From: Malassezia japonica
Taxonomy: Eukaryota; Basidiomycota; Malasseziomycetes; Malasseziales; Malasseziaceae
Direction of reading: 5' to 3'
Length of the DNA: 64,000 bases
Assembly: GCF_029542785.1 (NCBI RefSeq)
Contig: NC_083375.1
Location: 310,001 to 374,000, forward strand
In this document: one piece after another, positions 1 through 64,000 of the stretch
How positions within the stretch are numbered: the stretch's first letter is position 1
Layout of the letters: each line of letters starts with the position of its first letter
Translations under genes and position numbers: made by a program
The notes under the pieces: model-generated
What the model saw: only the letters and a program-made list of their open reading frames with translations
What the model was told of the DNA's origin: nothing
Database searches by the model: none

Positions 1-958
1 AGCGAGCGGTCGGGCGGTACGGTCGCGAGGTACGACGAGAGGCGCTGCACCGGCGCATTGTACGAGAGCGCTGCGTTAGAATAGAGACGACGTACTAATC
101 TTGTGGGTGTTTGGGGGAAAGTGGTCCGTCACGGGGTTTTTGATCACACGCAAGAGCTTTTCCGAGCCCTTGACGCTGCGGATGCTCAGGCGATGAAGCA
201 GTTGCACTTGGTCAGCCAATAATCAACCTACCCATCAGTCCGCTGAAGCGCTTAAACGTGCGGGGAATGCGCACCTGCGGATTCACCTCGATCAGCACGC
301 CTTTGGAGGTGTGAATGTACACTTGCAAGAGACCCGCCTTGTTCAGCGGCGAGTCGAGGAGTGTCAAGAGACACTGGTGCGTAATGTCCGGGCGCGCCTC
401 GGCAATGTCGCGGCCCATCTTTGCCAGCACCTTTTGGTGGTCGTCACAGTTGAGGAGTGCGTACTTTTCGCTCGCCTCCTTGTTTCCCCGCGCGTGCGTC
501 GCGCTGCCGCTCGAGATCTTGTAGGTCTCGAGGCATGCCTGCTCGAGCACGACAATCAGGCGCGGCGTGTTGTTCTTCTCCGAGATGGTCTTGGGCACTT
601 TGGGCGCATTCGGCACGAGCGTCGGCCCCGCGCGCGTGCGCTTCGACGAGGTCGACGCAACCGGCGCCTGCGCACGCAGCACCGACGCAGGCGTGTGCGG
701 CGCAGCGGTCGGCGAGAGCACCGACTTGGCCGGCGCCGGCGCCGCCTCTTCGTCGTCGTCCTCGCCCGCCGGCGCCATCTCCTCGTCCTGCAGGTAGGGG
801 TTGCGCAGCGACGTCACGGAGCGCGACGCACGCAGGTCTGCACGACCCTCGTTACTCGGCAGACGCGACATCTTGCGAAATGCCGTCGTCGCAGGCGCGC
901 TCACCGCCGAGCGCCCCGTCTCCGACTCGTCCGGCGAAAAGTAGTCTTCGTCCGCCAT
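1..958 (-). CDS. EMG1: EMG1/NEP1 18S rRNA pseudouridine N1-methyltransferase, 3' end cut by window edge
   Basis: SPOUT-fold methyltransferase that acts on a hypermodified pseudouridine of 18S rRNA and is needed for small-subunit assembly in the nucleolus (family knowledge). Exons read complement 232..958, 96..206 and 1..70; the rest lies beyond base 1. Introns 207..231 and 71..95 are both 25 nt. Splicing restores the family core: [40 protein letters not shown], then [18 protein letters not shown] and [16 protein letters not shown]. The start is the ATG at 958; the frame extends upstream only to a GTG. About 130 residues of acidic, Ser/Ala-rich sequence precede the enzyme core, which is longer than in the yeast protein. 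Divergent from MBP1. Confidence 0.95.
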
Positions 959-1038
959 CGTGAAAAGAAGCACGTGGCAATGGAGGTGTGCCGAGTGAAA
1001 CGCGGTCGCGCCGCGCCGGGCCGCTTCACCGCGCCAAG
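959..1038. promoter_or_regulatory. Bidirectional promoter EMG1/MBP1
   Basis: Eighty bases between two divergent start codons. It contains the palindrome CACGTG at 971..976, a motif that recurs in many short promoters of this window. Confidence 0.5.
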
Positions 1039-3123
1039 ATGCCCTCGTTGCCGCCTGGGCAGATCTTTAAGGCGACGTACTCTGGTGTGCCGGTGTACGA
1101 GTGCATTATTAAGGATGTGGCCGTGATGCGTCGTCGGAGCGATGCATGGCTGAACGCGACGCAGATCCTCAAGGTTGTCGGCCTGGACAAGTCGCAGCGC
1201 ACGCGTGTGCTCGAGAAGGAGGTGCAGAAAGGCATCCACGAAAAGGTCCAGGGTGGCTACGGCAAGTACCAAGGGACGTGGATCCCGATGGATGTCGCGA
1301 TTGCGCTCGCGGAGCACTACCATATTCGCGAGCTGCTCGAGCCGATCATTGCGTTCGTCCCGTCGGACCGCTCGCCCCCCCCCGCGCCGAAGCACGCGAT
1401 CGCCACGTCGGGGCGCCTGAAGAAGACGCCGAGCGAGGTGATGGACAGCGCGCGCCTGCGCGCCTCGAGCGAGGAAAACAGCAGCGAGGTGATCGGCGCG
1501 GACGAGTACAACCGCTCCGAAGGCTCCATCTCGCCGTCGCCGAGCGACATGTCGTCCGCGAGCCGCACGCCGAGCCCCATCGCGCCGGACGCAAAGGATT
1601 ACGCGCCGCGGTACGCCGACGCGCGGGGCGTGATGTACACGCCGGGCTCGCGCGTCTCGACGCCGTACGGCTACCGCGACCCGTACATGCAGACCACGCC
1701 GACGTACGAAGAGGCGGATCCGCAGGCGCGGTACGCCGAGATCATCCTCGACTACTTTATCAGCGAGACGACCACGATTCCCCCGCTGCTCGTCAGTCCC
1801 CCGCTGGACTTTGACCCGAATATGAGCATCGACGAAGACGAGCACACCGCGCTGCACTGGGCATGCGCGATGGGGCGCATCCGCGTCGTAAAGCTCCTCC
1901 TCTCTGCCGGTGCCGACGTCTTTCGCGTGAACTCGAATGGGCAGACGGCGCTGATGCGCGCGGCAATGTTTTCCAACAACTACGACCTGCGCAAGTTTCC
2001 CGAGCTCTTTGAGCTGCTGCACCGGAGCATCCTCAACATCGACCGCAGCGACCGCACCGTCTTCCACCACGTCGTGGACCTTGCGCTGAGCCGCGGCAAG
2101 CCGCAGGCTAGCCGGTACTACCTCGAGACGATGATCCACCGCCTCGCCGAGTACGGCGACCAGCTCGCGGATATCCTCAACTTCCAGGACGACGAGGGAG
2201 AGACGGCGCTCACGATGGCCGCACGCGCGCGGTCCAAACGCCTGGTCAAGCTCCTGCTCGAGCATGGCGCGGACCCCAAGATCCGCAACCGCGAGGGGAA
2301 GAACGCCGAGGACTATATCGTGGAGGACGAGCGCTTCCGCGCGAGCCCCTCGCGCCCGAGCGCCGCGCTGCCCAGCGCCGAGCCGGCGGGACACCAGGGC
2401 GCGCACACGTCAGAAGCCGGCCAGCGCGCCGCCGGACGCGCCGTCGGCCTCGTCTCGACGCTCCTGCACGACCTCGCCGACTCGTACGACACCGAGCTCG
2501 CGATCCTTGAAAAGAAGCTCGCACACGCCCAGTCGCTCCTCGTACAGATCCAGAGCGAAATTGCAGAGAGCGGGCGCATGGAGGCCGCGCTCCGTGCCAG
2601 CGGCCAGGACACGGACGAGACGCTCGCCAAGGTGCACCGCCTCGAGGACGAGGTGCGCACCGCGTACCGCCGCCGCGACGCAGCCGAGGCCGCGCGCCAG
2701 TGGGCAGACGCCGAAAGCCGGATCCGCTCCGCACAGCACGCGGCCGGCATCGAGGGGCTCGGCCACGTCCACGACGCCGACGTCCAGCCCCTGCTCACGC
2801 CGCCGAGCGACCTGCGCGCCGAGCTCGAGCGCCTGCGCGATGCGACACGCGCCGCATGCGCACGCCGCGACCAGCTCGAACAGACCTACCTCGATAACCA
2901 GCGCGACCAGGCAACGGGGCACACCATGACGACCTACCGCCGCCTAATTGCCGCGGGGTGCGGCGGGATTCCCACCGAAGAGGTCGACGCGGTAGTCAAC
3001 GTCCTCAACGACCTGCTCGAAGAGGGCGACAGCGCAGCCGCGGCCAAGTACGTAGACCAGGTCCGGCCGCGCCCGCAGGAGGAGCGGATGGACGACGGCG
3101 CAGCGCCGGTCGCTGTTTCGTAG
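1039..3123 (+). CDS. MBP1: MBF/SBF-type cell-cycle transcription factor (KilA-N + ankyrin)
   Basis: DNA-binding subunit of the G1/S transcription complex (Mbp1/Swi4, Res1/Res2, Cdc10 family), 694 aa, no intron. The N-terminus (about residues 6-105) is a KilA-N/APSES domain with the hallmark [17 protein letters not shown] and a [12 protein letters not shown] segment. A Ser/Pro-rich linker follows. Ankyrin repeats begin near residue 267 ([20 protein letters not shown]) and 390 ([20 protein letters not shown]). A long helical region rich in Arg, Glu and Ala after residue 460 looks like the coiled-coil dimerisation part. The ATG at 1039 was chosen because the upstream frame opens only at a GTG and the KilA-N domain begins right after this Met. 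Whether it is the Mbp1 or the Res-type paralogue cannot be decided here. Confidence 0.92.
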
Positions 3124-3149
3124 ATTGGCCCTTTTTTCTCCACTTGACC

Positions 3150-5126
3150 ATGCAAAAAAGTGCGCTGGCCGTGCGTCGCGAGCGGGCGGCGGCGGCGCGC
3201 GCGGCGGTCGTGCCGGAGCGCGTCGAGGAGGCGGCGGCCGCGCCTGCGACGCCCGAGCCGCGCCGCAAAGCGAAAAAGAAACGCACCGACGAGCCGAAAA
3301 AGGGCGAGGCGCGCGAGGCGCCGCGCACGCCGCGAGAGACCCCTCGTAAAGACGAGGCGCGCAAAGACGAGGCGCCGCGCACGCCGCACGACGTGCCACG
3401 CACACCAAGCACCCCGACGCACGCCGAGACCGTCCAGTACGTACCGCCGCGCCTCTATGCGCCGGACTACAAGGGGAGCCACAAGAACTGCGTGCGCTCC
3501 GACGGCACGCTCCTGTGCGGCCTCCGCGACGAGGCGCTGCTCGTGCGCGGCCAGTGCACGATCCACGTCGAAGAGGGGCGCGTGTACGCTGCCGGCGCGG
3601 TGCTCACGCCCGACACGCCGCCGCTCGTCGCGTACGTGCCGAGCGTGCACCCTGCTTTGGAGCTGATCGCGGATGCGGCCGTCGGCACGCACGCCGCGCT
3701 GCCCGGATTTGCGGCGGTAGTGCGCCTGACGCCGCTCTCGACCGGCATCGAGCATGTGGCGCGCGTCTGCCCGGTCGCCGGCCCCGATCCGTTTGCGGAG
3801 CTCTGGATCGTGACCGACGCGGCGCAGGACGCGGTGCGCACGCCGGACGAGTGGGCGCCGGCGCTCGACGCACTCACCGACGCGGACGACTGCATCGCGC
3901 TCGTGCGTGGCGCAAAGAATACCGGCAAGTCGACGTTTGCGCACCTCGCCTTGCACCACCTGCTGCGCACCCACCGCTTTGTCGCCTTCCTCGACCTGGA
4001 CGTCGGCCAGCCCGAGTTTGGGCCGCCGGGCTTTGTCTCGCTCCATATCTTTGACGCATCCGCAGAAGCCGGCGTCGTGGGGCCGGCGTGGGCGCTGCCG
4101 CGCATCGCGGTGCGCGCGCACTTTTACGGCGACGTCTCGCCCCGCGAGGACCCCGCGCGATACGCGGCGTACGTCGCGGACCTCGCCGAGTTTTTCCGCA
4201 CCGAGCTGCACTACTACCGCGACGACCGTGCGGTGCTCGGCCATATGCACAGCGACGCGCCTGCGCGGCCCAAGCAGGAGCGGCGCATGCCGCTCGTCGT
4301 CAACACCCACGGCTGGAACAAGGGCCTGGGCGCAGACCTCGTGCACCAGGCCGCGGAGCGGCTCCAGCCGACGCATGTCTTTGAGCTCGACTCGCGCGAG
4401 GCCGGCGCGCTCGCGGCGTTTGGCGACACGCCGTGCGGCCGCCACGCTGCGCAGGCGCGGCGGCGGCGCATCAACGCGGCCGAGGCACGCACGCTGGCCA
4501 CGCTCTCGTACCTGCACGCGACGCACCTTGCTACCCCGGGCGGCGCGCTGCTCGGCCGCTGGGACTTTTTCACGCCGCTCGTCGCGCAGCGGCCGTGGGT
4601 CGTGGACGTGGCCGAGGGCCTGCCCGGCGGCCTCGAAGTGCACGTCGATCCGTCGCTGGCGCTGCATGCGCTGAACGGCGCACTGGTCGGCCTCGTGGCG
4701 CGCACTCCGGGCGAGGCGCCAGACGGCGACGTGTGGCACGCGGCGCTCCAGCGCGGCGCACAGCCGGCCGTGCACGCGCTTGGCCTCGCGCTCGTGCGTG
4801 GCGTCGACCGCGACCGCGGCGTGCTGCACCTGCTCACGCCGCTCGCGCCGGCGCTCCTCGCCACGCGCCTCGAGGCGTCGTGTGCGGCGCTCGGCGTGGT
4901 GCACAGCGCGCTTGAGCTTCCGATCTGGGCGTCGCTCGACGCGGCGGCCTACGCCGACGTGCTCCAGCAGCGCGACGCGGACCCTGTGCCGATGCTCGCC
5001 GGCATGGCGCGTGCGGATGTGCCCTATCTGGCCTTTCCTACGGAGCTGCTCGCCTCGGATGCGATCGGCGCACGGCCGCGCAAGGTGCGCCGCAATTTAA
5101 TGCGCCGCGCCCAAATTCCTTCGTAG
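3150..5126 (+). CDS. GRC3: GRC3 polynucleotide 5'-hydroxyl kinase
   Basis: Clp1/Grc3/NOL9 family RNA kinase, 658 aa, single exon. In yeast Grc3 works with the nuclease Las1 to process ITS2 and prepares the end for Rat1; RAT1 is also in this window. The N-terminal ~100 residues are Lys/Glu/Pro-rich low complexity. The conserved part starts with YVPPRLYAPDYKGSHKNC. The P-loop is GAKNTGKST at about residues 254-262, followed by VAFLDLDVGQPEFGPPGFVS, which carries the family's Asp and the clamp region. NTHGWNKGLGADLV follows further on. It lies 26 nt after the MBP1 stop on the same strand, so its promoter must overlap MBP1. A CCTCCACT-like element (CTCCACTT, 3138..3145) sits just before the ATG. 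Confidence 0.93.
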   Translation: MQKSALAVRRERAAAARAAVVPERVEEAAAAPATPEPRRKAKKKRTDEPKKGEAREAPRTPRETPRKDEARKDEAPRTPHDVPRTPSTPTHAETVQYVPPRLYAPDYKGSHKNCVRSDGTLLCGLRDEALLVRGQCTIHVEEGRVYAAGAVLTPDTPPLVAYVPSVHPALELIADAAVGTHAALPGFAAVVRLTPLSTGIEHVARVCPVAGPDPFAELWIVTDAAQDAVRTPDEWAPALDALTDADDCIALVRGAKNTGKSTFAHLALHHLLRTHRFVAFLDLDVGQPEFGPPGFVSLHIFDASAEAGVVGPAWALPRIAVRAHFYGDVSPREDPARYAAYVADLAEFFRTELHYYRDDRAVLGHMHSDAPARPKQERRMPLVVNTHGWNKGLGADLVHQAAERLQPTHVFELDSREAGALAAFGDTPCGRHAAQARRRRINAAEARTLATLSYLHATHLATPGGALLGRWDFFTPLVAQRPWVVDVAEGLPGGLEVHVDPSLALHALNGALVGLVARTPGEAPDGDVWHAALQRGAQPAVHALGLALVRGVDRDRGVLHLLTPLAPALLATRLEASCAALGVVHSALELPIWASLDAAAYADVLQQRDADPVPMLAGMARADVPYLAFPTELLASDAIGARPRKVRRNLMRRAQIPS

Positions 5127-5154
5127 GAGCAGTAGTAGTGGAGGTGTCTTGGTC

Positions 5155-6318
5155 ATGCCGACGACCGAGTCGGGCGCGGGCCGCTCGTACTTTGCGACGC
5201 CAGCGCTGGACCATGCGTTTGCAGGTATGGCCGCCGGTACGATTGCGACGCTGTGCATGAATCCGCTCGATCTGATCAAGACGCGGTTCCAGGTGAACAC
5301 GACGGCCTTTTCGCCACATCCCGCCGAGCGCTCGCTGCTGTACCAGCGGCTGCATGCGCGCCCGTGGCTCTTTTACAGCCTCGGCGGCAAGACGGGCGTG
5401 GATATCATCGATGCGCTGCGTGGCATCGTCGCGCGCGACGGCGTCCAAGGGCTGTACCGCGGCGTGATGCCCAACATTGTCGGCAACGCCTCGTCGTGGG
5501 GCCTCTACTTTTTGTGGTACACCATGATCAAGGAGTACATGGCGCGCGGCTCGCGCGACGACCAGCCCGTTCGCCTTACTGCGACCGAGCACCTGCTTGC
5601 GGCGACCGAGAGCGGCGTGATCACCGCGTTTATGACGAACCCCATTTGGGTGATCAAGACGCGCATGTTTACCACCTCGGCCCAGTCTATGGCCCACGGG
5701 CCGAGTGCCGCAGGGACACGCAGCGCGGCGAGTGCGCCGGACCTCGCCGGGACGCCCGGCATGGTCGGCCGCCCCGGCGCGAGGCCAGTGGTGTACAAAG
5801 GCCTCTGGGACGGGCTCGTGTCGACGCTGCGGACCGAAGGCATTGCCGGCCTGTACAAGGGTGTCGGCCTCGCGGTGCTCGGCGTGTCGAACGGCGCGAT
5901 CCAGTTTATGGCGTACGAGCAGCTGAAGCAGTGGCGCTGCAGCGCCGTCCTGCGCCGAGAAGGGCGCACGCCACCCTTTGCCGAGACGCAGCTCGACAAT
6001 GTGCGCCTGAGCAACACCGAATACACGACCATTTCCGGCGCCGCGAAGCTCGTCGCAATCGCAGTTACATACCCCTACCAGGTGGTCCGCTCGCGCGTGC
6101 AAAACCACGCGACAATACACCTCTACCCCAATGCCTGGGCGTGCGTCGCGCGGACGTACAAAGAAGAGGGCCTGCGTGCATTCTACCGCGGCTTTGCGAC
6201 GAACGCGGTGCGTATTCTGCCTGGGACATGCGTGACGTTTGTCGCGTACGAGAACGTCTCGTGGGCGCTGCGCAGTGCCGCGCGCCTGCGCGACGAGCGC
6301 GACGTGCATAGGTCATAG
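5155..6318 (+). CDS. FLX1: Mitochondrial FAD/folate carrier, FLX1-like
   Basis: Inner-membrane solute carrier of the SLC25 family, 387 aa, single exon. Three tandem ~100-residue modules carry the signature PX(D/E)XX(K/R): PLDLIKTR near residue 37, PIWVIKTRM near 163 and YPYQVVRSR near 304. The PIW variant in repeat 2 and the overall order match the FLX1/SLC25A32 group, which moves FAD or folate into the matrix; substrate is inferred, not proven. Between repeats 1 and 2 is an insertion with Gly/Ala/Pro residues (around residues 180-210). The start is the ATG at 5155, not the in-frame TTG at 5149. AGTGGAGG at 5137..5144 lies just upstream. It ends 13 nt from the convergent PMT1 gene. Confidence 0.85.
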   Translation: MPTTESGAGRSYFATPALDHAFAGMAAGTIATLCMNPLDLIKTRFQVNTTAFSPHPAERSLLYQRLHARPWLFYSLGGKTGVDIIDALRGIVARDGVQGLYRGVMPNIVGNASSWGLYFLWYTMIKEYMARGSRDDQPVRLTATEHLLAATESGVITAFMTNPIWVIKTRMFTTSAQSMAHGPSAAGTRSAASAPDLAGTPGMVGRPGARPVVYKGLWDGLVSTLRTEGIAGLYKGVGLAVLGVSNGAIQFMAYEQLKQWRCSAVLRREGRTPPFAETQLDNVRLSNTEYTTISGAAKLVAIAVTYPYQVVRSRVQNHATIHLYPNAWACVARTYKEEGLRAFYRGFATNAVRILPGTCVTFVAYENVSWALRSAARLRDERDVHRS

Positions 6319-6331
6319 TCCACTATTCGCT

Positions 6332-8989
6332 CTACTGTGCCGCGCCGGGCTTGCGACTACTTTCCGGCTCGTCCTTGCGGTTGCTGCCGATGGACTGCGT
6401 GCCCTGCAGCATCGCCTGTTGCCGCTGTGCCTGGTCGAGGCCCTTGAGGTGCGGGACGTGGGCGGAAGAGCTCGCCGCGCTCGACGCGTTCTCGCCAAGG
6501 CCCGCCTCAAACGCCCGGTGGCCGCTCGCGACGGCCGCCGACGACTGCGCCGCGTTCGGCGCGGGGAACGCGATCTTGTGGAGCATGTCAGGCACCTTTT
6601 GGAGCCACGGGTGCGAGGCGTGGTGGCCTTCCGGAGCGTTGACCACCGAGTCGTACGTGTCGTACACGCTCACGTCCTCGGGGAAGTCGACGCAGTTAAA
6701 GTCCCACGACTTGAGCATGATCGAGCTCTGGCACCCATCTCCCGTCCAGCGCGAGGCGTACGCCAGCGGCGCATAGCGCCAAAAGACCAGCGCAGAGATC
6801 GCGGCAACGGCCAGCGCCGCTTGGATGCGCACGCGCGGCCGCAGGCGCCCGGTGACCATGTCAAAGAGTGCGGCACTGAGCAGGATCGAGATGTAGAGTG
6901 CAGGCAGGTAGTGGTGGATAAAGAGCTGGCGCTTCATCAGCCAGAACGGCAGGTAGTGCAGCGCCCACGCCACCGCGAGGAAGCCACAGACGCGGTCGTA
7001 GAATACAATGGAGCTGCGCGCAAAGTCGTTGCAGCCGCGCTGCGCACGCAGCACCAGCAGCACACGCGCGACAATGTACGCAAGCACCGAGAGCGTGCCG
7101 GCGGCCCACACGAGCGGGTTGCCAAAGAGGTACACCTGGCGGTGGTGCTTCGTCCAAAAGTTGATGCCGCGGCGCAAAAAGGGCCACTGGATCGGGCGCG
7201 ACTCGTATACGTGGTGCTCCGTCAACCGCTGGTTCACCGCCCACATGGTCTGCTGCAGCTCGAAAAACTTGGCGAAAAAGCCCGGGAGGACATAGTTCAC
7301 CTTGGCGGCGTTGGCGTCTGACTCGAGCATCGGGTGCTCGTTCGTCTCAACGTACCAGAGCGAGTTGGGGATCGTCGGCGAGCCGTTGCACGTCACTTCC
7401 TGCTGGCCAAAGCCCCAGTCCGGGAGCGAGACGGTGTGCGAATAGAGGTAGCAGCCCAGGTTGGCGTGGCGCAGGCGGAAGACGGTGCGCAAAGCGACCA
7501 CGCGCTTGCCCGCGCCACGCGGGATCGTGTGCCGCTGCTCCTCGATCTCGACAATCCAGTCGTCGTTCACGTCGCCGCCAAACTTTTGGTCGGGGAAGCC
7601 GTAGCCGCTGACCTCGTTCTGGTAGTCCGACTCGCTCACCGGCGGCCGGTGGTTCGAGTGCGAGTGCAGGCGGACCTTGGTCTGGTCGTGCAGCAAGCGG
7701 ATCCGCATGCCGTCCTCGAGGTGCGTGACATTGTGTAGGTAGCGCGTCACCTCGTCGTCCGGCGTGATTGCGTGCCCGTTCTCGTCCTTTTGCAGCTCGT
7801 TCTCACCGGGGGCCAGGAGGACAATCCACTCGTTGTTGTTGTCGACAAACGGATAGAGGGTGATCTGCTGCTGCTTGCTGCCCGTCTGCATCTGGTGGGG
7901 ATGCGAGTGCAGGTAGCCGCCGAGCGTGTTGAGGTGCTGGATGCGCACCTTGGAACCGAGCGCGACGTCCGCAAACGTGTCCGGCGTCTGGTGCCCCTCG
8001 AGCGTGTGCCGAAAGGGCCAGGACATGAACGTGTCGCCGCCGCCCTCTTTCGACAGCACCGCAAAGTGCACCGCAAAGGTCAGCACGTACACCACCGCCG
8101 GGAGCGCAATCAGGCACACGGCCCGCGCCGCAAAGTGCATCGCGACGCGCTGCACCGGCACGCGCAGGTTGCCGAGGTGGTACCAGAGCTGGACGACGAC
8201 CGCAGCGCCCACGGCCGCGATCGTAAAGAGGCCGACCCACTTGCACGAGACCACCGCGCCGAGCGACAGCCCGGTGAGCGCCAGGAGCACCCACCACCGC
8301 GTGGAGAACGGGGCGCGCTGGTCGACCTGGCTAAAGTTGACCCACGCACAGAGCGCGGCCGCGACGAAAAAGACGAGCGGCGCGTCGAGGAGAATGAGGC
8401 GCGACTGCGTCGTGAGCGCATTCTCAAAGGTCACGAGCAGCGCCCCGAGCAGCGCCGAGGCCGGGCGCAGCTGCAGGCCGCGCAACGTAAAGTACGCGAG
8501 CGGGATCGTAGCAAAGCCAAACAGCGCACCGACCATGCGCATCGCGACGTACGGCACCTCTTCCGCGTCAGATGTCACAAGGTACTCCCTGCCGATCTCG
8601 CTAAAGTCAAAGTTGCCTTTGAAGCCGTTGAGCCACGCCGCGAGCGTGATGAGCAGCTTCGCGAGGGGGGGGTGCACGTCCATAAAGAACGTGCGCTTGA
8701 TGTACTTGGCCGCAAAGCCGCCAAAGTGCACCTCATCAAACACCACACTGCTCGGGCGGTCCAGGCGCCAGAAACGCACAAAGAGCGCAATTATCAACAC
8801 GAGGCCCAGCGCGAGGTACTCGCCGCGGGCGATGCCCTGGGCCGGCCGCAGCGGCGCGGGCTCGGGCGTGCCTTGGGCCAGGAGCTTCTCCTTCTCGGCG
8901 CTGGGCACATCGTGCGCCACTCGCGCCTCAATATCGGGCGTCTGCGTCTGCCGTACGCGCATCCCGTGCGCACTCCGTCCGGCGTCCAT
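6332..8989 (-). CDS. PMT1: Protein O-mannosyltransferase, PMT1 subfamily
   Basis: Dolichyl-phosphate-mannose:protein O-mannosyltransferase of the ER membrane (GT39), 885 aa, single exon. A first membrane segment near residue 75 is followed by the luminal catalytic loop VVFDEVHFGGFA (the DE pair is catalytic in the family) and TFFMDVHPPLAKLL. The central luminal part carries MIR repeats with the typical GGYLHSH and GCYLYSH motifs and KPPVSES-like RPPVSES. Several hydrophobic segments follow, with LMKRQLFIHHYLPALY near the C-terminus. HVYESRPIQWPFLRRG resembles the PMT1 rather than PMT2 or PMT4 subfamily; subfamily assignment is less sure than the family. The tail after residue ~800 is Ser/Ala-rich. 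The start is ATG 8989; upstream frame has no ATG close by. Confidence 0.93.
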   Translation of the reverse strand: MDAGRSAHGMRVRQTQTPDIEARVAHDVPSAEKEKLLAQGTPEPAPLRPAQGIARGEYLALGLVLIIALFVRFWRLDRPSSVVFDEVHFGGFAAKYIKRTFFMDVHPPLAKLLITLAAWLNGFKGNFDFSEIGREYLVTSDAEEVPYVAMRMVGALFGFATIPLAYFTLRGLQLRPASALLGALLVTFENALTTQSRLILLDAPLVFFVAAALCAWVNFSQVDQRAPFSTRWWVLLALTGLSLGAVVSCKWVGLFTIAAVGAAVVVQLWYHLGNLRVPVQRVAMHFAARAVCLIALPAVVYVLTFAVHFAVLSKEGGGDTFMSWPFRHTLEGHQTPDTFADVALGSKVRIQHLNTLGGYLHSHPHQMQTGSKQQQITLYPFVDNNNEWIVLLAPGENELQKDENGHAITPDDEVTRYLHNVTHLEDGMRIRLLHDQTKVRLHSHSNHRPPVSESDYQNEVSGYGFPDQKFGGDVNDDWIVEIEEQRHTIPRGAGKRVVALRTVFRLRHANLGCYLYSHTVSLPDWGFGQQEVTCNGSPTIPNSLWYVETNEHPMLESDANAAKVNYVLPGFFAKFFELQQTMWAVNQRLTEHHVYESRPIQWPFLRRGINFWTKHHRQVYLFGNPLVWAAGTLSVLAYIVARVLLVLRAQRGCNDFARSSIVFYDRVCGFLAVAWALHYLPFWLMKRQLFIHHYLPALYISILLSAALFDMVTGRLRPRVRIQAALAVAAISALVFWRYAPLAYASRWTGDGCQSSIMLKSWDFNCVDFPEDVSVYDTYDSVVNAPEGHHASHPWLQKVPDMLHKIAFPAPNAAQSSAAVASGHRAFEAGLGENASSAASSSAHVPHLKGLDQAQRQQAMLQGTQSIGSNRKDEPESSRKPGAAQ

Positions 8990-9028
8990 GGCGGCAGTCG
9001 GAAGCCTACGGGAATAAGTGGAGGGACC
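8990..9028. promoter_or_regulatory. 39-bp bidirectional promoter PMT1/FAU1
   Basis: The whole space between two divergent ATGs is 39 nt. It contains AGTGGAGG at 9017..9024, one of the repeated promoter motifs of the window. Confidence 0.4.
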
Positions 9029-9771
9029 ATGACGCTGGCGGCGGTGAAGCAGGCGCTGCGCAAAGAGGCCGCGCACGCCGTGCAAGGGCTCTCGCGCAGT
9101 GCGCTCGAGGAGCAGTGTACGTAGCGCAGCTAAGACAGCCGCGGCCGTGTGCACCGCAGTGCAGGCGCTGCCGCAGTTTCGCGCCGCACGCACAATCAGC
9201 ATCTACCTGAGCATGCCGTCCGGCGAGCTCGATACGTGGGCGCTGTGCCGCGCAACGCTCGACGACAAGGCACTATACGTGCCGCGCTTTTCGACGCTGG
9301 CTGCCGGGTCGAACGCCAACGTGAAGCACAAGTTTACGACAGACATGGAGATGCTCCGCGTGCACGACGCCCACGAGCTCGCGCACGGCCTGACGCAGAA
9401 CAAGTGGGGCATTGCCGAGCCGCCGCCGACGCGCGACGGGCAGGACCGCGAGGCGGGTACGTACTCTGTCTAACGAAGCGCTCGCCGACGCGTCGCTCGA
9501 CGTGATCATCGTGCCGGGCATGCTCTTTGACCGCCGCGGAGGACGCCTTGGGCACGGCAAAGGCTACTATGACCGCTACCTCCAAAAAGCCGCGGCGCAC
9601 GCCACGGCGCGCGGGCGCCCGGTGCCGTACATTGGTACGTTGCTTTTTGCTCACCCAGTCGCCGTCGCGCTCCGCGAGCAGGTGCGCGACGCGCCCGTGC
9701 CGATGGACGACACCGACGTCTCGATCGACGCGCTGATCACGGCCGACGAGACGCGCATCTTTTCTCCCTAG
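9029..9771 (+). CDS. FAU1: 5-formyltetrahydrofolate cyclo-ligase
   Basis: Converts 5-formyl-THF to 5,10-methenyl-THF using ATP, in one-carbon metabolism. Exons 9029..9116, 9139..9456 and 9479..9771 encode 232 aa; both introns are 22 nt with GTACGT donors. Family marks are RTISIYLSMPSGELDT in exon 2, where the substrate-binding segment begins, and PGMLFDRRGGRLGHGKGYYD in exon 3, the nucleotide-binding loop. Exon 1 alone looks like nothing, and only removal of the first 22 nt joins it in frame. The gene is divergent from PMT1 and ends 14 nt from the convergent acyl-CoA-binding protein gene. FLX1, a possible folate carrier, is two genes away; I make nothing of that. Confidence 0.93.
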
Positions 9772-9785
9772 TCACGTACGTATCT

Positions 9786-11350
9786 CTACATGGTGAGCCC
9801 GCCGTTGCGCGACTCCATCACGACGCCGCCGACGAGCGCGCTCGCCAGGAGCGCGCGCACCGCCGCGCGGCGGTTCGCGGCCACCTGGAAGAAGCGCAGG
9901 CGCGCGCTCGCCTGCGTCAGCAGCCGCAGCACGATCCACGGGTCGCCGCGGCCGGACACGCGGCGCAGGAGCGCCATCAGCACGCTCGCCATCAGCACGA
10001 GGCTCGTCATGTCGAGCACGAGGCGGAAGGCGATCGACGCGACGCTCGCCGCAAACTTGAGGGGTGCACGCAGCAGGAGCTGCCACAGGCTCGGCGCGGG
10101 CCGCCCCGTATCGCCACGCGCACGCCACGCCTCGTAGCTCGGCGCACGCGCCTCGCGGTGGCCGACCATGCCGAGGAGCACGCCGACGTCGTACAGCGCG
10201 TGCGACGCGGCGGCGACCGTCGCCTTGAGCGCATGCGCGGTATCCGGGCGCGCCGGCGTGTGCGACATGTTGTTCTCCGCCTTATCCAGGCGCTCGGTCA
10301 GCGCCATGAGCGACGCCTGGATCGCACGCAGCGTCTGCTCCGTCTCGCTCTTCTCCGCAGGCCGCCGTACGGGCGGCGCGGCGCGGCCGAGCGACGAGCG
10401 GCCGCCGACGCTGCTCGGCGTGTACCGCCCCATGGGCCCGCCCCGCGCGGAGCGGCCCGCCGCCTCGAGCGAGGGCTGCGCCGAGATGAACGAGCGCGAG
10501 GCGCCCTCGCTCGTCTTGCTCTGCACGCTCGGCGGCGCTTGGGGCGCACGCATCGAGGCACGCGGCTTGGGCGCTTGCCGGCGCGGCTTGGGCTCCTGCC
10601 ACTGCGGCGTAGGCGTGCGCTCGGCGGCGTTGCGTGTATTGGTCGTGGTGCGCAGCGCTCGTTCCTGCGTCGAGCGCGGCATGTCCGAGACGGTCACCGT
10701 CTCGTGGGAGTGCGAGCCGCTCCCCGTGTTGGTATCTCCCTCGCGCGGGCGCGGCGGCGGGCGGTACGCCGCCTGCACGTCGAGCTCGTCGGCAATCGAC
10801 GACGCGAGCTCGTCCTGGCTCGCGGCGTACGCCTGGCGCGTCCGCGGGCTGTGCGACACGCTGGACGAGTGCAGCGACGCGGTCTCGGCGAGCGTGCCGT
10901 CCATGACCTGCTCCGCAATGTCGCCGCTATATGCCTCGAGCTCGGCCATGAGCGAGATGGCCTGTGGCCGGTCGCCAAAGCGGCGCAGGACCTTGAGCAG
11001 GCTCTCGACGTAGAGCTGCTTGGCGTCCTGCTGCGAGTAGCCCTGCTGGCGCTCCCACGCGTCCCTGCGTCAGCGGCACGACATACCATTTGGCGCGTCC
11101 GAGCATGTCAAACATGCCGGGGCGGCGCGAGTCTACATCGCCTTCGGTCGCTGGGTGAGCGAGCGGGGCAACCTACCCTGTTTGTACAGTCTGGGTGAGA
11201 CGCGATACGTACCCATAGAGCAGCAGCTTTTCCTCGTACGATGTCTGGATCGCACCTGTCGGCGGAAGCGACTGGACAATATCCACAGTGCGCTCAAAGA
11301 GCCTGCGTCAGCCAGAGCACTTACGCATCAATCACCCGCGCACTGCTCAT
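9786..11350 (-). CDS. Membrane-anchored acyl-CoA-binding protein, ATG37/ACBD5-like
   Basis: Five exons, complement of 11325..11350, 11213..11302, 11177..11190, 11087..11150 and 9786..11064, give 490 aa; introns are 22, 22, 26 and 22 nt and exon 3 is only 14 nt. The spliced N-terminus is a full acyl-CoA-binding domain: LFERTVDIVQSLPPTG, LLLYGLYKQATEGDV, RPGMFDMLGRAKWDAW and AKQLYVESLLKVLRRFGD. The middle is disordered, Ser/Pro/Arg-rich, then a short helical stretch with LMALTERLDKAENNM. Two hydrophobic segments near the C-terminus (around residues 415-440 and 470-485) predict membrane anchoring. This domain order is that of ACBD5/Atg37, a peroxisomal membrane protein; the divergent neighbour is PEX3. 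Function in peroxisomes or pexophagy is inference. Confidence 0.88.
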
Positions 11351-11443
11351 CACGGCGCCGCCGAACCGGCGCGTCGGCGCGCCGCGTGCCTTTCCTGCTG
11401 ACTAAGCAATGTGGGGCCGGCGGGCCGGCGTCTTTCTTCGACA
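11351..11443. promoter_or_regulatory. Bidirectional promoter ATG37-like/PEX3
   Basis: Ninety-three bases separate the two divergent ATGs. I see no CACGTG or AGTGGAGG here. The short shared space suggests joint control of the pair. Confidence 0.4.
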
Positions 11444-13064
11444 ATGGTGGGCGTGCGCCTCGGGGGCCGCAAGTGGCTGCGCCGCGGCTTGAACATTGTC
11501 GCGGTGACCACCGGGCTAGTCGGTGGGCTGTACCTGCTTGTGCAGTTTACGCTCGCCAAGTTTAATGGGATGCAGGAGCGCCTGCTGCGCGACCGCGTCG
11601 CGAGGGAAAAGTACGTCGCCTTACTTACCCAGCTTGCGTCGCCGCTTCTTGCAGAACCAGGAGGACTGCAACTTTACGATCATGGCACTGCTCCCGACGC
11701 TCTCGGCGCAAATCTTTAGAAAGATGGACGTCGACGCGACGCGCGAAGAGCTGAAGCGCGTAATTGGCGCGCCGGCCAAGACGAAGGAGAGCGAGGGCGT
11801 GCACGGCACCGCGGCCGCCGAAGCGATCCGCGCAGGCACAGCTGTCACGCAGGGCGTGCAGGCCGAAGAGGGCGCAAAGGCGGACGAGGGTGCAAAGGAC
11901 GGCCAGCCGGCTCCTGCGCCTGCGCCCGCTCCTTCTACGGCCGACGCCGCGTCGGGCCTCGACCGCCTCTCCGAGGCGCCTCCGCCGGCGCTCTCAGAAG
12001 AGGCGCGCCTCCCAGAGACGCCGGCGCCGCCTCCCGCCGCGGCGCTGTCCGAAGACGAGCGCCGCCAGACCAAGCTGCGTCTCTGGAACGACATCAAGCA
12101 CTCCTCGTTTGCGCGCACCTTTACGACCCTGTACACGCTCGTCTTCCTCTCCTTGCAGACCTATATCCAGCTGAACCTGATCGGCCGGCGTGCGTACCTC
12201 GCCGCGCTCGAGTCGCAGGCGAGCCGCGACCTGCAGCAGCGCGCCGTGCAGCAAGGCACCGCCGACGAGAAGCACCACATTGCGCTGCACGATGCGTCCG
12301 AGATGGACGCGCTCCTCAGCGCCGACTTTGGCGCGGAAGACGGCGCAGACGCGCGCCTCGACCAAGATACCGAGAAAAAGTATCTTACCTCTTCCTACTG
12401 GTTCCTGCACCGGGGCTGGTCCGAGGTCGCGGAGCGTGTCCAGGCTGCGGTGCACGCCGAGATCGGCGACATGCCGCTGCGCACGATCCTCACGTACCAC
12501 CACTTCCAGGGCCTGACGGAGCGCATCCGCCTGCGCCTCGAAGGCGCCTCGGACGAGCAGGAGCACACCGGGTCGTTCTCAGGGCCCCACGGCTTCCGCA
12601 ACCTGCTCCTCCCCGACTCGACCGAGGAAGAGTGCGAGATGCTCGTGCACGCCGGCGCCGTCGCGCCCGGCACGCCGGCCGACGAGGCGGTGACGCCGGC
12701 ACTGCGCCTGCTGCTCGACGAGACCAAGGACCTGGTCGACTCGCCCGACTTTGCGCGCATCTTTTCCGTGTCGTGCGACCACGTCTTTGGTCTGCTGATG
12801 CACAACCTCGCCCCGTCGTTTGGCGTCCAGGCCTTCCCCGACGACCTGCTGCACTCGGCCGCCGACGCGCGGCTCCGTGCACGTGCGCTGGCCGCGGAGA
12901 AGCCGCTCGAGCTCGCGCGCATCCTTCCGCTGATTGCGCTCCAGGCGCAAGTCGCCTTCAACACCTCTCCAAACGAGTATGTGGAAGCGATCACCGACGC
13001 CAAGGAGCTGCGCGCGTTTAGCGTGCTGATCTACAGCGCCTGGGAGAATGAATTAGCGCCCTAG
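11444..13064 (+). CDS. PEX3: Peroxin PEX3
   Basis: Integral peroxisomal membrane protein that docks PEX19 and its cargo during membrane biogenesis. Exons 11444..11610 and 11633..13064 (intron 22 nt) encode 532 aa. The N-terminus has basic residues followed by a membrane segment (NIVAVTTGLVGGLYLLVQF), as in all PEX3 proteins. Splicing creates RRFLQNQEDCNFTIMALL, the strongly conserved PEX3 block right after the anchor. A low-complexity Ala/Glu/Pro insertion occupies about residues 105-190, making the protein longer than the yeast one (about 440 aa). The C-terminal region (SPDFARIFSVSCDHVFGLLM) also matches the family. Confidence 0.93.
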
Positions 13065-13134
13065 CCACGTGCTCATGCATCGGGCCCTGCAGCTCCAAAA
13101 AAAAAAAACCAGGGTTGCCGTTGGATTGCTCAGC
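13065..13134 (+). promoter_or_regulatory. EF3 promoter segment with CACGTG and A12 tract
   Basis: The 70 nt between the PEX3 stop and the EF3 ATG hold CACGTG at 13066..13071 and twelve A residues at 13097..13108, a likely nucleosome-excluding tract. Assignment as core promoter is inference from position. Confidence 0.45.
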
Positions 13135-16100
13135 ATGTCGACGTGTGCGCCGCTGCAGGCGCTGCTAGACGCCGGATCCACGGCGGATGCGCACCTTGCT
13201 GCCGAGAAACTAGCCGAGTATGTAAATGAACACGGATTGCGCATTACCGCGTCCGACCGCATCGTCGACACGCTTCTCGAGCGCCTTCGCTCGAAGAAGT
13301 CCGCAGAGGACCGCGAGCGTGCTGCGATCGGTCTCGGCGCGCTTGCCACCAAGGTCGGCGGCAAGAACGCGCCTACGCCGCTGGGTGCCGAGCCGTGGCT
13401 GGGCGCGGCGCTGGCGCCGCTCCTTGAGAACTACGCGGAGAAGAACGAGGCCGCGAAGAAGGCCGCCGAGGCGGCCGTCACCGCGCTCACCGCGCTGTAC
13501 CCGCCCGAGGCGATTGCCGAGCTGCTCGACATCCTGTACCAGGTCATTGGCTCGAGCGCCGTCAAGTGGCAGGCCAAGGTCGGTGCACTCAAGGTCATGT
13601 CGCGCCTCGCCGACCGCGCTTTCGAGCAGGTCGGCGACGAGCTCGCGCACATGACGCCGGTGCTCACCACGGCCATGCACGAGACCAAGTCGGAGGTGTC
13701 GAAGCAAGCAGTCAAGACCGCCACCAAGGTGTGCGGTGTGATTGACAACAACGACATCCGCCCTTTTATCCCGGACCTGGTCGGCTGTATGGCCCGCCCG
13801 GACTCGGTGCCGGACTGCGTCAAGAAGCTCTCCTCGATCACGTTTGTGGCCGAGGTGACCGGCCCCGCGCTCGCTGTGATGGTGCCGCTGCTTGGCCGTG
13901 CGCTGAACGAGCGTAGCCAGACCGTGCAGCGCTCGGCGGTGATTATCGTCGACAACCTCTGCAAGCTCGTGCGCGACCCTCAAACCGCGGCGACCTTCCT
14001 TCCGGAGCTCTACCCCGCTGTGGAGCGTATCGAGAAGGGCGCGTCGTTCCCCGAGGTGCGTGAGCACGCCAAGAGCGCTGCCGACACGCTGCGTGGCGCT
14101 TTCGAGACGGCCGAGGCCAAGAAGCAGGACGTCGATCCGGTGCAGGCCCAGAAGCGCGCGCGCCACGCCGCGCTCCAGAACCTCGCCAAGAGTGTGCAGC
14201 CGCACATGCCTGAAGGCATTGTCGCAATGGACGACATCTGGTCGCTCGTCGGCCTCGAGTACGTCGCGCGCCTGATTGTGCGCCTCGCCGACAAGCGTGT
14301 CGTGCAGGCCGAGGCGTGGAACGACGTGTACGTTTTGCCCTACCTGCGCCGCATTGCCGCCAACGCCGACGGTGCGCAGGCGGCGACGGACGCGGTGCGT
14401 GACGAGTACGTGCGTCTCGACACGGAGCGCTTTGGCCAGCCGGAGGACGACGAGACGGACATTGAGGGCGAGTGCCTCTGCAAGACGGTCTTTTCGCTTG
14501 CGTACGGTGGCCTGCTGCTGCTCAACCACACGACGCTGCGTCTGCACCGTGGCCACCGCTACGGTATTGTCGCCGCGAACGGTTCGGGCAAGTCGACGCT
14601 GCTCAAGGCGATGCGCGACGGCAAGGTCGAGGGCTACCCCCCGCCCGAGCAGGTGCGCACGATCATGGTCGAGCACTCGCTCCAAGGCGAGGACGGCTCG
14701 AAGCCGATTCTCGACTTTGTCGCCGGTGACAAGTCGCTTGCGCACAAGACGCGCGAGCAGGTGGCCGAGGCGCTCTTCTCCGTCGGCTTTGACGAGGAGC
14801 GCCAGAGCAACCCTGTGGGCTCGCTCTCGGGTGGCTGGAAGATGAAGCTCGAGCTTGCGCGTGCGATGCTGATCGGCGCCGACATTCTGCTGCTCGACGA
14901 GCCGACGAACCACTTGGACGTGCAGTCGATCGCGTGGCTCGAAAACTACCTCGTGAGCAACAAGGACATTACCGTGCTCACCGTGTCGCACGACTCCTCG
15001 TTCCTCGACAATATCTGCACGGACATTATCCACTACGAGCACAAGAAGCTCAAGTACTACCGCGGCAACCTGTCCGACTTTGTGAGCAAGCGCCCCGAGG
15101 CGAAGAGCTACTACTCGCTTGCCGCAACCTCGGTCAAGTTCTCCTTCCCCCCGCCCGGCTCGCTGATGGGTGTGCGCTCCAACACGCGTACGATCCTCAA
15201 GGCGTCGCACTGTACGGTGCAGTACCCCGGCATGTCGCGCCCGTCGCTCACGGACGCCTCCGTCTCGATCTCGCTCTCGAGCCGTGTCGGTGTCATTGGC
15301 CCGAACGGTGCGGGTAAGAGTACGCTGATCAAGGTGCTCACCGGTGAGATTGTCCCCCAGGAGGGCAAGGTGGAAAAGCACCCCAACCTGCGTGTGGCGC
15401 TCATGGCGCAGCACGCCTTCCACCATCTCGAGCAGCACCTGGAAAAGACCGCGTGCCAGTACATCACCTGGCGCTACCAGGACGGCCACGACCGTGAGAT
15501 CACGGAGAAGGCCACGCGCAAGCTCAGCGAAGAGGAGGCGGCGCAGATGGAGGTGCCGATCGTCTCGACCACCGGTGAGAAGCGCAAGGTGGAGTTCATC
15601 GTCGGCCGCAGCAAGCTCAAGAAGAGCTTCCAGTACGAAATCAAGTGGGTCGGCATGAGCCACAAGTTCAACACGTGGATTCCCCGCGAACGCCTGCTCC
15701 AGCTCGGCTTCGAGAAGCTCGTGCAGAAGTTTGACGACTTTGACTCGTCGCGCGAGGGTGCAGGCAGCCGCGACCTGAGCCAAAAGGCCATCCGCAAGGA
15801 GCTCGAGGCAGTGGGCCTCAACGGTGAGATCGCCGAGAACAACGCTATGGGCGGCTACTCGGGCGGCCAAAAGGTCAAGGTCGTGCTCGCGGCCGCGCTG
15901 TGGAACAACCCCCAGGTGCTCGTGCTCGACGAGCCGACCAACTATCTCGACCGCGAGGCGCTCGGCGGTCTCGCCGTCGCCATCCGCGAGTGGGGCGGCG
16001 CTGTGGTGATCATCTCGCACAACAACGAGTTCATCTCGGCGCTCTGCCCCGAGCTCTGGCACGTGGATGCGGGCCGCATCGTGTCCAAGACCAAGACGGA

Positions 16101-16407
16101 CGTCGCTGCCGACAACTTTGCGGACGACAGCGCGGCGCCCAGCGCGGCGGCTACGCCGGGCACCGCGACGCCCACCACCGGCACCGCGACCCCGGCCGTG
16201 ACCGCACCGACGAGCGCGGCCAACAGCGGTGCAAACACGCCGGCGCACAACTCGGACGACGAGGACATGTCCAAGCTCAAGGCAAAGAAGGGCAAGAAGA
16301 AGCTCACGCGCAACGAGAAGAAGGCCCAGGAAGAACGCCGCCGCCTCCGCCTCAACAACTGGCTCCAGTACGGCGGCGAGCGCGAGCCGGACACGGACGA
16401 CGAGTAG
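13135..16407 (+). CDS. YEF3: Translation elongation factor 3 (fungal EF3)
   Basis: Ribosome-associated ABC-F type ATPase that helps release E-site tRNA in fungi. Single exon, 1090 aa. Residues up to ~330 form HEAT repeats and a helical bundle follows. ABC1 has Walker A ANGSGKST (~478), signature LSGGWKMKLELARAM (~563) and Walker B LLLDEPTNHLD. ABC2 has GPNGAGKST (~720), the EF3-specific chromodomain insertion (about 815-870, SFQYEIKWVGMSHKFNTWIP), signature YSGGQKVK (~907) and VLVLDEPTNYLD. An Ala/Thr/Pro linker (1000-1045) and Lys-rich tail close it. Start ATG 13135 places STCAPLQALLDAG first; an in-frame ATG at 13075 is possible but would translate through an A-tract. Codon usage is the most uniform in the window, as expected for a highly expressed gene. 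Confidence 0.97.
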   Translation: MSTCAPLQALLDAGSTADAHLAAEKLAEYVNEHGLRITASDRIVDTLLERLRSKKSAEDRERAAIGLGALATKVGGKNAPTPLGAEPWLGAALAPLLENYAEKNEAAKKAAEAAVTALTALYPPEAIAELLDILYQVIGSSAVKWQAKVGALKVMSRLADRAFEQVGDELAHMTPVLTTAMHETKSEVSKQAVKTATKVCGVIDNNDIRPFIPDLVGCMARPDSVPDCVKKLSSITFVAEVTGPALAVMVPLLGRALNERSQTVQRSAVIIVDNLCKLVRDPQTAATFLPELYPAVERIEKGASFPEVREHAKSAADTLRGAFETAEAKKQDVDPVQAQKRARHAALQNLAKSVQPHMPEGIVAMDDIWSLVGLEYVARLIVRLADKRVVQAEAWNDVYVLPYLRRIAANADGAQAATDAVRDEYVRLDTERFGQPEDDETDIEGECLCKTVFSLAYGGLLLLNHTTLRLHRGHRYGIVAANGSGKSTLLKAMRDGKVEGYPPPEQVRTIMVEHSLQGEDGSKPILDFVAGDKSLAHKTREQVAEALFSVGFDEERQSNPVGSLSGGWKMKLELARAMLIGADILLLDEPTNHLDVQSIAWLENYLVSNKDITVLTVSHDSSFLDNICTDIIHYEHKKLKYYRGNLSDFVSKRPEAKSYYSLAATSVKFSFPPPGSLMGVRSNTRTILKASHCTVQYPGMSRPSLTDASVSISLSSRVGVIGPNGAGKSTLIKVLTGEIVPQEGKVEKHPNLRVALMAQHAFHHLEQHLEKTACQYITWRYQDGHDREITEKATRKLSEEEAAQMEVPIVSTTGEKRKVEFIVGRSKLKKSFQYEIKWVGMSHKFNTWIPRERLLQLGFEKLVQKFDDFDSSREGAGSRDLSQKAIRKELEAVGLNGEIAENNAMGGYSGGQKVKVVLAAALWNNPQVLVLDEPTNYLDREALGGLAVAIREWGGAVVIISHNNEFISALCPELWHVDAGRIVSKTKTDVAADNFADDSAAPSAAATPGTATPTTGTATPAVTAPTSAANSGANTPAHNSDDEDMSKLKAKKGKKKLTRNEKKAQEERRRLRLNNWLQYGGEREPDTDDE

Positions 16408-16430
16408 CGAATAGACCACGTGACACTACC

Positions 16431-18003
16431 ATGAGCGACCTCGCGCGGCTGCCGGTGCATGCGGTGGATGCGTCGCAGGGCTATGTCGTTGCGCTGACCG
16501 GAGCGAATATCGTGCTGTACAGGTCGAGCGGCGAGCTGGTCGCCGCACTGGATGCGCGCATCGATGCGGGCGTGCCGGGCGACGCGTCGGTCGTCGCTTT
16601 TCCGCGCCTCTGCGCGATTTCGCCGAGCGAGGCGTACCTCGCCGTTGCCTCGGACGACAAGACGCTGCGTGTGTGGCGCACAGACGAGCTCGCGTACGGG
16701 AAAGAGGTCGTGCGCCAGCGCCTCGCGAAGCGCGCAGGCACGCTGCAGTGGACGACGTGCGCGCTCCACGGCGAAAAGGGCGAGGAGGTCGTCATTGCCG
16801 ACAAGTTTGGCGACGTCTGGTCGTTTCCGGTAGACGCGAGCGTCGCGCCCGAGGCGCTGCCCGATGCGGCCGAGGAGGATCCGGCCGAGGCGGCGGTCAA
16901 ACCGCGCCTGGGGCACGTCAGCATGGTGACCTGCCTCGCGTTCCTCGGCCAGGGGGGGGTGCCGACGAGCATCGTGAGCGCCGACCGCGACGAGCACATC
17001 CGCATCTCGCGCTGGGGCACGAAGCGTGCGGGGCACGTCGTCCAGGAGTACCTCCTCGGCTCGTCGAGCTTTGTCGGCGCACTCCTGCCAATTGAACAGT
17101 CAACGGCGGAAAAGAGCGGCTTTGACAGCGCGATCCTCGTGTCGGCAGACGGCGGCGCATGCCTGCGTGTGTGGGCGCAGCACGGCAAGTACGGCCTGCA
17201 GTCGGTCGTTGCGCTGCCCGACCTCTCGAAGCACGTCGCGGTCGACGCATCAATCGAGCGCCGCCGCGAGCGCGTCGCAAGCAACGTGGCGCTCCGGGAC
17301 GCGTTCGACCCGACGGCCAAGCCGCCGAAGCGCGCGCGCGAAGATGAAAACGAAGAGACGGCGCCGCTCGTGCTCACGCGCCTCTTGCTCGTGAACGACA
17401 CGACGATCCTCGCGACGTGGGAGGGCGCGTCGGTGCTCGCGCTGATCCCGCTTGCGTCGCTGCGTGCCTCGGGCACGCTCAGCGACGTGTATGTGTACGA
17501 CGTCGAGGCGCCAATCCTCAGCGTCGCGTACGTCGCCGCACAGGGCACCCTCTATGTAGCCTGCGACGACCGGCCTGGCATCGGCCATGCGCCGGCGCTC
17601 CGTGCGTACACGGTCGGCACGACGATCGAGCCGGCGTCCTCGTCGGTGCTCGACGCGCTGAATGCGCCGCCGGCGGACACGCCGACGTCGGCGCCGGACC
17701 TCGCCAAGCACGCCGTGCTTACAGCGGCGGCGGCGTCGCCGCGTGCTTTTGGTACGTTGTCTTGCTTACCCAGCGCCTCACGCAACACTGTCCAAGCTCT
17801 GTCTCTACCCTGCCCTCACGACGTGGCCCAAGCCGGCGCCGGTCGCGGGCGACGACGCAACGCCGTACCCCTCCTTCTTCCTGGGCCAGCGCCCAGAGGC
17901 AGTGGCGCAGGAGATGGTGCAGCGGTTCCAGTCTGGCAAGCGCGCAGCGGGGCGTGCCAAGAACCAGGCGACGATCCAGCAGCAATATGCAGCCGAGCAG
18001 TAG
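16431..18003 (+). CDS. TRM82: tRNA m7G46 methyltransferase non-catalytic WD40 subunit
   Basis: Trm82/WDR4 stabilises the catalytic subunit Trm8 that methylates G46 of tRNAs. Exons 16431..17751 and 17774..18003 (intron 22 nt) encode 516 aa. WD-repeat blocks include LAVASDDKTLRVWRTDEL, VIADKFGDVWSFP, LGHVSMVTCLAFL and VSADRDEHIRISRW; the KFGDV and DRDEHIR strings are diagnostic of this subunit. The C-terminal exon continues in a frame that reads PSFFLGQRPEAVAQEMV and ends at the TAG 18001..18003. CACGTG (16417..16422) sits 8 nt before the ATG, in a 23-nt gap after the EF3 stop. Confidence 0.93.
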
Positions 18004-18294
18004 CGTCCATGTAAAGAGACGCAATGTGCGTGAAGCTGCGAGTCGCAAAAAAAAAACCATGGCCCATGCATACCGTAGTCTATGAGTGCCGACGCAAGGT
18101 CTTGCAGGATTTATGCCATGCGGACGGATCGTATGCATGCACGCCAGCAAGCTGGCCTTGTGCCGATCCGAACCCAATCGACCCATGTTAGGTTCTGATC
18201 CGACCTGCCGCAGATGCCCACCCGACGCGGTCTGCAAAACCCGGCAACGGGCCTATACGCCCCTCGATCATCACAGCCATAGCCGGGTAGTTCT
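18004..18294. other. 291-bp convergent intergenic space with imperfect hairpin
   Basis: The longest 3'-to-3' gap in the window. No ORF here looks coding. It has A10 at about 18049 and an inverted repeat, gatccgaacc at 18164..18173 against ggttctgatc at 18190..18199, pairing 9 of 10 positions with a loop of about 16 nt. It could serve 3'-end formation for TRM82 or SEC63. I found no complete tRNA or snoRNA. Confidence 0.35.
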
Positions 18295-20400
18295 CTAGTC
18301 CGAGTCGCTATCAGAGTCTGAGTCGTCGTCCGAGTCGTCATCCTCGTCGTCGTCATCCTCGTCGTCCTCGTCCTCGTCGTCGTCCTCTTCCTCGCCGTCC
18401 TCGGCATAGACGACCGACGGCTTCACACGCTCGCCGCGCATGAGCGCCATCTGTCCCGCGATACTGTCCTCCTCAGGGTCCGAGATGTAGTCCTCGTCCG
18501 CCTCGGTCAGCGCCGGCGCCTCTTCCACACGGAGCTTGAGCAGCTGCGAGGCGTCCGAGCCGAGGTACGAGTCCGACTTGACTTCGAGCATGAACGTAAA
18601 CACACCCGGCTCCGGCGGCGCCTGCACGTTGATGCGCACCGTACGCAGCTCGCTCGTGCCGAGGTCCGTAAACTTGGTCGGCGCAATGATCAGGTGGTCG
18701 TTTTTGTGGTCGCCCATCTGGATGAACCAGTGCGGCTTGCGCTCCTCGGCAAAGTACGGCGCGTACGCCACGCCCATCGGCTGCTTGCCGCTCTGCACGT
18801 CGGACGTGGGGTCCTTGGCAAACTCGTCCGTGCCCGGGCGCACATGGCTCGCCTTGGCCTTGTCCTTGGCGTCCAGGCGGCGGCCCGAGCGCAGGAGCGA
18901 GCCGTCGCGCTTGAGCGGCAAGAGGCGCACCTTGACGACGACCTGCATCAGCGCCTCGGTCGTGACATTCTCCTCGCCGATCACTGCGTGAGAAAAAAGT
19001 AAACGTACCGGTAAAGTAGGTGTCGACCAGCTCGATGCGCGGCCACTCGCCGAGCGCCTTGATGCACTCGGCGTACGCCGCTTCGGACATCTTGCCGTCG
19101 CCCACCAGGACCTTGCGGCGCTCCGCATCCGGCACCTTCCACAGACCCTGGAGGCCCTTGGACGACACCGCCTCGTGCTCGAGCAGCGCCTCGGCGAGAG
19201 GCAGCGTCATGTGCGGCAGCTGCAGGACCTCGGCAAGGCTACCGCCCTGCATCGGCACCGCCTGCACGCCGCACGGAATCATGTCGCGGATCGTCGAGGT
19301 CTGCGCAAGGCGCTTGTGCGCCGTGCTCATCGCGAGCAAGCTCGTGAGGAGCTTGTCGGTGTACCGGCCCACGGCGTATTTCACTGCGTCAGAAAACAAA
19401 CGTACCCTGCTCGACGCGGCTGCTCGACGAGGAAATGCGGTGCAGATACGCGGCGAGGAGCACCAAGGCGCGGCGCACCTCCTTTGGCTCGTCCGTAACG
19501 AGGTCCGAGCCGTGCAGGCGCTTGTACACCGCGAGCGTCTCTTGCTCCAGCGCGGCGTACGCGGCTTCGTCGGCGGCCTGCAGCTCGGAAGCGTAGGCCG
19601 TGAGTTCTTCGGTCTGGCCGAGGAGCTGAAAGATGTCCGCCGCGCCCATTTCCTTCTTGAGCTTCGAAAAGAAGCCCAGTGCCGTACTGTTCAGGACGCC
19701 GTCCTTGGTGCGCGAGCGCGTGCCATACCACCAGCGGGCCACGAGCAGCGGCAGGCCGATACCGAGGATCAGGCCGTAGGCGCTCAGCACCCACACGTTG
19801 TTTTGGCTCTCGACGATCCATGTCGGCAGCGCGATACCCAGCGACATTTCCTGACGGCCGTCTGGGTGGCCGTACAGCTCGAGGTTCTTCCTGGTGGTCT
19901 CGTCAGTGAGCGACTTGTAGGCCTTGGTGAGCTCGATGTAGTGAGCGTCGATCTCCTCCTTGGTTTGGTTCGCGACATTGCGCAGTTTATCCGGGTGGAA
20001 CTGGACACTGAGCTTGCGGTAGCGGCGCCTGATCTCCTTCTCGGTCGCCGACGCCGCAATTCCGAGGATCTGGAAAGGATCGTAGACGGCGTGCATCGAG
20101 GTCGAGGACGTGGTCGCGATGCAGCGCGTGAGGTACGCCACTGCTGCCCATCCCGCAATCAGTACAAAGGCACGAAATAGTGTCGAGTAAGGCGACGTGC
20201 GCATCAACGACTTGGCGACCTGTGTCTTGTGCCCGAGCTGGTCGAGCCATCCGTGGGCCGCGGCTGTGTGAGAGGAGCGACGTACTTTTCTGGCGAGAAA
20301 AGAGTGTGCGGTACGTGTATGGCACCATGAAAGCGATCACCGCCGTGAGGGCGAACGTATAAAACTGCCCGCCCTCATCGTCGTACTTGTACCCCGACAT
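18295..20400 (-). CDS. SEC63: SEC63 ER translocon J-domain protein
   Basis: Recruits Kar2/BiP to the Sec61-Sec62 channel for post-translational import into the ER. Four exons, complement of 20286..20400, 19406..20263, 19009..19383 and 18295..18983, encode 678 aa; introns are 22, 22 and 25 nt. Exon 1 has the short luminal start and first membrane helix (FALTAVIAFMVPYTYRTLF). Exon 2 has a second helix and the J domain (DPFQILGI, KLSVQFHPDKL with the HPD triad, YGHPDGRQ), then a third hydrophobic segment GLILGIGLPLLVARWWYGT. Exons 3-4 are the Brl domain, with VPYAPFFxE-like AYAPYFAEERKPHWF. The last ~30 residues are almost all Asp, Glu and Ser, matching the acidic Sec62-binding tail. Confidence 0.95.
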
Positions 20401-20495
20401 GCTGGAAGCCAAGACGCCGCGGCGCCGTGCGCGTGCGATCGCCACGTGTAGCTTAGTCAGCGTCCCCAGGGCTGCTCCTCCTTCGACGTGCGGAG
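20401..20495. promoter_or_regulatory. Bidirectional promoter SEC63/CAB1
   Basis: CACGTG at 20443..20448 and TTAGTCAGC at 20453..20461 lie side by side in this 95-nt space. TTAGTCA is a known AP-1/Yap-type recognition string in yeasts; its use here is untested. Confidence 0.45.
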
Positions 20496-22346
20496 ATGTT
20501 TCAGCCGCCGAGCGCCGTGCCCGTGGACATCTCGCTGCCCACGCATGGGGCGCGGATCATTGACGACGATCCGGCGCAGGAGAATGCGTCTGCAAGGGAT
20601 AGCCACGATATTTACCTGCCGAATTATATCGAGTCGGTGTCGCACATTGCCGTGGACATTGGCGGGTCCCTGGCCAAGGTCGTCTACTTTTCCCACACCA
20701 ACATCCAGGGGGGCGCCACGAGCCCGCAGCTTTCAGGGAAGCATGCAGAGGAATGTTCGCGACCGGTGCCGAGCGGTACGCTGACGCCTGCGGCGCTCCT
20801 GCGCCAGAGCCCCGAGGTCGCGACGATCTCTGCGATCGACCCCCACAAACTGCGCCGTCGCTCCTTGCCGGAGCACTTTCCTGGGGGCCGCCTCAACTTT
20901 GTCAAGTTTGAAACAGGTGATATTCGCTCGTGTGTAGCGTTCCTGCGCGAGCTCATCGAGAGGAGCGCGCGGGCGAACCAGGTGGGCATTGCCGAGATGC
21001 GGCACAGCGTCAAGCTCATGACCACTGGAGGCGGCGCGCACCTCTTTTACGACCTGTTTGAGTCGGAGCTGGGGGTCGAAGTGCTGAAGGAAGACGAGAT
21101 GCAGTGCCTGATTACCGGCCTCAACTTTATGACGCTGATTCCCGACGAGGTCTTTTGGTACTCGGACCAGCTCGTGGACGAGCTGTACATGTCGCAGCAT
21201 CAGCACAAGTTTACCAACAGCAGCCTGCAGCGCGGCGACTCGAGCACGCCGGCGAGCGCCCCGCAGGACCTCCCGCGGCCGAGTCCGCAGCCGCCGCTGT
21301 ACGAGCCCATGTTTGAGAGCGAGCCGTCGCCCAAGCTCCCGTGCCTCCTTGTGAACATTGGCTCGGGTGTGAGCATCCTCAAGGTCGACGAAAAGGGCAA
21401 GTTTGAGCGCGTGAGCGGCACGTCGCTCGGTGGTGGCACGCTGTGGGGTCTGCTGGGCCTCTTGACGGATGCCAAGAACTTTGACGAGATGCTGGAGCTG
21501 TGTGTGCGCGGCGACAACAGCAACGTCGACATGCTTGTCGGCGATATCTACGGGCCGGTCGGCCTCGACCACCTCGGTTTGAAAGCGTCGACCATTGCCT
21601 CGTCCTTTGGCAAGGTCTTTCGGTGGGACCGCGACGAGGACAAGGGCGACCCCGCGGCGCCAGCCGAAGAGTCGGCGCACCGGCGCAAGCGGTTCCGGCA
21701 GGAGGACATCTGCCGCAGCCTGCTGTATGCGATCAGCAACAACATCGGCCAGATTGCGCACCTGAACGCGGAAAAGTACAAGCTCGACCGCATCTACTTT
21801 GGCGGCTGCTTTATCCGCGGGCACCAGGCGACCATCTCGACGCTCTCCTATGCGATCCGCTTCTGGAGCCAGGGCCGCCGCCGCGCCTACTTTTTGCGTC
21901 ACGAAGGCTACCTCGGCGCGGTCGGCGCGTGGGTGCGCCACATTGGCCTCGACCCCTCGCAGTACGACGGGCGCGGCACGTCGTCCGAGAGCAGCGAGCA
22001 CGAGGCGTCGCCGGCCGCGGCCCTCGATGCGAGCGACGCATCGCTCGCGAGCCACGACGCAGGCGGCGGCCCGCCGCTGAATGCGATGCTCGCCGAGGCG
22101 CTCGGCACCATGTCGCTCGACGGCGCGGCGCTCGGGCCGCATGCCCCGCCGCGATCTACCGACTCGGCAGAGGGTCTACTGGAGGACCTCGAGACGCTCG
22201 ACGACCAGGCCCTGGGCGACGACCCCGACTCGATCGCCAAGATCATGGGGCAGCTCGACAAGGCCAACGTGGTCGCCGACGCGATCGAGATGCGCGTGAA
22301 TAGCCTGCTTGGCAAACTGCAGGAGATGATGCCTACTACGGAGTAG
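20496..22346 (+). CDS. CAB1: Pantothenate kinase (type II, eukaryotic)
   Basis: First enzyme of coenzyme A synthesis, phosphorylating pantothenate. Single exon, 616 aa. The ASKHA-fold phosphate 1 loop is HIAVDIGGSLAKVVYFS near residue 50; LMTTGGGAHLFYD and CLLVNIGSGVSILKVD follow, then SGTSLGGGTLWGL and RIYFGGCFIRGH. All are type II PanK signatures. The protein is longer than yeast Cab1 (~370 aa) because of a Ser/Pro-rich insert near residues 245-275 and a ~130-residue acidic, Ser/Asp-rich C-terminal extension that looks disordered. Start ATG 20496 precedes the family core by about 48 residues. Confidence 0.94.
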   Translation: MFQPPSAVPVDISLPTHGARIIDDDPAQENASARDSHDIYLPNYIESVSHIAVDIGGSLAKVVYFSHTNIQGGATSPQLSGKHAEECSRPVPSGTLTPAALLRQSPEVATISAIDPHKLRRRSLPEHFPGGRLNFVKFETGDIRSCVAFLRELIERSARANQVGIAEMRHSVKLMTTGGGAHLFYDLFESELGVEVLKEDEMQCLITGLNFMTLIPDEVFWYSDQLVDELYMSQHQHKFTNSSLQRGDSSTPASAPQDLPRPSPQPPLYEPMFESEPSPKLPCLLVNIGSGVSILKVDEKGKFERVSGTSLGGGTLWGLLGLLTDAKNFDEMLELCVRGDNSNVDMLVGDIYGPVGLDHLGLKASTIASSFGKVFRWDRDEDKGDPAAPAEESAHRRKRFRQEDICRSLLYAISNNIGQIAHLNAEKYKLDRIYFGGCFIRGHQATISTLSYAIRFWSQGRRRAYFLRHEGYLGAVGAWVRHIGLDPSQYDGRGTSSESSEHEASPAAALDASDASLASHDAGGGPPLNAMLAEALGTMSLDGAALGPHAPPRSTDSAEGLLEDLETLDDQALGDDPDSIAKIMGQLDKANVVADAIEMRVNSLLGKLQEMMPTTE

Positions 22347-22381
22347 GCGTATAGTTGCTGTATAGTACAGGTGTGCAAACG

Positions 22382-22710
22382 CTACTCGTCCCGTTCGGGC
22401 AGGTGCCCAACGACCTTGACTGCATACAGCCCGGGAATCCGTTTTTCTGCATTAGCCACACCACCTACCGATACGCTGCCACTTGGCCACCCAGCTCTGC
22501 TCGGGCTGCAGCATGCAGATCAGCCCGTCGTAGTTCGAGGTGGTAAACGCGCCAATGTTCTCCTGGCTGCCTTGCATCTACATTAGCCGCGTAGCATACC
22601 TCGAGCGTGTCCTGGCAGTTCGGGCACCCTTTCATGTAAAACTCACGCGTGGTCTGCGCATAGTGGCAGCGCAGACACGCGCGCAGCTTCGCCGCGGTGG
22701 TGGACGCCAT
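22382..22710 (-). CDS. SPT4: SPT4 transcription elongation factor (DSIF small subunit)
   Basis: Zinc-binding partner of Spt5 in the DSIF complex that keeps RNA polymerase II processive. Exons complement 22600..22710, 22469..22577 and 22382..22446 encode 94 aa; both introns are 22 nt. The zinc site is LRACLRCHYAQTT and KGCPNCQDTLE, four cysteines as CX2C...CX2C in exon 1. Exon 2 gives TSNYDGLICMLQPEQSWVAK, and exon 3 IPGLYAVKVVGHLPE, together the complete Spt4 fold. The spliced product has the normal family length. No unspliced frame in this interval covers the gene, so a gene finder that needs long ORFs would miss it. Divergent from CBC1 with 33 nt between ATGs. Confidence 0.95.
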
Positions 22711-22743
22711 GCAGAGACGTTTACGCTTAGTCAGCACTCCACC
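22711..22743. promoter_or_regulatory. 33-bp bidirectional promoter SPT4/CBC1
   Basis: TTAGTCAGC occurs at 22727..22735 in this very short divergent gap, the second of three copies in the window. Confidence 0.35.
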
Positions 22744-25506
22744 ATGGACGGGTGGGACGGAGGACGTGGGCGGCGCGGCCGCGGGCGCCGCGGCGGACGC
22801 AACTTTTCTGCACCCGCCTACACGCCGACGCCGGAAGAGCAGGCGCGCTGGCACCGCGAGTCGACTATGCGCCAGATCCAGCACTCGCTCTTTCAGCTCG
22901 GCGACGGCGAGGTGTTTGAGCCAGCGCACGAACTGCCGCGCGCCGCGGCGTGGCTAGAGGGGCAGGCGGTCGAGTTTCCCGATGCGATCTTTGCCGCGTT
23001 CCGTGTGATGACGACCGAGCAGCCGCACAAGGCGCCGCTCATTGCGGCGCTCGTCGGCCAGCTTGCGCTTGCGCCCGGCGCGCTCGACGGCACGGCGACG
23101 CTCGGCGCGCGGATTCTCAACGACCTGCTGCACGCGTACGAGGACTACTGCGCGGGCCACTACTGGCGCAACATTCGCCTCGTCCTGTGCTTCTTCTCCG
23201 CGCTCCTGCCGCTCGGCCTCGTGTCGGCGGCGTCGATGCGCGACGCACTCCGGGCGCTCACCGACGGCCTCGCAACGCTCCCGCGCGATGCCGCCGACGG
23301 GTGCGCGTTTGCAGTGATCGAGACGCTGTGCCGCGCAGGCACCAACCTCTTGCAGGCGGACGACCATGCGTCGCCCAAGGCCGAGCTCGACGAGCTCGTA
23401 GACAGCGTGCGTGCCTATGCGGAAAAGCGCACGTCGTACGCGGCGCTCTACTCGCCGCTGCACCTCGACCGCGTCCCGGAGGAGTACGCGTACCTCTCCG
23501 ACGAGGGCTTTGCGCAAAAGGTGCAGGCGCTCGAGGCGCTGCAAGCGCGGGGCTACCGCGCCCCTGCGATGCTCGCCTCGCCTTTGGACCTGCTCCCGAC
23601 GACCGTGTCGCCGCTCACGACGCACGTCCCGCTCGAGCAGCGCCTCGCGCATGTGCCGGCGGTGCCGATTCCTGCCGAGCGCCGCGCCGCGCTCGACTTG
23701 GAGCGCGAGATGGAGTACAGCGGGCCGGATACCGGCAAGGGCGGCGCCGAGGCGCGGCACGCACGCACCGGCCCTGCCCAGCGCCGCATGGCGCGCTGGT
23801 TCGGCGCGACGGTGCCCGCGCCCGGCACGCCCGCGGCGCTCGTCGTGCGCACGCTCGCCGAAGACATTGTCGACCTCTACGTCGTGAACCGCAAAGAGTG
23901 CGCACAGACGCTTCTTGCGCTGCCACTGTGGCTGCGCCGCGGCACGTTTGGCGGCAAGGTCCCCCCATCGAAAGGGCTCTTTGGCGACGAGGAGCCGTGG
24001 CACACGTCGGCCTCGGGCGACGGGCCGCCCGAAGGGCCGTGGAGCCTCGAGGACCTGATTGTCGAGACGGTCCTTGCGTCGCTGCTTGCGCTCCCCTCGC
24101 CGCCGCAGAACGAGCTGTACTATGCGTCGCTTCTGCGCGAGGTCGTCGGCGCGGCACCGCAGCAGATTGCGCCGTCGCTCGGGCGCACTGTCCGCCGCTT
24201 CTACACGGCGAGCGCCGCGGGGTGCGTGCGTGCCGAGACGCTGCGCCGCCTCGCCAACTGGTTCAGCGTGCACCTGTCCAACTTTAACTTTACCTGGGCA
24301 TGGTCCGAGTGGGTGTCCGACGCCGAGCTCCCGTGGCCGCACGCGCGCCGTGCGTTTGCGCGCCGCCTCGCGGAGCTCGAGGTGCGCCTCGCGTACTACG
24401 ACCGGATCAAGAGCACGGTGCCCGAGGCGCTGCAGCCCTCGCTCCTTCCCCCGGAGGAGCCCGCGCCGGTGTTTACGTATGCCGCGCCGTCGCATCCCTA
24501 CCACGGCCGTGCGATGCAGCTGCTCAACTCGCTCAAGGCCAAGGCCAGCGTGCAGGTGATCCAGGCGGACCTGTCGAGCTTTGAGCAGAGCATTCTTGCG
24601 CCCGCGAACGACGTGCCGGATGTCGACGACGACGAGAACGGGATGGTGACGAGCGCCGCGCTCGCCGAGCAGATCGTGCGCGACATGGCCATGCAGACGC
24701 TCCTGCATGCGGGCAGCCGCAGCTTTTCGCACCTGCTCAACATGATCGAGCGGTACCACGACCTGCTGCGCTCGCTCTCGCAGACGCCGCAGGCGCGTGT
24801 CGAGATGCTGGGGAGCACGGTGCGCTTCTGGGCGCGCTCGCCGCAGTGGGTGCTCATTGTCATTGACAAGCTCCTGCAGTACCGCATCGTGGAGCCGGTC
24901 GACGTCGTGTCGTTTGTCTTTACGCCGCCGGCCGACACGAGCCGCCTGCTGGTGCAGGGCAGCGGCGACCAGGTCCCCTTCTCCTTCTCGGCCAGCGCGC
25001 AGGAGCTGGGCGGGACGCTGCGCGACTGGAGCTCGTTCAACTGGTGGGCGGTGCTGTGCCTGACCGTCGAAAAGGTCGTCGGGCGCGTCGACCAGCTCAC
25101 GCGCCGCCTCGACGAGCTCCTGCACGCCGAGGCGCAGGGCGATGCGCCGGCCGACGACCACCTTCCCGCACGCCCGGGCACGCTGCCGACAAACTCGACG
25201 ACGAGCGACGAGGCCAAGGTCCACCTCGACGCCATCCAGCTCGAGCAGCGCCGCGTCCTCGTCACGGTCGTGCAGCAGTTTGTGCAGCTCATCAACAGCG
25301 TCCACGCATGGGACGCCCAGCCCAACGCGGAGGACGCGAGCGCGGCGACGTGGCAGGCGTGGTGGATCCGCGAGTGGTACTGCGAGTTCCTCGCGCTCTA
25401 CCGCGAGGTCCTCGCGGCGAACCGCGAGACGATCCTCGCCAACGTCTTTGCCGCGGCCAAGGAGGACGACCGCGCGCTGCGCCTGTTTGATGAGGCGTGT
25501 GGATAG
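22744..25506 (+). CDS. STO1: Nuclear cap-binding complex large subunit CBP80
   Basis: Large subunit of the nuclear cap-binding complex, which binds capped Pol II transcripts with CBP20 and links them to splicing, export and decay. Single exon, 920 aa. The Arg/Gly-rich start (DGWDGGRGRRGRGRRGGR) is followed by a MIF4G domain (FPDAIFAAFRVMTTEQPHKA, ILNDLLHAYEDYCAGHYWRN, LVLCFFSALLPLGLVS) and by the linker RVPEEYAYLSDEGFAQKVQA. The second and third helical domains include NWFSVHLSNFNFTWAWSEW, a near-diagnostic CBP80 block, and SFNWWAVLCLTVEKVVGRVD. It ends 6 nt from the convergent ARS2 gene, whose product is a known physical partner of the complex. Confidence 0.95.
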   Translation: MDGWDGGRGRRGRGRRGGRNFSAPAYTPTPEEQARWHRESTMRQIQHSLFQLGDGEVFEPAHELPRAAAWLEGQAVEFPDAIFAAFRVMTTEQPHKAPLIAALVGQLALAPGALDGTATLGARILNDLLHAYEDYCAGHYWRNIRLVLCFFSALLPLGLVSAASMRDALRALTDGLATLPRDAADGCAFAVIETLCRAGTNLLQADDHASPKAELDELVDSVRAYAEKRTSYAALYSPLHLDRVPEEYAYLSDEGFAQKVQALEALQARGYRAPAMLASPLDLLPTTVSPLTTHVPLEQRLAHVPAVPIPAERRAALDLEREMEYSGPDTGKGGAEARHARTGPAQRRMARWFGATVPAPGTPAALVVRTLAEDIVDLYVVNRKECAQTLLALPLWLRRGTFGGKVPPSKGLFGDEEPWHTSASGDGPPEGPWSLEDLIVETVLASLLALPSPPQNELYYASLLREVVGAAPQQIAPSLGRTVRRFYTASAAGCVRAETLRRLANWFSVHLSNFNFTWAWSEWVSDAELPWPHARRAFARRLAELEVRLAYYDRIKSTVPEALQPSLLPPEEPAPVFTYAAPSHPYHGRAMQLLNSLKAKASVQVIQADLSSFEQSILAPANDVPDVDDDENGMVTSAALAEQIVRDMAMQTLLHAGSRSFSHLLNMIERYHDLLRSLSQTPQARVEMLGSTVRFWARSPQWVLIVIDKLLQYRIVEPVDVVSFVFTPPADTSRLLVQGSGDQVPFSFSASAQELGGTLRDWSSFNWWAVLCLTVEKVVGRVDQLTRRLDELLHAEAQGDAPADDHLPARPGTLPTNSTTSDEAKVHLDAIQLEQRRVLVTVVQQFVQLINSVHAWDAQPNAEDASAATWQAWWIREWYCEFLALYREVLAANRETILANVFAAAKEDDRALRLFDEACG

Positions 25507-25512
25507 CTATGG

Positions 25513-27201
25513 CTAGTACTGCAACTCGAGCGGCTCCTGCGCGCCCCCTGCGTCCAGGTCGCGGTAGCCCACCGGCTCGCTCGGCGGCTCGGGCGGCGGC
25601 GGCGCACGCACCCGTACCTCGGGCGCGCCGTGCGCCGTGGGCGCGGTGCGCATCGGATCGGCGAGGTAGCGATTAAAGTAGTCCGCCTGGGTTAGTCGAG
25701 AGACGTACATGTGCCGCACGCCCGCCGCTCGCCGCGGCCAAGACGGGCGCGTGCTTGTTATGGATGTGCTTCGCGAGGTGCTCGCGCGTCTTGAAGAGCT
25801 TGGCACAGATCCCGTTGGGGCTCAGCACGCGGCACTGAAACTTGCCCGCCTCGACCTGGGCACTGTACAGGTCGACGACGCGATTCGTTTCCCTGCATTA
25901 GTAGTGCGACGTACGCATCCTTGTCGATCGCCCCGAGCTCGGCGGTGGCCGCGGGGTCGAGGAGCAGGGCAATCTTCTTGTCGAGGTGGTCCATCCACGA
26001 CGCGTCGTTCTGCTCCTCGTCGCTCGCTTCCTGGCGGCGCACATGATACGCACTGCGGCGCACGAGCTCCTCGGCAAAGTCGCAGTGCAGGCCGAGGTAG
26101 TAGTCGCAGTGGTAGACGGTCCGCAGCAAGTCCAGCACGAGATCCAGCTCTTTTTTGCACTGCGTCAGGTCGGATACGTACCGCCGCCTCCGGACGCGCG
26201 CTCGCGTCGAGGCCGAGGTGCGCGACACGGCGCTCGATCGCCGCAAGCGCCTCTTTGGCCTCGCTTATGTCGCCAATCTCGCTTTGAAGCTTGTGCACGA
26301 GGCGCCGCGCCTGTGCCAGGTCGTGGGCGAGCCGCTCTGGCGCATTGGTCGACCCAGGCGCGATACGCAGTCGGCTGCTTGACGGGCGGTCGACGACGGC
26401 GAGGTGCAGCGCAAACTCGCCAAAGCGGTGCCCATCCAGCGCCGCAACGGCGGCACGGACGTCGACATCCTCCTCAAACACCGCAATGCCGGCACGCTGC
26501 CAGTTGCGCTGCACGATCGGCTCGAGCAGCGCGGCGTACCGGAATCCGGGGTACGTCTGCAGGTGCGCTTCAAGGTCGCTGCGTGGCAGCTCCGGCGGCC
26601 ACGCACGCACAAGCAGCGAGTGCTCCGTGTCCGGGGGAATCGGCAGCGCCTCGGTATCAAAGTGCTCTTTGTTTCCGGCGCGGTTCGTTACCGTGTACAG
26701 GACGCCGCCCGTGCGCTCTTCGCCGAGGTCCATCGACACGCGGTCCAGCGCCCCGTCCTCGAGCTCGCGCACCCACGCCGCGGGGCCTGCGCACCCTGCG
26801 CGCCGGCGCGCGTGCCGCAGACGCGCCTGGTCTTCGTCCGGCGCGTACTTTTCGCGGAACCATGCCTGGTCCTTGTGTTCGAGGAAAAACGCCCAGAGCT
26901 GCCTGCGCTTGTGCTCGGCCTTGTACACCTTGTACGCTTCGTGCCATGCCTCGTCCGTATCGAGGTCCTTGGCGAGGCCTTGGTCCTGCATGTATTGTAC
27001 ATAGCTGCGGAACGACAGGCGCCCGTCGAGCTCGAGGGGGTCGCGTCCCCCGCCTCCTTGGACCGAGACGCTGCGCGGCCGCTCGCTCTCGCGCACCACG
27101 CCAGTGCCGTGGTGCGATACGGCGCGCGCCGCGCGCCGCTCGTCTCCAAGACGCGGCCGCTTGGCGTGCGGCGCCTCGCTCGGCGCACGCGAAGGCAGCA
27201 T
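25513..27201 (-). CDS. ARS2: ARS2/SERRATE (S. pombe Pir2) RNA effector protein
   Basis: Binds the nuclear cap-binding complex and steers transcripts to processing or exosome decay. Exons complement 26182..27201, 25915..26159, 25709..25892 and 25513..25686 encode 540 aa; all three introns are 22 nt. The N-terminus after a Ser/Arg-rich leader has LSFRSYVQYMQDQGLA, RRQLWAFFLEHKDQAWF and REKYAPDE, the SERRATE N-terminal block. An RRM-like middle region (VRAAVAALDGHRFGEFALHL) is followed by DLLRTVYHCDYYLGLHC in exon 2. Exon 3 forms the zinc finger CRVLSPNGICAKLFKTREHL with AKHIHNKH. The last exon ends with VGYRDLDA, the conserved C-terminal motif. Start is ATG 27201; CACGTG lies at 27214..27219. 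Confidence 0.93.
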
Positions 27202-27224
27202 GACAGCACAGGCCACGTGCTATT

Positions 27225-28146
27225 CTACCGCCCAGAGTCTCTACGGGTCCGGGCGCGTGCGGCTGGTGTGGGCGAAGAGCGCGCAGGACTAGCCGCGTTC
27301 TTGTTCGCGGCGCGTGTCTGCGCCACGCGGTGCGGCTCCGGCGTCGGTGCGGCGCTCGAGGCGGCGCGGCGCATCGGCGTCGCACGCCCGCTGCGTGTGC
27401 TGCCTGCGACCGGCGTGTCGGACTCGTGCGCCTCGTCGGGCGCCGCCTCGTCCTGCGCCTCGTCCTCGAGCTGGCGCTGCCGCCGTGTGATGGGCCGTGC
27501 AGGGGCTTCCGGTGTATCTTCGTTTTGGGTGCGCCGCCGCTTGGAGCGGTGGCCGCCGTCCGGCGACGCCGGCGTCTCTTGCGACTCTTCGTCGGCCTGT
27601 TTCCGTGTGCGCCGGGCATCCGCGCGTGTCCGTGTGCGGGCGCCTTCGTTGGTATGGTCGCCCTCCGAGTCCATCTCGGAGAGGTCGTCATCGTCGCTTG
27701 GCGGCACGACCTTTTTCGCGCTCTCGCCCTTTTCCAAGCGCCGTGGTGCAACGATCGCCTCAAAGGCGTCGGACGGGTGTAGGCCGAACTCTTCCTCGTC
27801 GTCATTCTCTAGGACCCGCGTCCGTGCGGCCTCGTTCTTGGCGAGCATCGTCGCATGCTCCTCGTAGTTGCGCAGCCACTCTGGCGCATCCTCGTCATCG
27901 CTCCCATCGTCCTGTGTGAGTTGCGCCACGTACGAGCTCGTTCAGCCCTTCGAGGTCGTAGAATTCGCCGAGCTTCGCCCAGACATCGGCTGCGCTCAGC
28001 GCGCCCTTTGGCGCGTCGTCTTCTGCGGGCGCATTCTGCAGATTATGTATGATGGAAATCATATTAAAGTGCCGGTGCAGCCCCAGCGGGCGGTACGTCG
28101 AGATGGCGCGCAGCAGCGCGATCTCGCCGCCCGTGTCTCGCAGCAT
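27225..28146 (-). CDS. EAF7: EAF7/MRGBP, NuA4 histone acetyltransferase subunit
   Basis: CT20-family subunit of the NuA4 acetyltransferase, part of the Eaf5-Eaf7-Eaf3 module. Exons complement 27934..28146 and 27225..27911 (intron 22 nt) encode 299 aa. Exon 1 contains the whole family signature: EIALLRAISTYRPLGLHRHF, then NMISIIHNLQN and DVWAKLGEFYDLEGLNEL. Exon 2 continues PEWLRNYEEHATML and EEEFGLHPSDAFEAIV, then becomes a long Ser/Arg/Glu-rich disordered tail. The family N-terminus is short here: the first ATG (28146) lies only 10 codons before the conserved block, and the frame above it has only a GTG. It follows the mannosyltransferase gene by 43 nt on the same strand, with CACGTG at 28176..28181 and CCTCCACT at 28167..28174. 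Confidence 0.92.
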
Positions 28147-28189
28147 CGCAGCGCGTCGCGAGGAAACCTCCACTGCACGTGGCTATACA

Positions 28190-29590
28190 CTACAACTTGT
28201 TCGGGTCGCCCTCAATGGAGGTGCGCCACCACTCCTTCATGCACATGAAGTTGTCGTAATCGGCGGACTGGGTGAGCGTGGGTACGTACGTCTTCGGGGT
28301 TACACAAACACTTGCCATTGTCGTGGAACAGTCCGCGGTTCTTGGGGCAGTGTGTCCAGGGCCCGTGGTAGTAGCCGATGTCGTTAAAGTGGTGGATCTG
28401 CGAGCGGTTCAGGAACAGCACCGCCGCGATACTGTGCACGGGCGCGTCGCCCCAGCGCTCGTAGAAAAAGCCGCCGGCCTTGTCGAGGTGGTCAAAGTAC
28501 TCGGTGTACTGCTGGCCGCGCCAGAAACGCAGATCGGCGATCTCAAAGTTGCTCCAGAAATGGCACATGTTGTAGCCCGGCTCCAGCAAGCGCTCGGGCT
28601 CGTCCGTCATAAAGTGCAGCGCGTGGTCCTTGGCGAGGTAGTCCGGGTGCGCCTTCATAAACTTCTTCGTCTCGTCCCAGAGCGTCGGGATCGTCGCGAC
28701 GTACTCGTGCAGGGAGATGGTGAAGCCGTACTTCTTGTCGTTGAGCTGCATAAACACGAACGGATCGTAGTCGAGATCGCAAAAGAGCTTGATACCCGGC
28801 TCGACACGCCAGTAAAAGTCGAGGTCCATCGTAAGGTTGTGGCGCCAGAAGAAACCGCTCTGGAAGCGGCACATGTGACGGTACGACTCGGACCATCCGT
28901 AAATCACACCCTCATCGGTCATCTTCTTGCGCTGCTTGGCGGCATAGTCCTGGTCGATCCAGTCGGGGTAGCCCCACATCTCCGGGGGAATGTAGCCGAA
29001 GCGCACCTCGGAACGCGTCATTTTCTTAACGCCCGCCTTGAACTCTTCCGAAAAGGGCTCATCTGTGTGAGCCAAACCACCTACTGTTCAAAAAGATCCA
29101 GGGGTAGCCGTACTTGCGGTTGAAGCGGTCCTCGACTGCGTGAGAAAAAAAAAGAAAACAACGTACCATCGCGCATACTCTTTCGCATGTCCTCCAGCTC
29201 GTTGTTGCGCACGAGCACGATAAAGCCCGCCTTGGCACGCGGCATCTTGTTCACTTCCGAAGGCACAAACTGGGGCGGATAGAGGTTGCCGTCCTTGCCC
29301 TTGACCGCGTACTTGCGCAGATCCTCCACGGTCTTGACACCATCCATAAACGTGCGCGACGGCGATCCGCTCGATGCGCCGCCCGTAAGGCCCGTCAGAT
29401 CCGTCTGGACCGTGGACGGCGCGTGCGTTTGGTTCTTTTGGAACGCCGCTTTGAGCGTCTCGTAGTGCGTGCGCACCTGCTCGCTGCCCCACGACGACAG
29501 GGAGAGGTACGTAGAAAAGAATAGGATTACCATGAATGCGATCAGCACGAACAGCAGGCGCTGCGGCCTGCGCACCACACTCTCCAGCAT
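28190..29590 (-). CDS. KRE2: Alpha-1,2-mannosyltransferase, GT15 (KRE2/MNT1/KTR) family
   Basis: Type II Golgi enzyme extending O- and N-linked mannans. Four exons, complement of 29167..29590, 29085..29135, 28290..29062 and 28190..28267, encode 441 aa; introns are 31, 22 and 22 nt. A single membrane anchor (LLFVLIAFMVILFFSTYLSL) follows 11 residues. The catalytic domain starts KAGFIVLVRNNELEDM, VEDRFNRKYGYPWIFLN; further blocks are YRHMCRFQSGFFWRH, YWRVEPGIKLFCDLDYDPF and GYNMCHFWSNFEIADLRFWR, which holds the proposed nucleophile Glu of Mnt1. The last exon adds YDNFMCMKEWW. The 31-nt intron has a T-rich core unlike the others. Which of the KTR paralogues it is cannot be said. Confidence 0.93.
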
Positions 29591-29684
29591 GGTTGTCGTC
29601 GCACGCGTGCAACGTGCGCGCCATGTGGCTTTTGATTAGATAAGCAGAAGAGACGCGGTCTCCCACACCACGACGCAGGCCGCG
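29591..29684. promoter_or_regulatory. Bidirectional promoter KRE2 family/RPB3
   Basis: Ninety-four bases between divergent start codons. I see no recurrent motif here apart from GC-rich palindromic GCACGCGTGC at about 29610. Confidence 0.3.
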
Positions 29685-30688
29685 ATGGCCGCTGTCAATG
29701 GCATGTATGGAGCGCCAGAACCGCCCATTTCGGGCGGGAGTGCTGTGGCAGGGCAGGCGAATCAGCCCAATATCATCATCCGCGAGCTGAATCCGTCGCA
29801 CGCAGATTTTATTCTGGAGAATGTCGACATGAGTTTTGCCAACTCGCTACGTCGCACGATCATTGCCGACGTGCCTACCGTTGGTATGTACCGTTATTAA
29901 TGCAGCGATCGACATGGTGGAAATCATGGTCAACACGACCGTGCTCCCGGACGAGTTCCTCGCGCATCGCCTCGGCATGATTCCGCTGATGAGCATGGAC
30001 ACGGCCAAGGTGCTCATCGACCAGCGCGTACGTCGCCCAACTTACCCAGGATTGCTCGTGTGAAGATGGATGCGACCGGTGCTCGGTCGAGCTCACGCTC
30101 GATGCGTTATGCACGAGCGACCGCGGCGCGATGTTTGTCACGTCCAAGGACCTGATCCGGAGCAATACCATTGCCAACCCATACTCGGACGAGGCTGCGT
30201 TTGGGCCCGTGGCGCCGCGGCACCCCGACTTTGGCAAGCCTGTGGGTCATGACGATCCGAACAAGCCCGACGTGATGATTGTACAGCTCCGCAAAGGGCA
30301 GCAGATCAAGGCACGGTGTGTTGCGCGCAAGGGATTCGCCAAGGAACACGCCAAGTGGTCGCCCGTGTCCGCGGTCGGCTTCGAGTACGACCCCCACAAT
30401 GCCCTCCGGCACACCACGCTCTGGTACGAGCTGGACGCCAAGAAGGAGTGGCCGGAAAGCAAAAATGCGGGCGAGGAAGAGCCGCCGGCAGAAGGCGCGC
30501 CTTTTGACCCGAACCGCAAAGCAAACCGCTTCTACTTTGACGTGGAGTCGGTCGGAAGCATGCACCCTGCCGAGATTGTCGAGACGGGCCTCTCGCTTCT
30601 CGAGTACCGCACGGCACAGATCGTGCAGGAAATCGGGCTGCTCTACCAGCCCACCGACGCGGCGCCCGAGGGCTTCGTGCCGTTTTAG
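29685..30688 (+). CDS. RPB3: RNA polymerase II subunit RPB3
   Basis: Alpha-like core subunit that dimerises with Rpb11. Exons 29685..29883, 29906..30027 and 30050..30688 encode 319 aa; both introns are 22 nt. Exon 1 gives INIRE-type [18 protein letters not shown] and [17 protein letters not shown], exon 2 [20 protein letters not shown], and exon 3 the zinc loop [11 protein letters not shown], whose CXCX3CX2C spacing matches Rpb3. [17 protein letters not shown] is the second half of the dimerisation domain. Length is close to that of yeast Rpb3 (318 aa). Confidence 0.96.
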
Positions 30689-30728
30689 TGTTTAGTCAGC
30701 ATAGAATGCGCGGCGAGCGTACCTGTCC

Positions 30729-32038
30729 ATGGGCTCGATCGGGGAGGGTGTGCCTGATCTCCCGCTCGCAGCTGTTTCCGATATGGCTGCGAATTTGGAC
30801 GCGCGAGGCGACGTGATGGTGAATGCGGCGACACATGCTGGCTATGCACCCGAGCTTGCGCACTGCTTTCCCCAGGGAGCCGGCAAGACGCGGATCATGC
30901 ACTACTTCTCCGAATTCATGCCGCACGGCGAGCCGCACACCCCGGCGACGATGCGCCGATTTGTGCGCGAGTACTTTGTGCCGCAATCAACGCTGCGTAT
31001 CCAGCTTCTGAACGAGGTCACGCACCTCACCAAAACCATTGACATTCCCTTTGCGGGCATTCCCCACTTTTTGGACATCTGTGAACGCAACAAGATCGTT
31101 TCGATGCGCGCGCACTTTGGCGATACCTTTGAGCACAGATGCGACCCATCCGTGCCGCCGCCACCCGCACCGGTGTCGTACTCGACGCGCATCCCCGAAC
31201 CGGTCGTGATGGGGAATACGTCGCACATTGTCGAGTCGCAGCAGATGCTACAGATTGCGACGTTTGTCAACAGCTGGCAGGGACAGCGTGTGGGCATGTT
31301 CCGTGCTCTTCTTGCACCATATACCACCGTCGAGCGCGTCACCGCTCCGGCCGGCGCTGTGAGCAACGCGGACGGCACCATTCTGCAGCTCGAAACGCGT
31401 CTGCGCATCCAGTTTCTGTGCTTTACGACCCTTGCACAGTCGCTTCTCGTACCGACCTCGTCGCTCTACTATGGCCTGGGGCCGCTTCAGGTTCCCGCGT
31501 CGATGGTCGAAGAGATTATTTCGTACGGCCAGCGCCGCGAAAAGCGGCGACATGCCATCGAAGAGGGGCGCACGGCCAAGCGCCAGCGCGTTGCAACCTC
31601 TTCTGAAAAGGACGAGAGCGACGCGGACACCGACCCCGTGCTCGACTCGCCCGCGCCGACCGAGACGCCGCCAAAAGAATCGCCGCCGCCGCGGTTTACC
31701 GTTCCTTTGCAGAACGGGCCTCCGTTCCACCTGAATGAGTGGGGCGTGCCAGATGGGCTTATCTATGCTGTGGATGTATGTGTTTGTGCTCACCCAGATT
31801 GTCGACAGCGTGCACCGTCTGCAGGAGCTGATGGACATCTACCTCACCGAGGGGCGCGGGCCGATGGGTACGTTTCATTCCTAACACAATAGAGGTCCTC
31901 ACTGCATTCAAGCAGCAGCGCGAGCGCGAACGCTCCGAGCAGCCGCCGAGCTTTATGCCGTCGAGCTTCTTGGACCAGTCGCCCCGTCACAGCCTCGTCG
32001 GCTACGACGGGGCTTCCGTGGCCAAGATCCGCCGTTAG
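30729..32038 (+). CDS. LIM-binding-domain transcription regulator (MFG1/PtaB/LDB type)
   Basis: Exons 30729..31775, 31798..31867 and 31893..32038 (introns 22 and 25 nt) encode 420 aa. The N-terminal half resembles the LIM-binding fold of animal LDB, plant SEUSS and fungal PtaB/Mfg1: RIMHYFSEFMPHGEPHTPAT, then RRFVREYFVPQSTLRIQL and FAGIPHFLDICERNKIVSMR. A Lys/Glu/Ser-rich linker follows. Splicing adds IVDSVHRLQELMDIYLTEGR and GPMEVLTAFKQQRERER, a short helical motif placed as in PtaB. Such proteins act as adaptors for Flo8/Som1-like factors in morphogenesis; that role is inferred. TTAGTCAGC (30692..30700) lies in the 40-nt gap after RPB3. I cannot exclude another Pol II cofactor. Confidence 0.62.
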
Positions 32039-32094
32039 GGTCTCGACACGTGATCGCGCGCGGACTGTGCCTCTTTAGCCCTGCATCTCTTGAC

Positions 32095-33045
32095 ATGACG
32101 GCCGGCGACGAGGCGGGGTTGTACGTCCCGCGCAACGCGCCCGTGTCATTCGGTGCACCATTCCTTAGCACTGGTGTGGTAACCAGGCGCCCCAGTTCGT
32201 GGCGCGACTGGAGCATATTCCCCTTGAACCTAAAACAATTATTTTATGTGTTTATAATGAATGGCATCGGCGCGATGATCATCAGTGGCGCGGCCAATTT
32301 CGGCGTAGCGTGTGCCATGTACCGCACGACCTCGCTGCCGATTCGCATCTGGGTCTTTAGCGAGAACACGATCGCGGGCGACATGGGCGTCACGGTGATT
32401 ATCCAGCAGCTCATCACGATGATCATCACCTCGACGCTGTGCAACCACGATCTGCGCCACGGCATTCCCGCGCTCGAGCACCCGTGGCCGCCACTGCAGC
32501 ACTTTCCGGCGAACCCCAGCCCAAACGGGTCGTTCCTCGGCACGGACCACCCCAAAGCGGTCGGCAACCAAGCGCCACTCTATATGGGCAACGGCGAGCA
32601 GCGCTCGCGCCTCCAGCAATTCTGCCTCTGGTTCATCCGCGCGATGTGCACTGGCAGCGAGCGCAATGCATTCCTGCTCCGCGGCCTCACACTGCGCCAG
32701 CGTCTGGAGCGCCTGGTCTGGACCGCGGTCCAAGGCCTCTGGATGGCCGTGCTGACCTTCTGGTGGTACTGGCCGATCGCCATTGCGATCGTAGCGCCCA
32801 TCTACCAAGGCGACAATTTGCAAGGAAAGTGGACCGCGCCCATCATCAAGTTGTTGTTTGGCGGCATCATGGGCCTGCTGACCAACCCCATCATGGCGCT
32901 CCTCGCGCTCGGCGCCGAGGCGAACGTGCGCCGCACGCACCCCGACCTTGCGCTCTGGAACGAGGGAGAGAAGGGAACGGGCTCCGACGCACTCCACCGC
33001 GACCCCGAGCAGCAAAAAGGCGTGCTACGCAACGTGCACATTTAA
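32095..33045 (+). CDS. Fungal multi-pass membrane protein, DUF2456-like
   Basis: Single exon of 316 aa, function unknown. The start is ATG 32095; the frame above it opens at GTG 32050 inside a CACGTG (32047..32052). It has four hydrophobic segments: QLFYVFIMNGIGAMIISGAA, GVTVIIQQLITMIITSTL, AVQGLWMAVLTFWWYWPIAI and LLFGGIMGLLTNPIMALLAL. Charged loops between them carry HDLRHGIPALEHPWPPL and a Gln/Arg-rich stretch. Similar unnamed fungal proteins with WSIFPLNLKQLFYVF-type openings are known to me as DUF2456; no activity has been assigned. The C-terminus is hydrophilic. The convergent HEM12 stop is 38 nt away. Confidence 0.75.
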   Translation: MTAGDEAGLYVPRNAPVSFGAPFLSTGVVTRRPSSWRDWSIFPLNLKQLFYVFIMNGIGAMIISGAANFGVACAMYRTTSLPIRIWVFSENTIAGDMGVTVIIQQLITMIITSTLCNHDLRHGIPALEHPWPPLQHFPANPSPNGSFLGTDHPKAVGNQAPLYMGNGEQRSRLQQFCLWFIRAMCTGSERNAFLLRGLTLRQRLERLVWTAVQGLWMAVLTFWWYWPIAIAIVAPIYQGDNLQGKWTAPIIKLLFGGIMGLLTNPIMALLALGAEANVRRTHPDLALWNEGEKGTGSDALHRDPEQQKGVLRNVHI

Positions 33046-33083
33046 TTCGTAGCATCGCGTGTACAGTAGCCTATACGATTTAT

Positions 33084-34322
33084 CTACGAGTCCGACGCCT
33101 GGATATCCTTCGAGATCCGGCGCACAGCCTTGAGGAACACACCGAGGTTCTCGGGGTCCACGCCGGGCGTGATGCCGTGGCCCAGGTTGCAGATCAGCGC
33201 ACCCGATCCGCCAAAGCCCGACTTGCCGCGCAGCATGCGCTCGACGCGCTCCTCGATTACGGCGGGTGATGCGTAGAGCACCGCAGGGTCGAGGTTGCCT
33301 TGCAGCGCGATGCGGTGGCCCGCTTCGCGGTTGCCCGCCGACGCGGCAAACTTGCCCGAGGTCAGCAGGCAGTCCTCGACGGCCTTGCGTGCGGTGATCG
33401 GCTCGACGGTGTGGTCGAGGCCGATCACGTCGTAGCCCGACTTGATCAGCTCGTTCATCGAGTGGCCAAGCGCGCCTTTCGCAAAGACGATCATCGGGGG
33501 GGCGCACGTCGAGGTGCACGCAAGCGTGTCGCGCACTTCCACGGCGATCGACTTGAGGTAGGGCAGCGCAAAGGTGCGGAAGTCCGCCGGCGTCAGTTCG
33601 CCGGCCCACGAATCAAAGACCTGGATGAGCTGCGCGCCGGCCTGGATCTGCGCGACAAGGAACTGGGCACAGACCGAGGCGATGCGCTCGAGCAGCACCT
33701 TGCTCTCGTTGGGGTGGTCAAACAGCCACTTTTTCGCCTTGTCCCACGACTTGGAGCCGCCGCCCTCGATCATGTATGCCATGAGCGTCCACGGGGCACC
33801 GCAGAAGCCAATGACGGGCACGCGTCCGTTGAGCTTGTGGCGCGTAAGCTTGATCGCCTCCATCACGTAGCCGAGATCGCGGTGCACGTCGACCTTCTTC
33901 AGACGGTCAAAGTCCTTGGGCGAGACTAGGGGGTTGGGGAAGCTGGGGCCCTTGCCAGGGACCATCTCGACCTCGAGGCCCATCGCCTGCGGCACCACGA
34001 GGATATCGGAGAAAATCACCGCAGCATCGATCAGGCCTTCGTAGCGGCGGATCGGCTGGATGGTGATTTCCGACGCGAGCTCCGGCGTGCGGCAGCACTC
34101 GAAGAATTCGTGCTCCTCACGCAGCTTGCGGAACTCGGGCAGGTAGCGCCCGGCTTGGCGCATGACCCACACCGGCGTGCGCTCCGTCTTTTCACCACGC
34201 GCGGCACGGATAATCAGATCGTTCTTCAGACCATCGGTGATGTCGCCACACTGCATCTTCTTCGAGGGCGTCTTGGTCGTAAAGTTCTGCAGGGAGGCCA
34301 TCCCTGGAATTTTGGGCGCCAT
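33084..34322 (-). CDS. HEM12: Uroporphyrinogen decarboxylase
   Basis: Fifth step of heme synthesis in the cytosol: uroporphyrinogen III to coproporphyrinogen III. Single exon, 412 aa. Signature 1 is TPVWVMRQAGRYLPEFRKL; signature 2 is VIGFCGAPWTLMAYMIEGGG. The acidic catalytic residue lies in AAVIFSDILVVPQAMGLEV. The active-site Tyr sits in KSGYDVIGLDHTVEP, and GNLDPAVLYA and LGHGITPGVDPEN close the barrel. From ATG 34322 the protein has ~35 extra N-terminal residues compared with yeast Hem12 (362 aa); later in-frame Met codons (MASLQN, MQCGD) would trim these. Cytosolic targeting is expected, but the Lys/Thr-rich extension makes that uncertain. Divergent from VFA1 over 50 nt. Confidence 0.96.
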   Translation of the reverse strand: MAPKIPGMASLQNFTTKTPSKKMQCGDITDGLKNDLIIRAARGEKTERTPVWVMRQAGRYLPEFRKLREEHEFFECCRTPELASEITIQPIRRYEGLIDAAVIFSDILVVPQAMGLEVEMVPGKGPSFPNPLVSPKDFDRLKKVDVHRDLGYVMEAIKLTRHKLNGRVPVIGFCGAPWTLMAYMIEGGGSKSWDKAKKWLFDHPNESKVLLERIASVCAQFLVAQIQAGAQLIQVFDSWAGELTPADFRTFALPYLKSIAVEVRDTLACTSTCAPPMIVFAKGALGHSMNELIKSGYDVIGLDHTVEPITARKAVEDCLLTSGKFAASAGNREAGHRIALQGNLDPAVLYASPAVIEERVERMLRGKSGFGGSGALICNLGHGITPGVDPENLGVFLKAVRRISKDIQASDS

Positions 34323-34372
34323 GGTGACGGTGGAAAGCGGGGTGGGGTTCTTCCTGCCACGTGGAGTGCACG
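34323..34372. promoter_or_regulatory. 50-bp bidirectional promoter HEM12/VFA1
   Basis: Holds CACGTG at 34358..34363, 10 nt before the VFA1 ATG. Confidence 0.4.
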
Positions 34373-34888
34373 ATGGCCGAAGGCGGCGCCAAGGTGCGCC
34401 TCGCCAATGTGTACATTCTGCGCGAGGCACGGACGCCAAAAACGTGCGGGATCTGCCGCAAGCCGACCGTGTACGTGCTGTCGTCAGAAAGTGCACCGAT
34501 GTTGGACAACATGTACATCTGTGGCTCGCACACGAGCGATCGTGCGCTGGTCACGCGCCTCGATGCGGGGAAGGCGCCGGGGCCCAGCACCGAGGACGTG
34601 GACCGTGTCGTGAAAGAGTGGAAGGACAAGCAGGTAGAAGAGGTCAAGGCCAAGCACGACGACCGTGCATCCGACAAGGACAACTCGGCCAAGGACAAGA
34701 GCAGCGCCGAGGACAAGGCCGGCCGGGCGGACCAACCGGAAGCGACGGCGCCCGCTGTGCCCAGCGTCCCGATCCACGGGCGCTTTGCGCTGCACCGCGA
34801 GTTTTACGCACAGCGCGTGCGCCAGCTTATGCCCCGCAAGGCGCCTGCGCCCGCGTTTCCCACCGTGCCTGGCGGTGTATTTCACTAG
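34373..34888 (+). CDS. VFA1: VPS4-associated protein 1
   Basis: Small regulator of the AAA-ATPase Vps4 in ESCRT function at endosomes. Single exon, 171 aa. The N-terminal zinc finger is visible as NVYILREARTPKTCGICRKP followed by YICGSH, giving CX2C plus C/H ligands as in Vfa1. A Lys/Glu/Asp-rich charged middle (residues 80-125, KDKQVEEVKAKHDDR) looks helical or disordered, and the C-terminus HREFYAQRVRQLMPRK is the part that in yeast contacts the Vps4 MIT domain. The upstream GTG (34361) was rejected in favour of ATG 34373. Ends 5 nt from the RVB1 stop. Confidence 0.78.
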   Translation: MAEGGAKVRLANVYILREARTPKTCGICRKPTVYVLSSESAPMLDNMYICGSHTSDRALVTRLDAGKAPGPSTEDVDRVVKEWKDKQVEEVKAKHDDRASDKDNSAKDKSSAEDKAGRADQPEATAPAVPSVPIHGRFALHREFYAQRVRQLMPRKAPAPAFPTVPGGVFH

Positions 34889-34893
34889 TCTAT

Positions 34894-36422
<1,529 letters not shown>

Positions 36423-38232
36423 ATGGCGAAAGTGAACAGTTCGGATGTGCTCCCCTCCTCGGCTGCGCAGAAAGAGCTGAGCAGCTATACCTATGGCGAT
36501 GGCCTCTCCATTTCGGAGCTGGTCGACTCGCGCACGAACGGCGGTCTGACGTACAACGACTTCCTCGTGCTGCCTGGCTTTATCGATTTCCCGGCGCACA
36601 AGGTGGACCTACGCACGCGCGTCACCCGCAACGTCGTGCTCAACACTCCCTTTTTGTCGAGCCCTATGGACACGGTTACCGAGACGGATATGGCGATTTC
36701 GATCGCCCTGATGGGCGGTATGGGTGTGATCCACAACAACATGTCGGCCCAGGAACAGGCCGCCATGGTCCGCAAGGTCAAGATGTTTGAGAACGGCTTC
36801 ATTGCGGAGCCGATGGTGCTGTCGCCCGGCGAGACGGTGGGTGACGTGCTCGAGATCAAGGAGCGCCTCGGCTTTGCCGGCATTCCCATCACCGGTACGT
36901 ATCACAGGCGGCAAGAGGATGAAACGAATAATCTGCTGTAACCTTCGTTCTGCCTAGGTACGGCCTTAGACTTGGTCGTGCGATGCAGACAAAATTACTC
37001 ATGTCCACTGATTGCCGCCTCTCTTGGCGAACAGGCTAACCACAGAGAACGGTGCGCTAAAAAGCAAGCTGGTCGGTATGGTGACCGGCCGTGATATCCA
37101 GTTCCGCGACCCCGAGACGCCGCTGAACGAGATCATGACCCGCGATCTCGTCACTGCCCAGCAGGGCATTACGCTCGAGGAGGCCAACCGTATCCTGCGC
37201 GACAGCAAGAAGGGCAAGCTGCCGATCGTCGACGGCGAGGGCAACCTCGTCTCGCTCCTTGCCCGCTCGGACCTGCTCAAGAACCAGGACTACCCCCTGG
37301 CCTCGAAGCGCCCCGAGAGCAAGCAGCTGTACTGCGCTGCGGCCATCGGCACGCGCCCGCACGACCGTGAGCGCCTCGACCTGCTCGTCGAGGCCGGTCT
37401 CGACGTGGTGGTGCTCGACTCGTCGCAGGGCAACTCGACCTACCAGGTGGAGATGATCCAGTGGATCAAAAAGACGCACCCCAACCTCGAGGTGATTGCC
37501 GGGAACGTCGTGACGCGCGCCCAGGCCGCCACACTGATCGAGGCCGGTGCGGACGCGCTGCGTGTCGGCATGGGTTCTGGCTCGATCTGCATCACCCAAG
37601 AGGTGATGGCCGTCGGCCGCCCCCAGGGCACTGCCGTGTACGCTGTCGCAGAGTTTGCGCGCAAGTTCAACGTGCCCGTGATTGCCGACGGTGGTATCCA
37701 GAACGTGGGCCACATTGCCAAGGCGCTGTGCCTCGGCGCGAGCGCCGTGATGATGGGCGGTCTGCTTGCCGGTACGTCGGAGAGCCCCGGTGAGTACTAC
37801 TACCGCGAGGGCCAGCGCCTCAAGGGCTACCGCGGCATGGGCTCGATCGAGGCGATGGAGCACCAAAAGAAGAAGCAGTTCACCGGCGCGACCGGCCGCG
37901 CCTCGAAGAAGGTCGACAAGGTGGCGAAGGACGTCGGCTCCGAGAATGCCGCCACCCAGCGCTACTTCTCCGAGGCGGACGCGGTGAAGGTCGCGCAGGG
38001 TGTCTCGGGCTCGGTCCAGGACAAGGGCAGTGTCAAGAAGTTTGCGCCCTACCTGTACACCGGTCTGCAGCACTCGCTCCAGGACATGGGTGCGCCGTCG
38101 GTCGATATCCTCCGCGACCAGATCCGCGACGGCAAGCTGCGCTTTGAGCTGCGCACCGCCAGCGCCCAGGTCGAGGGCGGCGTGCACGGCCTGGCGCACT
38201 ACGAAAAGCGCCTCTTTTCCTCGTCGACATAG
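36423..38232 (+). CDS. IMD2: Inosine-5'-monophosphate dehydrogenase
   Basis: Rate-limiting NAD-dependent step of GTP synthesis (IMP to XMP). Exons 36423..36894 and 37046..38232 encode 552 aa. Exon 1 has [17 protein letters not shown] and [11 protein letters not shown]. The 151-nt intron interrupts the CBS pair exactly where GFAGIPIT joins [18 protein letters not shown]. The catalytic loop is [12 protein letters not shown] with the active Cys, followed by [19 protein letters not shown] and the flap [11 protein letters not shown]. Key Arg and Tyr of the flap are present. The intron is the only long one seen here and holds a box C/D snoRNA (separate entry). Confidence 0.96.
36907..37019 (+). ncRNA. 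Intronic box C/D snoRNA candidate in IMD intron
   Basis: Inside intron 36895..37045. A perfect 8-bp terminal stem pairs ggcggcaa (36907..36914) with ttgccgcc (37012..37019). One base inside the 5' arm is AGGATGA (36916..36922), one mismatch from box C RUGAUGA; directly inside the 3' arm is CTGA (37008..37011), an exact box D. That arrangement forms the k-turn bound by Snu13 in C/D snoRNPs. Length 113 nt is normal. The likely guide is the stretch before box D, aaaattactcatgtcca; I could not match it to rRNA from memory. C' and D' boxes are not clear. Eleven bases precede it and 26 follow, including the branch motif GCTAAC, so debranching and trimming would release it. Confidence 0.75.
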
Positions 38233-38244
38233 TTAGTGGAGGCC

Positions 38245-39750
38245 ATGTGGCAAAGTGTATTTCCCCAACTCCGCCCCGTCTCTCTTCCTCGAGGGATGGA
38301 GAAACGAGCCGAGGGCGAGCGGCACAGCGCGCGCCAGGCGAAAAAGATCAAGACGGAGCATGCCAAGGAGGAGCAGAATAAGCGAAAGTCGGTAAGCCCG
38401 GCGCCGAAGTCGTCGACGCCGGCGCCGCGCAAGGGCACGTCGCCGCTGCCCACCGAGGCGCCCCGCTCCGAGGCCGAGACCGCCGCCGCGTCGAGCACCC
38501 CGGCGCCGGCCGCGTCGACGCCGGCGGGCAACGCGAGCGCGACGAATTTGGACCGCCTTGCGAATATCGCGACAAACACGCAGCGCCCCGACGTCAACAC
38601 GCCGCTCGCGTACCGCATGGACTCGTCGCTGCTGCAGACACCGACGGGCAGCGGCAACCTCCCGCTCTCGCTGCAGCGCCTGCAGGCGATGCGGAACGGG
38701 CAGGCGTCGCCGATGGCCTCGACGCCGACGTCGGCCGGGAGCAACGCGCCGGTGTTTGACCACCTCGTCGACGTCATGGGCTTCTCGGGCGTGGATCTCC
38801 GCGCAGAAGAGGCCTTTATCCAGCAGGGCTCGCTCTGGGAGGACGCGAGCCAGACTGCCTCGGCCGTGCTCAGCAATGCGGGCATGGGCCAGGGGCTCTA
38901 CCTCAATGTATACCCCTTGTCGGCGATGGTGCACCGCGTCGCGAAGCGGTACGGCCTCAAGGTCGACGCGGCGACGCTCGACTATTTGTCGATCGCGACG
39001 CGCATGCGCTTCCGCAACCTGCTCGAGGCGATGGTGCGCGTGTCGCGCCACCGCGCATGGTCGTCGTACCAGCGCCCTGCCCCCCTCGACGCGGACGGCA
39101 ACGCAATGTACCACGAGGCCATCACCTCGAACCCCAGCAAGCAGCTCTCGGCGATTGAAAAGGCCGAGCGCATCGAGGAGGGAAACTGGCGCCGCATGCG
39201 CCTCGAGCGCGAAGAGGCCGAGGCCGCCGCACAAGAGGCCGCGGCCGCGGGCGAGGACCCCAACACACCGGGCGCCAACGCCAAGCGCGGCAAGCGCCCA
39301 CTCGGCACCTCGGGCCGCAACCTGAGCGAGGACGTGCGGAAGCGCTTGGCAGATAGCACGGCGATGCGCCACCTCGGCGCGAATAACGTCGCGTCCAAGT
39401 ACGCATGGCTGCAGTCGCCCGGCATGCGCGCGACGCCGCGTGCGCCGCGCGAGAGCGACGACCAGGAGGCCAACACCAGCGGCGGGTCGCTGCCCAAGCC
39501 CAAGTTTGCGCCGCAGACGCCGGCGCCCGCCGCGCGCCTCGCCCCGACGCAGCCGCAGGCGGGGGTCTGGAGCGACGTCGCCACGCGCCAGGCCGCACAA
39601 AAGGAGCAGGAGCGCGTCGCCAAAGCGCGCGTCACGCTCCGCGACGCCCTCACCGCGCTCGAGCGCGAAGAGGCGGGCGGTGCCGGGCGTGGCTCGGGCG
39701 GTCGCGCGTTGTACATTGCCCGTGCATGGGGCCGGGGACGTAGAAACTAA
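38245..39750 (+). CDS. TAF4: TFIID subunit TAF4
   Basis: Histone-fold subunit of TFIID, paired with Taf12. Single exon, 501 aa from ATG 38245. A charged, Ser/Pro/Ala-rich N-terminal half (KKIKTEHAKEEQNKR, long Ala/Pro/Thr runs) precedes the conserved C-terminal domain: FSGVDLRAEEAFI, LSAMVHRVAKRYGLKVD, LSIATRMRFRNLLEAMVRVS, SAIEKAERIEEGNWRRMRLE and NLSEDVRKRLADSTAMRHLG. These are TAF4 blocks. The first ATG lies 12 nt after the IMD stop, with AGTGGAGG at 38235..38242; a second Met (MEKRAEGERH, 38296) is an equally plausible start. The C-terminus is Arg/Gly-rich. Its promoter must lie inside the IMD gene. Confidence 0.88.
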   Translation: MWQSVFPQLRPVSLPRGMEKRAEGERHSARQAKKIKTEHAKEEQNKRKSVSPAPKSSTPAPRKGTSPLPTEAPRSEAETAAASSTPAPAASTPAGNASATNLDRLANIATNTQRPDVNTPLAYRMDSSLLQTPTGSGNLPLSLQRLQAMRNGQASPMASTPTSAGSNAPVFDHLVDVMGFSGVDLRAEEAFIQQGSLWEDASQTASAVLSNAGMGQGLYLNVYPLSAMVHRVAKRYGLKVDAATLDYLSIATRMRFRNLLEAMVRVSRHRAWSSYQRPAPLDADGNAMYHEAITSNPSKQLSAIEKAERIEEGNWRRMRLEREEAEAAAQEAAAAGEDPNTPGANAKRGKRPLGTSGRNLSEDVRKRLADSTAMRHLGANNVASKYAWLQSPGMRATPRAPRESDDQEANTSGGSLPKPKFAPQTPAPAARLAPTQPQAGVWSDVATRQAAQKEQERVAKARVTLRDALTALEREEAGGAGRGSGGRALYIARAWGRGRRN

Positions 39751-39816
39751 TTACGGATACGTGAGTGGTGCTGTGGTATAAGGCCGCGATGCCACGAAAG
39801 GGTATTGGGCGGCGGT

Positions 39817-42800
39817 TTAGGCGGTGGCGCGCGGCCCCACATGGTCAAACAACGCGCGAGCGCGGTGAATCAGTGCCACGGGGAAGGCGCGCGCCTTCAT
39901 TTTTTCAAAGAGCGCCGACGCACGGTCCTGGTGGCCGTACGAGAGCTCGGCACGGATCATTGCCTCGTACGTGCTTGGCTCGCGGTTCACGAGCGCACCA
40001 AGGACATTAGCGCGGTCGACGGCATGGCCGCGCGAGCCGTGGCCGACACGTTCGCGGCGCATGCCCAGCGCGCCCGCGCCGTGGTGGCGGGGCAGGTGGT
40101 TGCCGGCGGCGGCAATGCCGGCCGGCGGGTCGATCATCGCGTCAAAGACGCGGCGGGCCTCGACGAGGCCGAGCGGGCCGTCCTGCGCGTAGCCCTTGAT
40201 CAGCAGGTTCGCAATGTACGCCGTGGGCAGAATGCCTTGCGAGACCATGCGCGCGAGGTACGCCGGCATGAGATCCGTACGTCCGTGCGCGACAAACACG
40301 GAAAAGAGCGACTCGTAGACCACCGCGTCCGGCACCGTGCTGATCCCGTTGCGGGGGCCCGCGGGCGCGTGCTCCGCGATCGACTCAAACGTCTCTAGCG
40401 CACGGTCCAGGTCGTGGAGGACAGTGCCTTGGGTATGCAGCAGCGACGCCCAGTGCGTGCCTTGCACGCCGACCAGCCGGTCGGCGACAAGGCGCGCAAA
40501 CACCGCCTGCTGCCGCTCGGGCTGCACGGGGGCAATCGAGCCCCAGACGTCGAGTAGCAGCTTGTACGTGTGCGCACTGGGACGCACGCCGGCCTGCTGC
40601 ATCTTTTCGTAGTAGTGCAGCGCCTTGTCGCGGTCCATGCAGCTGTGCACGTAGTACTGGATCATGGTATTGTACGGCGGCACGCGTGGCTGGAAGGTCT
40701 GCTGCGACTCCATCTCGGCAAAGAGCTGCGTCGCACGCGCCTCGTCGCCGGTACGCACACACGCATTGATCGCCGCACCGTACGTCACGCTGCTGGGGCG
40801 CAGGTTCGCGCTGCGCATCGCGTCAAAGAGACGCAGCGCCTGCTCGGCCTTGCGCGCGCGCGAAAGCTTGGAAATCACCGTGTTGTACAAGTAGGTCGTG
40901 GGGCGCACACCGAGACGCTGCGACTCGCCAAAGAGCTCCTCGGCAACGACCGCGTCGTCGGTGCGCTCCTGGATCGTGGCGATCAGTGCCGCGTACGCAC
41001 TCGCACTGGGGACGTGGCCCGCAGCAACGAGGCGCTCACGGTGTGCATTCGCGCGCTCACCGGCGCCGGCATGCGACAAGGCCGTAATCATGCCGTCCTC
41101 GAGCTGGAACCAGTGGCTCACACGCCACTCGTGCTCGTTCGGACGCGAGGCAAGGACGTGCATGCCCATGGCATACAGCTCGTCGATACGCCCAAGCTGG
41201 CCCATACGCCCAAACGCGTTGATAAGCACAGCCAGCGCGCCGGGCGCCGCATACGTCCCGCGGCCGACGCTCGACTTGAGACGCGCATAGAGCTCGTCCG
41301 CCTGCAGCTGGCCGTGCGCACGCGCAAGGCTCTGCAGCGCACCGCCAAGCGCGCCATCGAGATTGCGCACCGCCGGCAAGTTTGGCGAGTGCACGCCTTC
41401 AATGTACGCATGCAGCGCGTGGGGCGCCGCCACCGCCTCGGCCGCCACCGACTTGCCCTCGCTCGTGGTCTTGGTGTGCTTCGGACCGCTCTTGGCCGGC
41501 GCAGCCGCCGCAGGATCGTCGGGCGAGAGCCACGCATGCAGCAGCACGAGGCCTTCTTCGCCGTACTTGTTGCGCAGCAGTGTCGAGAGGCGCGCCACGT
41601 CCAGCATCGGGCGCCGTGCGGCGCCGCGCGGCGCGTTCACCGGCAGCTGCGCGAGCTCCGCAAGCAGCTTTCCGAGGCCAGTCGAGGTCGTTGGCGTGTC
41701 GATATGGGTCGCAGCGAGCTCCTCGGCACAGAACGCGTCCGTGATACTGCGCCATGCACCCTCGCTGAGCGCAAGCGCGCTCATGTCGCCGTTCAGGTCG
41801 CGGCTTGCCGCCTCGTACAGGTGCGTAAGCGAGGCGTAGTAGCCGTCGAGCAGCGAGCCACGCATGCCTTCGAGCGCAGGCGCAACGAGCGTCACCATGG
41901 CCGTCAGGCGCACGCACGCATCGCTGAGCGTGTGCGGCTGCTGCAGCGCGGCATCGGCAATCGCCATCGGCAAATGGCACGCGTCACACAGCAGCGCGAC
42001 ACAGCACGGAGCGGTCGTGTCCGCGTGGCGCAGCGCAAGCACCGCAAGGCGGAAGAAGGCCGCTGCGTCGCCGGGGCGGCCCACAAAGGTGAGCTGCCCA
42101 ATGAGGCGCAAAATCGCAGCTACCGGCACCGTCTGCTGCTTGGTCTTGAGCGGCTTTTTGTCCGAGTACGTCGAAAAGATCTTGTCTGCGAGGCGGCGCA
42201 GCGTGTCGAGGCACGGCTTGATCTCGTCGTCCGACAGCTGCTTCCACACCTTGCGCTTCTCCAGCACGGTCGCGAGGTGCAGCAGGCACTTGGCCGCGAT
42301 CGGCAAAAGAAGCACGGGGCGCGCGAGCAGCGCCTCGCCGACCGGGTTTAGGTAGTGCGCCGCCTCGGTCGGCGGTTGCTGCATCACCGCGGCCAGCACG
42401 CCTTCCAGCGCCTGGACCGAGGGTTGTGGCAGCTCCGAGTCTTGCAGATGGTGCAGCCACTCGACAGCCGAGCGGATGTCGCCGGCGCGCACAAAGCCGA
42501 GCACCATTGTCGAGATGATCTGCTCGTCGACCGGCGGCGTGGACATCCCATAGGGCTGCGCAGCGATCAAGCGCTCAAAGAGGGACACGGCGCCTGCAGC
42601 GTCGCCGAGCGTAAAGTGAGCGTCGAGCATCGTCGCCCACACGCGCTGGCAGCGCGGCTTGCTGAACGCCTCGGTGCCCGGCTGGATGATGGCCAAGGCG
42701 CTCGCGACGCGCTCAAAGGTCTCAAACACTTCGATACACGCCTTTATGCGACGGGACTGCTGCTGTGTCTCGGTCTCGTCTTCGCGCGCCAGTTCTGTAT

Positions 42801-43902
42801 CGTGCGCAAAGACTTGGATGAGAAGGCGAAACGAGTCGGCATCCTTGGTCATTAGCACGTTTTCTTCCAGCAAAGCAAGCACTTCGACCGCCTCCCGTGT
42901 CTTCCCGCGCATCGCGCAGCATTGCAGCAGCATGTTGTACGCCGCCGTACTCGGCAGCGACAGGTGCATTGCGTGCGCGGCCTGCGCCAGCGTCAGGGCT
43001 GCAACCAAAAAGTCGTCCTCGCTTCCCTCGGGCAGCACCGTACGGTCGCTGGGGTTCGTGTGCAGCTCCATATCGCGTGTGCAGAGTGCGTCAATGAGCA
43101 CAACATAGGTCGTGGCGTTGGGCGGCGGCCCGTGGGCCTGCATCTCACGATAAATACGCAGCATGCTCGATGCAAGCGATCCCGCACGGCGCAGCGCGCT
43201 GAGTATGTTGTTGAAGCCGACGAGCGTGCGCTTGGTCGGGTCGAGCTTCAGGAAAGACTCGATCGACGACTGGATCTTGTTCGTGTCGTGCGCATCGAGC
43301 GCCGTCTGGAGTCCAGTAAGGACATCTTGCTCCTCACTCGTCATAATCCCAGTGCTGCTTTCGATCAGCGGAGACTCGGATTGCGCAGCATGCGGCAGCG
43401 TGTCGCGCGGTGCGCCCGACACCGAATTGCGGCGCATGCCCTTCTTGGGGCCCAAGGGGAACTCCTCGATCTCGATGTGCGCCAGCTTCAAGAGACCGTA
43501 GCTGATGCTGTGCGATCGGCGGAGTTTGGCTGTCGGTCCATTGTCACCCCCACCATGCGATGCGAATGCAGACCGCAGCTCGTGCGGCGCAGGTAGCGTA
43601 CTGTGCATTTGTTCCGGCGAAAATTGCACCGACGCCGGCGAGCGCGAACACGACGTGCGCGATGTGGCGCGGCGATCGCCCGATGAACTCCCGGTGCCCG
43701 TCAGCGCCTCTTCGTCATCACTGGTGCTCGTCGCGCCGGACTGCGTCTGGTACGACGCCCGGGTCGAGGGAGTATGCGACCCACTGCTGGGAGGGGTGGA
43801 CGGCGAGTTGTATGACAATGCAGAGCGCAGCCCATGCGAGGAGGAGGTTTGTGTACCTGCCAGCCTCTCGAGCTGCGCCGCAAGCTTTGAGAACAGGGGC
43901 AT
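39817..43902 (-). CDS. Large pentatricopeptide-repeat protein, probably mitochondrial
   Basis: Single exon of 1361 aa, the largest gene in the window. Many ~35-residue helical hairpins fit the PPR pattern: NATTYVVLIDALCTRDM, AAYNMLLQCCAMRGKTREAV, TYLYNTVISKLSRARKAEQA, VTYGAAINACVRTGDEARAT and PPYNTMIQYYVHSCMDRDKA, and MPAYLARMVSQGILPTAYIA. The repeats cluster at residues ~235-500 and ~880-1330. The first ~130 residues are Ser/Thr-rich with an amphipathic basic start (LFSKLAAQLERLAG), compatible with mitochondrial import. Fungal PPR proteins usually act on organelle mRNA stability or translation; the target cannot be inferred. The ATG at 43902 is the first possible start. Confidence 0.85.
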   Translation of the reverse strand: MPLFSKLAAQLERLAGTQTSSSHGLRSALSYNSPSTPPSSGSHTPSTRASYQTQSGATSTSDDEEALTGTGSSSGDRRATSRTSCSRSPASVQFSPEQMHSTLPAPHELRSAFASHGGGDNGPTAKLRRSHSISYGLLKLAHIEIEEFPLGPKKGMRRNSVSGAPRDTLPHAAQSESPLIESSTGIMTSEEQDVLTGLQTALDAHDTNKIQSSIESFLKLDPTKRTLVGFNNILSALRRAGSLASSMLRIYREMQAHGPPPNATTYVVLIDALCTRDMELHTNPSDRTVLPEGSEDDFLVAALTLAQAAHAMHLSLPSTAAYNMLLQCCAMRGKTREAVEVLALLEENVLMTKDADSFRLLIQVFAHDTELAREDETETQQQSRRIKACIEVFETFERVASALAIIQPGTEAFSKPRCQRVWATMLDAHFTLGDAAGAVSLFERLIAAQPYGMSTPPVDEQIISTMVLGFVRAGDIRSAVEWLHHLQDSELPQPSVQALEGVLAAVMQQPPTEAAHYLNPVGEALLARPVLLLPIAAKCLLHLATVLEKRKVWKQLSDDEIKPCLDTLRRLADKIFSTYSDKKPLKTKQQTVPVAAILRLIGQLTFVGRPGDAAAFFRLAVLALRHADTTAPCCVALLCDACHLPMAIADAALQQPHTLSDACVRLTAMVTLVAPALEGMRGSLLDGYYASLTHLYEAASRDLNGDMSALALSEGAWRSITDAFCAEELAATHIDTPTTSTGLGKLLAELAQLPVNAPRGAARRPMLDVARLSTLLRNKYGEEGLVLLHAWLSPDDPAAAAPAKSGPKHTKTTSEGKSVAAEAVAAPHALHAYIEGVHSPNLPAVRNLDGALGGALQSLARAHGQLQADELYARLKSSVGRGTYAAPGALAVLINAFGRMGQLGRIDELYAMGMHVLASRPNEHEWRVSHWFQLEDGMITALSHAGAGERANAHRERLVAAGHVPSASAYAALIATIQERTDDAVVAEELFGESQRLGVRPTTYLYNTVISKLSRARKAEQALRLFDAMRSANLRPSSVTYGAAINACVRTGDEARATQLFAEMESQQTFQPRVPPYNTMIQYYVHSCMDRDKALHYYEKMQQAGVRPSAHTYKLLLDVWGSIAPVQPERQQAVFARLVADRLVGVQGTHWASLLHTQGTVLHDLDRALETFESIAEHAPAGPRNGISTVPDAVVYESLFSVFVAHGRTDLMPAYLARMVSQGILPTAYIANLLIKGYAQDGPLGLVEARRVFDAMIDPPAGIAAAGNHLPRHHGAGALGMRRERVGHGSRGHAVDRANVLGALVNREPSTYEAMIRAELSYGHQDRASALFEKMKARAFPVALIHRARALFDHVGPRATA

Positions 43903-44177
43903 AGACTAGCCGGTGACTACTAGCAAGAATGGAAAGTAGACCAGGATTTCGTCCAATCCTCCGCACCTAATTTATTCGCGGCTTTCACGCCACTCGGTGC
44001 GCTGGGCTCGCCCAGGCCACCCGGTTTGTGCCTGCATTCCCCAGACACCTAAAATTGAATCCAATTTTTGGCCCCCTGCGGCGTGTCACACGGAGGCTAC
44101 TCGGACCGCGCCGCCGATTGCATCCGCAGCCAATCAGGCTGTCAACGAGAAAATAATGCCTCCACACTATACCCTGC
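43903..44177 (-). promoter_or_regulatory. Upstream region of the PPR gene with CCAAT boxes
   Basis: 275 nt without a credible gene, between the PPR start and the NOP13 stop (same strand). Three CCAAT strings occur on the + strand (near 43952, 44062 and 44130), the last within AGCCAATCAG, a full HAP-type consensus. An inverted repeat aaaattg...caattttt is centred near 44060. HAP/CCAAT control would suit a mitochondrial protein; this is inference. Confidence 0.4.
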
Positions 44178-45522
44178 CTACTCAAACGTCACGCGCGTGC
44201 CCTGCGAGGGGACAATGGTGTACTGTTGACGCGCCGCGTTCGCATTTGCTGCACCTGGACGCACCCGGGGCGCACCGCGCGTCTTGAACCGGTCACGACG
44301 CGAACGCTCTTCAGGGGCCGCTTCCTTTTGCGACGGCAAGGCGTGATCACGCTTGGGCCACGATCCGGCGGTCGATTCCGAAGTAGGCTCTTCGGCCGAC
44401 TCGACAGCGGACTCCGGAGCGGCCTCCGCGGCGGCGGCAAAGTCGCGGCGGCGGCGGCGGGGGGTAGGGACATAGTCGGGGAGCAGGTTCCGCGAGGCGC
44501 CGCGCCGCACGGCATCCACGCCGGCGTACTCGATCTGGAGCGTACGTCCGAGCAGGCGTCCGTTGCGGGGCTCGATCAGCGCCTGGGTAGCCTGCGCAAT
44601 AGACTCAAAGTCGATAAACGCAAAGCCTTTGCACTTGCCGGTATCTTCAAAGGTGCCCATGCGGATCTTCTTGATGCCGGCACCGGGGGGGTCGAGGTCT
44701 TTTTCGTCCTCTTCGTCGTCCTCGTGGTCCTGCAGGTAGCGGCGCTGCGCGGAGCCGTCAAAAAGCTCGCGGATCGCCTCCTCGGTCGTCTCAAAGCTCA
44801 GATTGCCCATAAAGAGCGTCGGCGCAGCGGGATTGCGCTGCGCGTGCAAGACCTTTTGCGCAGTTTTCGTCAGGCCGGTACGGCCGCCCGACGTACTCGC
44901 GCCCGCAGCGGCCGCCGCCAGGTCCAGCCCGGGGCGGCCAGTATAGTCGCTGCCGCTCTTGATGAGCAGGCGACGGCCGCTGAGCTGCTGCTCGGAAAGC
45001 GCCATGCACGCCTCGACTTGCTCGGGAGAGGGGAGGTCGACGTACGCAAAGCTAGGTAAGTAAGGCGACGTACCCTTTGTTGTATTCAAACTTGCGCGCG
45101 CCTTGCGGCATGTGCACGCGGCTAATTCCTTGGATATCATGCTCCTCAAGCCACTTGGTGAGCAGCTCTTGCGTCGTAGAAAAGGCCAGGTTGCCGATCC
45201 ACACACTATACGGGCTGCGCTGGGGGCGGCCGGGCGGCGCAGAGCTGTGGTCGCGCTCTTCACTTTGCTCGACACGCTCCTCCATCTTTTCCATCTTGCG
45301 CCGCTTGCGGCGCTCCTTGTGCGAGAGCGGTTCCTCTTCCGGCTCGGCGGGCTCGGTGGGCTCGGTGGGCTCTGCGGCGGGCTCTTCAGTAGGCGCCTCG
45401 GCTTCAACAGCCTCTGGAGCACTACGCTTCTTTTTCGGCGGATCTTCATTCTCGCGCGCGAGCGCACGCTCGGCCTTGCGCGCCTTGCGCCGCTCCTTGT
45501 GCGTCAGTTCCGCGTCGGACAT
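44178..45522 (-). CDS. NOP13: Nucleolar RNA-binding protein NOP13
   Basis: Two-RRM nucleolar protein of pre-ribosomes. Exons complement 45074..45522 and 44178..45051 (intron 22 nt) encode 440 aa. A Lys/Arg and Glu/Pro-rich leader is followed by RRM1, YSVWIGNLAFSTTQELLTKW; the intron interrupts it before GFAYVDLPSPEQVEACMALS, the RNP1 half. RRM2 has TLFMGNLSFETTEEAIRELF and GKCKGFAFIDFESIAQATQA. The Gly-Lys-Cys-Lys-Gly-Phe-Ala-Phe RNP1 is typical of Nop13. An acidic DDEEDEKD insert splits RRM2, and the C-terminus is Arg/Ala-rich (TRGAPRVRPGAANAN). Just upstream of the ATG is the palindrome CCTCCACAAGTGGAGG. Confidence 0.88.
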
Positions 45523-45542
45523 CGTCGCAGAAAAAAAGTTCG

Positions 45543-45558
45543 CCTCCACAAGTGGAGG
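45543..45558. promoter_or_regulatory. CCTCCAC-AA-GTGGAGG dyad before NOP13
   Basis: A perfect 7-bp inverted repeat with a 2-nt spacer, 21 nt upstream of the NOP13 ATG. It contains the AGTGGAGG motif found singly before FLX1, FAU1, TAF4, NAR1, PMI40 and EAF7. Confidence 0.5.
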
Positions 45559-45594
45559 TATCGGGCATCGGGGGCCAGCCGGCTGGCCTACAAG

Positions 45595-47838
45595 CTATCG
45601 AGTGGGAAAACGCGCGCTGCGGCGCGGGGTGCGCAGGTCGGGCTCTGCATTCTCGGCGAGGTGGGCGTCGATATCCTCGGCGTTCCACACGGGCTTTGTG
45701 CGCAGCTTGCGTGTGGATCGCGTAGGACTCGGTGAGCGCGGCTGGAAGAGCAGCGAGTCGTCCGCACTCGCTTCCGAGAACCGCGCCGTGTTGGTCGACT
45801 TGGGCGCGAGCACCGGCGAGTCGAATACCGCGCTATCGCCTCCAGACACTGCGACATCGTCGCTGCATGCGCTTTCGGAGACGTCGGCAGCCTGCGCCTG
45901 TGTCGCCGCGGTGAAGCGCGCAAAGAGGTCGAGTTTCTTGCCCATAAACGCATCGTTCTGTTCCATCTGGGTGAGCTAAGCGACGTACCTCGGTGCGCAG
46001 CTGCTCTTCGTAGTAAAGCTGCATCTTGCGGAGCGCACTCTCGAGATGCAGCGCCATCTCGTCGCGTACCGTCTTTTCGATGACCATGCATAGGTTCTCG
46101 GCGCGCTCGCACTGGGTTAGGAGGGCGACGTACCTTGTTGCGGAGGCGCTCGTTCTCTTCGATGAGCATCGTCACGAACGGATCCTCGTCCTCGTCATCG
46201 CTTTCGCCCGCGTCGAGCACGGTCATGCCAGACGTATTTGGCAGCGACGACGACCGCTTTGTGGGCGACGCACGCTCGTTGGGCGCGACGTGGATGCCGA
46301 CGTCCTTGGCCATCGCACTGAAGCGCATCACGTTCGCGCTCTCTTCGAATCCCGTCCCGTAGGGGTTCACGTTTACAATCATCACCACGCGCCCGTCGCC
46401 GGTAAAGAACGACTGGAAGAGCTCCGTGAGCTTCGAGTGGCGGAACGGAATGATGCTCTGCCGGCGCCGCGGCTTGCTCTGCGAGTCACTCGCGTCCGCA
46501 CGCTCCCCGTGGAAGATTCCGGCACGGATCTGGTTCTTGCGCATGGTCTCGAGGCACTGGCCGAGGCACATGAGGCTCTTGTTGATATTCCCTGCCTCTT
46601 TTAGGCGGGGACCAGACGGGACCTCGGTGTTGGCCACGCGTTCACTGCCCGCGAGGTCGACGATGCTCATGCGGGAGATAAAGTACTTGCGCGAGAGCCC
46701 GGCAATATCGCGGTCCTCGAGTGCGACACTCGTCTGCTCGCGCAAAATCTTGATCGTAAAGACAGAGTGCGAGCGCGAGCTGGTACGATTTGCCATCGTG
46801 CTAAAGACGGTGCGGTTCTCTTGGCCGCGGTATAGCAACTCCTTCGCCTCGGCAATCGACGAAACCTTGATCTCTTTGAGGCCACTAACGTACTTTCCTC
46901 CGCTCTCAACCTCGCTCTTGAGCAGGAGGGGGCGGCGTGCGGCGCTCGTATCGTCGCGCGGCTCGCGCTGCAGCAGCGATGCGCTCGGCGTGTCGAGCAG
47001 GTCGTAGAGTTTTTCATTGTACACCTCGACGTAGGATACCCATACGCTGTACCGGAACTCGTCCGACACCGGGACGCATGTCGGGTCCACCTCGAGTGCT
47101 GGCACATCGCGCGGCTTGCGCGCGAACGACAGCAGGCTCTTGCTGGGGTCCGAGACGCCGGGCTGGACGCCGGTGAGGCCCATCGGCCGGATCGCCTTGG
47201 TGCACTCGAGTCCTTTCGTGCTGTTAAAGATGACATCAATCGCACGGGGCAGGATGCCTGCCTCGCCAGGCGCCTGGCTGCCTTGCACGGTATAGGTCTT
47301 GCCCGAGTTGGTCACGCCATAGGTAAACACGAGGCTATTGCGCCCTTCGAGCAGGTCGCGCACCAGCGGCAAGGTCGTCTCTTGAAAGAACTGCGACTGC
47401 ATCGCCGCCGGCGTCGGTGCATCCGTCTCTGGCCGCGAAAACACCTTGGAAAAGGTATACTTGGCCGGCACGGCCTGGCCTCGCAGTCGCGACGCGGTGC
47501 GCGCGCTCATTTCGTGGGGGTGCGTCATGACGACTTCCGTGTCCGAAACGACGTCCAGCGAAAACGTCTCGGGCCGCTCGTCCTCTGGCCGGATGCGCAG
47601 GTATGCCTGGGTCAGTCGTCGCACGTACATGGATCGGCTCGCTCGACACGCCGAGCTCCGCAAGGCGCGCAACACTCGACGCGGACGGCGTGCGGAGGGC
47701 CGACATGGGCACGCGCCCCCCGACCGCACCTTGCACGGATCGTTTCATCTCGCCTCTCCCTTCCTTTGTGGGCGATGCAGGCGCTTGTGCGGCGCGCGCC
47801 GCGTTGCGCCGGTCGTACAGCGCCTGGACATGCGACAT
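45595..47838 (-). CDS. Kinesin-6 motor (MKLP/KIF20, S. pombe Klp9 type)
   Basis: Plus-end motor family acting on anaphase spindle midzones. Four exons, complement of 47629..47838, 46134..47606, 45989..46111 and 45595..45966, encode 725 aa; all introns are 22 nt. The motor P-loop is YGVTNSGKTYTVQG, where VTNSGKT is the kinesin-6 form; the large loop-6 insertion between VIFNSTKGLE and FRYSVWVSYVEVYNEKLYD is also typical. Switch I NRTSSRSHSVF and switch II MSIVDLAGSERV are intact. The tail is short: a coiled coil (LIEENERLRNK, MVIEKTVRDEMALHLESAL) and a basic Ser/Pro-rich end with SPSPTRSTRK, a possible Cdk target. It is shorter than animal MKLP1, so a midzone role is inferred from the motor only. 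Confidence 0.9.
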
Positions 47839-47894
47839 GCTCACCGTGCGAGCGAAACAACACCGCGTCTGTCACGTGCTGGAAAGAAGACACG
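47839..47894. promoter_or_regulatory. 56-bp bidirectional promoter kinesin-6/ICP55
   Basis: Contains CACGTG at 47873..47878, 17 nt before the ICP55 ATG. Confidence 0.4.
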
Positions 47895-49528
47895 ATGGAC
47901 GCTTGGGCCCTTGGGATGGTGTCTGGCCGGCGTGCGGCGCTGGCCCCCCGTGTGCTGGGGCGCTTGGGCGCGCGGTGCGTGCACAAAGCGCCCCGCCCTG
48001 CGATCGGCCAGCCGCTGCCGCATACGCACCCCCACCTCTTCCCCATTGATTTCCGGCGGGGCTCGGACGCAACTCGGGGCGGGGGCGTGGCCGAAGACCA
48101 CCTTACGCCCGGCATTCCCGCCGAAGAGTACGAGCAGCGGCGACGCAATCTCATGGCGCGTCTGCCGACAGGCAGTGTCGTCGTGCTCATGGGCGGGCGC
48201 GTCAAGTACATGAGTCGCAACATTTTGTACGCATCTCCGCTGACGCAGTTACAAGTTCCGACAAGAGAGCAACTTTTGGTACCTGACCGGCCTCGAGGAG
48301 CCAGACGCGGCGCTGATTCTGGGTACGTAAACATTCTGACACAGTCAAGGACAGCTCGCGGCGAGGCTATACCATGACGCTCTTTGTCGAGCCTCGCCAG
48401 GCCCACAAAGAGGTGTGGGACGGCCCGACGTGCGGCCTCGACGGCGCGACGTCCGTCTTTGGTGCAGACAATGCCGAGCCGAACGACCCCTCCATCATGC
48501 TGCAGATCCTCAAAAGCACGCTCGGACAGTGCGAGCACCTCTACGTGGACCTGCCGAAGCAAATGACCATTCCACGGCAGAGTCTGCGCACGCCCCGCTT
48601 CTCGATCCACGACTTTCTCGCGCCGCCATCGCCGACGGGCTACGACCTCTTTACGCGCAAGACCGACTTTGACAATGTCGTCAAGCTCCTGTGCGACCGC
48701 CGCAACACGCACTCGCTCCAGCGCGAGATGGACCTCTTGCGCAGCAAAAAGAGCAAGAACGAAATCAAGGTCATGCGCCAAGCCGGCGCGATCAGCGGCG
48801 CGGCGATGACCGAGACGATGCATGCGATCCAGCCCGGCATGCCGGAGAGCGAGGCGCAGGCCGTATTCGAGTTTGGGTGCGCCCGCCGCGGCGCCGCGCG
48901 CCAGGCGTACGTCCCGGTGTTTGCCTCGGGCCGCAACGCACTCATGATCCACTATGTGCGCAACGATGCGGTGATGCACGACCACGACATTCTGTCGGTG
49001 GATGCAGGCTGCGAGTTTGCGGGCTACGCCTCGGATATCACGCGCACGATGCCGACGGCGGCCGACGGGCGCTTTACCCCGGCGCAGCGCGACATCTACG
49101 AGGTGCTTCTCCGGACGCTCAAGGCATGCACCAAGCTCGCGACCGAGCGCCAGGGCTACTCGCTCGCCGAGTTGCACCGCCGCTCGGTCGAGATGCTCAG
49201 CGTCGAGCTGCGTGCGCTCGGCTTCTCGCTCGGCACCGGCGTGCTGGAGCGCACGCTGTACCCCCACTACCTGGGCCACTGGCTGGGCATCGACCTGCAC
49301 GACACGAGCACGGTCGAGCGGTCGACGCGCCTGCAAGAAGGCATGGTCTTTACGATCGAGCCGGGCTTGTACATCCCTGACGACAGCTCCTTCCCGAAAG
49401 AGTACCGCGGCATCGGCATGCGTGTCGAGGACGACATTGCGGTCGGCGACCGCGAGTCGCTCGTGCTCAGTGCGGACGCGCCGAAAGAAGTCGTGGACAT
49501 CGAAGCAGTGTGCGGCGGCAGGGTATAG
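47895..49528 (+). CDS. ICP55: Mitochondrial aminopeptidase ICP55 (M24B)
   Basis: X-Pro-like metallopeptidase that trims the N-end of imported mitochondrial proteins after MPP. Exons 47895..48226, 48249..48322 and 48345..49528 encode 529 aa; both introns are 22 nt. The Arg-rich, acid-free start (SGRRAALAPRVLGRLGARCV) is a clear presequence. Splicing rebuilds MSRNIFYKFRQESNFWYLTG and LEEPDAALILVKDSSRRG, the N-terminal aminopeptidase P domain. Metal ligands of the pita-bread domain are in LSVDAGCEFAGYASDITRT (two Asp), YLGHWLGIDLHDT (His), TIEPGLYIP (Glu) and GMRVEDDIAV (Glu). Only one base separates its stop from that of IMP3. Confidence 0.93.
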
Positions 49529-49529
49529 T

Positions 49530-50122
49530 CTATAGGAGATCAAAGTCGTCCAACTCGTCGTTGTAGTTGGCAATCGCACGCTTGATCTTGCTGGTGTCGA
49601 CCCAGGTAACGCTGCGTTAGCCAAAGCACGTACAAGTCCTCGAGGTTGCGTGTGACCAAGAAAGCGGGGTCGGTGATCGTATCGGGGCCAACACGCACAT
49701 GCCCTTGCTCGACGTAGCGCACGGCCTGCGACACAGACTCGCTCATGTGCAGCCGCACCATCACGATCGGGAGGCGGCGGCGGCAAAACGCACTTACGTT
49801 CAGCTTCTCCATGATATCGCTCATCTTGGCACCGGTGTCGAGCAGGCCCATGTCGTACAGCTTATTCAGGAGCATCGACTCCTGCTGCGCGCGAAACGGG
49901 TCTGCGGCAGGGAGCGTCGACAGGCGCAGCGCGAGGCTGCGCACTTTGCCGACCAGGACATTGTATTTTTGGTAGTCGTCGCGGTCCTGCAGGTGGTACC
50001 TGCGCATCACCTTGATCTCACGCAGGTTGTGCTCATTCTTCCACTGGAGAAAGTCATGCCTAGGTTAGCAGTGCAGCGTACTTCTTGAGCAGCTTCTGCT
50101 CGTGAAATTTGAGCTGCCGCAT
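49530..50122 (-). CDS. IMP3: U3 snoRNP protein IMP3
   Basis: S4-domain protein of the small-subunit processome that helps U3 snoRNA pair with pre-rRNA. Exons complement 50082..50122, 49634..50059 and 49530..49611 encode 182 aa, the family's usual length; both introns are 22 nt. The joined start [20 protein letters not shown], then [20 protein letters not shown], is highly conserved. The S4 part is [20 protein letters not shown] and [20 protein letters not shown]. The final exon supplies [19 protein letters not shown] and ends DDFDLL, as in other Imp3 proteins. Divergent from NAR1 over 55 nt. Confidence 0.97.
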
Positions 50123-50177
50123 CGTCGACGAAAAAGAGATTGGTCAGCAGCAGTGGAGGCCGAAGACTTGCCACACC
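50123..50177. promoter_or_regulatory. 55-bp bidirectional promoter IMP3/NAR1
   Basis: AGTGGAGG at 50152..50159 lies in this gap, 18 nt before the NAR1 start. Confidence 0.4.
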
Positions 50178-51866
50178 ATGGCGTTTTCGGGGGCGTTGGT
50201 AGGTCGTACGCGCTCACGCAGTCGCTCACGGACCTGAACGACTACCTGGGGCCGTCCCAGGTGTGTATCAAGCCGGTGGATGCACCGGAGCAGAGCACCG
50301 AGCCCAGTGGCGAGGTACGCAAAATGACTCACCCAGACGGAAATTGCCATCGACCAAGGCACCTACTATGAAGCGAGCGGCACGCGCGCACGCACGCAGC
50401 TCGAGACCGCAGAGATCTCGCTGAATGATTGCTTGGCATGCAGCGGGTGTGTGACGAGCGCAGAGACCGTGCTCATCGGCATGCAGAGCATCGAAGAGGT
50501 GAAGCAGGAGCTCGCCAAAAAGGACGCGCGCACGTTCCTCGTGTCAATCTCGCCACAGTCGCTCGCCTCACTTGCGACCCGGTACATGTATGCATCGTCG
50601 TCCAAAGAGGGGCTCGCTACGCCGAGCCTCTTGCGCCGCATTGCACACGCGCTCGGCCAGCGGGGGTTTGACTATGTGTGGGACACGAGCTTTGCGCGTC
50701 ACCTCGCACTGCGCGAACATACGCGCGAGTTCTTCGAGCGGAGACACGCTCGCGATACCCAGGCTGATGCGCCGCGGCTGCCGATGCTCGCGAGTGCGTG
50801 CCCGGGCTGGATCTGCTACGCAGAAAAGGCCCACAGCGAGCTCTTGCCGTACATTGCCGCGACCAAGTCGCCGCAGCAGATTTCGGGCGTGCTTGCAAAG
50901 GATATCATTGCACCAAAGTTGCGCGAGGGTACCGCGTACCACGTCACGGTCATGCCGTGCTACGACAAAAAGCTCGAGGCGAGTCGCGAAGACTTTGTCG
51001 ATGCGAATGGCATCAGGGAGGTCGACTGCGTCCTCACGACCGGCGAGCTGCACGACCTCTTGCTCGAGTCCGACTTTGATCCATATGTGCCGGTGCCGGG
51101 CGAAGATGCGCCGGGTGCGCCGGACGCGTTTCCAGCGCTACTCCAGGAGCCAGGCAGCTCGTCGGGCGGCTACCTCTTTGCGATCTTGCACGCAGTCTGG
51201 CAGGAGTGGCAAGCGCAGCACGTGGGCACGCCGAGCCTCGAGATGCGTGTGATTCGCTCCGTGGACTATACCGAGTACATTCTGCGCACGCCCGACGCGG
51301 TCCTCTTCAAGGGTGCGCAGTGCTACGGCTTCCGCAACCTCCAAAACCTCGTGCGCAAGATCCAGCGCGAGACGGGCGCACGCAGCGGGCGTGCGCCGGT
51401 GCGCGGCCGCGGCCGCGGGCTCATGCGGCGCGCTGGGCACGAAGACAGCGGCGCATACGACTATATCGAGGTCATGGCGTGCCCTGGCGGGTGCGTCAAT
51501 GGCGGTGGCCAGATGCGCCCTCCTGCCGGCGCCGTCCAGGCTGAGGACGCGATGGACGAGGATGCGCCCGTCCAGGGCTGGCAGGGCACCGACAAGCACT
51601 GGGTGCAGCGGGTCGAGGAGCGCTACTGGCTCGATCCCTCCCGCCGCGCGGCTGCCACGCCGAATGTCGATGCAGAGGAGCAGACGGGTGCGCCTCTGCG
51701 CGTCCTCGACGACGCGGCGCACGGTGCGCTGCATGCGTGGCTCGCCGGCACCGACGCGCGCGCCGCCGAGGTCGAGCAGGTGCTCGACGTGACCCAGACG
51801 CACGTCTTCCGCACCACCTACCACGGCGTGCAGCAGCAGACGAATGGACTTGCTGTGCAGTGGTAA
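50178..51866 (+). CDS. NAR1: Cytosolic Fe-S assembly factor NAR1
   Basis: Iron-only hydrogenase-like protein of the CIA pathway, linking the early scaffold to the CIA targeting complex. Exons 50178..50198, 50222..50314 and 50337..51866 encode 547 aa; introns are 23 and 22 nt, and exon 1 is only 21 nt (MAFSGAL). The N-terminal cluster ligands are in PSQVCIKPVD and LNDCLACSGCVTSAE (C, then CX2CX2C). H-cluster-like cysteines are in ASACPGWICYAEK, VMPCYDKKLE, and MACPGGCVNGGGQMR. CYGFRNLQNLVRK is also conserved. The protein ends LAVQW; a C-terminal aromatic is used by several CIA clients and factors for docking. A Gly/Arg insert (APVRGRGRGLMRRAG) near residue 405 is lineage specific. Confidence 0.95.
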
Positions 51867-51876
51867 TGTACATTAG

Positions 51877-52974
51877 CTACCTAAAAAAAGGGCGAATGAC
51901 GATCAGCGCCACTAGCAACGCAATGCATAGGATAAGCAGCAGCATGAGCTGCCGCCGCCCCGAGCCGGCCTGGTACACCATGGCCTGGTTCAGCTGCACG
52001 GACGACTGCTGCATGTTGGTCGCCATATTATCGATATTGTAGTCGATGCGGTCGAGCATGGTACCCTGCTCGATGACCATCGCGGACAGGTCCTGGAAGA
52101 GCTGTGCAAGCTCGCCGATGGACTGCGCAATCTGCGTAATCTCGCGGTCGCGCTCCTGGATCGCGGCGAGGTCGCTGGTATCGTCGGCCTCGAGCAGGAG
52201 CGAGGTCTGCATGCCGCCGTGGCTGAGCTGCCTGCGCGACAGCTCCATATCCTCCTGCACGGCCAGCTCGCTGGACAAGAGGCTCGAGGCGTTGGGGTCG
52301 GACACGGCCCGCTTTTCGGAGTCCTGGACTTCCATGCCTTGCAGACGCCGCAGGTACAAAGACTGCTTCCGGCGGAAGAGCGAAGACATCTGCTGCACAC
52401 GCGTCGCAAGCGCGGTCTGCGCGTTGCGCGCGGCGGTGATTTCGTGTGCACGCAGCTCGTTCGAGCGCATCGCCTGCGTCGTGTGCGACGCAAGCCGCCC
52501 GATGTGCTTCGACGCGAGGCGAAAGTCGGCTGTGATCTCGGACGTGAGCGACTCAATCTGCCGCTCCTGGTCACTCTTGTCCACAAAGCTGGGGAGCAGG
52601 TGCTTGGCGTGCAAACGATCGAGCTCGGCTAGTTTGGGGGCCATGCCTTGCAGAAGCGCATCGACTTCCTCCGACACGTCGACCCACCGCGGAGGGAGGC
52701 CGCTCGTGCCGAGATTCAATGCGACCGAGTCGCCGTGGGGGCGCAGCTCACCGGCCGAGTCAAAGTAGACGTGCGAGTCGCTCAGCGGCGGCTTGTCGTC
52801 GCTCAGCAGCGGAGCGTCCGCCACGTAGCCCGGCGCGAGCGAATCGCGGATGCTAAGGAAGAGAAGCGTACGCGAACGTGTGACGCCTAATGACGCATTC
52901 TGTGCCGCACTTTGGGGGGTATAGTGGCTCGATGAGCCGCTCGCGCCGTCCGCGGGCGTCCCCGGTCGAAACAT
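51877..52974 (-). CDS. TLG2: Qa-SNARE TLG2/syntaxin-16
   Basis: t-SNARE of the trans-Golgi network and endosomes. Single exon, 365 aa from ATG 52974. The start region RSRTLLFLSIRDSLAP is the Vps45-binding N-peptide/LFLSxR-like motif of this family, here after ~35 extra residues. The Habc bundle follows (DVSEEVDALLQGMAPKLAEL, DADFRLASKHIGRL). The SNARE motif is AAIQERDREITQIAQSIGEL then AQLFQDLSAMVIEQGTMLDR, with the zero-layer Gln in FQDLS. The C-terminal anchor is LMLLLILCIALLVALIVIRP. It is convergent with NAR1 (10-nt gap) and tandem with KGD4. Confidence 0.93.
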   Translation of the reverse strand: MFRPGTPADGASGSSSHYTPQSAAQNASLGVTRSRTLLFLSIRDSLAPGYVADAPLLSDDKPPLSDSHVYFDSAGELRPHGDSVALNLGTSGLPPRWVDVSEEVDALLQGMAPKLAELDRLHAKHLLPSFVDKSDQERQIESLTSEITADFRLASKHIGRLASHTTQAMRSNELRAHEITAARNAQTALATRVQQMSSLFRRKQSLYLRRLQGMEVQDSEKRAVSDPNASSLLSSELAVQEDMELSRRQLSHGGMQTSLLLEADDTSDLAAIQERDREITQIAQSIGELAQLFQDLSAMVIEQGTMLDRIDYNIDNMATNMQQSSVQLNQAMVYQAGSGRRQLMLLLILCIALLVALIVIRPFFR

Positions 52975-53248
52975 GGCGGCGTGGAGACGACCTCCACACG
53001 ATCCGAGCGGCGGCGGGCGGAGAACGGACGGTGGCTGAGCCGATCGAGGGGGGGTTGGCGCAGCGTGTGCAGGATGGTGGCTATGGCAAGAGTGTAGATA
53101 GAGTATAGCGGGCCTATAGGCTGGATTGGCATGTTGCCACCGAATGGGTTGTTTTGCACGCGGCTCTCGTCCCTTTGCCTCTCGGCTCTGCCCCTTGCCT
53201 CCCCCTCTCCTTCCTCGTTCTCGTGTTTTAACGCCTTCCATCTATCAT
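52975..53248 (-). promoter_or_regulatory. TLG2 upstream region with GTGGAG dyad and pyrimidine tract
   Basis: 274 nt between the KGD4 stop and the TLG2 ATG, same strand; no gene seen. GTGGAG (52981..52986) and CTCCAC (52992..52997) form an inverted repeat a few bases from the TLG2 ATG, echoing the NOP13 dyad. A run rich in C and T lies at about 53158..53225 on the + strand. Confidence 0.35.
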
Positions 53249-53641
53249 CTACGCGTCCATCAAGGCTGCGCCGCCAGACTGCGTTAGCCATGCCACGTAC
53301 GTTGATCGCCTCCATCTCGACCGGGGAATAACGCATCGACGGCGTGTCCCAGAACCGCGGGGGAAGATCAAACACGCTCGAAGCGCCCGAGATCGCGTCC
53401 TGCTCGCCGCTCGAGACATCCGGCTTCACGACCTTGTCGGGGTTAAAGTGCGGGCCCGACTCAAAGGTCTTGCGGAAGTTGTCAAAGTCCTTGGCAATCT
53501 CCGGGGGCGCGTCAGGGTGGGGATGCGGCTCATGCGTCTCTGCCGTCAGCTTCGCGACCTACCCTGCTGCGCGCGCCTGTTCGGGAACGTGATCGACGGC
53601 TTGTGCGCGCGAGCCGCCCGGACCAGCGTCGTGCGGAACAT
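53249..53641 (-). CDS. KGD4: KGD4/YMR31, 2-oxoglutarate dehydrogenase subunit 4
   Basis: Small mitochondrial protein that tethers E3 to the E1-E2 core of 2-oxoglutarate dehydrogenase. Exons complement 53563..53641, 53301..53539 and 53249..53278 encode 115 aa; introns are 23 and 22 nt. FRTTLVRAARAHKPSITFPN is a basic presequence plus the family's ITFPNR start. HPHPDAPPEI fits the central HP motif. The C-terminus ASSVFDLPPRFWDTPSM, then SPVEMEAINSGGA, matches the yeast protein's ELPARF...LESINSGGAW. The last exon is 10 codons and only appears after removing the 22-nt intron, which proves that intron's position. It shares a 78-nt divergent promoter with NDUFB7. Confidence 0.9.
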
Positions 53642-53719
53642 CGTGGAGGACAAAGCGTCCGCGGGCGGCGTTCGGCCGAAAATAGCGCCGGTCGGTCGTC
53701 CATTCCCTCCCTTTCCACA
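53642..53719. promoter_or_regulatory. 78-bp bidirectional promoter KGD4/NDUFB7
   Basis: Short divergent space shared by two nuclear-encoded mitochondrial proteins. No CACGTG or AGTGGAGG is present. Confidence 0.35.
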
Positions 53720-54068
53720 ATGAGCGAGACGGACCACACGGCGAGTCTGGAGGAGAGCAACGCTGCGCGTCTGCCTCTTGGCTACCGCGACTCGTGCAGC
53801 GCGTAAGTTTCGAGACTAATGTAGCCTGCTGATCCCCCTGAACAAGTGCCGGCGGCAGACGCTGTACGCGCCCTGGAAGTGCGAGGAGGAGCGGTACGTA
53901 TTTAATCCTAACGCAGCCACACGTATGAGAGGTAAGCTTTGATTGACCTAACAGCCTACAGGTGCCAATACCAAGAGTATGTTGTCGTGCTAACCCAGCT
54001 TCCTGCGCCGCGAAAAGGCGCTGCGCCAGCGTGTCCTGCAGGCCGCCGAGGCCGCAGCCGAGGAGTAG
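53720..54068 (+). CDS. NDUFB7: Complex I subunit NDUFB7 (B18), twin CX9C
   Basis: Accessory subunit on the intermembrane-space face of respiratory complex I. Five exons in 349 nt: 53720..53802, 53825..53893, 53917..53931, 53962..53976 and 53999..54068, giving 83 aa. Introns are 22, 23, 30 and 22 nt; exons 3 and 4 are 15 nt each. Only full splicing gives the twin CX9C fold: CSALLIPLNKC and CEEERHTYERC, each with nine residues between cysteines, followed by QYQDFLRREKAL. The second intron-exon junctions were set by this motif. The 30-nt intron has an internal alternative acceptor (CTAACAG) whose use would break the frame. Presence of this subunit implies a functional complex I. Confidence 0.93.
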
Positions 54069-54081
54069 TCGATAGACCCAA

Positions 54082-54840
54082 CTACCGCACACTCGGCGTA
54101 CTTGATGCCCCGTACTTGTCTGCCACACCGTCGACGGCGTGCGACGAGGCGTTTTCTGCAGCCACGTCGTGTTTGTACACGGTATCTTGACGCAGCTCGA
54201 GTGCTTTTCCCACAAAACCAATGTAGAAGACGCGCGAGGTGTGCTGCGTCGGCGAGTCGGACTGCGTCAGAATGGCCACGTACCAGCAGCAGGCTCACGC
54301 TCTGCGTCTGCGAAAAGCGCGAGACGCTCACGGGGTACGCCGTGACGCCGGGCGTGTGCTCGAGCAGCGCAAAGTCGGCCTGTGGCCGCGCCGTGTTTGC
54401 TGCGCCGAGGCGTGTGCCGGGCCGCTCGTCCATCTCGGCAGCCGCCTGCTCAAAGTCGATCCCATGGGGCCGGTTGACAAACACGGTGCATCGCTGCGTC
54501 AGAAGGTCGACGTACGCGCGGCGCAAAATCACCCGTGCCGGGGTTCAATAGAATGCTCTGTAGGCGCACAGGACAGGTAAAGGGCACTGTAATGATCATC
54601 TGCGTAAGCCGCAAGGCGTACCTGGTCATCGACGCCACTCTCGACCCACACTTCAGTCGAGTTGCGCTCGCTCCACGGCTTGATGGCCTCTTTGGCGGAT
54701 TCCGGCGGATCCAGATTCAGGCCAAAGACCTGGTCGCGCGCAATGTGCTTGTACAGGTTCGCCGCGTCGCCGTACGCGCCGTTCGCCCCAGCGCCTTCCG
54801 GCGCTCGGTCCACCGCCGTAATTTCGCCCCCGCACGACAT
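54082..54840 (-). CDS. PITH-domain protein (PITHD1/TXNL1 C-terminal type)
   Basis: Proteasome-interacting thioredoxin (PITH) domain without the thioredoxin part. Exons complement 54622..54840, 54516..54599, 54284..54493 and 54082..54261 encode 230 aa; all introns are 22 nt. After MSCGGEITAVDRAPE comes ANLYKHIARDQVFGLN, KPWSERNSTEVWVESGVDDQ, MIITVPFTCPVRLQSILLNP, CTVFVNRPHGIDFEQA and RVFYIGFVGKAL, the successive strands of the jelly-roll. In animals PITHD1 binds the 26S proteasome and affects transcription; function in fungi is not settled. Convergent with NDUFB7 (13 nt) and divergent from RAT1 (84 nt). Confidence 0.9.
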
Positions 54841-54924
54841 GGCGCCGCGCAACGCCCGATCACGGCCTACGAGGCTTTGAGGACATGTTGGCGAATATCT
54901 TTCGTCGACACGCCACCAGTCGCG

Positions 54925-57900
54925 ATGGTACGTTACAAGGCTCACACAGGGAGTGCCAGCTCTATTCCGGTGGTTATCCAAAAAGTACCCCAAGATCATC
55001 CAGAGTGTCGAGGAGGAGGAGCCGACACGGATCCCCGGACGGGATGGCGAATCGGTCGAAGTGCCGGTCGATACGTCGCGCCCGAATCCCAATGGCGAGG
55101 AGTTTGACTGTCTGTATCTAGATATGAACGGTATCGTGCATCCCTGTACGCATCCCGAAGGCAAGCCCGCGCCAGAAACCGAGGAGGAGATGATGGTCGA
55201 GGTGTTTGCCTACACCGAGCGCGTCGTGAACATGATTCGGCCACGGAAGCTGCTCATGATGGCGATTGACGGCGTCGCGCCGCGCGCCAAGATGAACCAG
55301 CAGCGCAGCCGCCGCTTCCGCTCGGCACAGGATGCACAAATTCTGCGCGACGAGCAGGAAACGGAGCTCGAGAAGCGCAAGCAAAACGGCCTTGCGGGCA
55401 CCGACGAGGTCGTCAAAAAGTCGTGGGACTCGAACGCAATCACGCCGGGCACGCCGTTCATGGATCTGCTCGCCTCGTCGCTGCGTTTCTGGATTGCACA
55501 CAAGCTCAACACAGACCCGGGCTGGAAGAATCTGTGTGTCGTCTTGTCCGACGCCAGTGTGCCAGGTGAGGGCGAGCACAAGATTATGGACTATATCCGC
55601 CGCAAGCGCAGCGACCCCAACCACGACCCGAACATGAAGCACGTCATTTACGGACTGGATGCGGATCTCATCATGCTTTCGCTCGCGACGCACGAGCCAT
55701 ATTTCAAGGTGCTGCGTGAAGACGTCTTTGCGCAAGACTCCAAGAACAAGGGCTGCCACCGCTGCGGCCAAGAAGGGCACATTGCCGTGCACTGCACCGG
55801 AAAGGCACGCCCGAAGGACGAGGCGCCAAAGAAGCCGGAAAAGAAGCCGTTTATTTTCCTCGATGTGCCGACGCTGCGCGAGTACCTCGAGATCGAGCTG
55901 CAGACGCCGGGCACATCGTTCGCTTTTGATCTCGAGCGCGCGATCGACGACTGGGTCTTTTTGATCTTTTTTGTGGGTAACGATTTCCTGCCGCATCTGC
56001 CGAGTTTGGAGATCCGCGAAGGCGCCATCGACACGCTCCTTGGCATCTGGAAGCGTGAGCTGCCGCGCATGAGCGGATACGTGACCAACAACGGCAAGGT
56101 CGAGCTCGCCAATGCCCAGTTTATCCTCGACGGGCTCACGCAAGCCGAAGACGACATCTTCCGGAAGCGCAAAGAGATGGAGGAGCGCCAGGAGGCGAAC
56201 CAGCGGCGCAGGCGCCAGCACGAAGAGGGTCACCGCCATGGCGACTCGAACTATGTCGAGGTCAAGGCGTCGAAGCCGGTCGCCATGCCGCAGATCCAGC
56301 CTTCGGCGCCGGCCAAAAAGGGGCCGGTGATGCTCGATGGCGATAGTATGGACGTTGTGCGCAACCGTGCGCAGATCCGCATGGCCAACATCAGCGCGGC
56401 CGATGCGCTGCGCCAGGAACTCGCGCAAAAGACGGGCAAGAAGGGGACGAAGCGTGCCGCCGAGTCGCCTGACACGGGCCGCAAGCGCGAAAAGGTCGAC
56501 GAGCCCAAGGGCGAGACGTCCGGCGACTCTGCCGTCTTTAAGCTCGACGAGGACCTTGCACCCAAGTCCGAAACGCCGGCCGAGGCGCGTGCGACAGCGA
56601 TCGCCAAGTCACTCGACGAGACTTCCTCGGACAGTATCAAGGCCGAGAAGGACGTCAAGGCCGAAGACGTCAAAGCCGAGGACGTCAAGGCCGAGGTCCA
56701 GGCCGAGGTCAAGGCCGAAGACGACGACAGTGCGAAGGCAGAAGACCCCGAGGATGATGTCAAGGCCGAGGACGAGGAGGTGGCGAACGAAGACGACGAC
56801 GACGAAGACGTCCCGCCCGAAATCAAGGCCGTGGAGGAGCGCAAGATCAACGCTGACGGCACGGTCGACTACGAGGACACGGTCAAGCTCTGGGAGCCTG
56901 GCTACCGTGAGCGCTACTACCGCCAAAAGTTTGGCATCGAGCTCTCCGATACGCAGTTCCGCCGCAAGGTAGTGCAGTCCTATGTCGAGGGCCTGTGCTG
57001 GGTCCTTGCGTACTATTACCAAGGCTGCCCCTCGTGGAAGTGGTACTACCCTTACCACTATGCACCGTTTGCGGCTGATTTTACTGACCTCGCCGAGCTG
57101 GATATCCGCTTTGACGAAGGCGAGCCTTTCCATCCTTTTGAGCAGCTGATGGGCGTGCTCCCTGCTGCGTCGCGCACCAACCTCCCTGCTCCGTTCCAGT
57201 GGCTGATGACCAACGAGGAATCCGAGATCATCGACTTTTACCCCACCGAGTTCTCCATCGACATGAACGGCAAAAAGATGGCGTGGCAGGGCGTCGCGCT
57301 CCTGCCGTTCATCGACGAAGGCCGTTTGCTTGGCGCGCTGCGCAAGCGGTACCCCGAGCTGACGGACGACGAGGTGCGCCGCAACTCGTTCGGGCGCAAC
57401 GCCCTGTTTGTCGGCGACGACTCGGAGCTCTTTAGTCACCTGAGCCGCCTGTACGCAAAACGCACCCAAGGCAATCCGGAGCCGATCGACACAGAGAGCA
57501 CCAGCCGCATCGCAGGAGCGGTCTCTGCCGACCCCTCGTGCGTGCCGGGCTCCACGTTCTATACCCCGCTTCCGACACAGGAAGGTATGGGCGATATCCA
57601 GAACGACCGCAGCATCTCGGTGCACTACGACTTCCCGCCCCAGCGCGTGCCGCACCGCAGCGTGCTGCTGCGCAATGTGCGCCCGCCCCGCCGCCGCCTG
57701 AACGCGTCGGATGCCGAGTTTGTGCGCCGTGGCGGCCGCGGCGGTATGCGCGGCGGCCGTGGCGGTGGCCGCGGCCGTGACCGCGACAACTGGAGCCAGC
57801 CCATGTACGGCCGCGACGCGCAGCCGAGCCGCAACCAAGGGCCGTACGGCAACTATGGCAACGCCGGCCCCTATGGCTCGTACAGCCAAGGGCCGTACGG

Positions 57901-58222
57901 CGCCAACCCGTATAGCCAGGGCTACCAGGGCTACTCGCAGAGCCCGTATGGCGCCGGCCCATATGGCGCCGGCCAGTACGGCAGTTATGGAGGCTACGGC
58001 GGCTATGGTAACCAGTACGCACAGCCGCCGAGCCACCCCTACGGCGGCGGCGCCTATGGCGGCTACGGATCGTACGGCACCGGAGCGAACGCGGTCAACC
58101 CGCAGTATGGCGCTGGTGCCTATGGCTCGTACGGTGCTCCGCCCGCTGCACCCTACGGCTACCCACCGAGCGGCGCGTATGGCGCTCGGCCCGCACGTGG
58201 GAGAGGGCCGTACGGCGCGTAG
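54925..58222 (+). CDS. RAT1: 5'-3' exoribonuclease RAT1/XRN2
   Basis: Nuclear exonuclease for transcription termination and rRNA processing. Exon 1 is just the ATG (54925..54927); after intron 54928..54949 (22 nt) exon 2 (54950..58222) begins [20 protein letters not shown], giving the invariant [10 protein letters not shown] start. 1091 aa. Catalytic acidic blocks include [55 protein letters not shown] and [19 protein letters not shown]. The Rat1-specific zinc knuckle is [20 protein letters not shown]-repeat acidic insert spans about residues 555-625. The C-terminus is RGG-rich ([20 protein letters not shown]) then about 140 residues of Gly/Tyr/Ser repeats, far longer and more prion-like than in yeast. 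Confidence 0.95.
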
Positions 58223-58303
58223 TGAGCTCCGGGTAAATAGACAGCACGTTCCTATTTTAAGTGGAGGGCTTCGTGCACGGTGCAGAGCAGGCTTCCAGAT
58301 ACC
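58223..58303 (+). promoter_or_regulatory. PMI40 upstream segment with AGTGGAGG
   Basis: 81 nt between the RAT1 stop and PMI40 ATG, with AGTGGAGG at 58260..58267. Confidence 0.4.
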
Positions 58304-59654
58304 ATGTCGGTCTTTCAGCTGATTCCCGGCGTACAGTCGTACGAATGGGGAGTTCCTGGTGGCGACAAAGACAGTATCGTGGCGGATCTCGCGGAGGCTA
58401 CGCCTGAGTTGGGCCTGCAGCGCGAGGCGTCCAAGCCCTATGCCGAGCTGTGGATGGGCACGCATCCGACGCTTCCCTCGCATGTGCTTGGCGAGAACCA
58501 CGAGCTGCTGAACGACCGCCTGTGCAAGGACCACTCCCTTCTTGGCGAAAAGGTCGTCGGCAAGTACGGTGCGTCAGAGAAGGGCGCGCTTCCTTTCCTT
58601 TTCAAGGTGCTGAGCATCGCCAAAGCGCTCAGCATCCAGGCGCACCCCGACAAGAAGCTCGCCGAGCGCCTGCACGCGGAGAAGCCCAATATGTACAAGG
58701 GTACGTTGTTTTACTTATGCAGATGACAACCACAAACCCGAGATGGCGATCGCCATCCGTGCGTTTGAAGGCTTTTGTGGATTCCGCCCGGTGCGCGAGG
58801 TGCTCGAGTTTGTCGAGGCGGTGCCCGAGCTAAAGCAGGTGCTCAAGGCGGACGACACGCTGCGCACCCAGCTCAAGAGCGCCGCCGACGCGCAGGACGC
58901 GCTGTGGGCCGGCCAGGCATCGGACGATGCACAGAGCCGTGTGCACGATGCGCTGCGTGCGGCGTTTGGCGCGCTGATGCGTGCGGACGCTTCGCTATAC
59001 GAGCCGCTCGTGTCGTCGATTGCGCAGCGCTACCGTGCGGCGCGCTCGGCACACACCCCGCTCGAGGTGAGCGACGAGGTGGCGGAGCTCGTTGCGCGTC
59101 TCGATACGCAATTTCCCAGGGACATTGGTGTCTTTTGCACCTTTTTCCTGAACATTGTGCACCTCGTGCCGGGCCAGGCGCTGTTCCTGGGTGCGGACGA
59201 GCCGCACGCCTACCTTTCGGGGCACATCCTCGAGTGCATGGCCGCCTCGGACAATGTCGTGCGTGCGGGCCTCACGCCCAAGGCGCGCGACGTCGAGGTG
59301 CTGGTCGACATGCTTACATACCAAAGCGCACGCGCCAAGGACCAGATCCTGCACGCGCCGCAGTGGGACGGCGACGCGGCAAAGCCGAACGCGACGTGCC
59401 TGTACGACCCTCCGATCGAGGAGTTCTCGGTGCTGGTCACGACGCTCGTGCCGGGCTCGCAAACGAGCAGCCAGCGCGCGATCGACGGCCCGTCGCTCGT
59501 GCTGGTCGTTGAGGGGAAGGGCACGCTCAAGGTCGACGGACAGGCGCACGAGCTGTACGCCGGTCTGGTGCTCTTTGTCGGTGCCGCAACGCCGATCGAG
59601 CTGGAGACGAGCGAGTCGGTGACAGTCGCACGCGCATTTATTGAGGTTGCATGA
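58304..59654 (+). CDS. PMI40: Mannose-6-phosphate isomerase
   Basis: Type I phosphomannose isomerase, converting fructose-6-P to mannose-6-P for GDP-mannose, which feeds PMT1 and the KRE2-type enzyme elsewhere in this window. Exons 58304..58700 and 58723..59654 (intron 22 nt) encode 442 aa, the usual size. QLIPGVQSYEWGVPGGDKDS opens the fold; YAELWMGTHPTLPS and LPFLFKVLSIAKALSIQAHP contain zinc ligands (Gln and His), and splicing yields NMYKDDNHKPEMAIAI with the next Glu. GQALFLGADEPHAYLSG contains the fourth ligand His and the substrate-binding region; GLTPKARDVEVLVDMLTY follows. Confidence 0.96.
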
Positions 59655-60337
59655 GGTGTTTTGCTTCGGCGTGGACCACACATTGCATCTGGATCATTTG
59701 TTTCGCAGGTAGGCCTTTTGTTCTAGTAACTACATAATTATTGCTTGCGTTCTGTGCAAAAAGACTCGGGGATGAGACCTAGACAGCCTACAAAGAGCCA
59801 AGCAGGGTAGTCGGCGGGCGCAATCGGAAAGGAATGACCTGCTGAGCAAGTCAGCCGGACCCTTTCAACCCCCCCTCTACCCCTCCAAGCCTCTGCGAAG
59901 CCTGTAACAAGCCGCCTCGCCTCGCCATCCACAATTCGCTCCCACCTCTCGCACTTCTACTGTGTGTTAGCCAAGTCCCAAAAGAAAGGTGAAGTCAGAG
60001 TAACTATGACAATTTGGCTGCACAGAGTCTTTGCTCCGAAGAGCTCGAGCCGGTAGGCAAATTGGTCATCCTACAATGACATGGCACCGATACGTACATG
60101 AAGGTCCCTGGCAAGAGCGCTGCCGCAGCAGGCGCTTCCACTTTTTTCGCGCAGCCTACGAGGCCCCCGAAACATGGCAATCTGCTGACAAAGCCCGGCC
60201 CTGCAAAGCGCGGCGTCCGTCCGAAGACGAAGGAGCGCAGGCGAGCCGCTGCACGCCTATCCTACCTCTGCAGAGCCTCGTTGAGCTCGCGGCGGATCGG
60301 CAGTGCGTGAGGAGTGCCGAGCCGCGGAGCATGGCCG
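59655..60337. other. 683-bp region without a clear gene
   Basis: The largest gap in the window, between PMI40 and the next + strand gene. It is visibly poorer in GC than its surroundings up to about 60060, with a C-rich tract around 59870..59886 (ccccccctctacccctcc). No ORF in the first 440 nt uses an ATG and looks coding; the 64-codon minus frame at 59738..59932 starts at GTG. A hairpin with arms agccaa (59969..59974) and ttggct (60014..60019) is followed by ACA at 60022..60024. A possible small ORF at 60098..60310 is listed separately. It may be an untranslated or regulatory region, or carry an unannotated RNA. Confidence 0.35.
60098..60310 (+). CDS. Possible small basic protein, 70 aa
   Basis: ATG-started frame encoding a strongly basic product (KVPGKSAAAAGASTFF, PPKHGNLLTKPGPAKRGVRP, KTKERRRAAARL). 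I do not recognise it. It could be a nucleolar or ribosome-associated small protein, but it might equally be 5' leader of the downstream gene. It ends 27 nt before the next ATG in another frame. No splice signals of the usual local type were found around it. Confidence 0.3.
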   Translation: MKVPGKSAAAAGASTFFAQPTRPPKHGNLLTKPGPAKRGVRPKTKERRRAAARLSYLCRASLSSRRIGSA

Positions 60338-62164
60338 ATGCGCGGACGTCCGCTAGTGTCACGTCCGCCATGGCCCCATGCGCCTAGACATGGTGCATAT
60401 GCCGCTGCGCTGCGCCCTGTCGCGCGGCCAGCGGCGTATCCAGCCTGGGGGCGGGCGTATGCAGTGCCCCCCCCCGCGCTGCCTGGAGCAGTGCCCCACT
60501 TATACCACACCGATACACACCCAGAAAGCTCGCGGACGCCAGCGCGGCTCCGTGCCGTCCGCGAAGAACTCGCGCGACTCCCTGCCGAGTCGCCGTCTTT
60601 TGCACACGCCATGGACGCGCTCCGTGACGAGCTCACACGCATGACGGCCCCGTCTCCCGACGCGCCGATCTACTTTGATATCCACGCCCTCTTTTTTGGG
60701 TGCATTCGCCGCCTTCTTCGTGCGAACGAGCAGAGCGCGGCGCTCGCCCTCGATGCTTTGAGCCGCCTTGCGCTGCCCCGGGCGCTCTGCGACAAGCACC
60801 GCGCGCTAGCACTACAGGTGCTTGCAGCGGCGGACGACGCCTCGTTCGCTGTCGCCTGGCGCGCGGTGCGCCGGCTTCTTCCGGACGCCGTGCCGAGCGA
60901 GACGACACCCGCAGTGCGCGCGCTGTTGCGCGCCAACCGCGTTGGGCATGCGTGCCGCATTGTGCAGTGGCATGTACGTCGCTTTTGGCGCAACGGCGCG
61001 CCGCCGCCGTCGCACGCGCTGATGCACAACGTCATGGTCCAGATGCGGCACTGCGCCGAGATCCTGCCTGACGCCGCCCCACTCCTCCAGGCATCGTATA
61101 CCGAGGCGCTCGCGCACCTCGGCACGTTGCTGCGCGAAAACTATTTGCCTCTGCCCGGCGCACGCGAAGACGTGGCATGGCTCATCAAGTTGCTCTATAC
61201 CTACGATGCGCGGTGCCTCCCGCGGCAGGAGCGTGCGTCGCGCGCGATTCAGACGTCTCTGCCGATTTACGTGGAGCGCTTGTCGCACGGGCGAGGGCCG
61301 CCCCTCTCGCCGTACGCATACAATGCGCTGGTACAGTACACGCTGCACCACGCAAAAAACCCGCGCTGGTGCCGACGTGTCTTGGAGCACATGACTCAGG
61401 AGCGCACGCCGCCGCTCCCTCCGTCGGCCGCGATGGTGACTATCCTTCTCCGGCAGGCGACGCGCCAGCGCATGGCCGCCCTCGGTGCGTATGCGTTGGA
61501 GCTGCATGCCGGCGACGAAAATCCACGCGACGTCCCGCAGCCAAGCGCCGCCCGCCTCCTGCGCCACGTCGAGGAGGCGGTGGAAGAGCGCGATACGCAT
61601 CGCCTCATTGCGCTGCTCCAGTACATCACCGCACTGCAGCTCAAGAGCGCCAAGCGGCCCGGTGGCGTGCGCGCGACGAGCGTCGCGCAGCGCCTCTTTC
61701 CCCGCGCGCGGCGTGCCGCCGGCGCCGAGCGCCCGGATGCGCGGATCGGCACCGCGGCACTGACGCTCGCCGCCAAGGCGGGCAAGTTTGGGCTTGCGCT
61801 GCGCATCTGGCGCTGGATGAAGCAGAGCAGCAAAGAGGTGCCCATCTCGCTGCCCGCCGCGACCGTGCTCATGCAGCTCTTCTGCGACGCGTCGCGGCGG
61901 CCACGCACGCTGCTTCCCCGCTGGGCCTCGCGCGGCGCCCGCCGCCCGCCACCGGAGCAGGTGCGCGTGATGGCACTCGAAGAGTACGCGTGGCTCCTGC
62001 GCCACTGGTTCGCCAGCGACAGTGCGCCGCCTGATGCGCGCTTCTTTCGCCCGTTGCTACGCGTCCTGCGGCGTACGGCACTCCCGCACGACCCCGCGCT
62101 CGTGCGCGTGCTGGCCGACATGGCAGTGCTTGGCTTGGAGCCAGGCCCATACCCTAGTACGTAG
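60338..62164 (+). CDS. Unrecognised helical-repeat protein, probably mitochondrial
   Basis: Single exon, 608 aa, no firm family. The first 60 residues have many Arg, Pro and Ala and no acid (RGRPLVSRPPWPHAPRHGAY), as in a mitochondrial presequence. The rest is alpha-helical with loosely PPR-like units, such as LSPYAYNALVQYTLHHAKNP followed by RWCRRVLEHMTQERTPPLPP, IGTAALTLAAKAGKFGLALR and DAPIYFDIHALFFGCIRRLL. The C-terminus is VLADMAVLGLEPGPYPST. Start ATG 60338 was chosen over the GTG at 60314. It could be a fast-evolving mitochondrial translation or RNA factor; that is a guess from composition only. Confidence 0.7.
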   Translation: MRGRPLVSRPPWPHAPRHGAYAAALRPVARPAAYPAWGRAYAVPPPALPGAVPHLYHTDTHPESSRTPARLRAVREELARLPAESPSFAHAMDALRDELTRMTAPSPDAPIYFDIHALFFGCIRRLLRANEQSAALALDALSRLALPRALCDKHRALALQVLAAADDASFAVAWRAVRRLLPDAVPSETTPAVRALLRANRVGHACRIVQWHVRRFWRNGAPPPSHALMHNVMVQMRHCAEILPDAAPLLQASYTEALAHLGTLLRENYLPLPGAREDVAWLIKLLYTYDARCLPRQERASRAIQTSLPIYVERLSHGRGPPLSPYAYNALVQYTLHHAKNPRWCRRVLEHMTQERTPPLPPSAAMVTILLRQATRQRMAALGAYALELHAGDENPRDVPQPSAARLLRHVEEAVEERDTHRLIALLQYITALQLKSAKRPGGVRATSVAQRLFPRARRAAGAERPDARIGTAALTLAAKAGKFGLALRIWRWMKQSSKEVPISLPAATVLMQLFCDASRRPRTLLPRWASRGARRPPPEQVRVMALEEYAWLLRHWFASDSAPPDARFFRPLLRVLRRTALPHDPALVRVLADMAVLGLEPGPYPST

Positions 62165-62181
62165 GAGGATGCGCTACAACT

Positions 62182-62625
62182 CTACAGTTTTTGCAAGTAG
62201 GCCCCGGGAACCAGACCCCGTTTTGTGGGCTCGTCCAGGCGCTGGGCAAGGACCCAGCCCCCGTCAATGTCACGGAGGACGTGCAGCTGCGTGCCGCTCG
62301 CGACGCTCAGCTCGTTGCTGGACTCGGCACGAAAGTCGTACATCGCAATAAATAGAGGCGGCGCGTCAGACGCTGCTTTCAAGGAGGGGAGAACGGACCC
62401 GCGTCCGTCGCGGCGCTCGTCACCGTCGTCAAACGCAAAGTCGCGGATGTGCATTACGCCGCGCTGCGCCAGTTCGAGCGTGAGTGACTCGGTATTGCCC
62501 GGCGCGCGGGGAGACAGTGCGGCAGTGATGGATGTAGGCCCTTGTAATGTGCTTGCAGAGTTTTCAGGGCTCTCCACAAGCTGGGTGCCGAGCGAGCCAG
62601 ATCCCGCGTCTGTCAACACGGACAT
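62182..62625 (-). CDS. NBP2: SH3-domain protein, NBP2/Skb5-like
   Basis: 147 aa from ATG 62625; single exon. The C-terminal ~65 residues form an SH3 domain: FIAMYDFRAESSNELSVASG, TQLHVLRDIDGGWVLAQRLD and RGLVPGAYLQKL, with the ALYDF-, WW/GW- and P-Y-type binding residues in place. Just before it is VMHIRDFAFDD, resembling the short RDFAF/Y motif that precedes the SH3 in Nbp2 and Skb5, adaptors of PP2C phosphatases and PAK/HOG signalling. The upstream frame reaches back to a GTG at 62676 with no ATG, so the N-terminus could instead start in an unseen exon. Family beyond SH3 is tentative. Confidence 0.6.
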   Translation of the reverse strand: MSVLTDAGSGSLGTQLVESPENSASTLQGPTSITAALSPRAPGNTESLTLELAQRGVMHIRDFAFDDGDERRDGRGSVLPSLKAASDAPPLFIAMYDFRAESSNELSVASGTQLHVLRDIDGGWVLAQRLDEPTKRGLVPGAYLQKL

Positions 62626-62861
62626 GCTGCGCACCCAGCCACGGTTGTAGAACAAATGAAGAGTTTCCACCTCCACATGGGTTACCCCAGGCGGCGCTGG
62701 CGGTGCGTGAGGAGGGTGTGATCGATAGAGGAGATAGACAGGCAGAAAGGCTAGGCAACTATGAAAGACGACCGGACAGCATGTCGTCCGCCGCCAGGCG
62801 CCGCGCCGCGCGCGGAACCACGACGACTATCACGTGGTGCGGACGTGCGAGCCTCCACGTC
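62626..62861. promoter_or_regulatory. Divergent upstream region NBP2-like/secreted protein
   Basis: CACGTG at 62831..62836 lies 26 nt before ATG 62862. Because this motif marks promoters elsewhere in the window, it favours 62862 over the in-frame ATG at 62781 as the start of the next gene. Confidence 0.35.
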
Positions 62862-64000
62862 ATGGCCATCGTGTGGACCTTTCAGGGGGCGCTTGCGGCC
62901 GCCGAAGGTGGCGAGCCACATGCGCCTGTAGCATGCACACTCGCGCATGCGAGTGCAGAGATCCGCCGTACAGCGGCGGCAGCAGCCAAGCACGTCCGCG
63001 TCACTCCGATGGACCTGCGTGTGCTGCTCTACGATAAGAGCTCGATGCGTGCGATCCACATTCCCGCCGAGCACGACGGCGACGCGGTGGGCCAGGTCTG
63101 GCACACGCGCGACCCAGCGTACATTGCAGCGTCGATCCCGTCGTGGTCAGAGCGGGGACGCGGCGTGCCCGTGTCGCTCGTGCAGTCGGACGATGCACAG
63201 CGCGTCGTCTGGTGCCGCAACCACAGCCTGTCCGTGCGCGATGCCGACGCGGTACGCACGCTGCTCATGCAGCTCCCGACCCTTTTGGCGGATGCGCCGC
63301 CGCGGGGCAAGTCGGGGACCGCACACGTCTATTACAAGCGCCCTGCCGGCCAGGCACACCGAGATACCAACGTGAATGCGGTGCGTGCGATCGTCGGCGC
63401 GCTGCGGAATGAGCAGGCCCTCGAAATCGCATGCTTCTCATGGGATCACTCGCATCCAGGCGGATCGTTTGCAAAGTGGCCGACGCCAGGAGAAGCGGCG
63501 CCCCTGCTCGACGATAGGGTGTGGTCGGCGTGCCTCGCCGTGTGCGATCCGGCATGGGCCGCCGCACAGTCGCGCGAGAGCGAAATGGTGCAGGATACAC
63601 TGGCAGCAACTGCTGCAGCGGCCGTCGTTGCGGCCGCCAAGTCGGTGGCGGCGGCGAACCACGAGGCAGAGCACGACACCGAAAAAGACCAGGAAAAGGC
63701 CGAGGCTACACCAAAGGAGAGCAAGGCCGCCGACATCACGTCCAAGGCTCAGGTGGACAAGCCTGCCGCGTCCACGCCTGCGCACGAGACGGAAAAGACT
63801 GCTACGACCCCTGCCAAGAGGGAAACGGCCCAAGAAGCGACGCCAGACCCAGCAGAGGATGACGATGCACCCACCAAGACTACATTGGACGCTGCCGATA
63901 CCGACGCATCCTCGAAAGCCGTGCATGATCCTGCCGAGGTCGACGACGGCTCTATGCCCGACCCCTCGGAAATCGACAAGATTCAGAGCGCATCGCTCAA
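62862..64000 (+). CDS. Unrecognised, probably secreted or ER protein, 3' end beyond window
   Basis: Open frame running off the right edge, at least 379 aa. The first residues MAIVWTFQGALAAAEGGEP look like a short cleavable signal peptide. A folded region follows, with MDLRVLLYDKSSMRAIHIPA, VGQVWHTRDPAYIAASIPSW and DAQRVVWCRNHSLSVRDADA, containing several Cys. From about residue 245 it becomes Ala/Lys/Glu/Thr-rich and disordered (EAEHDTEKDQEKAEATPKES). In-frame ATG 62781 would add 27 basic residues and hide the signal peptide. I recognise no family. The acidic stretch could be a spacer before a downstream domain outside the window. Confidence 0.65.
   Translation, partial: MAIVWTFQGALAAAEGGEPHAPVACTLAHASAEIRRTAAAAAKHVRVTPMDLRVLLYDKSSMRAIHIPAEHDGDAVGQVWHTRDPAYIAASIPSWSERGRGVPVSLVQSDDAQRVVWCRNHSLSVRDADAVRTLLMQLPTLLADAPPRGKSGTAHVYYKRPAGQAHRDTNVNAVRAIVGALRNEQALEIACFSWDHSHPGGSFAKWPTPGEAAPLLDDRVWSACLAVCDPAWAAAQSRESEMVQDTLAATAAAAVVAAAKSVAAANHEAEHDTEKDQEKAEATPKESKAADITSKAQVDKPAASTPAHETEKTATTPAKRETAQEATPDPAEDDDAPTKTTLDAADTDASSKAVHDPAEVDDGSMPDPSEIDKIQSASL

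What the first reader, a model, noticed from the sequence alone, without database searches (positions are those of the whole stretch)
36895..37045. The one long intron holds a box C/D snoRNA
The 151-nt IMD intron contains a perfect 8-bp terminal stem closing a near-consensus box C (AGGATGA) and exact box D (CTGA) with correct spacing. This explains why this intron escapes the 22-nt norm. It suggests that long introns in this genome may be a direct index of intronic ncRNA genes.
Basis: partly seen in the sequence, partly recalled or inferred. Interest (0 to 1): 0.75.

Follow-up and report, generated by a model that had tools for sequence, protein, structure and literature searches.

The report
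Intronic snR54-type C/D snoRNA in Malassezia
The one well-supported long intron in this stretch of a skin-yeast genome carries a small guide RNA that very probably directs ribosomal RNA methylation, in the same host gene where baker's yeast keeps its equivalent RNA.

Summary
The 151-nt intron of the IMP dehydrogenase gene contains a box C/D snoRNA: C AGGATGA, D CTGA and a 9-bp (not 8-bp) stem. 1 of 20,000 shuffles of the intron scores 7 or more; the real score is 8.75. The organism is a Malassezia. In S. cerevisiae the IMD4 intron hosts snR54. Here TAACCTTCGTTCT pairs 12 of 13 with 18S 971-983, the snR54 site A974 (yeast letters recalled). The D guide pairs with 25S 1512-1522, predicting Cm1516. 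Relatives were read only through proteins called without splicing: 10 of 16 intron tails can encode ATGTCCACTGA, at most 4 of 16 for the shuffled motif; one tail fits both guides. Introns of EF1beta, EF1gamma and RPL7 (intron 2) pair best with sites of yeast snoRNAs, but raw scores as high occur in RPL7 intron 1, which has no box D. So intron length is only a partial index of ncRNA. Malassezia rRNA was not obtained; expression is untested. A real, ordinary, conserved snoRNA with a possible new 25S target.

The parts
36423..36894 (+). IMP dehydrogenase (IMD) exon 1
   Evidence: Pfam IMPDH 108 bits on 36423-36893
36895..37045 (+). 151-nt phase-1 intron, GTACGT...CTAACCACAG
   Evidence: sequence; highest score in the strict coding/splice scan; unspliced relatives' ORFs join exon 2 at this point
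36906..36914 (+). terminal stem, 5' arm (AGGCGGCAA)
   Evidence: 9 pairs with 37012-37020
36916..36922 (+). box C AGGATGA (1 mismatch to RTGATGA)
36939..36951 (+). D' guide TAACCTTCGTTCT, 12 of 13 pairs with 18S 971-983 (yeast numbering, recalled letters); site A974
   Evidence: highest of 56 recalled Nm sites; P0035 tail compatible
36953..36956 (+). inferred degenerate box D' (CCTA), placed by the D'+5 rule for A974
   Evidence: inference; 2 mismatches to CTGA
36958..36981 (+). internal hairpin, 8-bp stem 36958-36965/36974-36981
   Evidence: fold z -2.45
36980..36986 (+). inferred box C' (GCGATGC, 2 mismatches)
   Evidence: inference from sequence
36997..37007 (+). D guide ACTCATGTCCA, 11 pairs (2 G-U) with 25S 1512-1522 (yeast numbering, recalled letters), predicted Cm1516
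   Evidence: core ATGTCCA conserved with box D
37008..37011 (+). box D CTGA
   Evidence: possible with the guide core in 10 of 16 relatives' tails
37012..37020 (+). terminal stem, 3' arm (TTGCCGCCT)
37036..37040 (+). branch-point motif CTAAC
   Evidence: sequence; the 22-nt introns carry motifs of the same type
37046..38232 (+). IMP dehydrogenase exon 2
   Evidence: Pfam IMPDH 324 bits

Best explanation
The intron encodes a box C/D 2'-O-methylation guide snoRNA orthologous to fungal snR54 (U59 of plants and vertebrates). Inferred steps: after splicing and debranching of the IMD pre-mRNA, exonucleases trim to the terminal stem, which is protected by the snoRNP proteins on boxes C and D. The D' guide directs fibrillarin to 18S A974. 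The D guide, different from the one in Neurospora, directs a second methylation, most likely 25S C1516 (yeast numbering). The intron has stayed long because the snoRNA must fit in it. Shown here: the anatomy, guide complementarity to recalled yeast rRNA, conservation of the guide core in relatives, and the yeast-like host. Not shown: the RNA itself, the methylations, and pairing with Malassezia rRNA.
For: Boxes and stem beyond chance; fold z -3.30. S. cerevisiae IMD4's only intron hosts snR54 (PMC4937481, passages). Of 56 recalled yeast Nm sites, A974 scores highest with the snoRNA interior (20, next 18); 50 of 5000 shuffles do as well there. N. crassa CD49, intronic, has a 13/0 D' guide for 18S Am971 (PMC2780460 Table 1). 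10 of 16 unspliced tails can encode ATGTCCACTGA, at most 4 of 16 in 3000 motif shuffles. The P0035 tail fits both guides, 65 nt apart against 63 here; 89 of 20,000 shuffled D' guides fit it. 25S 1512 is the only position the window fits over 10 or more pairs with G-U allowed, and the six tails that fit it over 8 pairs fit over 11. EF1beta, EF1gamma and RPL7 intron 2 each pair best with rRNA stretches holding recalled yeast Nm sites 649/650, 2815 and 805/807; EF1gamma also matches Rfam snoR38, E 0.11. Fibrillarin is encoded.
Against: No Rfam family reaches its gathering score; best C/D match 18.7 of 45 bits, E 5.7. Box D' is poor (CCTA). In an unrestricted comparison with all recalled rRNA the A974 match (20) is not the best: other stretches give 23 and 21. 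RPL7 intron 1, without a box D, reaches 28, so raw complementarity proves little. The D guide score is reached by 23 of 150 shuffles. Six of 16 tails do not fit the motif. My own box-plus-stem scan found none of the three control snoRNAs, and EF1beta and RPL7 gave no Rfam match at E up to 1. PMC4937481 lists snR54 in Saccharomycetales and Diptera only in its table. Malassezia rRNA was not obtained; no expression data.
Confidence: 0.85

Rival explanations
1. A box C/D snoRNA, but not orthologous to snR54: an unrelated snoRNA that came to sit in the same host gene, with the A974 match a coincidence.
For: The D' match to yeast letters has one mismatch, is reached by 50 of 5000 shuffles and is not the best unrestricted match; box D' is poor; the D guide differs from N. 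crassa CD49, whose D guide targets 26S Um2682.
Against: Same host gene as yeast; highest of 56 known sites; the P0035 tail fits both guides at similar spacing.
Confidence: 0.1
2. The stem and boxes are a structured intron element for splicing or host-gene regulation, not a snoRNA gene.
For: A terminal stem could bring the splice sites together in a long intron; yeast has introns with other RNA structures (PMC4937481, passages).
Against: What is conserved in relatives is the guide-plus-box-D string.
Confidence: 0.03
3. Chance resemblance in an intron that is long for another reason.
For: Box C has a mismatch, D' is degenerate, Rfam does not call it.
Against: 1 of 20,000 shuffles; conservation in relatives.
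Confidence: 0.02

Closest known systems
S. cerevisiae snR54 in the IMD4 intron
   Same: Host gene (PMC4937481 passages) and, by complementarity, the site 18S A974 (snR54 named for the equivalent site in PMC2780460 Table 1)
   Different: Here the D guide points to 25S C1516, an added predicted target. The yeast snR54 sequence itself was not obtained or compared
N. crassa CD49 (18S Am971 by D', 26S Um2682 by D)
   Same: Intronic double guide with the snR54-type guide at D' (Table 1)
   Different: Its D guide is for Um2682 (snR67 type), not the one seen here; its host gene is not given in the passages seen
Human U59A/B and plant U59
   Same: Listed as homologues for the same 18S site in Table 1 of PMC2780460
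   Different: No sequence comparison made here; hosts not checked
[not shown]
   Same: Best C/D alignment in Rfam; the boxes and stem align
   Different: 18.7 bits against a gathering score of 45; E 5.7

Membership tests
Box C/D snoRNA | Box C (RUGAUGA) near the 5' end | tested here: met
   AGGATGA, one mismatch
Box C/D snoRNA | Box D (CUGA) near the 3' end | tested here: met
   exact CTGA at 37008; possible with the guide core in 10 of 16 tails
Box C/D snoRNA | Terminal stem bringing C and D together | tested here: met
   9 bp
Box C/D snoRNA | Internal C'/D' boxes | tested here: inconclusive
   CCTA and GCGATGC are degenerate (sequence)
Box C/D snoRNA | 10-21 bp guide complementarity to rRNA obeying the D/D'+5 rule | tested here: inconclusive
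   D: 11 pairs, 2 of them G-U; D': 12 of 13; both against yeast rRNA typed from recall. Malassezia rRNA not obtained; raw scores this high also occur elsewhere
Box C/D snoRNA | Stable RNA bound by the C/D snoRNP proteins | not testable with these tools
   no expression data; fibrillarin gene present
Box C/D snoRNA | Reaches an Rfam family's gathering score (a library criterion, not a defining one) | tested here: not met
   0 matches; best 18.7 of 45 bits. The EF1gamma control also fell below gathering, 31.8 of 45
snR54 family | Guide for 18S A974 (yeast numbering) | tested here: met
   12 of 13 pairs with recalled yeast letters; highest of 56 known sites, 50 of 5000 shuffles; not the best unrestricted match
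snR54 family | Same host gene as in S. cerevisiae (IMP dehydrogenase intron) | tested here: met
   host; yeast precedent PMC4937481
snR54 family | Sequence match to an snR54 model or to yeast snR54 | tested here: inconclusive
   no snR54-named family among matches up to E 10; whether Rfam holds such a model was not checked; yeast snR54 sequence not obtained

The most novel reading that the evidence does not exclude
The host gene and the D' guide (18S A974) have stayed fixed from ascomycete yeasts to Malassezia, while the D guide has been swapped. In Malassezia and several related lineages it now directs a 25S methylation at C1516 (yeast numbering), eight bases from a site that is methylated in plants, human and Neurospora (C1508 by offset). 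Long introns in this 22-nt-intron genome then mark a small set of ancient host-snoRNA pairs.
Probability: 0.4. Interest if true: 0.45.

Novelty: new member of a known kind. Interest (0 to 1): 0.35.

Why it matters
It gives a concrete reason why one intron stays long in a genome whose introns are mostly 22 nt. It would extend a host-snoRNA pairing (IMD-snR54) from ascomycete yeasts to a basidiomycete, alongside introns of EF1beta, EF1gamma and RPL7. It makes one testable new prediction, a 25S Cm at the equivalent of yeast C1516. It also shows that unspliced gene calls in protein catalogues can test intron conservation when DNA is not at hand.

Tried and rejected
Rfam on the window: nothing at gathering; at E up to 10 one weak C/D family and one lncRNA match taken as chance. 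Another string of the recalled yeast 25S, GTGGACATTTG, was considered for the D guide and dropped because the guide base before ATG is C, which cannot pair there. 25S 1616 fits six tails at 11 pairs, but the window only up to 9. The minus-strand C/D-like site near 32417 overlaps a long plus-strand ORF and was taken as chance. Further long-intron candidates were not accepted or not pursued: 5085-5280 and 43716-43857 in the window, 395 nt at the NOG2 locus and 175 and 88 nt at the fibrillarin locus, 84 and 76 nt at the RPL23 loci. The NOG2 locus gave no RNA family match at E up to 1. The box-plus-stem scan at score 3.5 or more found no coding-strand candidate at the EF1beta, EF1gamma or RPL7 loci: their boxes or stems deviate more than the scan allows, so the scan is insensitive. 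A wider sampling of the genome for long introns was not possible.

Relatives' DNA: only viral contigs was searched for the IMPDH gene, without result. The rRNA patterns found nothing in viral contigs; the single genome-contig hit, L023, is an AT-rich eukaryotic rDNA unlike a fungus and was not used. Paper searches for the expected basidiomycete 18S string found nothing.

Full report
What is there. The window lies in a genome of 8.43 Mb in 9 contigs. Exon 2 of the gene at 36423-38232 is 92% identical to IMP dehydrogenase of Malassezia obtusa and 91% to M. furfur, so I take the organism to be a Malassezia. The gene is IMPDH by Pfam on both sides of the intron. The intron, 36895-37045, is phase 1 and ends CTAACCACAG. 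It holds box C AGGATGA (36916-36922), box D CTGA (37008-37011) and a 9-bp terminal stem (36906-36914 with 37012-37020).

Is it more than chance. The same scan over both strands of the window found two other places, with stem scores 6.75 and 9.0; the latter, near 32417 on the minus strand, overlaps a long plus-strand ORF. Of 20,000 dinucleotide shuffles of the intron, 13 gave stem score 5 or more and one of these gave 7 or more; the observed score is 8.75. The 115-nt unit folds at z -3.30 and the internal hairpin at z -2.45; the whole intron folds at only z -1.73. Rfam does not call it: no match at gathering, and the best C/D match is 18.7 bits against 45.

The 22-nt norm. A coding-plus-splice-signal scan gave 13 distinct short candidates in the window, 10 of 22 nt and 3 of 25 nt, besides longer overlapping alternatives. 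In a stricter scan the IMD intron scores highest. Over 244 kb (the window and 18 contig ends) a strict scan gave six introns of 22 nt, one of 25, one of 42 and three of 60 nt or more. The three are the IMD intron and two weak candidates that I do not accept.

Guides. Yeast rRNA was typed from recall and checked only by base identity at recalled methylation sites, 38 of 38 and 18 of 18. TAACCTTCGTTCT (36939-36951) pairs 12 of 13 with 18S 971-983; the site is A974 if box D' is CCTA at 36953. Of 56 recalled methylation sites A974 scores highest with the snoRNA interior (20, next 18), and 50 of 5000 shuffles reach 20 there. In an unrestricted comparison it is not the best: other rRNA stretches give 23 and 21. 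So this identification rests on the prior expectation from the host gene. S. cerevisiae carries snR54 in the only intron of IMD4; the same paper's table lists that RNA in Saccharomycetales and Diptera, its text in some Metazoa as well as Fungi (PMC4937481, passages). [quoted passage not shown] N. crassa CD49, intronic, guides 18S Am971 (snR54, U59) by D' and 26S Um2682 by D (PMC2780460, Table 1).

The D guide ACTCATGTCCA (36997-37007) pairs with 25S 1512-1522, 11 pairs of which two are G-U. Taken alone this is weak: 23 of 150 shuffles score as high in the right register somewhere in rRNA. The D+5 base is C1516. A known neighbouring site is Cm1489 in N. crassa, with human and plant homologues (PMC2780460 Table 1), and Cm1518/Cm2422 in a passage of PMC11542601 whose column headings I did not see. 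By offset from the U24 site this is yeast 1508. C1516 would be a different site and is not in the yeast list that I recalled.

Conservation. No DNA of relatives was fetched. But many database IMPDH proteins are gene calls that ignore splicing, so their N-termini translate the 3' end of the intron. The database lists were capped at the best 120 hits. Of the 141 proteins then held, 16 had a tail of at least 12 residues. Ten of the 16 can encode ATGTCCACTGA: P0003, P0020, P0021, P0022, P0026, P0027, P0035, P0053, P0089 and P0090. The shuffled motif fits at most 4 of 16 in 3000 trials. The ten are about seven independent lineages, since P0020-22 and P0089-90 are near copies. A start codon inside the motif (MSTD) also favours its being at the tail's beginning. 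The six misses are P0018, P0040, P0045, P0051, P0052 and P0079; P0018 and P0045 are short, and P0052 fits when G-U pairs are allowed. Tails first seen later (P0160, P0161) were not counted. P0061, P0063, P0097 and P0114 run on from exon 1 without a tail, so they are spliced or lack this intron.

Six tails (P0003, P0020-22, P0035, P0052) allow the full 11-nt pairing with 25S 1512-1522 followed by CTGA, and this is the only position that the window fits over 10 or more pairs. Without the window condition two of 5174 positions reach six tails at 11 pairs, 1512 and 1616. P0035, whose nearest named relatives are Parajaminaea, Sympodiomycopsis and Jaminaea, also contains LTFVL, which can encode TAACCTTCGTTCT, 65 nt before TGTCC (63 nt here). 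Of 20,000 shuffled 13-mers 89 fit that tail, and of 5172 antisense rRNA 13-mers 12 do, four of them at this 18S site.

Other host introns in the same genome. I looked up genes whose yeast orthologues host snoRNAs. The EF1beta intron (185 nt) pairs best with 25S 644-659, holding A649/C650 (U18; score 31). RPL7 intron 2 (245 nt) pairs best with 802-815, holding G805/A807 (27). The EF1gamma intron (156 nt) pairs best with 2812-2824, holding G2815 (snR38; 25). EF1gamma also has an Rfam snoR38 match of 31.8 bits, E 0.11, below gathering; EF1beta and RPL7 have none at E up to 1. These scores are not exceptional in themselves: RPL7 intron 1 (185 nt, no CTGA) reaches 28 at stretches without a known site. 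What speaks for the three is that the best match falls on the expected site each time. My box-plus-stem scan found none of them on the coding strand, and the EF1gamma unit folds at only z -0.73. The RPS22 gene has a 278-nt intron candidate without an RNA family match inside it. So four of these six long introns have C/D guide evidence; the genes were chosen as known hosts. Fibrillarin is present.

Limits. The rRNA genes were not found in this assembly by two patterns: the 13-mer complement of the D' guide occurs only in the snoRNA itself, and a 25S pattern gave one two-mismatch hit that I did not take for rRNA. The rRNA family searches did not complete. Expression and methylation are untested.

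Literature. Passages were seen of PMC8476143 (conserved snoRNA introns of RPL7 and NOG2 in intron-poor fungi including Malassezia sympodialis; snR54 and IMD4 do not occur in its main text), PMC4937481, PMC5033589, PMC8413462, PMC11542601, PMC7426719 (Malassezia genes contain very short introns) and PMC3596301; of PMC2780460 passages and part 1 of section 3. In two searches with Malassezia and snoRNA terms no listed title or abstract start concerns this snoRNA; only the held library was searched.

Verdict. A real box C/D snoRNA, very probably the snR54 orthologue in the same host intron as in yeast, with a possibly lineage-specific second guide. New member of a known kind.

Noticed in passing
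window, e.g. 9457-9478, 46112-46133, 25893-25914, 19384-19405: Ordinary introns are mostly 22 nt, with the branch-point motif starting 9 nt before the 3' end in the 22-nt candidates: a nearly fixed intron length.
   Followed up: partly
L024 1280-1524: RPL7 intron 2: by the D+5 rule its guide points at 25S G805 rather than A807; which yeast snoRNA serves which of the two is recalled.
   Followed up: partly
L027 (reverse complement) 997-1181: The EF1beta intron carries a U18-type guide and, read by eye, a 12-bp outer stem set well outside boxes C and D.
   Followed up: partly
L030 1227-1504: A 278-nt intron candidate in the RPS22 gene, which in yeast hosts snR44; no RNA family match inside it.
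   Followed up: partly
L024, RPL7 intron 1: A 185-nt intron without any CTGA: long, and not a C/D host.
   Followed up: partly
G000: Two rRNA string patterns find no rDNA in this 9-contig assembly.
   Followed up: partly
window 32281-32417, minus strand: Exact box C GTGATGA and CTGA with a 10-pair stem, opposite a long ORF; probably chance.
   Followed up: no
L023: A contig filed under a Clostridium MAG carries an AT-rich eukaryotic rDNA unit, apparently contamination.
   Followed up: no
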